Source of the DNA: a virus
DNA: 32,967 nt
Virus record (IMG/VR): IMGVR_UViG_3300002460_000112
Span: 1 to 32,967 of that record
Reading direction: 5' to 3' (one strand)
The first letter of the stretch is position 1, and every line of letters begins with the position of its first letter. The notes beneath the pieces were generated by a model that worked only from the letters and a program-made list of their open reading frames with translations, was not told the DNA's origin and searched no databases. Made by a program: the position numbers and the translations under genes. Below are positions 1 to 32,967 of this stretch, piece by piece.

Positions 1-31
1 TTGCATGCGTATTTATTTCTTCATTTGTCAT
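1..31 (-). CDS. possible start of a gene running off the left edge
   Basis: An ATG at 31 on the minus strand lies a few bases after the stop of the SSB-like gene and opens a frame (MTNEEINTHA) that leaves the window. If the window is a circular genome, the frame continues into the right end and stops after 27 codons, overlapping the start of the zinc-ribbon gene there. No Shine-Dalgarno is obvious. It may be a real coupled small gene or chance. Confidence 0.2.
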   Translation of the reverse strand, partial: MTNEEINTHA

Positions 32-38
32 ATATCAA

Positions 39-470
39 TCAAAATCCAATATCATCATTTAAAAAATTATCATTTGTTTTTGGTTGCACCATATCATATG
101 ATTTTAATATTACATAATCCTTTACGGAATTTTTATCACTATATTGTCCTGTTTTATCATGCTGTATTATAATATTAACTTTACCGGATTTTCCTATGCA
201 ATCTTCTGATGATATTAATCCTTGATCGTACTTTTCAGATAATCCTACGCTGTCACAGAAATGTTTTAATTTATGAATCATTTGTTCTAATAAATAATCA
301 TATATAATTCTAATGCTATTACCTTCATATATTCTTAATTTTAACTTTATCATTTCATTACCTGATTTTGACGTACAATCCATCGATTCAACTACTTCAA
401 AATCATAGATTCCTGGTTTTATTAATCCAATTAATGCTATATCTTCATTAGACTTTGGTGAAAATCTCAT
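39..470 (-). CDS. SSB-like / DUF669-type phage single-strand DNA-binding protein
   Basis: A 143-residue protein, probably a phage single-strand DNA-binding protein acting with the ATPase encoded just upstream. The middle is rich in beta strands (GIYDFEV, MIKLKLRIYEG, GKSGKVNIIIQHD, NSVKDYVI), which fits an OB-fold like that of DUF669-type proteins. The last residues (NFLNDDIGF) form an acidic tip ending in Phe, the hallmark SSB tail that docks partner proteins. The gene overlaps the ATPase gene by 4 bases, so the two are translationally coupled. Pairs of this kind are known from phage single-strand annealing modules. The fold is inferred from pattern, not from alignment. Confidence 0.6.
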   Translation of the reverse strand: MRFSPKSNEDIALIGLIKPGIYDFEVVESMDCTSKSGNEMIKLKLRIYEGNSIRIIYDYLLEQMIHKLKHFCDSVGLSEKYDQGLISSEDCIGKSGKVNIIIQHDKTGQYSDKNSVKDYVILKSYDMVQPKTNDNFLNDDIGF

Positions 471-1318
471 GATACTTCTCCTTGTATTTTAGATTTGAAA
501 TGATTTATACACTTTTGAATATATAAAGAGGAAAGATAATCAAAATCCTCTACTTCTTCTTTCTTTAATATTTTAAGTTTTGATTCTTCGTCAATATGCA
601 AAACTTCTATTAAACGTTTTAATTCTTTAATTTGTTCGGATGATGCGAGTTGTATTGATACAGAATCTTTTTCTAATATTTCTTTCCCATATCTCTTTGC
701 TATTTCTTCATAACAAAATGGAAATGTCTCACCATCTGGAAATGATTCTATGCGTGATTTTTTTATAATACCAATTCTTTCTTTTCCACGTTTTTGTACT
801 TCAAATACTAGGTCAAATAGAAAATCTAACTTTTTATAACAATCAAAAGTTTGTCCTAAAACAGCCATATTCTGTCCATATTCATTTTTTGAATGACTCG
901 TAATAATGACATTGAGATCAAGCTTAAGCAATAAGTTTAAAAGATTTTTCATTCTTTTATTTGCTTCTGAGTAATGTCTACCAAAATCAGTACCATTCTT
1001 AAGCGCACATTTATCTAATAGATCATTGTAGATTGTAGTGAGTGGGTCAATAATAAGTGTTTTGTAGGGATGTTTTTCACTTAAAAGTGATTTTACTTCC
1101 ATGATTAAATCTTCAAAATCGGTCGTCTGAAATATAACACCATTATTATTTTTCAGTATCTCAACATACTGATCATTCACGGCACCTTTTTCTGTATCTA
1201 TCAAGTAAGGTTGTGGAAAATTTATTGCTGCTGTTGTTTTACCAGCACCAGCACCACCATAAAATAATACTTTTAATCTCTTTTGCACTGACTCTGGTTT
1301 GATACCGCGTAAAGCCAT
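467..1318 (-). CDS. Sak4-like RecA/Rad51-type ATPase (AAA_24), phage recombinase
   Basis: A 283-residue P-loop ATPase of the phage AAA_24 (Sak4-like) type, expected to promote single-strand annealing during phage recombination or repair. Walker A is GGAGAGKT at residues 21-28, followed by PYLIDTEKG, the Sak4-style strand after the P-loop. Walker B is TLIIDP with Asp91. A third core strand reads VIITSHSKNEYG near residue 136. The C-terminal 60 residues are helical and charged, possibly for DNA or partner binding. Start: ATG with a GAGGTG site 4 bases upstream. The gene sits 8 bases after a tiny membrane-protein gene and overlaps the SSB-like gene, whose acidic tail would suit an interaction with this ATPase. 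Confidence 0.8.
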   Translation of the reverse strand: MALRGIKPESVQKRLKVLFYGGAGAGKTTAAINFPQPYLIDTEKGAVNDQYVEILKNNNGVIFQTTDFEDLIMEVKSLLSEKHPYKTLIIDPLTTIYNDLLDKCALKNGTDFGRHYSEANKRMKNLLNLLLKLDLNVIITSHSKNEYGQNMAVLGQTFDCYKKLDFLFDLVFEVQKRGKERIGIIKKSRIESFPDGETFPFCYEEIAKRYGKEILEKDSVSIQLASSEQIKELKRLIEVLHIDEESKLKILKKEEVEDFDYLSSLYIQKCINHFKSKIQGEVS

Positions 1319-1326
1319 ACATCACC

Positions 1327-1488
1327 TCAATTAGTTATAATTATTAGACACAAATATATTTGTAACAACAGTGTAAAATACAATATTAAAGTTTCATGAT
1401 TTTGATATAGATTTATTATTGTCATATATAATTTATCTACTTTAATTCCAACTCGTTCATCAGCAGTTATTATGTCTCGCATTACCAT
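1327..1488 (-). CDS. tiny membrane protein (53 aa)
   Basis: An uncatalogued small frame filling the gap between two operon genes. From the ATG at 1488 it encodes 53 residues. The N-terminal half is polar (MRDIITADERVGIKVDKLY), and the C-terminal part is one long hydrophobic stretch (TLILYFTLLLQIYLCLIIIT), predicted to span the membrane. AGGAGG lies 7 bases before this ATG; another in-frame ATG 6 bases further up is too close to the site. The frame overlaps the stop of the upstream gene by a few bases and ends 8 bases before the Sak4-like gene. Function unknown. A polar head with a C-terminal membrane anchor is also seen in the coiled-coil genes at 2164 and 7089. Confidence 0.6.
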   Translation of the reverse strand: MVMRDIITADERVGIKVDKLYMTIINLYQNHETLILYFTLLLQIYLCLIIITN

Positions 1489-1880
1489 TGACATGCCTCC
1501 TGTGATGAATAGTTATATTTAGTTGAAACATTTATTTCAGAAAATCTATCATCAAACAAATCTGATATTGTCTTCTCAAAATATAACCTGATACCTTTTT
1601 TCCAATTATTATTAAAATCAATCTCTTTATCTTTATTTGTGCTATCAGATAAATAATTGATGAGAGCAGGTTGCATAATAGATTCGTAAAACGGATTATC
1701 AATTGATGTTGCTTCAAATGCATAATCAGGATTATCTATCATGATTAAGGCAGATAATTCATCCATATCAAAATCTGGTACATCTGTTATATAAAAATGC
1801 GTAATATCATATTTGTCATAATGTACATAATTAGATATTAATTGATCGACAAATTGCGTGGTTACTTTAGAGTAGTTCAT
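1482..1880 (-). CDS. hypothetical protein (132 aa)
   Basis: A 132-residue acidic soluble protein of unknown function. Its N-terminus reads MNYSKVTTQFVDQLISNYVH and it has an Asp/Glu-rich segment around DVPDFDMDELSALIMIDNPDY; no membrane span, cysteine cluster or catalytic motif is evident. The start codon overlaps the stop of the preceding gene in a TAATG arrangement, so it is probably translated by coupling. Its own stop overlaps the start of the tiny membrane-protein gene. I recognise no family. Confidence 0.75.
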   Translation of the reverse strand: MNYSKVTTQFVDQLISNYVHYDKYDITHFYITDVPDFDMDELSALIMIDNPDYAFEATSIDNPFYESIMQPALINYLSDSTNKDKEIDFNNNWKKGIRLYFEKTISDLFDDRFSEINVSTKYNYSSQEACQW

Positions 1881-2083
1881 TACTTTGCTCCTTGCTTTGT
1901 AACGTATAGATCAAAAAATACTTCATTCCATTGTTTTGCAAGATCATGTGCTTTAGATATATGAATGTTATCTGTTAGCTCAGGTTTGCAATCTATACCG
2001 CTTAAAACCTTGTTTACTAAATTTATTCCTATGCTAACTAGTTGATATTCTTTCGAAGCTGTGTATACAATTCGCTTAACCAT
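1880..2083 (-). CDS. hypothetical protein (67 aa)
   Basis: A 67-residue protein of unknown function, with a helical look (EYQLVSIGINLVNKVLSGI, HISKAHDLAKQWNEVFFDLY). An AGGAG site lies 7 bases before the ATG. It is the first gene after a GC-rich hairpin at 2131-2148, so its transcription may depend on passing that hairpin. Its TAA stop shares a base with the start of the next gene (TAATG). No known domain recognised. Confidence 0.65.
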   Translation of the reverse strand: MVKRIVYTASKEYQLVSIGINLVNKVLSGIDCKPELTDNIHISKAHDLAKQWNEVFFDLYVTKQGAK

Positions 2084-2130
2084 CTTGATTACTCCTGAAA
2101 ATTAATTAATTTTGGTTTATTTATGTCGTT

Positions 2131-2148
2131 GAGGGGTTAGCGCCCCTC
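2131..2148 (-). terminator. GC-rich intercistronic hairpin
   Basis: GAGGGG and CCCCTC pair around a 6-base loop, and flanking TCGTTG and CAACGA extend the stem after a bulge. On the minus strand it lies between the coiled-coil gene and the 67-aa gene. No clean T-run follows, so it may attenuate transcription or protect RNA rather than terminate fully. Confidence 0.5.
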
Positions 2149-2163
2149 ACTGACAACGATTAT

Positions 2164-2412
2164 TTATGCATGTCTAGTTAAAAATCCTACTACAGTTAAA
2201 ACTAATCCTGTTTGTAAAAACATCATTCCTCCTACTTTGATAATTATTTTCATCTCTAATTCTTTTAATTTTGTTTCTAAGAAAGTTTTAGTAACTAATT
2301 TATTGTCTACTAACTTATTTAATTCTCTAGCTTGATATTCCGCATGTTCACGTTTTATACCAATCCTTTCAGCGCCATCTATATAATCAAGTACATTGAA
2401 TGTTAATGACAT
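2164..2412 (-). CDS. small coiled-coil protein with C-terminal membrane anchor (DUF1640/CCDC90-like)
   Basis: An 82-residue protein resembling phage and bacterial DUF1640-type (CCDC90-like) proteins. The N-terminal part (LDYIDGAERIGIKREHAEYQ) matches the family style of an amphipathic helix ahead of a coiled coil. Residues 28-55 are charged and heptad-like (ELNKLVDNKLVTKTFLETKL). The C-terminal 25 residues (IIIKVGGMMFLQTGLVLTVV) form one membrane span. The likely topology is a cytoplasmic coiled coil on an inner-membrane anchor. It starts 2 bases after the stop of the RHH gene upstream. The role is unknown; a similar gene next to an RHH gene occurs again at 7089-7397. Confidence 0.7.
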   Translation of the reverse strand: MSLTFNVLDYIDGAERIGIKREHAEYQARELNKLVDNKLVTKTFLETKLKELEMKIIIKVGGMMFLQTGLVLTVVGFLTRHA

Positions 2413-2414
2413 TT

Positions 2415-2591
2415 CTAGTTATCCTCGTTTTGTGTATCAGGTAAATTCTTTGTGCTTTTCTTATTGGATGCCTTTTCTAGTATATCTCTAACAACATCTT
2501 GTAAACTTATATCTCTATCTATAGACATAATCTTTAACTTCTTCCAACAGTCATGTGATATTTCTATGTTAATATTCTTTGTATCTTTCAT
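2415..2591 (-). CDS. ribbon-helix-helix DNA-binding protein (58 aa)
   Basis: A 58-residue frame showing the RHH (Arc/CopG) pattern: a short beta strand near the N-terminus (NINIEIS), helix 1 (HDCWKKLKIMSIDRD), a turn (ISLQ) and helix 2 (DVVRDILEKAS), then a polar tail (KSTKNLPDTQNEDN). Such proteins bind DNA as dimers through paired strands and often repress their own operon. The start ATG at 2591 follows AAGGA. It lies between a second RHH gene and the coiled-coil membrane gene, so the operon opens with two different small regulators. Sequence similarity to the first RHH protein is low, so a recent duplication is unlikely. Confidence 0.7.
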   Translation of the reverse strand: MKDTKNINIEISHDCWKKLKIMSIDRDISLQDVVRDILEKASNKKSTKNLPDTQNEDN

Positions 2592-2628
2592 ATGTTAATC
2601 CTTATTTATATAAGTTATCTAAATGTGA

Positions 2629-2811
2629 TTATACCGATGTATCTTCTACCGTCAAGTGATTATCAATCTTTTTTTTATATTTATCTACACAACGAATAAT
2701 AATGTCTGTCATAGAGACTTCTTGTTCTGCGGCTGTTTTCTTAAGAAAAATCCATAAATCTCTGGGCATCCTCATGTTGAATGTTTTTATTGCTGTATGT
2801 TTTTTTATCAT
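2629..2811 (-). CDS. ribbon-helix-helix transcriptional regulator (Arc-like, 60 aa)
   Basis: A 60-residue RHH protein. The strand is AIKTFNMRMP, helix 1 PRDLWIFLKKTAAEQE, turn VSMT and helix 2 DIIIRCVDKYKKKI: the classic Arc-type layout in which the strand enters the DNA major groove. It is the first gene of the minus-strand early operon and faces a divergent plus-strand promoter, so it probably controls one or both directions. Start: ATG with AAGGAA 6 bases upstream. A 17-bp imperfect palindrome at 2858-2874 is a candidate operator. The Arc-like call rests on pattern only. Confidence 0.75.
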   Translation of the reverse strand: MIKKHTAIKTFNMRMPRDLWIFLKKTAAEQEVSMTDIIIRCVDKYKKKIDNHLTVEDTSV

Positions 2812-2829
2812 GAAGCTATTCCTTTTTTA

Positions 2830-2835
2830 ATTATA
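2830..2835 (-). promoter_or_regulatory. candidate -10 of the early minus-strand promoter
   Basis: TATAAT on the minus strand, about 19 bases before the first RHH start codon. The -35 region 17 bases upstream is poor, so an activator or a different start cannot be excluded. It would give a very short leader. Confidence 0.35.
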
Positions 2836-2837
2836 TA

Positions 2838-2866
2838 TTGAATTGACTAAATGTACCATGTAATAT
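2838..2866 (+). promoter_or_regulatory. candidate sigma-70 promoter, plus strand
   Basis: TTGAAT (2838-2843) and TAATAT (2861-2866) are separated by 17 bases. The predicted start is just before the strong AAGGAGG site of the broken small gene at 2888. It overlaps the minus-strand promoter face to face, so one regulator could control both directions. Confidence 0.5.
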
Positions 2867-2874
2867 CATAACAT
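2858..2874. promoter_or_regulatory. candidate RHH operator (17-bp imperfect palindrome)
   Basis: ATGTAATATCATAACAT reads as two half-sites ATGT-AT with a central A/T core, 6 of 8 positions symmetric. It covers the -10 element of the plus-strand promoter, where a small repressor would block polymerase. Binding by the adjacent RHH proteins is inference. Confidence 0.35.
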
Positions 2875-2887
2875 ACAAGGAGGACGT

Positions 2888-3015
2888 ATGAATAATTATA
2901 GGGAATATAGTGAAATTAAACGATTAAACGATTAATAGATGAATATTTTAATTTGATGCCAGATAAATCATATGAGGAGTTTATTAAACGATTAGTTGAT
3001 ATACTGCAAGTTTAA
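2888..3015 (+). pseudogene. small gene broken by an 8-bp tandem duplication
   Basis: A near-perfect ribosome binding site (AAGGAGGACGT) precedes an ATG that reads only MNNYREYSEIKRLND before TAA at 2933-2935. The codons upstream of the break also carry a tandem 8-bp repeat. Removing one unit restores a continuous 39-residue frame: MNNYREYSEIKRLIDEY, then FNLMPDKSYEEFIKRLVDIL and QV, ending at 3015. The C-terminal part looks like one helix with a hydrophobic face. The gene has its own promoter and a terminator hairpin overlapping its stop, so it is a complete transcription unit that is now out of frame, or it switches on and off by slippage. Product unknown. Confidence 0.6.
2915..2935 (+). repeat. 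8-bp tandem repeat ATTAAACG (2.6 copies)
   Basis: ATTAAACG at 2915-2922 and 2923-2930, followed by ATTAA. The unit length is not a multiple of three, so any change of copy number shifts the reading frame of the small gene that contains it. Confidence 0.9.
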
Positions 3016-3037
3016 AGGAGAGTTGAAGCTCTCCTTT
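3014..3037 (+). terminator. hairpin after the broken small gene
   Basis: AAAGGAGAG and CTCTCCTTT form a perfect 9-bp stem with loop TTGAAG, starting on the stop codon of the restored frame. The T-run after the stem is short, so termination may be partial. Confidence 0.6.
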
Positions 3038-3107
3038 AGATATAAATCCATTTAACCAAGAACAGGACAATTTTAAAGCTTTCGCATGGATTTGCAAGCT
3101 TTTATAT

Positions 3108-3437
3108 ATGAAAAAACTTATACCCTATGGTAAATTTTTAAAAGAATTTAATTTAACGCATAAAAATGATGTTTATCTCTTTGTTGGAAAGAACGCTTGG
3201 GATAAAGCAAGCAATTTCCAAATTAGTCGTCCTGGTACTTTATGCTTACCACCTAATGATTCCCCTTTTCATTATGATTGGCCTATCAAAGATTGTGATA
3301 TTTTAATTTTTGATACTTCGGTTTCCTCCCTTCAATACATTGAAGATATTGTCTATTGTTTATTTAATCATCAAGCGAATATAGTTCGATATAGTTCGCT
3401 TGAGGGAAAACTTACCGTTTATAAAAAGGATTTTTGA
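3108..3437 (+). CDS. hypothetical protein (109 aa) upstream of the replication helicase
   Basis: A 109-residue protein with no family I recognise. It alternates strands and helices (NDVYLFVGKNAWDKA, CDILIFDTSVSSLQYIEDIV, ANIVRYSSLEGKLTVYKKDF), suggesting a small compact alpha/beta fold. Pro-rich residues (RPGTLCLPPNDSPFHYDWP) lie in the middle. It ends one base before the helicase start, so the two are cotranscribed and may work together in replication. No Shine-Dalgarno precedes the ATG; instead an imperfect inverted repeat (AAAGCTT-type arms, about 3076-3103) ends a few bases before it, which could fold over or near the start. Confidence 0.7.
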   Translation: MKKLIPYGKFLKEFNLTHKNDVYLFVGKNAWDKASNFQISRPGTLCLPPNDSPFHYDWPIKDCDILIFDTSVSSLQYIEDIVYCLFNHQANIVRYSSLEGKLTVYKKDF

Positions 3438-3438
3438 A

Positions 3439-4584
3439 ATGAAAGACAAAACATATTCACAATTACACGCAGAAAGAAAGAATAATGATAATGTATCTTA
3501 TTTGAATTATGTAGATCTCGTTTGCATTGATGACATACAGCCTGAAAATCAACCGTGGTTATGGCCCAATGTTATACCTCTTGATGCTTTCACTCTTTTT
3601 GCAGGTGTAGGCGGCCTTGGAAAATCTCAACTTCTAATGTTTATTGTAGCACATATTAGTAATGGAAAATCGTTTCAAGCAGGAGGTGTTACTCATCAGT
3701 TACCTGAAGGTGCAGTTATTATTTTATCCTCAGAAGATAGCCAAAAATATGCTATTTCTCCCCGTTTAAGAGCATTAAATGCAGATACCACAAAGATTCA
3801 TAAAATAAAATCTGTTAGCGATGAAAGAGAACCCTTTAAAAAAAGATTAATGGCGCTTGACCAAGATTTAAAATTATTAAAAAAAACAATTACAGATTTA
3901 AAAGAAAATAAAAATCAAACAGTAAAATTAATTATAATCGATCCTATTATTAACTTCATTGGAAAGGTAAAAGATTATATTAATACCGAAGTAAGCAATT
4001 TCCTTTATAGTCTTACAGAATTAGCGGAAGAATTTAATTTATCAATTATTCTAAATAAACATTTAAGAAAAAAGGATAGTTCTGGGATCAGTTCTGCTAT
4101 TGATGAAATAGCGGGTTCTCATGCATGGGTTAATACAGCTCGTCAAGTTTGGTTGTTGTGCTGTCATCCAGATGATAAAAATAAAATACTTTTTATGGAT
4201 GGAAAAAGTAACATTAAAGAGAAAATAACGGGACTTGCCTTCAATATAAAATCAGTTGAAATTTTAAACAAAAATAATGAAATAATCAAAACATCTCGAA
4301 TAGAATGGTTAGATGAAATAATAACTATTTCAATCGATGAAGCTATAAATAAAGAAGTCTATGAAAAATCTAAAATTCAGACAACAATTGATCAAATTCA
4401 CCAACATCTAACAAAACATGGACAATCTCTGCTTGCTCATATTAAGTCAAAATTGATTAAAAAAGGGGTCTCAGAGGCCACTTTTCGACGTGCTTTATGC
4501 GAATTTGAGCAGGCACAACGATCAAATTTGAAGATTACACGGGGCATCAAAGGCGCAAAAACATACATGCTCATCGAAGATTAA
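3439..4584 (+). CDS. RepA-like hexameric replicative helicase (AAA_25) with C-terminal winged helix
   Basis: A 381-residue RecA-fold ATPase of the AAA_25/RepA type, expected to unwind DNA at the phage origin. Walker A is GVGGLGKS at residues 56-63. Next come AVIILSSED (near 92-100), then Walker B LIIIDP with Asp168, then the sensor-type segment LSIILNKHLRKK and GSHAWVNTARQVWLL, as in the plasmid RSF1010 RepA family. The last 65 residues (QIHQHLTKHGQSLLAHIKSK to GAKTYMLI) look like a winged helix for DNA binding. The start at 3439 follows the stop of the previous gene by one base and has AGGA 9 bases upstream; an in-frame start at 3400 overlaps that gene. The iteron cluster begins 20 bases downstream. 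Confidence 0.8.
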   Translation: MKDKTYSQLHAERKNNDNVSYLNYVDLVCIDDIQPENQPWLWPNVIPLDAFTLFAGVGGLGKSQLLMFIVAHISNGKSFQAGGVTHQLPEGAVIILSSEDSQKYAISPRLRALNADTTKIHKIKSVSDEREPFKKRLMALDQDLKLLKKTITDLKENKNQTVKLIIIDPIINFIGKVKDYINTEVSNFLYSLTELAEEFNLSIILNKHLRKKDSSGISSAIDEIAGSHAWVNTARQVWLLCCHPDDKNKILFMDGKSNIKEKITGLAFNIKSVEILNKNNEIIKTSRIEWLDEIITISIDEAINKEVYEKSKIQTTIDQIHQHLTKHGQSLLAHIKSKLIKKGVSEATFRRALCEFEQAQRSNLKITRGIKGAKTYMLIED

Positions 4585-4603
4585 CCTCTCTATAAGGGGG
4601 GAG

Positions 4604-4820
4604 TGAGCAATGAGCAATCTGAAATTACCGTATTATAACTAATTGTATCTATTGAGTTTTGTGTCTGCTCATCTGCCTGCTCATCTGCCTGCTCATTTGA
4701 GCATTCTACCCATTTCAGATTGCTCATTTGAGCACCCAAATGAGCACCCAATGAGCAGACAGCAAGTATATGATATATATATATATATTATTATTATTAT
4801 TGTAGATTGCTCATTGCTCA
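4604..4820. other. candidate replication origin: TGAGCA/TGCTCA iteron cluster
   Basis: Twelve copies of TGAGCA or its complement TGCTCA occur in 217 bases, where chance predicts almost none. Forward copies start at 4604, 4611, 4698, 4729, 4741 and 4752; reverse copies at 4666, 4678, 4690, 4721, 4808 and 4815. The copies at 4666, 4678 and 4690 are spaced 12 bp. Two pairs form the palindrome TGCTCATTTGAGCA. The outer boundaries, 4604-4620 and 4804-4820, are a perfect 17-bp inverted repeat, and 4611-4625 pairs perfectly with 4712-4726. An AT-only tract lies inside the right edge. Iterons plus an AT-rich melting region beside a helicase gene is the standard layout of theta-type origins. The 63-codon open frame across it is an artefact of the repeats. 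Confidence 0.75.
4773..4801. other. AT-only tract, candidate DNA unwinding element
   Basis: Twenty-nine consecutive A/T bases, an alternating AT run followed by TTA triplets, sit between the last forward iteron and the terminal reverse iterons. Such tracts melt easily and are where origin helicases load. Confidence 0.6.
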
Positions 4821-4897
4821 TTTGTCTGCTATAGGGAATAAATTTAAAATATTGAATCATAGAGTGGCGCCAATGGCGTCAAAGAGGAGTAACAAAA

Positions 4898-5092
4898 ATG
4901 AAAATACAATGGGATCCAATTATCACAGACAGTAGTGAACAAACATCTCGTTTAAAAGTGCCAGGAGGATGGCTTATAAAAGAAATAACATATAAATTTA
5001 CAGAGGATAATATAAATATTATAACAACATCTTGTTCAATCTGTTTCTTACCTGATGAAAATCATTCGTGGTTGAAAGATCTTGATATGTAA
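4898..5092 (+). CDS. hypothetical protein (64 aa)
   Basis: A 64-residue protein containing RLKVPGGWLIKEITY, a pattern I associate with small phage proteins of unknown function that carry an VPGGWL core. The rest is beta-rich (NINIITTSCSICFLPDEN). A clear AGAGGAG site lies 8 bases before the ATG, and a TGGCGCCA palindrome lies 30 bases upstream of the start. The gene lies between the iteron cluster and a structured 3' region ending in a strong terminator. Function unknown. Confidence 0.65.
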   Translation: MKIQWDPIITDSSEQTSRLKVPGGWLIKEITYKFTEDNINIITTSCSICFLPDENHSWLKDLDM

Positions 5093-5093
5093 A

Positions 5094-5191
5094 TAGGTTA
5101 GTAGCGGGTATAAAAATAATTGATCCTTGATGAAATATGGAGGTTTTAATAGACACGTCATCGCCAGAAAGTATCAAACGGATCTAACCTA
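5094..5191 (+). ncRNA. candidate structured RNA element before a terminator
   Basis: Nested complementary segments follow the 64-aa gene directly: TAGGTTA (5094-5100) with TAACCTA (5185-5191), GATCC (5122-5126) with GGATC (5180-5184), and TTGAT (5127-5131) with ATCAA (5173-5177). An alternative pairing of TTAGTAG (5098-5104) with CTACTAA (5189-5195) competes with the outer stem. The strong terminator follows 14 bases later. It could be a structured 3' untranslated region, a small RNA, or a switch. I could not match it to a known RNA class. Confidence 0.35.
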
Positions 5192-5204
5192 CTAAATCAC
5201 TTTT

Positions 5205-5242
5205 AAAACCCAGATAACCCAGGCTGGGTTTCTGGGTTTTTT
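5205..5242 (+). terminator. strong rho-independent terminator
   Basis: AAAACCCAGA pairs with TCTGGGTTTT and AACCCA with TGGGTT around loop GGC, giving 16 base pairs with one bulged base, followed by six T. The A-run on the left makes it usable on the minus strand too. It closes the helicase/64-aa transcription unit. Confidence 0.9.
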
Positions 5243-5312
5243 ATATGTTAACTTTTCTTTAAATATTAATTAACTACAAATGAGAAAATATCACACGACT
5301 TACTCGTCATTT

Positions 5313-5354
5313 ACAGGAACGCTCCTCAAAAAAAAATCATAGGAGTGTTCCTGT
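5313..5354. repeat. 14-bp inverted repeat with A9 loop
   Basis: ACAGGAACGCTCCT (5313-5326) and AGGAGTGTTCCTGT (5341-5354) pair over 14 positions with one wobble. The 14-base loop holds nine A. It has no T-run after it on either strand, so it is not a canonical terminator. Possible roles are a protein-binding cruciform or an RNA-stability hairpin. Confidence 0.6.
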
Positions 5355-5374
5355 GAAGTTGCAGAAGATAGGGC

Positions 5375-5391
5375 GCTAGAAATTAACTAGC
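5375..5391. promoter_or_regulatory. dyad GCTAG-N7-CTAGC, distal copy
   Basis: A 17-bp dyad with core AAATTAA, identical in reverse orientation to the copy at 5659-5675. The two copies suggest a shared DNA-binding protein and possible looping over about 300 bp. Confidence 0.4.
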
Positions 5392-5444
5392 AAATTGCCA
5401 GAAAAAAATTAGCAAAACGTAACTTAATATCTCTAATTAAAATC

Positions 5445-5466
5445 TAAAGCGGATATAAAGCGGATA
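5445..5466 (+). repeat. 11-bp tandem direct repeat TAAAGCGGATA x2
   Basis: Two exact copies at 5445-5455 and 5456-5466, one helical turn apart. Part of the unit recurs inverted at 5615-5622. The spacing fits cooperative binding of a protein on one DNA face. Confidence 0.85.
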
Positions 5467-5658
5467 AGCCCAGAATTTTAACATGGTTAAGATAGAGATT
5501 CGGTAAACATTTATAGGTAGTCACTCCAAGAATGTTTACTTTCGCGCTAATATTCGTTTTATTTAATCCAAGATTGAGGTAAATATAACCTATAAGTTTT
5601 TGCTTTGAGTTGCGTCCGCTTTCCCGTTTTTTCCCGTTTCGGGAATCGCGGGAAAATT

Positions 5659-5675
5659 GCTAGTTAATTTCTAGC
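5659..5675. promoter_or_regulatory. dyad GCTAG-N7-CTAGC, promoter-proximal operator candidate
   Basis: The second copy of the dyad ends 5 bases before the extended -10 promoter, covering the place where a -35 hexamer would normally be. A factor bound here could activate a promoter that lacks a good -35, or block it. Confidence 0.45.
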
Positions 5676-5680
5676 ATCTT

Positions 5681-5689
5681 TGTTATACT
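5681..5689 (+). promoter_or_regulatory. extended -10 promoter, candidate late promoter
   Basis: TGTTATACT contains the TGn motif directly before TATACT, a sigma-70 extended -10 element that does not need a strong -35. Transcription would start near 5697 and meet a strong terminator about 55 bases later, ahead of the nuclease, endolysin and holin genes. This resembles the arrangement of lambdoid late promoters, where a short leader RNA ends unless an antiterminator acts. Confidence 0.5.
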
Positions 5690-5731
5690 GATTACCGTTT
5701 TGTGTGTAATCCTTATTGCTTTATTTATTCC

Positions 5732-5757
5732 GGCGATCATCCTGGTCGCCTTTTTTT
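5732..5757 (+). terminator. rho-independent terminator upstream of the late genes
   Basis: GGCGATCA pairs with TGGTCGCC (8 bp, one G-U) around loop TCC, followed directly by seven T. It is a textbook terminator only 20 bases before the nuclease start codon, so it would stop leader transcription and make late expression depend on read-through or on another promoter. Confidence 0.85.
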
Positions 5758-5758
5758 A

Positions 5759-5778
5759 ATGTAGAACGGAATCTACAT
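5759..5778 (+). promoter_or_regulatory. hairpin over the nuclease start codon
   Basis: ATGTAGA (5759-5765) pairs with TCTACAT (5772-5778), which includes the first bases of the start codon at 5777. The loop ACGGAA exposes the GGA of the ribosome binding site. It may modulate initiation. Confidence 0.45.
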
Positions 5779-6220
5779 GTCTAAAAAATATATGGAAAGT
5801 TTTGGGTTGCTTTATGGCGTTTCGCTTCCTGAAAAGATATTTAAAAGTCCTTTACCTGTTAAAAAAATATCTGAATTTGTTCGTAGCGAAGATGATGAAC
5901 AAATCCATCTTGTTGTCTGGTTAACCAAACAAAATATCCCATTTTTCGCAATTCCAAATGGGGGATCTCGGCATAAATTGGAAGGCTATAAGCTAAAACG
6001 GGCCGGTGTGCAACGTGGAATACCCGATCTCATGCTGCCCCTTTGTTGTGGTAAACATCATGGGTTATTCATCGAGATGAAACGTGTTAAGATGTCCAGA
6101 GTTACTGATGAACAACAATTTTGGATCGATTTGTTAAACAAAAATGGGTACAAAGCCGTAGTTTGTTATGGTTTTGAAGATGCCAAAAAAATAGTTGAAG
6201 ATTATTTAGGTTCCATGTAG
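5777..6220 (+). CDS. VRR-NUC domain nuclease
   Basis: A 147-residue protein of the VRR-NUC family, PD-(D/E)XK-type nucleases common in phages and related to the Fan1 nuclease domain. A conserved Glu lies in SEDDEQIHLVVWL (Glu41). Then come PNGGSR (60-65), RAGVQRGIPDL with catalytic Asp84, and HGLFIEMKR with Glu100 and Lys102. The family's C-terminal part follows (EQQFWIDLLNKNGYKAVVCYG). It probably cuts branched or flapped DNA during replication, recombination or packaging. A weak GGA site and a start-codon hairpin precede it. It is the first gene after the terminator of the late leader. Confidence 0.85.
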   Translation: MSKKYMESFGLLYGVSLPEKIFKSPLPVKKISEFVRSEDDEQIHLVVWLTKQNIPFFAIPNGGSRHKLEGYKLKRAGVQRGIPDLMLPLCCGKHHGLFIEMKRVKMSRVTDEQQFWIDLLNKNGYKAVVCYGFEDAKKIVEDYLGSM

Positions 6221-6229
6221 AACATTAGA

Positions 6230-6301
6230 GGGATCGTGTCAGGTTGATCTACTAAGAGAAGGTGAGCCGATTGCTATTCTAGCGGGTAGCGGGGCGATCC
6301 C
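6230..6301 (+). other. stem-closed 72-nt element before the endolysin gene
   Basis: GGGATCG (6230-6236) and CGATCCC (6295-6301) form a perfect 7-bp closing stem around a GC-richer interior that includes GCTA/TAGC and GCC/GGC pairings. Length and closing stem recall a tRNA, but no T-arm or anticodon arm folds. It lies in the leader of the endolysin gene and may set its translation or stability. Confidence 0.35.
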
Positions 6302-6319
6302 ATAAATTTTGGAGCAACG

Positions 6320-6751
6320 ATGCAAGAAAAATTACGGAAATTATTATTGCGTCATGAAGGAATGCGATTATCACCTTATCAAGATAGTTTAGGTAATCTT
6401 ACAATCGGTGTAGGTTGGGCGCTAGAAAAAAATCCGATGAGAGAGTCTGAAGCATTATTCCGGCTTAATAATGATTTAGAATATTTTCTTGAACAACTAG
6501 AATTTAAATATGATTGGTTTGTTAAACTAAATGATGTGCGTAAATCTGTTATTGTTAACATGTCATTTAATCTAGGACTCAAAGGATTTGCAAGCTTTAG
6601 GAAAATGATTAAATTAATAGAAGATGAAAAATACCAGTTAGCCGCAGTAGAAATGTTAGATAGCAGATGGGCTCTTCAAGTAGGGAAACGAGCCGATGAA
6701 TTGTCAGAGATGCTAGCAACAGGGAGGTGGTTGAATGAATTGGCTAATTAA
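6320..6751 (+). CDS. endolysin, GH24 lysozyme (T4-type muramidase)
   Basis: A 143-residue glycoside hydrolase family 24 lysozyme that cuts the N-acetylmuramic acid to N-acetylglucosamine bond of peptidoglycan. The catalytic triad is in order with T4-lysozyme spacing: Glu13 in RHEGMR, Asp22 in YQDSLG and Thr28 in LTIGVGW. The helical second lobe has VIVNMSFNLGLKGFASFRKM and the closing motif RADELSEMLATGRW. No signal peptide or signal-anchor is present, so export should need the holin encoded next. Start: ATG with TTGGAG 8 bases upstream. The end overlaps the holin-like gene by 17 bases. Confidence 0.93.
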   Translation: MQEKLRKLLLRHEGMRLSPYQDSLGNLTIGVGWALEKNPMRESEALFRLNNDLEYFLEQLEFKYDWFVKLNDVRKSVIVNMSFNLGLKGFASFRKMIKLIEDEKYQLAAVEMLDSRWALQVGKRADELSEMLATGRWLNELAN

Positions 6752-6956
6752 TTTAATCAAAAATAGTCCGTTTGCGGCACTTATTTTACCTTCTGGATTA
6801 AATTTAGTTACATTTTTGGGTAACTTATACGTTTATTTGTCTGACGGACAGTTAGACAATGAAGAATTTCATAAATTAATGTCATCTGCGTCTGGGATAG
6901 AAGCTTTGTTAATTATTTTTATCATGTTTGCGCTCAAGAATCGTCGCTCGATGTAA
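6735..6956 (+). CDS. holin-like two-span membrane protein
   Basis: A 73-residue protein with two hydrophobic segments: residues 11-35 (SPFAALILPSGLNLVTFLGN) and 52-67 (ASGIEALLIIFIMFALK), and a short basic end (KNRRSM). Size, topology and position after the endolysin support a class II-type holin that would open the inner membrane. A strong GGGAGGTGG site lies just upstream, inside the endolysin gene. The 3' end overlaps an RHH gene on the other strand by 48 bases, so transcripts of the two oppose each other. No spanin gene was recognised nearby. Confidence 0.65.
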   Translation: MNWLINLIKNSPFAALILPSGLNLVTFLGNLYVYLSDGQLDNEEFHKLMSSASGIEALLIIFIMFALKNRRSM

Positions 6957-7079
6957 TAATATTAACGCGCGTTTTATAATCTGACTTTTATTCTCTCCAA
7001 AGAAATCTGAGAGAACATCTAATTCTCTCATGTCTTCTTTAGTCAATATGAATGTAATGCGTTTGACTGCAGGTGCCAT
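6909..7079 (-). CDS. ribbon-helix-helix regulator antisense to the holin 3' end (56 aa)
   Basis: A 56-residue frame with the RHH pattern: strand AVKRITFILT, helix 1 KEDMRELDVLSDFFGE, turn NKSQ and helix 2 IIKRALILLHRA, then a basic tail. It starts 9 bases after the stop of the coiled-coil gene and forms a two-gene minus-strand cassette inside the plus-strand late region. The 3' end runs into the holin-like gene. It probably regulates its own cassette. The start context is weak, so translation may rely on reinitiation. The opposite orientation to all neighbours fits an inserted accessory (moron-type) cassette. Confidence 0.7.
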   Translation of the reverse strand: MAPAVKRITFILTKEDMRELDVLSDFFGENKSQIIKRALILLHRATILERKHDKNN

Positions 7080-7088
7080 AAATATTCA

Positions 7089-7397
7089 TTAAATCCAATG
7101 TTGAATTTTAGCTATTAAGGTAACAATTCCTATTGCGCTGCCACCTATCATTCCTAACAAAAATATAAAATATTTATCTATTTTTTTGTCTAAATGTCTA
7201 AAATTATCATCTATTTTTTTATCCATTTCGCTGAATTTTTTGTCAATCGAGTCAAATCTTTTGTCAATAGAATCAAATCTCTTGTCAATAGAATCAAATC
7301 TTTTATCCATTCTTAACATCGTTTCATTGATATGCAGGATAGCTTGTTCAAGTAATGCTAATCTCGTATTTTCATGAACATGTTTTTGCGACTTCAT
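7089..7397 (-). CDS. heptad-repeat coiled-coil protein with C-terminal membrane anchor
   Basis: A 102-residue protein made almost wholly of a coiled coil with tandem 7-residue repeats (DKRFDSI three times, then DKKFSEM, DKKIDDN) from about residue 31 to 73, followed by one membrane span (IFLLGMIGGSAIGIVTLIAK). The style recalls DUF1640, hemolysin XhlA-like and Borrelia Bdr proteins; sequence pattern alone cannot choose among them. It is the first gene of a reversed two-gene cassette with an RHH regulator. The repeats are also near-identical at DNA level, so their number can change by slippage without a frameshift. Confidence 0.7.
   Translation of the reverse strand: MKSQKHVHENTRLALLEQAILHINETMLRMDKRFDSIDKRFDSIDKRFDSIDKKFSEMDKKIDDNFRHLDKKIDKYFIFLLGMIGGSAIGIVTLIAKIQHWI
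7238..7300 (-). repeat. three 21-bp tandem repeats encoding DKRFDSI
   Basis: Copies at 7238-7258, 7259-7279 and 7280-7300 share the core TTGTCAAT-GA-TCAAATC; the last two differ at one base. Each encodes one heptad of the coiled coil. Confidence 0.9.
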
Positions 7398-7432
7398 TTT
7401 TATAATCTTTATTTATTATCAAGCACAGTTAC

Positions 7433-7459
7433 TTGATATGATCGTAATAATACTATAAT
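7433..7459 (+). promoter_or_regulatory. possible promoter ahead of the packaging genes
   Basis: TTGATA (7433-7438) and TATAAT (7454-7459) with a short 15-base spacer lie in the 147-base gap between the reversed cassette and the terminase genes. The good -10 is offset by poor spacing. The same gap must hold the promoter of the minus-strand cassette, which I could not define. Confidence 0.35.
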
Positions 7460-7544
7460 CACAATATATCACCACTTTATTCCCTATTTATTTATATTTA
7501 TTTTGAGTGCATAATGTGAGCAATCAATAAGCTATGGATAGCAA

Positions 7545-7946
7545 ATGGAAATCAAACCAAACAAAAGAGCTTACGAAAATCGTAAAGTAGATAAAGCACT
7601 CTTGGATAGAATTTTAAAAGATATCGAAGAAGGATCTACAAACGAACATGCAGCAGAATCGAACAGAATAAGCGAATCACATTTTTATTTTATGTTGCAA
7701 CAAGGTCGTTGCGATTTAGATCATGAAGTTGATTCATTATATGCTTATTTAGTAGAGGGTCTTCGCAAAATTGAACAGAAAGAAATCAAATGGGCTCGCG
7801 GACAAATAAAGATGAGCCCTAAGAGTCATGCTGGTGCAGAATGGACATTAGAGCATGCGTATTGGCGACATTTTTGCGGTAATGCTGCATTGTTAGAACT
7901 TGAAAAACAAGTAAAGGATTTAGTTTCATCATGGAAAAAGGAGTAA
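7545..7946 (+). CDS. putative small terminase subunit
   Basis: A 133-residue protein with a helix-turn-helix-like N-terminal part (ILKDIEEGSTNEHAAESNRI then SESHFYFMLQQGRC) and a second part, KSHAGAEWTLEHAYWRHFC, that resembles small terminase subunits of phages with P22-type packaging. Small terminases recognise phage DNA and hand it to the large subunit. It heads the packaging gene group, with four short genes between it and the large terminase. The Shine-Dalgarno is weak; an upstream ATG is out of frame. It could also be another DNA-binding phage protein. Confidence 0.55.
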   Translation: MEIKPNKRAYENRKVDKALLDRILKDIEEGSTNEHAAESNRISESHFYFMLQQGRCDLDHEVDSLYAYLVEGLRKIEQKEIKWARGQIKMSPKSHAGAEWTLEHAYWRHFCGNAALLELEKQVKDLVSSWKKE

Positions 7947-7951
7947 TACAA

Positions 7952-8110
7952 ATGCCGCTTGTTAAGGGATTATATTCACGTAGCAAACCTGGTATCGCAA
8001 AAAATATTAGCGCTGAAATCAAATCTGGTAAACCTAAAAAGCAAGCAATTGCTATTGCTTACAGTGTTGCAAAAAAATCTAAAAAAGGGAAAAAGAAAGA
8101 TGGCAAATAA
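7952..8110 (+). CDS. small basic phage protein, DUF6496-like (52 aa)
   Basis: A 52-residue Lys-rich protein whose core (ISAEIKSGKPKKQAIAIAYS) matches the small phage family DUF6496 as I remember it. The function of the family is unknown. The composition suggests nucleic-acid binding. Start: ATG with GGAG 7 bases upstream, just after the putative small terminase. It overlaps the next gene by 11 bases in another frame. Confidence 0.7.
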   Translation: MPLVKGLYSRSKPGIAKNISAEIKSGKPKKQAIAIAYSVAKKSKKGKKKDGK

Positions 8111-8276
8111 ATGGATTGATAAAGCAATAAAAAAACCAGGGGCTCTTAAAAAAGAACTCGGCGTTAAAAAAGGTTCTAAGATTCCTAAATCAAAACTTAA
8201 TGCCGCTGCAAAAAAAGGTGGCAAGCTAGGACAACGCGCACGACTTGCTAAAACTCTTTCAGGATTTAAAAAATGA
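8100..8276 (+). CDS. small basic phage protein (58 aa)
   Basis: A 58-residue Lys/Gly-rich protein: WIDKAIKKPGALKKELGVKK, then IPKSKLNAAAKKGGKLGQRA and RLAKTLSGF. I recognise this as a widespread small phage protein of unknown function found beside terminase or DUF6496-like genes; the strong positive charge fits DNA binding. The ATG at 8100 follows AAAGGGAAAAAGAAAG and is preferred to the in-frame upstream start, because the DUF6496-like gene occupies the upstream segment in another frame. The stop overlaps the next start (ATGA). Confidence 0.7.
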   Translation: MANKWIDKAIKKPGALKKELGVKKGSKIPKSKLNAAAKKGGKLGQRARLAKTLSGFKK

Positions 8277-8596
8277 TTGAGAAACGTCGAGATAAATATC
8301 AAAATCTTCCCTCTGGCTGTCCTGATTTAGATGATTTTCATGCAAATGTTAAAAAGAAATATCTAGCAATATCAGATAAAGTTAAAAGATATCTTCAGGC
8401 AAAGACATTCCCACCGCAGGAAATAGAAGATGAATATTATTTTGTTTTGAGCGAATTGCGCGCTTATCTCGATTCGATCAATTTTAAAATGCCGAAAGTG
8501 AAATATCCTACGTTGCTTGAAAAAAGAAAAAAGGATAGTAAATGCGATGCAGTGCAAAAATTGCAATTATCCAAACTCACACGTAATAAGCACTGA
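8273..8596 (+). CDS. hypothetical protein (107 aa)
   Basis: A 107-residue, mostly helical charged protein (VKKKYLAISDKVKRYLQAKT, PQEIEDEYYFVLSELRAYLD) with no family I recognise. It starts by ATGA overlap with the basic gene upstream, so it is translationally coupled. Its 3' 50 bases overlap the zinc-ribbon gene in another frame; the Lys-rich end there may be less constrained. Confidence 0.6.
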   Translation: MIEKRRDKYQNLPSGCPDLDDFHANVKKKYLAISDKVKRYLQAKTFPPQEIEDEYYFVLSELRAYLDSINFKMPKVKYPTLLEKRKKDSKCDAVQKLQLSKLTRNKH

Positions 8597-8723
8597 TCGA
8601 AACGGTAATGAAGTTAAACGCAGAAGAGAATGTTTGAGATGCGGTTATCGTTTTAGTACGAATGAAAATGTAAGAGAAGAGAAATACAAATCACTACCTC
8701 CTCATCGGATTTTGCCGAAATGA
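8547..8723 (+). CDS. NrdR-like zinc-ribbon protein (58 aa)
   Basis: A 58-residue protein nearly identical in layout to the zinc-ribbon of the NrdR regulator: Cys3 and Cys6 in MQCKNCNYP, then STDRNGNEVKRRRECLRCGY with Cys29 and Cys32, and RFSTNENV. The ATP-cone that NrdR uses for nucleotide sensing is absent, so it is only the DNA-binding-type ribbon. It may act as a small phage regulator. The ATG at 8547 begins the ribbon; a TTG start further up only adds residues inside the neighbouring gene. The stop overlaps the terminase start (ATGA). Confidence 0.75.
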   Translation: MQCKNCNYPNSHVISTDRNGNEVKRRRECLRCGYRFSTNENVREEKYKSLPPHRILPK

Positions 8724-10276
8724 GTCTAAGTATTTCGAGTATTGAGGGAATGATTACGAAGTTAAAACAGCAAACAAATCGTTCTGTGACAAAACATGTA
8801 TCAATCGAAAATGATCGGACACTAATCTATGGAAAACAAGATATTAAGGAATATATACCAACACATACCGGTAATCTTGCTCATCATGACGATAACTTCG
8901 TTAGGGTTATTATGGGACCGTATGGAAGCGGTAAATCAACATGGGCGATTAATGAAATATTACAACGATCAGTCGAGATGCCAATCTGGTCTAACGGCAG
9001 AAGACGCAGTCGATGGGCAATAGTTAGAAATACATCTGGTGAATTACAATCTACTACTTTGCAGACATGGTTGTCCTGGTTTGGCGAACTTGGCGATATA
9101 CAGAAACGTCAGAAGCCAATTTTGACATACGAACATTATTTCAATGATGGCCATGGAATTGTTGAGCTTGAACTTATCTTCATCGCATTAGATCGAGAAG
9201 AAGATGTTAGAAAGATTAAGTCATTAGAACTAACAGGATGTTATATTAATGAACTATCAGAAGTTCCAGAAGCTGCATTGTCACACATGAAAGGAAGAGT
9301 TAATCGTTATCCTTCACATCACTTCTGTCCTAATCCTTATTGGGCTGGCATCATTGCTGACACAAATCCGCCAGATGAAGACCACTGGATTTACAAGTTA
9401 TTTGAAGAGAAATCCATTCCATCTTATAAACTATTTAAACAACCACCCGGTCTTTTAAAAGATCAAGATAGTCATTGGATAAAGAATAATAACGCAGATA
9501 ATGTCACGCATTTGCCCGATAATTATTACACGAATCTTGCAGAAGGTCAGACATCAGAATTTATAAAAGTATTTTGTTTAGGACAATACGGTTCAGTCGG
9601 ACTTGGAAAATTAGTTTATCCTGAGTTTAATGCTGATGCTCATATTGTCGATCACATTGAGGCAATACAAGGTGAACTACTTTATCTGGGATGGGATTTT
9701 GGATTAACTCCAGCTTGTATTGTGACGCAATTATCGGCTCGTGGTCAGTTGTTAGTGTTAAAAGAATATATTGGAGAAGATATCGGAATCAAATCATTTG
9801 CAGAATCTGTTGTGATTCCAGGTATTGTTAAAGACTTTCCTTATTGCAAGATTGGAAAATCATTTGGCGATCCATCTGGTAATAAGCGTAATGAAATCAT
9901 AGAAGAGATGTCTTGTATTGGCGAGCTTAATTCTTTGGGAATCAATACAGTATCAGCGAGCACTAATGATATAAGCGCAAGATTAGCTTCAGTTCGTTAT
10001 TTCTTGAATAAGATGATTGACGGTAAGCCCTCTATTGTCATGTCTAAGAAAGGGTGTATGACGCTTTATAAAGGATTTACAAAGGACTATGTTTATCAAC
10101 GAGTCGCTGTTCGTGGAGAAGAACGTTATAAAGATAAGCCAGATAAAAACTATGTATCGCATATTCATGATGCGCTACAATATGTTTGTATGGAGTTTGC
10201 ATCTGATAGAATTATTAAAGATAAAACGGCAAAAAAAGAAATTGATATGTTTAATCCAGTATTTAGGTGGCAATAA
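8720..10276 (+). CDS. terminase large subunit (P22 gp2-like)
   Basis: A 518-residue packaging motor with an N-terminal ATPase and a C-terminal RNase H-like nuclease. Walker A is GPYGSGKST at 66-74, and the Walker B region reads TGCYINE with catalytic Glu178. The nuclease residues are Asp326 (LGWDFGL), Asp384 (FGDPSG) and Asp484 (HIHDAL). The motor pumps DNA through the portal and cuts concatemers; the family of P22 uses headful packaging, giving circularly permuted ends. It starts by ATGA overlap with the zinc-ribbon gene. Length fits the family (P22 gp2 is about 500 residues). Confidence 0.92.
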   Translation: MSLSISSIEGMITKLKQQTNRSVTKHVSIENDRTLIYGKQDIKEYIPTHTGNLAHHDDNFVRVIMGPYGSGKSTWAINEILQRSVEMPIWSNGRRRSRWAIVRNTSGELQSTTLQTWLSWFGELGDIQKRQKPILTYEHYFNDGHGIVELELIFIALDREEDVRKIKSLELTGCYINELSEVPEAALSHMKGRVNRYPSHHFCPNPYWAGIIADTNPPDEDHWIYKLFEEKSIPSYKLFKQPPGLLKDQDSHWIKNNNADNVTHLPDNYYTNLAEGQTSEFIKVFCLGQYGSVGLGKLVYPEFNADAHIVDHIEAIQGELLYLGWDFGLTPACIVTQLSARGQLLVLKEYIGEDIGIKSFAESVVIPGIVKDFPYCKIGKSFGDPSGNKRNEIIEEMSCIGELNSLGINTVSASTNDISARLASVRYFLNKMIDGKPSIVMSKKGCMTLYKGFTKDYVYQRVAVRGEERYKDKPDKNYVSHIHDALQYVCMEFASDRIIKDKTAKKEIDMFNPVFRWQ

Positions 10277-10288
10277 AAGGAAATTACG

Positions 10289-10405
10289 ATGTCTGCGTGT
10301 TATTTCTTTCATAAGTATAATAAAAAATGTCCATTTTGCGGATATAAAGAATCAGAAAGAAAACCAAAAGATTTAAATAAAATTTTAATTAGGATATTAA
10401 TATGA
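10289..10405 (+). CDS. tiny zinc-finger-like protein (38 aa)
   Basis: A 38-residue frame with CYFFHKYNKKCPFCGYKE: Cys4, His8, Cys14 and Cys17 could bind zinc. AAAGGAA lies 6 bases before the ATG and the stop overlaps the next start (ATGA), so it behaves like a real gene between terminase and portal. Function unknown. Confidence 0.55.
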   Translation: MSACYFFHKYNKKCPFCGYKESERKPKDLNKILIRILI

Positions 10406-10656
10406 GTTGTACTTGTAAAGATGAAAATGGTAATTATTTAGATCAATGTATAGGAACTTGTTCCAGCGGAAAAATGATCGTTAAATCATATATTGATTCA
10501 ATAAAAGAAATTGAAAATAACTTAAATCAAATTTTAAGTAAAATAGAAATAAAATTTAATAATATAATAAATTCACTAGAATTTAAAATTAATGATTCTT
10601 ATAAAGAAGGATTTCAAGAAGGATTTAAACTTGGAGTTGAAACAGAAAGGAACTAA
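10402..10656 (+). CDS. hypothetical coiled-coil protein (84 aa)
   Basis: An 84-residue protein. The N-terminus has four cysteines (SCTCKDENGNYLDQCIGTCS), possibly a metal site; the rest is a long amphipathic helix (IKEIENNLNQILSKIEIKFN, NIINSLEFKINDSYKEGFQE) likely to oligomerise. It is coupled to the tiny gene upstream. It may be a minor virion or assembly protein, judging only by its place between terminase and portal. Confidence 0.6.
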   Translation: MSCTCKDENGNYLDQCIGTCSSGKMIVKSYIDSIKEIENNLNQILSKIEIKFNNIINSLEFKINDSYKEGFQEGFKLGVETERN

Positions 10657-10660
10657 ACGA

Positions 10661-10810
10661 ATGAGCGGCTGTCATAACCCAACAGTTGAAAGTGATGATG
10701 AATTTTTAGAAAAAATAGATGAATTATTTGTCAGAGTAAAAGATTTAGAAAATCTCTCAGTTGATATTTATGATATGGAAGCAAGAATAAGGGCCCTAGA
10801 ACAAAAGTAA
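10661..10810 (+). CDS. hypothetical small acidic coiled-coil protein (49 aa)
   Basis: A 49-residue acidic protein (EFLEKIDELFVRVKDLENLS, VDIYDMEARIRALEQK) predicted as one coiled coil. AAAGGA 8 bases before the ATG at 10661 decides this start; the frame is open further upstream only across the previous gene. It starts 4 bases after the previous stop. No function recognised. Confidence 0.6.
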   Translation: MSGCHNPTVESDDEFLEKIDELFVRVKDLENLSVDIYDMEARIRALEQK

Positions 10811-10854
10811 TAAATAGTTTTAAATAAATTTAACCCACGGAAGGGATAAATATC

Positions 10855-12978
10855 ATGGAAGAAGAAATTGAAAGTACATTATTGCCCGATGAATTAAATG
10901 AAATTGAAGAACGACGAAGACAGCAGTTAGAAGATGCTGGAATTGACGAACAAGATGTAATCGCTAAATCAAAAAAGAATGTAAGTGGATGGGAAAGTTA
11001 TTTTAATCAGAACATAGAAAGCGGAAAAGACGATCAGCAATTTGCTATTAGCGATCAGTGGACAGCGATAGAGCGTGCAGAGTTCAATCGTCTATTCAAA
11101 CCTGCAATGACATTCAATAAAGTTTATGATTCTGTTAAAAAGATTGCGGGAGAACAGAGAAAGAATAAACCAGATCTTATTGTTAGATCACTCACTGGAA
11201 AAGCAACAGAAGAACAAATAGATTTAAGAGCAGATTTAGTTCGTACAATATCCTATCAATCTCAAAATGATCTAATCTATCAACAAGCATTCATGAGCGC
11301 GCTTCTATTTGGTTTCGGTGCATTTCAGATATCAATAGATTACGAATCTCCTAAAAGTTTTAATCAGATCATTAAGTTTGATTCAATCAACGATCCTATT
11401 CGAGCAAGTTTTGATCCTATTGCAACCAAACCGCACAAAGGAGATGGTAATTTTTGTGCGAGAAATTATTTATTCAGCAAAGAAGAATTTCATGCAACCT
11501 ATCCATACATCATAAATCCAGAATCTTATTTTGATCCCTGGTCAGTGATGGAATTTCAATTTGAGATTAAGGACGCTATCGTTGTTTGTGATTATTTTCA
11601 AAAAGAATGGTTTTCACAAATAGTTTATAAATTAAGTAATGGACAAACTGTTACAAAAGATGAATGGGAAGAAATGCAATCTAGCTTTAAAATTAAAAAG
11701 GAATTAGCAAAAGATTCTAAAGTGGTAGGACAATTAATATTGGATGAAATACCTAAAATTGTTTCTGAAAGACAATCCCAAGATTATAAGATTATGCATT
11801 ATCGATTGTTAAAAAATCAGATTATTGATTTTACTGAATGGCCTTCAAAATATTTACCGATTATATTTGTAGATGGTGATTCGCATTATTTGAAAGGCAT
11901 GCAACATACTAGATCATTTATCAGAGATGCAAAAGATGCGCAGCGCTTCATAAATTATGTTGGATCTGAAATTGCAGCTGAGATTAAGAACAGACGACGC
12001 GAACAATGGTTGGGTACGCCTGATAACATAATTGGTCAAGAACAGATGTGGAGAAACCCTGAATTACAAATAGGTATGTTGATTGCAAAACCTGATCAGA
12101 AAACCAATATGATGCCACAGAAAATGCCAGCTTGGGAAATATCACAATCATTACTACAACAATATCAGCGTGGAACAGCAGACATTAAAGAAATCATGGG
12201 ATTTTTTGAAGAAAGTCAGGGCCAAGAATCTAATGCGCAATCTGGAGTTGCAATTGCAAATAGACAACTTGCTAGCAGCATGAGCGCATATGTTTATAGA
12301 GATAATCTTAATCAATCGATTGAACAAGCTGGACGTGTAGTATTAGATTTGTTGCCATTGATATATGGACAAGATGAGCGTTACGTTGTGTTATCTAAAA
12401 AGAATGGTGATACGAAACCAGTTACATTGAATAAACAAAATAATGATGGTGAAATTGAAAATTCATTAGATACAGGAGATTATGATATAGAAATTGATGT
12501 GGGCCCAAGTTTTGCAGTGCAGAAAGCAGCATCAGTTCAAATGTTAATACAATTAATACAAACTAATCCGCAGGTATTTCCTCTTGTTGCTGATTTGTTA
12601 GCTAAAAATCTTGATGTGCAGTTCATGCCGCAAATATCAGAAAGATTTCAGAATTTAGTTCCGCCTGAAATTATAGCAAAAGAAAAAGGAATGCCACCAC
12701 CGCCGCAACAACCTAACCATCAAGCACAGATGCAACAATTAGAAATGCAAAATCAAATGCAGCAATTGCAAGAACGCGCGAAAGAATTACAAATCAGACA
12801 AGAGCGACATGATTTAGATAAAGTCGAACTCGCATTAAAAGCACAAGAAATGCAATCTAAATTAGGCGCACAAACGCAAGGCCAAGCAATTGAGATGAAG
12901 AAAGCTGATTTAGATTACAAAGCTAAACTTGCTAAAATTATGGCAGATTTAAATAAATCTACTTCTCAACTTAGATAA
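10855..12978 (+). CDS. portal protein (P22 gp1-like)
   Basis: A 707-residue portal, close to the 725 residues of P22 gp1, forming the dodecameric ring through which DNA enters and leaves the head. The early part has the AEFNRLFKPAMTFNKVYDSV and KIAGEQRKNKPDLIVR segments typical of P22-type portals. The middle (FINYVGSEIAAEIKNRRREQ, DIKEIMGFFEESQGQESNAQ) matches the wing and stem. From about 615 the protein is a Gln-rich helix (QAQMQQLEMQNQMQQLQERA), corresponding to the C-terminal barrel. A GGAAGGGAT site precedes the ATG. It follows the small coiled-coil genes and ends just before a terminator-promoter element. Confidence 0.9.
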   Translation: MEEEIESTLLPDELNEIEERRRQQLEDAGIDEQDVIAKSKKNVSGWESYFNQNIESGKDDQQFAISDQWTAIERAEFNRLFKPAMTFNKVYDSVKKIAGEQRKNKPDLIVRSLTGKATEEQIDLRADLVRTISYQSQNDLIYQQAFMSALLFGFGAFQISIDYESPKSFNQIIKFDSINDPIRASFDPIATKPHKGDGNFCARNYLFSKEEFHATYPYIINPESYFDPWSVMEFQFEIKDAIVVCDYFQKEWFSQIVYKLSNGQTVTKDEWEEMQSSFKIKKELAKDSKVVGQLILDEIPKIVSERQSQDYKIMHYRLLKNQIIDFTEWPSKYLPIIFVDGDSHYLKGMQHTRSFIRDAKDAQRFINYVGSEIAAEIKNRRREQWLGTPDNIIGQEQMWRNPELQIGMLIAKPDQKTNMMPQKMPAWEISQSLLQQYQRGTADIKEIMGFFEESQGQESNAQSGVAIANRQLASSMSAYVYRDNLNQSIEQAGRVVLDLLPLIYGQDERYVVLSKKNGDTKPVTLNKQNNDGEIENSLDTGDYDIEIDVGPSFAVQKAASVQMLIQLIQTNPQVFPLVADLLAKNLDVQFMPQISERFQNLVPPEIIAKEKGMPPPPQQPNHQAQMQQLEMQNQMQQLQERAKELQIRQERHDLDKVELALKAQEMQSKLGAQTQGQAIEMKKADLDYKAKLAKIMADLNKSTSQLR

Positions 12979-12983
12979 CAAAC

Positions 12984-12997
12984 CCCCATTAGTGGGG
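12984..12997 (+). terminator. short hairpin after the portal gene
   Basis: CCCCA and TGGGG pair around TTAG six bases after the portal stop. No T-run follows, so it likely weakens rather than ends transcription. A promoter starts two bases later. Confidence 0.45.
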
Positions 12998-12998
12998 A

Positions 12999-13026
12999 TT
13001 GACTTTGAAAATCGTAATCTAATAAT
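12999..13026 (+). promoter_or_regulatory. promoter for scaffold and coat genes
   Basis: TTGACT (12999-13004), a 16-base spacer and AATAAT (13021-13026), each 5 of 6 to consensus. It sits between portal and scaffold, where extra transcription would raise scaffold and coat levels relative to portal. Confidence 0.55.
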
Positions 13027-13035
13027 GGAATTAAA

Positions 13036-13093
13036 CGTAATAAGGATTATTACGGGGCCAATAGAACGCCGTAGTTCTAGGGCAGATGATGCC
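13036..13093 (+). promoter_or_regulatory. three-hairpin leader of the scaffold/coat transcript
   Basis: Three consecutive stems: CGTAATAA with TTATTACG (13036-13054, loop GGA), TAGAAC with GTTCTA (13062-13079), and GGCA with TGCC (13081-13093). They fill most of the leader between the promoter and the scaffold start, leaving its GGAG site free. A stabilising or translation-enhancing leader is the simplest reading. Confidence 0.55.
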
Positions 13094-13110
13094 AGTGTGG
13101 AGTAGATGTT

Positions 13111-13884
13111 ATGGATGACGCTCAGAATGTGAGTCAAGATGCTGTAATGGAGAGTTTGGGAAGTCCTGATAAGGCAGAATCAGTTTTAGGTGATGATGCT
13201 GAAGCAAAGGATAGCGGGGACCAGAAAGACCCCATGGAAGAATTGCCGGCTTACGCTAAGAAGCGTTTAGGGATGCAAGAAAAGCGGCATAAAAAGGAAT
13301 TGAGAGCATTGCAAGATCAATTAATGAATTTGCAATCTCAAGTAGGATCTTCCAATCAATCTCAAATGCAGCAATCGCAACAGCCTATGGCTGGTTCAGG
13401 CGATGATCAGATACAACGTGCAGTAATGATGGCGCTTCAAGCTCAGGATGAGCAGAAACGTCAACAAAAGCAGGCAGAAGATGCGTCATATGTGAAGCAA
13501 CATTATCAAGGGTTGCAAGACAATCTGGATAATGCTTCAGAAAAATATGATGACTTTGATGATGTAGTAAGAGCGCCGGACGCACCTTACACAGCAGCGA
13601 TGAGGGATGTCGCATTACTTCTACCTAATTCTGCCGATGTACTCTACAAACTTGGCAAAAGCAAAGATGAGCTAAAACGAATATCTGCACTCCACCCAAT
13701 AGATCAAGCAAAAGAGATGGTGAAACTGTCAGTTGCTTTGATGGATGGGAACGGAAAAGCATCGTCTGCACCTAGACCTATCAGTCCAATCAAAAGCAAT
13801 CCAGCTTCCAACTCCGATGCAATCACTGACAAAACTCCCGCTTCTGTAATAAGAGCGCGGATGAAGTCGGGCAAATGGAAGTAA
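13111..13884 (+). CDS. scaffolding protein (P22 gp8-like)
   Basis: A 257-residue protein with the traits of P22-type scaffold: an acidic N-terminus (MDDAQNVSQDAVMESLGSPD), a charged Gln-rich helical centre (KRLGMQEKRHKKELRALQDQ, residues about 50-130) and a short basic C-terminal segment (TPASVIRARMKSGKWK) like the helix pair with which scaffold holds coat. It directs procapsid assembly and leaves before DNA packaging. GGAG lies 8 bases upstream of the ATG. It lies between portal and coat, as in P22, but is shorter than P22 gp8 (303 residues). Confidence 0.8.
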   Translation: MDDAQNVSQDAVMESLGSPDKAESVLGDDAEAKDSGDQKDPMEELPAYAKKRLGMQEKRHKKELRALQDQLMNLQSQVGSSNQSQMQQSQQPMAGSGDDQIQRAVMMALQAQDEQKRQQKQAEDASYVKQHYQGLQDNLDNASEKYDDFDDVVRAPDAPYTAAMRDVALLLPNSADVLYKLGKSKDELKRISALHPIDQAKEMVKLSVALMDGNGKASSAPRPISPIKSNPASNSDAITDKTPASVIRARMKSGKWK

Positions 13885-13914
13885 TTTTTTAAGTGACCAA
13901 ATGGAGATTGGAAA

Positions 13915-15126
13915 ATGGCTAATCAATTTATTACGACTGATTTAGTAAGTAATACTGCTCTTGCAATGTTCGCTAACAACGCCCCTTTTGTTATGACTGG
14001 AAGTAGAATTTATCAAGATGATTTCACTTCTTCTGGTTACAAAATTGGCGACACCCTTCAAGTTAGAAGACAAAATCATTTTATCGTTGGTGATGGATCT
14101 ACCGCAACTCCTCAAGATATCGTTGAGAGTGTCGAGAATCTCGTAATTGCACATCAATATCACGCTTTAATTGCTTATACGATTCAGGATTTATCTTTAA
14201 GAATTGAAGATTTCTCACGATTATTTATCCAACCTGCAATTCAAGAAATAATTACTCAGATGGAAAGAGATATTGCATCAGCCGCTGAACAAAATCTTTA
14301 TTTCTTCACGGGAACAGCCGGAACAGCAATCAATAGTTTTACGGTCGTCGATACTGCTGGTGCTAAATTACTCGAACAAGGTGTAAATATTTCATCTGAT
14401 GCTTATATGTCAATGACGGTTCGAGATGGATCTACGCTTAAAGGCGCATTACTCAATAACTTCACTCCAGTATTTAACGAAGATATTGTTAGACAATCTG
14501 CAATTGGTCATCTTTCTTATTTCGATATTTTCCAATCTCAAAATATTATTCGTCACATTGCTGGTGCTGGCCCTCGTTTAACTCCTGGAGATACTTTATT
14601 AGTTAACGGTGCTGTAATTTCTGGTAATTCAATTATATTATCTGGCGCTAGTTTCGGCGTTACTAACTATTTTGTAGTTGGAGATGTTATTTCCATTGCT
14701 GGAGTGCAGAGCGTTAATCCAATTGGCAGAGCAGCAACTGGACAAAATATGCAATTTGTTGTTACAGCAAATGCAAGTTCCGATGGTGCAGGTGCTATAA
14801 CAATTAGTGTTTCTCCAAGTATTATTTCTGATACTTCAAATCCAAATCGTAACGTAAACAATGCTGTGCCAAATGGTGCTGCTGTAACGATGGTTGGTAG
14901 CCATAATGTGAATGTGGCCTATCCATCTCGTGCATTAGATATTGTTTGTCCGCCTCTTTATAAGCTTCAAGTTCCATATGCTAGTGTTTCTGTTGATCCT
15001 GAAACTGGTTTATCACTTGCAGTAACACAAACCGGTGACATATTGGGATATCAAAACTACATGCGTTTAGATATCTTATGCGGTTTTGCTTGGCATCCTC
15101 AATATGCAGTTAGAATTTTGTCATAA
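13915..15126 (+). CDS. major capsid (coat) protein, P22 gp5-like
   Basis: A 403-residue coat protein (P22 gp5: 430). The N-terminal part (NQFITTDLVSNTALAMFANN, then GDTLQVRRQNHFIVGDG) and the long helix near 85-125 (FIQPAIQEIITQMERDIASA) fit the HK97-fold P22 coat family. The middle, about 210-330, is beta-rich and Gly/Ser/Asn-rich (FVVGDVISIAGVQSVNPIGR) and may correspond to the inserted beta-barrel domain. The C-terminus reads LSLAVTQTGDILGYQNYMRL DILCGFAWHPQYAVRIL. TGGAG lies ahead of the ATG. Codon usage looks more GC-tolerant than in the fibre genes, as expected for a highly expressed gene. Confidence 0.88.
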   Translation: MANQFITTDLVSNTALAMFANNAPFVMTGSRIYQDDFTSSGYKIGDTLQVRRQNHFIVGDGSTATPQDIVESVENLVIAHQYHALIAYTIQDLSLRIEDFSRLFIQPAIQEIITQMERDIASAAEQNLYFFTGTAGTAINSFTVVDTAGAKLLEQGVNISSDAYMSMTVRDGSTLKGALLNNFTPVFNEDIVRQSAIGHLSYFDIFQSQNIIRHIAGAGPRLTPGDTLLVNGAVISGNSIILSGASFGVTNYFVVGDVISIAGVQSVNPIGRAATGQNMQFVVTANASSDGAGAITISVSPSIISDTSNPNRNVNNAVPNGAAVTMVGSHNVNVAYPSRALDIVCPPLYKLQVPYASVSVDPETGLSLAVTQTGDILGYQNYMRLDILCGFAWHPQYAVRILS

Positions 15127-15137
15127 GGAAAAGTTAT

Positions 15138-15335
15138 ATGCTTAATTGTGTTTATCATCCTGTTGAAGAAATGCGTGTTGTTGAGGATGACGAAAAAGCA
15201 AGACTTTTAGAAAGCGGCGTTTGGTTTGATAGTCCATTAAAGGCTAAAGAAATAAGGGAAAAATATGAACGGAAAATACGGAATGAAGGAAAACGTGGAA
15301 AAGTCAAATCAGAAATCAATGCAGAGAATGGGTGA
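15138..15335 (+). CDS. small phage head-region protein (65 aa)
   Basis: A 65-residue protein with HPVEEMRVVEDDEKARLLES GVWFDSPLKAKE, a pattern (peptide ending before a trimmed, charged tail) I have seen in small proteins encoded after phage coat genes; the role is unknown. AAGGAAAAG precedes the ATG. The Lys/Glu-rich C-terminal tail overlaps the next gene by 71 bases in another frame. Confidence 0.6.
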   Translation: MLNCVYHPVEEMRVVEDDEKARLLESGVWFDSPLKAKEIREKYERKIRNEGKRGKVKSEINAENG

Positions 15336-15531
15336 TTCTTTACATAATTCAAATGATGCATTTGTAAAGAAAAGTCAAAATTCATTGCTTTCTCTTGCTG
15401 GTAAAAATCCAGATCTCAAACCTGAAGCACAAAAGTTCAATGCTTATATGTGCAACAACGGTGAAAATGCTGTTGAATTTGGTAGCAAATTAACCGAAGG
15501 TTTGGATAAAAAAGCTTTTCCAGTTAAGTAA
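15265..15531 (+). CDS. hypothetical protein (88 aa) between coat and tail accessory genes
   Basis: An 88-residue polar protein (NQKSMQRMGDSLHNSNDAFV, then LLSLAGKNPDLKPEAQKFNA). The ATG at 15265 has an AAGGGAAAA site; a later Met at 15283 would shorten the long overlap with the previous gene. No domain is recognised. The position suggests a minor head or head-completion protein. Confidence 0.55.
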   Translation: MNGKYGMKENVEKSNQKSMQRMGDSLHNSNDAFVKKSQNSLLSLAGKNPDLKPEAQKFNAYMCNNGENAVEFGSKLTEGLDKKAFPVK

Positions 15532-15556
15532 TTAAATTAGTTGCGGAGGTAATGGA

Positions 15557-16288
15557 ATGCCTCAAGTAACGCGTACAACTAATGATATTATTATTAATTC
15601 ATTATACTTGATTGGTGAATTAGGCGTTGGTGAAACTCCTGACGCCTTTATGTTAACAACAGGTCTTGAATTAATAAATGAATTATTAGATAAATTTTCT
15701 TCAGATGGGATTTATGTTCCATTTCTAACTACACTTTCATTTAATTTCGTAGAAGGACAGGGAACCTATTCTATTTCTGATATGATCACTAATCCAAATA
15801 TTAGTGGTGATCGTATCATAGATTTAGTATTTGCAAATTTCTCAATCGGAGATTCAATTGTTTATCCGCTTAGAATTGTTAACAAAGCAACTTATTATAA
15901 CAATGTTAGATTAAGCACTCTTCAAGCTAGACCTGGTATAATATTTTTAGATAAGCAAGATGATAGAAGTTTTATTACCGTTTATCCCGCACCTGATCAG
16001 CCTTATCCTGCAACAATTCAAGTAAAGAGCATGATCAATGAATTAGACGCCTATGAGGATATTATAGAAATCCCTCCATATTATTATGGATTTATGAAAT
16101 ATGCGTTAGCACGAAAATTCATGGCTTATTATCCATCAGGAAATTGGCCGCAGACTAATGAAGATGAATATCAAGATTATTATAGTAATCTAAAGAATGC
16201 CAATGAAACTGATTTAACTATAAGATCATCTGCAATCCTAACTATCAAACAGCCGTTCTACTGGCAAAGTATATTGGCGTACTTCTAA
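15557..16288 (+). CDS. tail accessory factor (P22 gp4-like)
   Basis: A 243-residue member of the P22 gp4-type head-to-tail adaptor family, which binds under the portal after packaging. The N-terminal helices (TTNDIIINSLYLIGELGVGE, ELINELLDKFSSDGIYVPFL) are typical, with Phe/Tyr-rich strands following (LSFNFVEGQGTYSIS) and a RKFMAYYPSGNWPQT segment near the end. It is longer than P22 gp4 (166 residues). P22 gp4 also has muramidase activity; I see no clear catalytic motif for that here. GGAGG lies ahead of the start and the stop shares a base with the next gene. Confidence 0.8.
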   Translation: MPQVTRTTNDIIINSLYLIGELGVGETPDAFMLTTGLELINELLDKFSSDGIYVPFLTTLSFNFVEGQGTYSISDMITNPNISGDRIIDLVFANFSIGDSIVYPLRIVNKATYYNNVRLSTLQARPGIIFLDKQDDRSFITVYPAPDQPYPATIQVKSMINELDAYEDIIEIPPYYYGFMKYALARKFMAYYPSGNWPQTNEDEYQDYYSNLKNANETDLTIRSSAILTIKQPFYWQSILAYF

Positions 16289-18099
16289 TGCCTATGCAGG
16301 ACTATGAAATAGTTGGCAGTTATAATAATCAACGAGTAAGTAGTATTGATTCGGAAAGATCAGTTAATCTATTTGAATATACTGATCCGTTAGGTAAAAA
16401 ACCAAAATCGTTATTATCAACATCTGGTTTGATTAATACTAATATTGTATTTTCTGGCAATACAGGTGGAGTAAGAGCGCAATTTATATTTGATGATAAT
16501 TTATTTATCGTAGTTGGAAATATTATTTATAGATTTGACTCTACTCTATCCATTACAAATACGCAGATAATTAATACAAATTCAGGACATGTTGGAATTG
16601 ATGCAAATACTTTTCAGGTAATATTTGTAGATGGAACAGATGGCTGGATATGGGATAACAACCAACAATTATTTACACAAATAACAGATAGCAATTTTCC
16701 AGATCAAGCAGTTGATGCTTGTTATTTGGATGGATTTTTTGTAGTAGCAGTTGGTGAAAGTGCTAATTTTCAATTGTCTAGTTTATTTCAAGGAATGGTA
16801 TGGGGAAGTGATACAGAAACAATTATATCTACTAATACTGTTGCAGATACAATTAATATTGCTAATACAAATAATTTTCAAACCGGTGTTCCAATCACAT
16901 TTACTGGAGCAGGTATTATGGCTCCATTAAATATAACAGATACATTTTATTCAAGAAGAATAGATGCTAATAATATTCAAATTGCTATTACCTACGATAA
17001 TGCAATTGCAGGAACTGTTGTAGATTTAACAGGTGCAGAAGTTGGTGATGTATCTGTAGTAGGAGAACTTCAAGAAGGATCTATTACTTCTCATCCTGGA
17101 ACTATCGTTGGATGTCGAACATTGCATCGTAGATTATTTTTATTTTCTCAGAATTATACAGAAGTATGGGAAAATGCAGGTGCAGGAACTAATTTACCTT
17201 TTAGAAGAAATAATAGCTTATTAATGGAATATGGAACACCAGCACTTGGAAGTATTTCAGTTGGCTTTGATAGATTATTTTTCTTAGCGCAAGACAAAGA
17301 TGGATTGGGTGCAGTAATGCAAGTATTAGGTACGCAACCTGTTCAGGTAAGCAATAGAGCATTAGATTTCCAATTTGCCCAATATGCAGCAGATCCAGAT
17401 ACTGGTGTTTCAGATGCAGTTGGTTTTTTGATGAAAGAAAATGGTCTTATATTTTATAGATTAAATTTTACTGCTGCTAATCATACTTATGTTTATTCTA
17501 TTGATAGCGATCTTCAAAATCCTAAGTGGCATGAAGAAGAATTATTAAATGGTGACAGACATCCTGCTCAGAATCATGCTTATTTTAATGGATTAAATTA
17601 TGTTGGCCATTATAATGAATCTACTATTTATATCGTGAGCGCTAATCACTCTACAAATGACGGTCAACCAATAAAACGTATGAGAATTGGTAGACCGTTT
17701 TCTCCTCCTAGTTATCAAAGAATAAGAGTAGATAGATTTCATTTGGATTTATTGCAGGGAAGAGTTGAGCGTAATGAAGATATATTAGATTTATTATCTG
17801 AGGTATCTGCTGAGATATTAACAGAATTAGAAGATAATATTATTTTAGAATCTAGTACATTTTCAACTGGTGAACAACCGGAAGTATTTTTATCTATCTC
17901 AAGAGATGGTGGTCAAAGTTATGGAAATAGAATTAGGTCTTTTATGGGTAAGATTGGTCAAAGAACTTATCGAACAGTTTGGAGAAAATTAGGAACTACA
18001 CCTAGAGGACAAGCATTTGTTCCGAGAATAGAATTTTTTAATGAAGTGCCATTTATAATTTTAGGTGCTGCATGGAGTATTGAGGTTTTACCGGAGTAA
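16288..18099 (+). CDS. packaged-DNA stabilisation protein (P22 gp10-like tail hub)
   Basis: A 603-residue protein of the P22 gp10 type, which plugs the portal channel and holds DNA in the head. The opening DYEIVGSYNNQRVSSIDSER SVNLFEY and KSLLSTSGL are diagnostic of the family, followed by repeated beta-strand segments (FIFDDNLFIVVGNIIYRFD, FQVIFVDGTDGWIWDN) consistent with a beta-propeller-like hub. The C-terminal part (RTYRTVWRKLGTTPRGQAFV PRIEF) matches typical ends. It is longer than P22 gp10 (472), with an insertion around residues 180-260. It overlaps the gp4-like gene by one base. Confidence 0.82.
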   Translation: MPMQDYEIVGSYNNQRVSSIDSERSVNLFEYTDPLGKKPKSLLSTSGLINTNIVFSGNTGGVRAQFIFDDNLFIVVGNIIYRFDSTLSITNTQIINTNSGHVGIDANTFQVIFVDGTDGWIWDNNQQLFTQITDSNFPDQAVDACYLDGFFVVAVGESANFQLSSLFQGMVWGSDTETIISTNTVADTINIANTNNFQTGVPITFTGAGIMAPLNITDTFYSRRIDANNIQIAITYDNAIAGTVVDLTGAEVGDVSVVGELQEGSITSHPGTIVGCRTLHRRLFLFSQNYTEVWENAGAGTNLPFRRNNSLLMEYGTPALGSISVGFDRLFFLAQDKDGLGAVMQVLGTQPVQVSNRALDFQFAQYAADPDTGVSDAVGFLMKENGLIFYRLNFTAANHTYVYSIDSDLQNPKWHEEELLNGDRHPAQNHAYFNGLNYVGHYNESTIYIVSANHSTNDGQPIKRMRIGRPFSPPSYQRIRVDRFHLDLLQGRVERNEDILDLLSEVSAEILTELEDNIILESSTFSTGEQPEVFLSISRDGGQSYGNRIRSFMGKIGQRTYRTVWRKLGTTPRGQAFVPRIEFFNEVPFIILGAAWSIEVLPE

Positions 18100-18100
18100 T

Positions 18101-18628
18101 ATGGCATTAGATATTGACCAACCAAATATATATGATCCTATTGTAAAGACAGGAACAAGTCATTTAAGTGATATTTGGGTTGGTTGGTTTAGTTCTTTTT
18201 ATCAGACTTTAATAGGATATTTATCTCAAAATGGGATATTTATTCCAATACTTACAACAGTAGAACGAGATGCGATTCAATCAGCACAAGAAGGACAAAT
18301 AATTTATAATAGTGATTTTAATGGAATAGAATTTTACAATGGTAATAGTTGGGGATTTATGGTCCCTCAATTAACAACTGTTCAAAGAGATGCAATTCAA
18401 ATTCCTCAAGAAGGTCAGATTATTTATAATAGTGATAATCAAACCATTCAATCTTATTTGAATGGTGCTTGGAGACAATCTTTATCACCTTATAGTTTAT
18501 ATGCGCCACAATTAACAACCGCACAACGTGATGCTTTAACAGGTGTGGTAAACGGACAAATAATTTATAATACTACTACTGACAAGTTTCAAGGAAGAGA
18601 AGCAGGAGCTTGGGTTAATTTAATTTAA
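18101..18628 (+). CDS. triple-repeat tail-associated protein (175 aa)
   Basis: A 175-residue protein with three copies of a 37-45-residue unit: LTTVERDAIQSAQEGQIIYN, LTTVQRDAIQIPQEGQIIYN and LTTAQRDALTGVVNGQIIYN, each followed by a strand, a Gly and a Trp. Such units occur in phage tail and fibre proteins. The N-terminus (MALDIDQPNIYDPIV) is short and may dock on the tail hub. The start at 18101 follows the previous stop by one base and uses CGGAG just upstream. In P22 the corresponding place holds the tail needle gene; no coiled-coil needle is seen here, so an equivalent role is only a guess. Confidence 0.6.
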   Translation: MALDIDQPNIYDPIVKTGTSHLSDIWVGWFSSFYQTLIGYLSQNGIFIPILTTVERDAIQSAQEGQIIYNSDFNGIEFYNGNSWGFMVPQLTTVQRDAIQIPQEGQIIYNSDNQTIQSYLNGAWRQSLSPYSLYAPQLTTAQRDALTGVVNGQIIYNTTTDKFQGREAGAWVNLI

Positions 18629-18644
18629 TCATAAGGATATGATT

Positions 18645-19292
18645 ATGGGTCAATCAAGATATGGTTCTCAACAACCACAGCAGGGCTCACAAGGAGGCTA
18701 TCAAAATCCTTTTGGTTCATTATCTAATTCTTTTGCATCTATATTTAGCGGATTATTTGGAGATTCTGGTGATCCATATAAACAAGCCGCTGATCAGTAT
18801 CAAAAATATTATGGGCAAGCGGCACAATATCAGCAGCCTTTTTATGAAGCTGGTGTTGGTGCATTACCAGGGTATCAAGCATGGCTTGCTGGTCAACAAG
18901 ATCCTTCAGGATTTATAAATAATCTAATGGGTCAATATCAGCAATCTCCTTATGCCAAATATCAAACCCAACAGGGATTACAAGGTGCTCAAAACGCCGC
19001 ATCTGCTGGTGGATTATTAGGCTCAACTGCCTTATCTAAATTTAACCAACAACAAGCACAAGGAATCAGTTCTCAGGATATGCAGAATTGGTTGGCAAAT
19101 GTATTAGGAATTAATACGCAATATGGTGCTGGAATGGGCGGATTAGTTGGAGGTGGAATGGGAGCTGCTAATAGTTTAGGAAATATTTATAGCGGATTAG
19201 GAAATGCAATGGGTGGAATGGCTTATGGTCAAGGAGAAGGTGAGAATCAAGATTGGTCTAATCTGGTTGGCGGACTAGCTTCATTATTATAA
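18645..19292 (+). CDS. ejection (internal virion) protein, first of three
   Basis: A 215-residue Gln/Gly/Ala-rich protein (NPFGSLSNSFASIFSGLFGD, KQAADQYQKYYGQAAQYQQP, AASAGGLLGSTALSKFNQQQ, GGLVGGGMGAANSLGNIYSG). This composition and place match the podovirus DNA-ejection proteins carried in the head and expelled on infection (P22 gp7/gp20/gp16 group). The Gly/Ala-rich helices could insert into membrane. The ATG at 18645 is preferred to 18639 because AAGGA lies 7 bases before it. Confidence 0.65.
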   Translation: MGQSRYGSQQPQQGSQGGYQNPFGSLSNSFASIFSGLFGDSGDPYKQAADQYQKYYGQAAQYQQPFYEAGVGALPGYQAWLAGQQDPSGFINNLMGQYQQSPYAKYQTQQGLQGAQNAASAGGLLGSTALSKFNQQQAQGISSQDMQNWLANVLGINTQYGAGMGGLVGGGMGAANSLGNIYSGLGNAMGGMAYGQGEGENQDWSNLVGGLASLL

Positions 19293-19301
19293 AGGTGATA
19301 T

Positions 19302-20579
19302 ATGGCATTTGATATTCCATTACCGAAAGGTGTTGCAGATGTAGAACCTGGTGGCAGAATATTATCTGCTATGAGAAATATTAATGCTCTAACTAGTGAG
19401 CAATTAGACGCTCAAAAAAAAGCTTTAGAGAATCAATATTATGCACCTAATATCCAATCTGAAATGCAATTAAGACAAGCACAGACCCAACGATCTAATC
19501 AATTATTGCCTTATGATATTACGAATCAACAAAATATTAATCAAATGTATATTCCAAATGTACAGGCTGATATTGCACAAAAACAAGCTGAAACAGAAAA
19601 AATTAATTATATATTAAAACATCCAGGATTTATGGGAGGAGATGAAGCTAAAAATATTCAATATTTAATAGATAGTGGTATAATCAATCCAAATACGATT
19701 AATCAACCTTCTCAATCTAATTATCAAAATATTTCTCCATCTAATATTTCATCTAAAAATATACCATCTTCAAATATTCAAGATTCAAGACAAATAATTA
19801 ATCCAACTTCTCCTTTTCAAACAAATAATCCATTAGTAAATGCTATTCTTAATAAACCATATGCTCAAACTGCTTATCAACAAAGACAAGCACAAGGATG
19901 GGATTGGGTTCATACTCCTACAGATGCTAAAAGTTATGAAATTGCAGTAGGATCAGGAATGGGAATTAATCCAGATGAATTTATTAATAAAAGATCTCAA
20001 GGCCAATCTTTGCAAGATATTGCAAGAGAAAATGGATTTGATCCAAATAATTTACCTGATCCAGATTATTTGCCTACAAGAGGAAATATTCAACAATTAA
20101 AACAAAGACAAACTGCATTAAATGAAATGAAAGTTTTAGATAAATTTATAAAAGAAGGATTAGGACCTTATTCAAGAACTGTATTAGGTTATTCTCCGGC
20201 ACAAATTTCAGATGCATTAAGTGGTAAAAATGAAGATCAACAAGCAAAATTTTTAGCTGCACGTGCACTTGCACCAGAATCTGGAAATTTACGATTATTA
20301 GTAGCACAAGCTCGGACAGGGCAAGGTGCAATAAAAATGATGATGGATAAATCTTTAAGTAATATTAATACTTATCAAAGTTTAGTAAGTCCTAAAGTTT
20401 ATGATAAATCTCAAGATTTAATTGAAAATACTTTAGATAATATGTTTAATGCAGCAAATAAAGCATATGTTGTTGGTAAAAATAAAAAATCAGAATCACA
20501 AAAAAGTGAACCTGATGAAGGAATAATAGAATTTATAAGAGATCCTAATAATCCTAAAAAATTAATAAGGAAATCTTAA
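19302..20579 (+). CDS. ejection (internal virion) protein, second of three
   Basis: A 425-residue polar, Asn/Gln-rich protein. The N-terminal 100 residues are helical (MRNINALTSEQLDAQKKALE, MQLRQAQTQRSNQLLPYDI), followed by a low-complexity Asn/Ser/Ile linker around 135-180 (NYQNISPSNISSKNIPSSN) and a helical C-terminal domain (LIENTLDNMFNAANKAYVVG). It lies between two ejection-type genes. A virion role is inferred from place and composition. The next gene starts at the base where this stop ends. Confidence 0.55.
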   Translation: MAFDIPLPKGVADVEPGGRILSAMRNINALTSEQLDAQKKALENQYYAPNIQSEMQLRQAQTQRSNQLLPYDITNQQNINQMYIPNVQADIAQKQAETEKINYILKHPGFMGGDEAKNIQYLIDSGIINPNTINQPSQSNYQNISPSNISSKNIPSSNIQDSRQIINPTSPFQTNNPLVNAILNKPYAQTAYQQRQAQGWDWVHTPTDAKSYEIAVGSGMGINPDEFINKRSQGQSLQDIARENGFDPNNLPDPDYLPTRGNIQQLKQRQTALNEMKVLDKFIKEGLGPYSRTVLGYSPAQISDALSGKNEDQQAKFLAARALAPESGNLRLLVAQARTGQGAIKMMMDKSLSNINTYQSLVSPKVYDKSQDLIENTLDNMFNAANKAYVVGKNKKSESQKSEPDEGIIEFIRDPNNPKKLIRKS

Positions 20580-22000
20580 TGATAATTAAATATCAAGGTA
20601 AACCCTATAAATTTCCAGATGGAACATCTGATGAGGAAATAAGTAGTACTCTGCAGAAGGAACAATCATTACCAGAGCAATCTCAACCATCTTCTCAGCA
20701 ATCAAATGCAGATAGATTATATGGATTACCTGGATTTAAAGGAACTTTATTATCAGATGTTGCAAATGTAGGTGCCGGATTATTAAATCAAGGCAAATCA
20801 TTTTTACAAGCGATTCCTGATTTACAAAAAATGGTTCCGCAATCAATGCAAAATGCATTTCTGTATAAACAAGGCCAAAGACCTATTGATAAATTCGATC
20901 CTTATAAAACTATTGGCGTTTCAGAGCAGCCAATTAGCACACAAGCAGGAGTTATGCAGACTTTAGGTGAATTTCTTCCTGTTGGACCGCCAGCAGAAAA
21001 AGCATATCAACTTGGTAAAGAAGGAATAGAAAAAGCATCTCCTTATGTTAAAAACATTTTTTCTAAATTTGATCCTGAATCACAGGCAAAAAATATAGAA
21101 AATAAATTAAGTCAAGGATCAAATACTGTAGATGAAAATTCTAAATTATTAACAAGTGATGTAAGGAATGGTTATGACATGAGAAATCAGGAATCTTCTA
21201 TATTTTTAAATCATGCATTAGATGAGGCTGGAGAAGAACAATTATATGAAAAACCAAATCCTTTAATATCAACAGCATTAGATAAATCTAAAAAAACAAT
21301 GGATAGTATTGATGATTTAAATGTATCAGATTTATATGATAAATTTAAAAAAAATCCTACATTTAATAATGCACATTGGTTGAAATCTGAGCTTGGTACA
21401 CTAATAGGTGACTTAGAAAAACAACCAATAGATGCAGCATTACGCAATCAAATAAATTTAGTTAAATCAGCTAGAAATAATTTAGAAAGTGATATTTCTG
21501 ATTTTTTAGAAAATAGAGATTTAAATAATAATATGCAAATAGGACCTTCTTATCAAAAAGGAATTGATTTATATAGGGAAAATGTTGCCCCTTATTTAGC
21601 AAATAAAAAATTAAGAGAAATCACAAGAGGAAGAAAGACAATAGTAAAAAATATTCATAGTATTTTTGATACACCTTCCGACATTGTAGATAAAGAAGGA
21701 AATATAAAGATTGGACCAATTAATAAAATTATGCAAGATCTTCCAGAACAATCAAAAAATAGAATTTTATTTAATGCTATTGGTGGAAAGCAAAAGGGAT
21801 CAAATCAATTATTAAATAATCTACAAAAAGCAAAAAATAAAGGATTTGGATCTTATTTTACTCCTGATATTAATGAAGATATTAATATACTTAATCAAAG
21901 ATTATTAAATAAAAATCGTTTATTGACTGGTGCTAAAATAGCTACTGGTGCTGGATTAGGTTTAGTGGCATTTGAAGATCTTTATCATGCTTTAAAGTAA
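20579..22000 (+). CDS. ejection (internal virion) protein, third of three
   Basis: A 473-residue protein starting MIIKYQGKPYKFPDGTSDEE, an opening common in podovirus and myovirus ejection proteins, in which a short beta element precedes the helical body. A Gly/Ala-rich helix (LSDVANVGAGLLNQGKSFLQ) follows near residue 60. The rest is helical and highly charged; the last 25 residues (LLTGAKIATGAGLGLVAFED) form a hydrophobic stretch that could enter a membrane. The P22 gp16-like role is inferred. Start overlaps the preceding stop. A 68-base gap follows without clear features beyond a possible AT-rich promoter. Confidence 0.6.
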   Translation: MIIKYQGKPYKFPDGTSDEEISSTLQKEQSLPEQSQPSSQQSNADRLYGLPGFKGTLLSDVANVGAGLLNQGKSFLQAIPDLQKMVPQSMQNAFLYKQGQRPIDKFDPYKTIGVSEQPISTQAGVMQTLGEFLPVGPPAEKAYQLGKEGIEKASPYVKNIFSKFDPESQAKNIENKLSQGSNTVDENSKLLTSDVRNGYDMRNQESSIFLNHALDEAGEEQLYEKPNPLISTALDKSKKTMDSIDDLNVSDLYDKFKKNPTFNNAHWLKSELGTLIGDLEKQPIDAALRNQINLVKSARNNLESDISDFLENRDLNNNMQIGPSYQKGIDLYRENVAPYLANKKLREITRGRKTIVKNIHSIFDTPSDIVDKEGNIKIGPINKIMQDLPEQSKNRILFNAIGGKQKGSNQLLNNLQKAKNKGFGSYFTPDINEDINILNQRLLNKNRLLTGAKIATGAGLGLVAFEDLYHALK

Positions 22001-22068
22001 AGTGAATAATAGTATTAATTATCATATTTAAATTGTAAAATGATTGCGTCTTCACAAGGATTGTGTTA

Positions 22069-23916
22069 ATGACTCTTTTCCATTTATTGTCACCGATGCC
22101 TAAATGGTATATAGCGGATAACTCTGGAAATCCATTGGGTGCCGGTTATATGCGCACTCTAAGTCATCTCAACAAAAGTGATGAAAAAGCAGTTTATCAA
22201 GATAATCAAGGTTCTATTCCGTGGGAAAATCCTATTGTTTTTGATGCAAATGGTTCAGAAGGACCATTCTATTGGGAAGTAAATGATGAAGATTTGAGCG
22301 ATACCTATTATTTAGAAGTTTATGACAGGAATAATAATTTAGTTTTCACAATTGATGATTTTTTTCCTCCTGGAGAAGGTGGTGGCGGAGGCGGAACAAC
22401 CTATATTGATCTAAAGAATTATATTGGTAACAATGTTTTTTGGAGGAATTTAGGCACTTATGCGTCTCCCGTCCCTAATGGAACGGTTATCGCACCTGGT
22501 AATCACATCGGATTTCATTTGCCTGATATCACGATGTTTAAAGAAGCGACTAATAATGCTGTAGACACTATTGAATTTGTTAATTTTCCAATAGGTCCTG
22601 GTCCACTTGCAGGTGATATAACTCCTATTCAATATTTAAAATATAGTGTTGGTATTACACCTACTATCGATACGCAACGCGCTATTAACTTTCCTGTCGA
22701 TGCAAAAGTAAATAACTTAAATGGTCAAGATGTAACTTTTACATTTTGGGGAAGAGTAATAACTGGGAATCCAAATATAACGATATTTGAATATCAATAT
22801 TTTGGTACTGGAGGTTCACCAACCGCACCTAATAGAAATGCAGTAGGTTCAGCACTTTTGACTGCAGATTGGCAAAAATTCGATATTTCATTTAACTTTA
22901 CGAGTACAGCAACTGCAACATTAGGTGGAAATGGAGATGATGCACTTTATGTCCAAATAGGATTTCCATTAGTTGCTACAACTGAAATACATATCACAAA
23001 ACCATCTTTATATTTAGGGACGATTTCTCCAGGCGCTGATTTTGATACTTATGATCAAATAGATTCTATTATTAATACGCCCAGAACGGGCGATATACGA
23101 CTTGCACTTAATACTTTCTCGCAAACCAATATGTTTGGATGGGTTCCAATGAATGATGGAACCATAGGAAATAATGTCGTAGCACTTGGATCATCTAATG
23201 CAACAACTAGAGCAAATTCAGATACATTTTTCTTATATTCTACCATTTGGAGTAATATATCTGAAAGCTCTGGTTATGCACCAATTTATGACAGTTCCGG
23301 TAATCCTACAACTCGTGGTGCTAGTGCAGCAGAAGATTTTTATGCTTTAAAAGCGTTATCATTGACTAGAGCATTGGGAAGAGTATTTGGTGGAACATAC
23401 ACAACTGTATCATTAACATTTACAGTTACTGTTGTGACAAGTTTATTTACGATTTCAAGTACAAATTCATTTTTAACCGGTAAAGCTGTTCGTTTAACGA
23501 CAACTGGAACTTTACCATCTCCATTACAATTGAATATTACTTATTATACGATACGTGTAGATGCAACAACATTTAGAATAGCGCAAAATTATACAGATTC
23601 GATACTAGGAGTATTCATATTATTAATAGATGCTGGAACTGGTACTCATACTATTTCAACTCCTCCATTTGCTTTAGGTCAACCAACTGGAGATGAATTA
23701 CATACACTTACTGTTGCAGAACTTGCATCACATAATCATACAGCTACAATTAGTCCAGAAATACGTATAGCGGGAGAGTCAGGCGTAGCTACTTCATTGG
23801 GGAATTTTGAACAGACCTATGTTGTTCCTGCTGTAACAGTAGCAAGTACAGGTTCTAGTACCCCATTCACAATAGTACAACCGAGCATATTTTATAATGT
23901 TTATATGAAGCTTTAG
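22069..23916 (+). CDS. main tail fibre with C-terminal collar-like domain
   Basis: A 615-residue candidate receptor-binding fibre. The N-terminal 100 residues (MTLFHLLSPMPKWYIADNSG, then YWEVNDEDLSDTYYLEVYD) look like a compact adaptor with a Gly-run hinge (GEGGGGGG, near 105). A beta-rich, carbohydrate-binding-like part follows (VTFTFWGRVITGNPNITIFE). The C-terminal part resembles phage tail-collar domains: GWVPMNDGTIG, then GDELHTLTVAELASHNHTAT with an H-x-H pair as in metal-coordinating fibre tips, and the end VQPSIFYNVYMKL. ATG at 22069 is preferred because AGGA lies 8 bases before it. It is the first gene of the fibre row. Confidence 0.75.
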   Translation: MTLFHLLSPMPKWYIADNSGNPLGAGYMRTLSHLNKSDEKAVYQDNQGSIPWENPIVFDANGSEGPFYWEVNDEDLSDTYYLEVYDRNNNLVFTIDDFFPPGEGGGGGGTTYIDLKNYIGNNVFWRNLGTYASPVPNGTVIAPGNHIGFHLPDITMFKEATNNAVDTIEFVNFPIGPGPLAGDITPIQYLKYSVGITPTIDTQRAINFPVDAKVNNLNGQDVTFTFWGRVITGNPNITIFEYQYFGTGGSPTAPNRNAVGSALLTADWQKFDISFNFTSTATATLGGNGDDALYVQIGFPLVATTEIHITKPSLYLGTISPGADFDTYDQIDSIINTPRTGDIRLALNTFSQTNMFGWVPMNDGTIGNNVVALGSSNATTRANSDTFFLYSTIWSNISESSGYAPIYDSSGNPTTRGASAAEDFYALKALSLTRALGRVFGGTYTTVSLTFTVTVVTSLFTISSTNSFLTGKAVRLTTTGTLPSPLQLNITYYTIRVDATTFRIAQNYTDSILGVFILLIDAGTGTHTISTPPFALGQPTGDELHTLTVAELASHNHTATISPEIRIAGESGVATSLGNFEQTYVVPAVTVASTGSSTPFTIVQPSIFYNVYMKL

Positions 23917-23939
23917 GAATTTTACATGGAGTGTAAAAA

Positions 23940-24242
23940 ATGGCATTACCAATTTTAATTGTTCCTCCTTTAGATCCTTATGGATATACAGGACCAGTTA
24001 GAACAATGTCTGGAGTTGCAAGAACTTCAGATGTTGTAACTGATACTCCTTATGGCGATACAGGTGTTCCTGAATTTGCTAGATGGTTATATGTTGGTGT
24101 AACAGGAGACGTATCATATGTTAAATGGGATGGAACATCACAGACTCTTGTAGGATTAGCTGCTGGTATTTGGCATCCAATTTATTCTATACGAATAAAT
24201 TCTGTCGGAACTACTGCAACTGATCTTGTATGGGGAAGCTAG
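23940..24242 (+). CDS. small virion-type protein (100 aa)
   Basis: A 100-residue beta-rich protein (EFARWLYVGVTGDVSYVKWD, GIWHPIYSIRINSVGTTATD) of a kind found in many phages near head or fibre genes, in which YVGVTGDVS and INSVGTTAT strands recur; function unknown. It could decorate the particle or cap a fibre. An ATGGAGTG site lies ahead of the ATG. The gene ends inside a 14-bp palindrome. Confidence 0.55.
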   Translation: MALPILIVPPLDPYGYTGPVRTMSGVARTSDVVTDTPYGDTGVPEFARWLYVGVTGDVSYVKWDGTSQTLVGLAAGIWHPIYSIRINSVGTTATDLVWGS

Positions 24243-24249
24243 CTAGCTT
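24236..24249 (+). terminator. 14-bp perfect palindrome at a gene end
   Basis: AAGCTAGCTAGCTT covers the stop codon of the 100-aa gene. As RNA it would fold into a 5-bp stem with a 4-base loop followed by TTATT. Weak terminator or protein site. Confidence 0.35.
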
Positions 24250-24279
24250 TTATTAACTTTTAATGGAGTAAAAATCGTC

Positions 24280-25623
24280 ATGACGACATTTAGTGCATTT
24301 TATAGAAGAGAACAACAGATTTCATCTGTACGTTTAGCTCGTAGTTCTAACTTAGCTGGAACGTATAGCAATGGACCAAGTAACAATGGAATTGGCGCAA
24401 CGCTTACAGTTGCTGCAAGTACTTTAACGATTGATTCAGTTCTTTGCGTAGAAAATGATAGAATTTTATTATTCGCTCAAACAAGTGGTTTTCAAAATGG
24501 TATTTATTTTATTGCAAGTATTGGTTCTACAGTTGTATTAGAAAGAGCGCCTGATTTCCAGACATTCGATCAAATGAAACCAGGTTATTTTGTGCCGGTT
24601 GCTGCTGGTACTGAATTTAATGGTGCAGTTTTTGGTGTTGTTGAACCGCAAGTTGGTATTGTTGGAACGGATAGTATCGTATTTGCAAACGTAGCTGCTT
24701 CACCTGATTCTTTGACGCTAAATAACGATGGATTACAAATCTATGATACTGACGCAAGTCATCTTTTAACGATTTCTCCAGGATCTAATTTAACAGCAGA
24801 TCGTGTATTTACGCTTACCACCGGGGACGCTGCTAGAACGCTTGATATCAGTGCTGCAAACGTTACTGTTTCTACATTCGGAGCATCTGTTGTAGATGAT
24901 GCATCGGCTGCTGCTGCTGCAACAACTCTTGGATTAGGAACAGGTGACAATGTTTCATTTTTATCTGCAACTCTTCCAAATGCAGGATTACATCTATTAG
25001 ATACTAATGCTTCTCATGATCTCGTAATTAGTCCAGGAAGCGATTTAACTGCTGATCGAGTATTAACCCTTACTACTGGAGATGCAGCTAGAAGTATTAC
25101 ATTGAGCGGTAATCCAACATTAGCCGATTGGTTTGACCAATCAGTTAAAGTTGCTGACAACCCAGCTTTTGCTAGTGTTACACTTAACAATTCAGGTCTT
25201 CATGTATTAGATTCTAATGCATCGCATGATTTAGTTATCACTCCAGGATCAGATCTAACAGCAGATAGAATTTTAACTCTTACTACTGGTGATGCTGCTC
25301 GTACATTAGATATTAGCGCTGCTAACGTTACGGTTTCTGTATTCGGTGCAAGTTTAGTAGATGATGCAGCAGATTTAAATGCACTAACTACTCTTAATTT
25401 AAGAAGAGGTGATTCAGATACTTGGGGTGGTGGTGGAACATCATTTGCATTTACATGTACCGGTATTGTTGCAACAGATATTGTACTTGTTAGTTTAATT
25501 GCGTCTGCAAATAATGTTGCAGTGACAAAATGTGTAGCAGGAGCTGGGGTTATTACAGTTGATTTTACTGCTGATCCAGGTGCAGGAACTATTGTTAATT
25601 TCTTAGGTATTCCAACGGTATAA
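24280..25623 (+). CDS. repetitive fibre protein A (447 aa)
   Basis: A 447-residue fibre-type protein. The first 145 residues (ATLTVAASTLTIDSVLCVEN, NDRILLFAQTSGFQNGIYFI) match a module shared with the fibre at 25788. Three further copies of a unit of about 90 residues follow, each with LHLLDTNASHDLVISPGSDL TADRVLTLTTGDAAR-type sequence and often DISAANVTVS. These shallow beta repeats suit a triple-stranded shaft. The end (GIVATDIVLVSLIASANNVA) is a different, conserved small domain. The role is receptor binding by inference only. TGGAG lies upstream of the ATG. Confidence 0.65.
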   Translation: MTTFSAFYRREQQISSVRLARSSNLAGTYSNGPSNNGIGATLTVAASTLTIDSVLCVENDRILLFAQTSGFQNGIYFIASIGSTVVLERAPDFQTFDQMKPGYFVPVAAGTEFNGAVFGVVEPQVGIVGTDSIVFANVAASPDSLTLNNDGLQIYDTDASHLLTISPGSNLTADRVFTLTTGDAARTLDISAANVTVSTFGASVVDDASAAAAATTLGLGTGDNVSFLSATLPNAGLHLLDTNASHDLVISPGSDLTADRVLTLTTGDAARSITLSGNPTLADWFDQSVKVADNPAFASVTLNNSGLHVLDSNASHDLVITPGSDLTADRILTLTTGDAARTLDISAANVTVSVFGASLVDDAADLNALTTLNLRRGDSDTWGGGGTSFAFTCTGIVATDIVLVSLIASANNVAVTKCVAGAGVITVDFTADPGAGTIVNFLGIPTV

Positions 25624-25632
25624 GGTGAGTAT

Positions 25633-25773
25633 ATGGACAAAATAGGTGGTGGATTTATACCTATTATTATCTATTCCACTTTTGGCGAAGCGTTTCAGCA
25701 ATCAGGAACGATTATCACGGAAAGTGGAAATGATATTTTGACGGAAAGTGGAAATGAACTAATAGTAGAATAG
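25633..25773 (+). CDS. small hypothetical protein (46 aa)
   Basis: A 46-residue frame between two fibre genes, with AAGGTGAG 3 bases before the ATG. It reads MDKIGGGFIPIIIYSTFGEA FQQSGTIITESGNDILTESG and has a short repeat (ITESGND, LTESGNE). I have no family for it. A similar short ending (ESGN-E repeat) is found in minor phage tail proteins. It may be a chaperone or a fibre cap. Confidence 0.5.
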   Translation: MDKIGGGFIPIIIYSTFGEAFQQSGTIITESGNDILTESGNELIVE

Positions 25774-25787
25774 GGAGATATTTTGCC

Positions 25788-27377
25788 ATGGCAGGCATAA
25801 AAATAAGTGCTTTACCAACAGTTGTATCAACAACTATAACGGATATCTTTCCTATTGTTCAAGGCGGTATAACCAGTAGAGCCTCTATCGCTCAATTATT
25901 AGATACGATCGGTACAGAACATATATGTAGAGTAGGAAGCACTGCTGCTTTAACTGTTACTTATTCCAATGGATCATCAGGAGTAGGTGCAACTTTAACT
26001 AATGCAGGAGCACTTGCTGCGCTTTCAATAGATGGAGTTGCATTAGCAATTGGAAATAAAGTTCTTATTAAAGATCAGGCATCTACTTTTCAAAATGGTG
26101 TTTATGAAGTCACTGTAATTGGATCTGGTGCAATTCCATGGGTTATGACAAGAGATGATGGTTATGATCAAGTTGCTGAAATTGATCAGGGAGATTTTTT
26201 CACAATTGGAGCTGGCACCACTAATGCTAAAACGCAATGGATTCAAACTGAAGTTGTAGCAACAATTGGTGTAGATGCAATTTTATTTGAATCAAATGTT
26301 GTTGCTGGAACTGGTATTACGAAAACAAATAATACTGTTGCGTTAACTGTACCAGTTAGTATGGCAAATGGTGGAACTAATAAAGCATTAACTGCAAACA
26401 ATGGTGGAATTGTTTGGACCGATGCTAACAGTATGGAAGTTCTTGCAGGTACGGCTACTGCTGGTCAAATACTTCTATCTGGTGCGACAGCAACTCCAGC
26501 TTGGTCAACTCCCACATATCCGTCAGCTTCTGGAAGTGCAGGACAAATAATAAGATCAAATGGTACGAATAATGTTTATAGTACTTCTACATTTGCAGAT
26601 ACCTATACAGCAAGTAATTTACTTTATTCTAATGGCGCAAATACAGTTACTGGATTAGCTACTGCTAATAATGGAGCATTAGTTACAAGTAATACGGGAG
26701 TTCCGTCAATATTAGGAGGTCCTGGAACTACTGGAAATATATTACAATCAAATGCTGCTGCAGCTCCTTCATTTTCAACAGCAACTTATCCTGCAACTAC
26801 TACCATTAGTCAATTATTATATTCTTCTAGTGCAAACGTTGTTGCAGGATTAGCTACAGCAAATAGTGCATCTTTGGTTACTAATTCAACTGGAGTACCA
26901 GTATGGTCTTCTTCTCTTACTGATGGACAACTTATTATTGGATCAGCAGGTGCAACTCCAACTCCAGGAACTTTAACAGCAGGAACAGGAGTTTCAATTA
27001 CAAATGGCGCTGCATCAATAACAATTAATTCAAGCGGTGGTGGATTAACTTGGACAGAAGTAACAGGTGCATCAGCTCCTATGTCTGTTTCAAATGGTTA
27101 TATTTCAAGTAATGCAGGATTAGTAACTTTAACTTTACCTGTAACAAGCGCAGTTGGTGATGTTATTTCAATTGTTGGAAAAGGTGCTGGTGGTTGGCTG
27201 ATTGCACAGGGTGCTGCAAATCAAATACAAATAGGATCAAGCGCATCAACATTAGGTGTAGGAGGTAGCGTTGCATCATCAAATAGATACGATTCAGTTA
27301 ATTTAGTTTGCGTTACAGCTAATTCAATTTGGGTGACAGTAGGTGGTCCTCAATCAGCAGGATTAACAATTGTTTAA
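25788..27377 (+). CDS. repetitive fibre protein B (529 aa)
   Basis: A 529-residue fibre-type protein. Residues 1-30 (MAGIKISALPTVVSTTITDI FPIVQGGITS) are a common N-terminal tag of phage fibres. Next come the module shared with fibre A (ALSIDGVALAIGNKVLIKDQ, STFQNGVYEV) and then Thr/Ala/Asn-rich repeats with MANGGTNKALTANNGG, VLAGTATAGQILLSGATATP and LLYSNGANTVTGLATANN, also seen in fibre C. The C-terminal 100 residues (LPVTSAVGDVISIVGKGAGG WLI, ANSIWVTVGG) form a conserved tip domain. The repeats point to a trimeric shaft. Confidence 0.65.
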   Translation: MAGIKISALPTVVSTTITDIFPIVQGGITSRASIAQLLDTIGTEHICRVGSTAALTVTYSNGSSGVGATLTNAGALAALSIDGVALAIGNKVLIKDQASTFQNGVYEVTVIGSGAIPWVMTRDDGYDQVAEIDQGDFFTIGAGTTNAKTQWIQTEVVATIGVDAILFESNVVAGTGITKTNNTVALTVPVSMANGGTNKALTANNGGIVWTDANSMEVLAGTATAGQILLSGATATPAWSTPTYPSASGSAGQIIRSNGTNNVYSTSTFADTYTASNLLYSNGANTVTGLATANNGALVTSNTGVPSILGGPGTTGNILQSNAAAAPSFSTATYPATTTISQLLYSSSANVVAGLATANSASLVTNSTGVPVWSSSLTDGQLIIGSAGATPTPGTLTAGTGVSITNGAASITINSSGGGLTWTEVTGASAPMSVSNGYISSNAGLVTLTLPVTSAVGDVISIVGKGAGGWLIAQGAANQIQIGSSASTLGVGGSVASSNRYDSVNLVCVTANSIWVTVGGPQSAGLTIV

Positions 27378-27389
27378 AGGATTAAATAA

Positions 27390-29219
27390 ATGGCTACTAA
27401 TAATGCAATAAATACAGGTTCAATGACAGATGGTCAACTTATCATTGGATCAACTGGAACAATTCCAACAATTGCTGCATTAACGGGGACTGCAAATCAA
27501 ACAGTAGTAACAAATGCAGCGGGTAGTATTACATTAAGTCTTCCTCAATCTATTGCTACTTCATCTGGTGTGACATTTGATAATGCATCATTAACAGGTG
27601 GATTTCCATTAAAAATAGGACCATCTACTGTAGGTGTTTCAAAAACATCACGATTAACAATTGTTGAATATGATGGTGTGAATGCTTGCGCTATGTTAGT
27701 TAGTGTAATGAATACTACAACTAATACTTTAACTTGGGGTGGCGGAACAGGATCAAGAACAGCAGCGACTAGTCATTTATTTAATGCAGCAGCAACAAAC
27801 GGAGTATTTACAGGAACTACTATTTATACTATTAATATTAATGGTTGTACTTTAAATAGTGGCAATCTAACTCTTTCACCATTAACTGCAAGTAGACCAT
27901 TGAAATTAGATGGATCTAAAAATGTTACTGCAACTCAAATTGATTTAGCTAGTACAAACGATATTACGGGTGTTGTTGCATTAGCGAATGGTGGAACAAA
28001 CAAAGCATTAACTGCATCAAATGGCGGTATTATATATTCCGATACTGATTCTTTTGAGGTATTAGCAGGAACCGCAACTGCAGGGCAAATTTTGCGATCT
28101 GGCTCATCAGCAGCTCCTTCTTGGTCAACAGCAACTTATCCTGCAACTACTACTATTAATGAAATACTTTTTTCTTCTGCTGCTAATACGGTAACTGGGT
28201 TAGCAGGCCCTGGAGGAAATTCAGTTTTAGTTTCAACTTCTGCTGGTGTACCAATTTGGTCAGCTGCAATGACAGATGGAAGACTCGTAATTGGAAACAG
28301 TGCAGGAACTCCAACTGCAGCAACTTTAACAGGAACTGCAAATCAAGTTACAGTAACAAATGGAGCAGGCAGTATAACTTTAAGTCTGCCTCAATCTATT
28401 GATACTGCTGCTACAGTAACATTTGGTACTGTTAAAGCAACGGATGGAGTTCCATTAGTAATAGGACCATCTACTGTAAATGTTGCTAAGACTTCAAGAT
28501 TTGGAATTGTTGAATATGATGGTGTAACAGTTGCAAGTATGTTAGTTAGTGTAATGGATGCCACTAATAATACTTTAAATTGGGGTGGTGGAAATGCTTT
28601 ACAAACAGCAGCGACTAGTCATAAATTTTATGCTGCTGCTGCTATTGGAACAACAACAGGTACATTAATTTCAACTACTGATACAACTGGAATAACATTA
28701 AACAGCGGAGATTTAAATTTATCACCATTAACCGCTTCAACATCTATATATTTAGATGCAAGTAAAAATGTAAAATCTTTAGCATTAACAAATGGTCAAT
28801 TACAAATTGGTAGTACTGGTGCTATTCCTGTTGCTGCAACTTTAACAGAAGGAAGTGGTATTTCTATTACAAATGGTGCTGGTTCCATTACGATTTCAGA
28901 AGTAGTTTCAACTGAAAATTCAATTACCGCTTTTGCAGGTGGTGGACAAGCAAGTGCTACTCAATTAACAGCAAGAACTTCTAGGATTACAGTAGTTGGA
29001 ACAGCAGGTGATTCAGTTAAATTGCCATCTAGTCCAGTAGTAGGATTATCTTATTATATTAGAAATGATGATGCAGCAGAAAGTTCAAATGTATTTCCAC
29101 AAAGTGGAGGATCAATAAATGCTCTTGGTGTAGATGCTGCATATGCATTAGCAGCTGGAACATCAGTGATTATGATTCCATTTTCATCAACAGTATGGTA
29201 CTCATTTAGCGTTTCATAA
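27390..29219 (+). CDS. repetitive fibre protein C (609 aa)
   Basis: A 609-residue fibre-type protein starting MATNNAINTGSMTDGQLIIG. It contains an internal duplication: the unit around IGPSTVGVSKTSRLTIVEYD recurs about 280 residues later as IGPSTVNVAKTSRFGIVEYD, each followed by SPLTAS. Between them is the GGTNKALTASNGG and ATAGQILRSGSSAAPSW block also found in fibre B. The tip domain (KLPSSPVVGLSYYIRNDDAA) is conserved in other phage fibres. AAAGGA lies upstream of the ATG, 12 bases after fibre B. Confidence 0.65.
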   Translation: MATNNAINTGSMTDGQLIIGSTGTIPTIAALTGTANQTVVTNAAGSITLSLPQSIATSSGVTFDNASLTGGFPLKIGPSTVGVSKTSRLTIVEYDGVNACAMLVSVMNTTTNTLTWGGGTGSRTAATSHLFNAAATNGVFTGTTIYTININGCTLNSGNLTLSPLTASRPLKLDGSKNVTATQIDLASTNDITGVVALANGGTNKALTASNGGIIYSDTDSFEVLAGTATAGQILRSGSSAAPSWSTATYPATTTINEILFSSAANTVTGLAGPGGNSVLVSTSAGVPIWSAAMTDGRLVIGNSAGTPTAATLTGTANQVTVTNGAGSITLSLPQSIDTAATVTFGTVKATDGVPLVIGPSTVNVAKTSRFGIVEYDGVTVASMLVSVMDATNNTLNWGGGNALQTAATSHKFYAAAAIGTTTGTLISTTDTTGITLNSGDLNLSPLTASTSIYLDASKNVKSLALTNGQLQIGSTGAIPVAATLTEGSGISITNGAGSITISEVVSTENSITAFAGGGQASATQLTARTSRITVVGTAGDSVKLPSSPVVGLSYYIRNDDAAESSNVFPQSGGSINALGVDAAYALAAGTSVIMIPFSSTVWYSFSVS

Positions 29220-29226
29220 GTAGAAT

Positions 29227-29817
29227 ATGGCTACTAATAATTCAATAAATACAGGATCAATGACAGATGGACAACTTATTATTGGATCAACTGGAACAAT
29301 TCCAACAATTGCTGCATTAACGGGGACTGCAAATCAAACAGTAGTAACAAATGGTGCCGGTTCTATTACATTAAGTTTACCTCAAAATATAGCAACTACT
29401 TCCACTCCTACTTTTATTGGTGTAAATACTGCAAATGCAAAATTTGTTGGTAGTTCTACAATATTAACTACAAGTTCATGGACAGATATTGTATTTACAA
29501 GTGTTAGTGCTACAGGTATTACTACTGCAAGTGATAAATCTTTTACTGTAGATTCTAATGGTACATATAGAGTAAGTTTTTTTGCAGCTTCAACTTCAAC
29601 AACTTATTACTTAACATTACAAATTGGAACAGCAGCAAATACAAATGTTATTGGTGAATGTCAATCCGGGAATGATTCATCAGTTAGTCCAGCAGCAAGT
29701 GGGAGTATTGATGTTAGTTTAGTAACTACAAATACTTATACTCTAAGAGGATGGCAAGCAAGTGGGAGTGACAAAACAATTTCAAGAGCTATGATGAGTA
29801 TAACAAGAATAAGTTGA
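29227..29817 (+). CDS. short fibre protein D with jelly-roll-like tip (196 aa)
   Basis: A 196-residue protein whose first 60 residues nearly copy fibre C (MATNNSINTGSMTDGQLIIG), including 73 identical bases. After a short linker, the C-terminal 130 residues (SSWTDIVFTSVSATGITTAS, GTYRVSFFAAST, TNTYTLRGWQASGSDKTISR) resemble the C1q/TNF-like jelly roll at phage fibre ends. It may be a second receptor-binding tip, a truncated fibre, or a duplication relic. No good Shine-Dalgarno is visible; translation may be coupled to fibre C, whose stop is 7 bases upstream. Confidence 0.6.
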   Translation: MATNNSINTGSMTDGQLIIGSTGTIPTIAALTGTANQTVVTNGAGSITLSLPQNIATTSTPTFIGVNTANAKFVGSSTILTTSSWTDIVFTSVSATGITTASDKSFTVDSNGTYRVSFFAASTSTTYYLTLQIGTAANTNVIGECQSGNDSSVSPAASGSIDVSLVTTNTYTLRGWQASGSDKTISRAMMSITRIS

Positions 29818-29823
29818 AATTTT

Positions 29824-29839
29824 ATAAAAATATTTTTAT
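29824..29839. terminator. AT-rich palindrome between convergent operons
   Basis: ATAAAAATATTTTTAT is perfectly self-complementary and lies between the last fibre gene and the minus-strand operon. With only A/T pairs it is a weak hairpin, but the T-runs on both strands fit a bidirectional terminator. Confidence 0.4.
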
Positions 29840-29874
29840 TATACAAATAATTTATAGTTCAATAAGTGCGACGT

Positions 29875-30099
29875 TTACAGGATAAGATTATATCCTCTTT
29901 TATTACGTTTCTTTTTCACATCCTCAATCATTTGTAATGCTTCTTCATAAGATTGAAATGCGAAATTCTTGTAATTTCCTAATCGTGAATAAAGACTTCC
30001 CCAACTACATGTTAGCATCCAGGTATCAAAGAAGTCCTTTAGCAAATAGATTTGATAATACCGGCCATTTTCCTTGTGCCATTTATAGCACAAATTCAT
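29875..30099 (-). CDS. WGR-domain-like protein (74 aa)
   Basis: A 74-residue protein matching the WGR fold. A strand pair (GRYYQIYLLKDFFDTWMLTC) leads to SWG (Trp33-Gly34), then GNYKNFAFQSYEEALQMIED and the closing KRGY. In bacteria WGR domains are nucleic-acid- or protein-binding modules found with restriction or DNA repair systems; small stand-alone copies occur in phages and plasmids. It is the last gene of the minus operon. Its start overlaps the preceding stop (TAATG). Confidence 0.65.
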   Translation of the reverse strand: MNLCYKWHKENGRYYQIYLLKDFFDTWMLTCSWGSLYSRLGNYKNFAFQSYEEALQMIEDVKKKRNKRGYNLIL

Positions 30100-30386
30100 T
30101 ATAATTTTGATTCCAATGATAAAATTTTAGACATCAAAGAATTTCTTTGAACATCTAATAGTGATAATTCTTCTTTCAATTCTTCAATGAATGATTCGTT
30201 TTCACTATAATGTTTAGAAACTAATTCACCCATCATCTTTTGTAATGCTTGTAGAGCACTATTACCATTATTAAATGAGACAGATGCATCTATTTCATGT
30301 TCATAATAAACTCCATCTTTACCCATGATAATTTTAAACATAGGAACATCATCAACTATATTCCATTCTGAATTAAATTCTATCAT
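30099..30386 (-). CDS. hypothetical protein with C-terminal coiled coil (95 aa)
   Basis: A 95-residue protein. The N-terminal half is beta-rich (SEWNIVDDVPMFKIIMGKDG VYYEHE); the C-terminal half is one long charged helix (ENESFIEELKEELSLLDVQR NSLMSKI). Function unknown. It overlaps the secreted-protein gene upstream by 4 bases and the WGR-like gene by one base, so three genes are coupled. Confidence 0.6.
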   Translation of the reverse strand: MIEFNSEWNIVDDVPMFKIIMGKDGVYYEHEIDASVSFNNGNSALQALQKMMGELVSKHYSENESFIEELKEELSLLDVQRNSLMSKILSLESKL

Positions 30387-30601
30387 TTTTTATGTCCTTT
30401 TTTGATCTTAATGATACAAACAGCATCAGTCATAATAACATGATTTGTATGATCTTCAGTAAAAAACTTAAAATCACCGTTATATTCTATTGCATGAACA
30501 TTACTTTTGTATATCAATTTTGAACCACTATAACAGGATATTTGTGAAGCATGGACTAAGATTGGAAAAAGTAGAACCATAGCAATCAATGTGCGCAACA
30601 T
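30383..30601 (-). CDS. small secreted protein with signal peptide (72 aa)
   Basis: From the ATG at 30601, with AAGGA 7 bases upstream, the product has a classical signal peptide (MLRTLIAMVLLFPILVHAS) and a likely cut after HAS. The mature part of 53 residues (QISCYSGSKLIYKSNVHAIE, then FKFFTEDHTNHVIMTDAVCI IKI) has two Cys that could form a disulfide in the periplasm. A longer frame starting at 30655 would bury the signal peptide. This protein looks like a periplasmic accessory factor (superinfection exclusion or envelope binding are guesses). Confidence 0.6.
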   Translation of the reverse strand: MLRTLIAMVLLFPILVHASQISCYSGSKLIYKSNVHAIEYNGDFKFFTEDHTNHVIMTDAVCIIKIKKGHKK

Positions 30602-30667
30602 ATCAATTCCTTTTTGATGACATGCGAATTGTACATGTAATTTTGAGCAATACAATTGGATGTTTAA

Positions 30668-30973
30668 TTATTTAGGAGGATTAGGAAGACGCATCCAGTG
30701 AGTTACTCGCATATAAACATTAAATAATTCTGCTACTCCAGCTGGTAAATTTTCAGGAACTTCATTTGTATACCATTTTTTTGTATTGTTCCAATCATAA
30801 TATAATACATCCATTGATGAAACTGGACACATATCTATGTACACACTTCGACATAGAACAGGATCAATATCATTTGGTAATCTATCTTTAACACTTACCC
30901 AAGGCCAACCCCACATTATGACCATTCCAGTTTCAGGTGGTATCAAATTATCGAATATTCCTTTATCTGTCAT
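30668..30973 (-). CDS. DUF551-like phage protein (101 aa)
   Basis: A 101-residue protein with the DUF551 signature: the WVSVKDRLPND opening, central YYDWNNTKKWYT and the ending VTHWMRLPNPPK. The family is frequent in phages and of unknown function. The first 20 residues before WVSVK are unusual. AAGGA lies ahead of the ATG. It is followed by the secreted-protein gene. Confidence 0.75.
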   Translation of the reverse strand: MTDKGIFDNLIPPETGMVIMWGWPWVSVKDRLPNDIDPVLCRSVYIDMCPVSSMDVLYYDWNNTKKWYTNEVPENLPAGVAELFNVYMRVTHWMRLPNPPK

Positions 30974-31013
30974 GTTATAATCCTTCTATAATAAGTAGTC
31001 TAAGTTTCATTTA

Positions 31014-31035
31014 GCCAGTAAGATATATTACTGGC
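31014..31035 (-). terminator. 8-bp stem hairpin between two minus-strand genes
   Basis: GCCAGTAA (31014-31021) and TTACTGGC (31028-31035) pair perfectly around GATATA. On the minus strand it follows the 60-aa gene and precedes the DUF551-like gene. No T-run follows on that strand, so it may only reduce downstream expression or protect RNA. Confidence 0.5.
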
Positions 31036-31038
31036 GGC

Positions 31039-31221
31039 TTATTTTGCTGTTATTTTTCTTAAAGCAGTTTTCAATTCCTCAATAGATATTTTTGCTGATA
31101 GTTCAATATTATTGTCACTATTGTCAGTTATATTTATCCATACGTGATTATCCTCATTAGTATTGTGAACTTCAAAAACGCACAAATTGTCCATATCTTC
31201 AAGCTTAATTTTCACATGCAT
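31039..31221 (-). CDS. hypothetical protein (60 aa)
   Basis: A 60-residue acidic beta-rich protein (MHVKIKLEDMDNLCVFEVHN, then HVWINITDNSDNNIELSAKI) with a short helical end. No family recognised. An AGGAGAAGGGAG site touches the start, with another ATG as neighbour. It is separated from the next gene by a hairpin. Confidence 0.55.
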   Translation of the reverse strand: MHVKIKLEDMDNLCVFEVHNTNEDNHVWINITDNSDNNIELSAKISIEELKTALRKITAK

Positions 31222-31236
31222 CTCCCTTCTCCTAAA

Positions 31237-31698
31237 TTATTTTGGGACCCAGTTGTTTTTAATATAAAATGCTATAGATTTTTGTATATATCGCGCCTCA
31301 TTTTGTATTGCAACTCTTTTCTCTGCTTCTGCTAATTGTTTTTGATATGCTTCTTCTTTTTCTTTCAATATGCGTTCTTGTTGTTTTTTATATTCTATTT
31401 CTTCCTTGTCAAAATCATTATCCTTTGGAATAAACTTAGGGAAATTATATATTTTTGACGTTGATTCATCTTCATAAAATTGTTCAGAATAATAATTAGG
31501 AGATCGATCGCTATAAATCATATAGTTATGTGTTGTATCATTAATAATATCTCCTAAAGAATAAGATCGAATTTTTTCAAGTTTATCTCTTATCCATTTT
31601 TGACTATCTACATCAAAATATTTTTTAATAGGAACATTACAAGTAACAGATTTGTAATTAACGTATATATAATACGATTTACGGTTCAATCCCCACAT
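31237..31698 (-). CDS. hypothetical protein with Lys/Glu-rich helix (153 aa)
   Basis: A 153-residue protein. The N-terminal half has aromatic and basic residues (NRKSYYIYVNYKSVTCNVPI KKYFDVDSQKWIRDKLEKIR); the second half is a long charged helix (KKQQERILKEKEEAYQKQLA EAEKRVAIQN). The end reads IAFYIKNNWVPK. It overlaps the 59-aa gene upstream by 20 bases. I do not recognise a family. Confidence 0.6.
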   Translation of the reverse strand: MWGLNRKSYYIYVNYKSVTCNVPIKKYFDVDSQKWIRDKLEKIRSYSLGDIINDTTHNYMIYSDRSPNYYSEQFYEDESTSKIYNFPKFIPKDNDFDKEEIEYKKQQERILKEKEEAYQKQLAEAEKRVAIQNEARYIQKSIAFYIKNNWVPK

Positions 31699-31858
31699 CC
31701 CAGTTTTCCTGTTGTAATATCCATTTACTATAATCCTTCATAAGTAAATACCTGGCTACTTGATCTATTATCCATTGTTTATGGTGTGCATCCTGTGCTG
31801 AACTATATTCATTTATTATATACATTGCTCTATCAATTCTTTTTTTTAGATTATTCAT
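31679..31858 (-). CDS. small phage protein (59 aa)
   Basis: A 59-residue protein, AQDAHHKQWIIDQVARYLLM KDYSKWILQQENWDVGIEP in its second part, resembling small phage proteins of unknown function that end in WDxGIxP. The frame has a clear start ATG at 31858, 2 bases after the stop of a 17-codon leader-like frame, and overlaps the 153-aa gene. It fills a gap that would otherwise be non-coding. Confidence 0.65.
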   Translation of the reverse strand: MNNLKKRIDRAMYIINEYSSAQDAHHKQWIIDQVARYLLMKDYSKWILQQENWDVGIEP

Positions 31859-31860
31859 AA

Positions 31861-31914
31861 TTAAATCGCTATAAATAGCTTTTTATCATTAATAATTTCA
31901 ATAATCACCTTCAT
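31861..31914 (-). CDS. tiny leader-like ORF (17 aa)
   Basis: A 17-codon frame (MKVIIEIINDKKLFIAI) with AAGGAAG 4 bases before the ATG and a stop 2 bases before the next start. The strong site upstream and the absence of one before the 59-aa gene suggest the tiny frame loads ribosomes for that gene by coupling. It may have no function of its own. Confidence 0.35.
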   Translation of the reverse strand: MKVIIEIINDKKLFIAI

Positions 31915-31928
31915 ATTTCTTCCTTATT

Positions 31929-32159
31929 TTATTTATCATGTTCAATTTTTTTGGAATCGTTTGTTCCATTAAGAAAAGGCATATTAGGCATTATTTCTCT
32001 CATTTGATGATATTTCATATCCAATTGAACTGTTTGCATAAATTTACCAACTAAATTAGAAACTGCGTTTGCTTGATTAGGTGCCACACTTCCTTCAATT
32101 ACCTTTTCTAATACACCACTTAATAAATCTCTTAATTGTTCAGTATTTTTAATTGTCAT
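31929..32159 (-). CDS. small conserved phage protein (76 aa)
   Basis: A 76-residue helical protein (NTEQLRDLLSGVLEKVIEGS VAPNQANAVSNLVGKFMQTV QLDMKYHQMRE) of a type I recall in many phages, with an SGxVxPxxAxAxxxLVxxxL motif; the function is unknown. Overlaps the zinc-ribbon gene by 11 bases in another frame. The short acidic-basic tail (NDSKKIEHDK) is polar. Confidence 0.65.
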   Translation of the reverse strand: MTIKNTEQLRDLLSGVLEKVIEGSVAPNQANAVSNLVGKFMQTVQLDMKYHQMREIMPNMPFLNGTNDSKKIEHDK

Positions 32160-32937
32160 TATTTATTTCCTTTTTAATTTTATGTTTAAGTTGAAGATGT
32201 AATCTTTTAATATCTATTACTTCTTGTGGTATATTTTCTACTGGTATTTTAATTCCATCTTTTTTGAATATCCTTTGCATTTTTATTGTTTGTTTTATAT
32301 AAGCATCTGGATATCCTTTTCTATACTCTCTTGCTTTTTCTGCCATAATTTTTCTATAACCTTCTAGGTTTTCATTTTTTCTAATTTCTAATCTTTTTTT
32401 TTGGTTTTCTTTGTATTTCCCTTTATTCATTAACAATCTTCTTTTTTCATTAATTTCTTTAACTTTTTCTGGATTTTTATTTCTCCATCTTTCTGATGAT
32501 AATTGTCTGCATATTTTACATGGTTGTTTTCCTGATTTAGTCCTGACATTTTCTCCATGAATTTTACATTTTCCTTTTGCTTTCTCTTCTTTAAGAATTT
32601 GGTATTCACTTTTAGGTTTTAATAATTTTTCTTTTATATATCTTTCTAATGATTTTTTTCTTTGACATATTCCACACATCCTAGATGCTCTGTTATTTAC
32701 TAAAATATCTTTTCCTTCTAATTTTCCATGTATTTTACAAGTTTTAATTAATTTATTTTCTTTTGCTAATTCTCTTAATTTTAAACATTTTAATTTTTGT
32801 TTTTCTTTGTTTTTTTCTCTCCAATCTTCTGATTGTTCATTACGACATTTTTTACAAATTAAAATTCCTTTACGATTTTTAGTTATCTTATCTTGTGTTA
32901 ATTTTCCATGTTTTTTACATATTTTTAAATAATTCAT
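32149..32937 (-). CDS. triple zinc-ribbon DNA-binding protein (262 aa)
   Basis: A 262-residue Lys-rich protein with three C-x2-H ... C-x2-C zinc-ribbon motifs: Cys7/His10/Cys28/Cys31, Cys67/His70/Cys88/Cys91 and Cys124/His127/Cys140/Cys143, each starting CKxHG. Basic linkers follow each ribbon (EKNKEKQKLK, RNKNPEKVKE). The C-terminal 50 residues (YIKQTIKMQRIFKKDGIKIP, IPQEVIDIKRLHLQLKHKI) match a module I know from phage HNH-type homing endonucleases. I see no complete nuclease motif, so it may be a DNA-binding relic or a nuclease of unseen type. The window ends 30 bases upstream of the ATG. GAGGAAG lies 13 bases before the start, further than usual. Confidence 0.65.
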   Translation of the reverse strand: MNYLKICKKHGKLTQDKITKNRKGILICKKCRNEQSEDWREKNKEKQKLKCLKLRELAKENKLIKTCKIHGKLEGKDILVNNRASRMCGICQRKKSLERYIKEKLLKPKSEYQILKEEKAKGKCKIHGENVRTKSGKQPCKICRQLSSERWRNKNPEKVKEINEKRRLLMNKGKYKENQKKRLEIRKNENLEGYRKIMAEKAREYRKGYPDAYIKQTIKMQRIFKKDGIKIPVENIPQEVIDIKRLHLQLKHKIKKEINNDN

Positions 32938-32967
32938 TATTTATTTTTTCTTCCTCACATTTAACTC

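Follow-up and report, generated by a model that had tools for sequence, protein, structure and literature searches.

Origins of the P4 alpha and SV40/papilloma type combine a helicase-initiator with short sites in both orientations and an AT-rich region, and in RSF1010 the iterons are bound by RepC and not by the helicase. Helicases of the AAA_25 family are common in phages. The family was listed without known function in a 2022 paper (PMC8965321). The arrangement of a helicase-initiator with a downstream origin is established for SaPI Rep, with binding support for Cch2; in both, the C-terminal domain of the protein binds iterons that immediately follow the gene encoding it, and the same source describes the SaPI arrangement as two hexamers and draws the comparison with T-antigen and E1 (PMC7581432). 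In pRN1 the origin, a stem-loop, begins 54 bp behind the primase-helicase gene, the product of which carries a C-terminal winged helix (PMC4234260).

Here we analysed a stretch of viral DNA of 32,967 nucleotides (IMGVR_UViG_3300002460_000112; hereafter the window), in which a cluster of TGAGCA hexamers directly follows a helicase gene. Judged from sequence comparison, this segment is probably the replication origin of the phage, with the helicase encoded just upstream acting as its own self-loading initiator. The features of the region are as follows.

3108..3437, plus strand: 109-aa ORF upstream of the helicase gene, named in the preliminary description as an alternative binder of the hexamers
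3439..4584, plus strand: RecA-fold hexameric-type helicase of 381 aa, AAA_25 (PF13481) with a weak DnaB_C match in Pfam
4585..4603, no strand: imperfect hairpin CCTCTC-TATAA-GGGGGG between the helicase stop codon and the first hexamer, present in the predicted fold
4604..4820, no strand: putative origin with a nested stem-loop; its 12 TGAGCA hexamers are divided equally between the strands (6 each) and arranged symmetrically about 4712 as six mirror pairs
4604..4616, plus strand: outer left hexamer pair, copies at 4604 and 4611, mirrored by 4808 and 4815
4666..4757, both strands: inner block of eight hexamers at 4666-, 4678-, 4690-, 4698+, 4721-, 4729+, 4741+ and 4752+
4773..4801, no strand: A/T-only tract of 29 bp separating the inner block from the right outer pair, candidate DNA-unwinding element
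4808..4820, minus strand: outer right hexamer pair, copies at 4808 and 4815

Exact counting gave 12 copies of TGAGCA/TGCTCA in the 217 bp of 4604-4820, where about 0.13 are expected; the whole window holds 24 (19.06 expected from shuffles), and no hexamer of any sequence occurs twelve times in any of the 321 other 300-bp segments of the contig. The helicase stop codon (4582-4584) lies 19 bp before the first copy. Three extra copies, at 4434, 4506 and 4568, are located within the helicase gene, at its 3' end, making a total of 15 in about 390 bp. The preliminary description had reported the twelve copies, together with a boundary inverted repeat of 17 bp (4604-4620 against 4804-4820), three copies at 12-bp spacing (4666, 4678 and 4690) and the A/T-only tract, all of which were recovered; its inner inverted repeat of 15 bp is absent as described, and a perfect 17-bp repeat (4609-4625 / 4712-4728) was found inside the array instead. 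Spacings within the inner block are mostly 8, 11-12 or 23 bp, and the A/T-only tract is the longest A/T run of the contig. A 63-aa ORF at 4643-4834 consists of translated repeats (SAHLPAHLPAHLS) and is almost certainly no gene.

The array is mirror-symmetric: its twelve copies pair off as 4604/4815, 4611/4808, 4666/4752, 4678/4741, 4690/4729 and 4698/4721 around one centre near 4712, a symmetry that was matched by 0/5000 random placements of twelve sites. When only the orientations were shuffled on the fixed positions, 338/5000 matched it, so that much of the mirror signal resides in the hexamer positions. No other 217-bp stretch of the contig is as self-complementary as this segment (53% without gaps, vs 47% for the second best and a mean of 27% after shuffling), and its predicted fold is one nested stem-loop (z -7.4 as ssDNA).

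The gene content of the contig includes a P22-type portal and coat, a terminase, a Sak4-like protein and a VRR nuclease. Elsewhere in the window, a small coiled-coil ORF with KRFDSID repeats lies on the minus strand at 7089-7397, and two adjacent ORFs of the presumed tail-fibre region (27390-29817) both begin with the repeated protein module MATNNxINTGSMTDGQLIIGSTGTIPTIAALTG. A terminase scan yielded 49 loci, about ten of which span the helicase/array interval. In most of the syntenic relatives, the AAA_25 helicase of this slot is replaced by initiators of the lambda-O/DnaD/HTH_36 type with HTH domains; locus L038 combines an HTH_36 protein with a DnaB-like helicase, and L010 carries four 24-bp iteron-like repeats (4739-4829) within its HTH_36 initiator gene, as in lambda. 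About 1 kb interrupts the terminase large subunit match of L038 (11008-12020), perhaps owing to an intron or an inserted gene. In L034 the slot holds another AAA_25 helicase, distinct from that of the window, with an array of GGAATC-type repeats behind it. Since initiator-like proteins of the relatives and the helicase with array of L034 occupy the same interval, the slot represents a replication module, in agreement with the earlier proposal of an origin-type module beside a RepA-like helicase. The comparison supports the view that helicase and array are gained or lost together, apparently as one exchangeable cassette.

The hexamers are absent from the relatives, an outcome proposed as a refutation of the origin, but they are absent only along with the helicase itself, and therefore their absence does not refute it. 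GC skew shows a minimum near 2.5-3 kb; this minimum coincides with a gene-orientation switch and thus gives no independent support for an origin. The sign changes of the skew, at about 2800 and 29850, coincide with switches of gene direction.

Viral contigs were scanned with a hairpin pattern that had been derived from the window and from L034, and many of the matches were found to sit between inverted short-repeat clusters, the repeat word of which varies from phage to phage. The hairpin at 4585-4603 resembles the C-tract/AT/G-tract hairpins of other arrays, and its L034 counterpart is the perfect CTCTCTCTATAGAGAGAG; the window hairpin needs T-G pairs and failed the strict hairpin scan. Further scans with a perfect palindrome, with a control palindrome and in bacterial genomes provided more sites. 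Most of the repeat-positive sites follow a large ORF at a distance of 46-480 bp, and the ORF preceding the palindrome-plus-inverted-repeat sites, which were found by DNA pattern alone, was AAA_25 in 12/12 annotated cases, with varying N-terminal domains. The palindrome CCCTCTATAGAGGG was rejected as a specific marker: the control CCCTGTATACAGGG recovers the class too (14/44 vs 3/23, p = 0.14), and the palindrome core is therefore not diagnostic. Some of the genome hits (the WOR-3 contigs L162, L174 and L182, as well as L180) appear to be repeats of other types and were left out of the count. Several copies of CCCCTCTATAGAGGGG per bacterial contig or assembly were noted in L147, L148, L149, L155 and L163 (OTbin.15, WOR-3, Chlorobiota), representing dispersed repeats of another kind.

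Because the palindrome sites had been chosen for their repeats, we performed the converse test with 27 AAA_25-type genes, of which 26 had been selected for protein similarity and one, that of L034, for synteny. A strong short-repeat cluster was located within 300 bp after the stop codon in 7/27 AAA_25 genes vs 4/472 other segments from these loci (p = 2e-7), or in 6/26 without L034. The strong clusters include the following.

Rhizobium phage 16-3: CGTGAC x11
Roseobacter phage CRP-822: GTATAA x10
Klebsiella phage IME279: GGTAAC x6
Salicola phage CGphi29: GGGACA x6
Vibrio phage 1.076.O: CGGACA x6

Escherichia coli phage sortregn carries a weaker GGTAAC set flanking a perfect hairpin. Hairpins of the C-tract/AT/G-tract form occur at 0.60 per kb downstream of AAA_25 genes vs 0.027 elsewhere, about 20-fold (n = 5 and 5). 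The remaining 20/27 genes, mainly of mycobacteriophage, Gordonia (actinobacterial) and Salmonella phage types, are without a strong downstream cluster. The helicase-then-array layout is thus recurrent, not universal, and the recurrence of differing clusters directly downstream of AAA_25 genes in many phages further strengthens the proposal of an origin-type module. The alternating orientation had been pointed out as unlike ordinary plasmid iterons, correctly so; yet mixed orientation is usual behind those AAA_25 genes that have an array. In none of the other loci tested (L198, L199, L205, L206, L208, L216 and L217) are all copies strictly mirror-symmetric, and this symmetry was dropped as a trait of the class. 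Alignment A1 was too divergent for a scan of the collection. Below the threshold, GGCAA repeats in both orientations surround A/T-rich DNA at 3470-3560 of L058, immediately behind an AAA ATPase gene on a Campylobacter coli plasmid with a TnpW-type neighbour. In the literature searched, which covered papers outside subscription, no paper describing repeat arrays behind AAA_25 helicase genes was found.

The helicase of the window belongs to AAA_25 with high significance (Pfam, 6e-23; 81.8 bits vs the curated cut-off of 27), its Walker A residues G56 and K62 are conserved, and the AF2 model shows a mostly confident, RecA-like core at residues 40-276, for which Foldseek matched RadA/Rad51/DMC1 and RSF1010 RepA (1olo), in accord with the RepA-like assignment made beforehand. 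Pfam detected only AAA_25 and the weak DnaB_C in this protein, with no Prim-Pol, SF3, DUF927 or D5/Primase_Cterm domain, and neither the helicase nor the 109-aa ORF gave an O-like initiator match. No close relatives of the helicase or of the array were found, only distant proteins of at most about 30% identity; identity to the comparison set is only about 15-18%. We propose the C-terminal region of about 80 aa as the DNA-binding domain, a region modelled at low confidence (pLDDT 45-70; helices followed by a beta-hairpin in the single-sequence model, pLDDT 55).

The alternative that survives best, though we regard it as unlikely, is that a separate iteron-binding protein such as the 109-aa ORF loads the helicase, in the manner of RepC for RSF1010 RepA, the segment still being the origin. 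Replication of RSF1010 in vitro needs RepA, RepB and RepC, according to the title of a work cited in PMC8965321, and the 109-aa orphan ORF adjoins the helicase gene; this ORF, however, matched nothing in Pfam, PHROG or NCBIfam, and L034 is without a tblastn-detectable counterpart. The pairs of related helicases bear on the same question. In L084/L206, with differing arrays, the last 90 residues share 24% identity vs 58% for the core, while in L205/L216, with the same repeat, tail and core are both kept (60% and 53%); in L076/L146 the tail has diverged despite the same repeat. This pair evidence is mixed, and co-variation of the helicase tail with the repeat word is suggested. The helicase C-terminus is the likeliest binder of the hexamers, and nothing points to the 109-aa ORF.

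Still less probable is that the hexamers form an operator cluster, at which a phage repressor or nucleoid-type protein would control the downstream genes. The array is intergenic, precedes a small ORF at 4898 and contains several promoter-like matches, and a nearby small ORF (o2629), conserved in relatives, resembles ribbon-helix-helix regulators by eye. The promoter-like matches are, however, at the level of chance (19 found vs 20.4 expected), and a regulatory region leaves unexplained why arrays of unrelated sequence occur specifically behind AAA_25 genes. We consider it improbable that a structured RNA, regulatory or priming, is encoded downstream of the helicase gene: the RNA fold is strong (z -8.6), but inverted repeats produce a stem-loop automatically, so that the fold is no separate evidence of RNA function; Rfam and tRNA scans found nothing, and other arrays contain many copies in the same orientation. 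An inserted palindrome, such as a miniature inverted-repeat transposable element, would fit the 217-bp length and the perfect 17-bp terminal inverted repeats but is very improbable, given that no flanking duplication was seen, that the array is single-copy in the contig and without DNA match in 50,697 phage records, and that the TGAGCA word has eight further internal copies.

For the origin reading, the following order of events can be proposed. The C-terminal domain of the AAA_25 helicase would recognize TGAGCA, and the six mirror pairs about 4712 would, as their symmetry and number suggest, seat two opposed hexamers with six protomers on each half. The resulting strain might melt the A/T tract at 4773-4801, extrude the stem-loop, or both, thereby exposing single strands; the rings would then part, and host or phage primase together with host polymerase would begin bidirectional synthesis. 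As for generality, we give an even chance to a widespread class of origins, in which AAA_25 helicases of the RecA fold, either on their own or with a fused Prim-Pol, PriCT, Toprim or DnaB-N domain, would act as self-loading initiators, and the stop codon would be followed by an origin with iterons of mixed orientation on either side of a C-tract/AT/G-tract hairpin. The helicase tail and the iteron word would change in concert, and the twelve-site dyad of this window would seat two hexamers. If the array is the origin, a simple rule would be available for locating origins and reading initiator specificity in many uncultured phages, and the design of a helicase gene followed by its own origin would extend to a helicase fold other than the established one. 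Cultured examples, Escherichia phage sortregn (K-12) and Rhizobium phage 16-3, make this reading testable.

Among known systems, iteron theta-plasmid origins share the AT-rich part with this locus and differ in their direct repeats, the window having six copies per strand in mirror symmetry. The exchangeable phage initiator plus iterons of lambda O/ori is comparable, as O-like/HTH initiators fill the slot in relatives, but the lambda initiator is no helicase and its iterons lie inside the initiator gene. The helicase resembles RSF1010 RepA in its RecA fold, hexameric type and structural match; RSF1010 differs in using RepA, RepB and RepC for replication in vitro. P4 alpha and the SV40/papilloma origins differ from the window in helicase superfamily and site sequence. 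The long stem-loop downstream of a replication gene is shared with pRN1, which in contrast is archaeal, has an SF3 helicase and is without iterons. In SaPI Rep and SCCmec Cch2, too, the helicase gene is immediately followed by short iterons; these proteins are DUF927 or D5/Primase_Cterm helicases, unlike the RecA-fold AAA_25/RepA-type helicase of the window, and the hairpin and strict dyad are not described for SaPI/Cch2 in the passages of PMC7581432 that were consulted. The proposed function, that of an origin, is thus an ordinary one in an unusual form, and the locus is a pointer to a recurrent layout.
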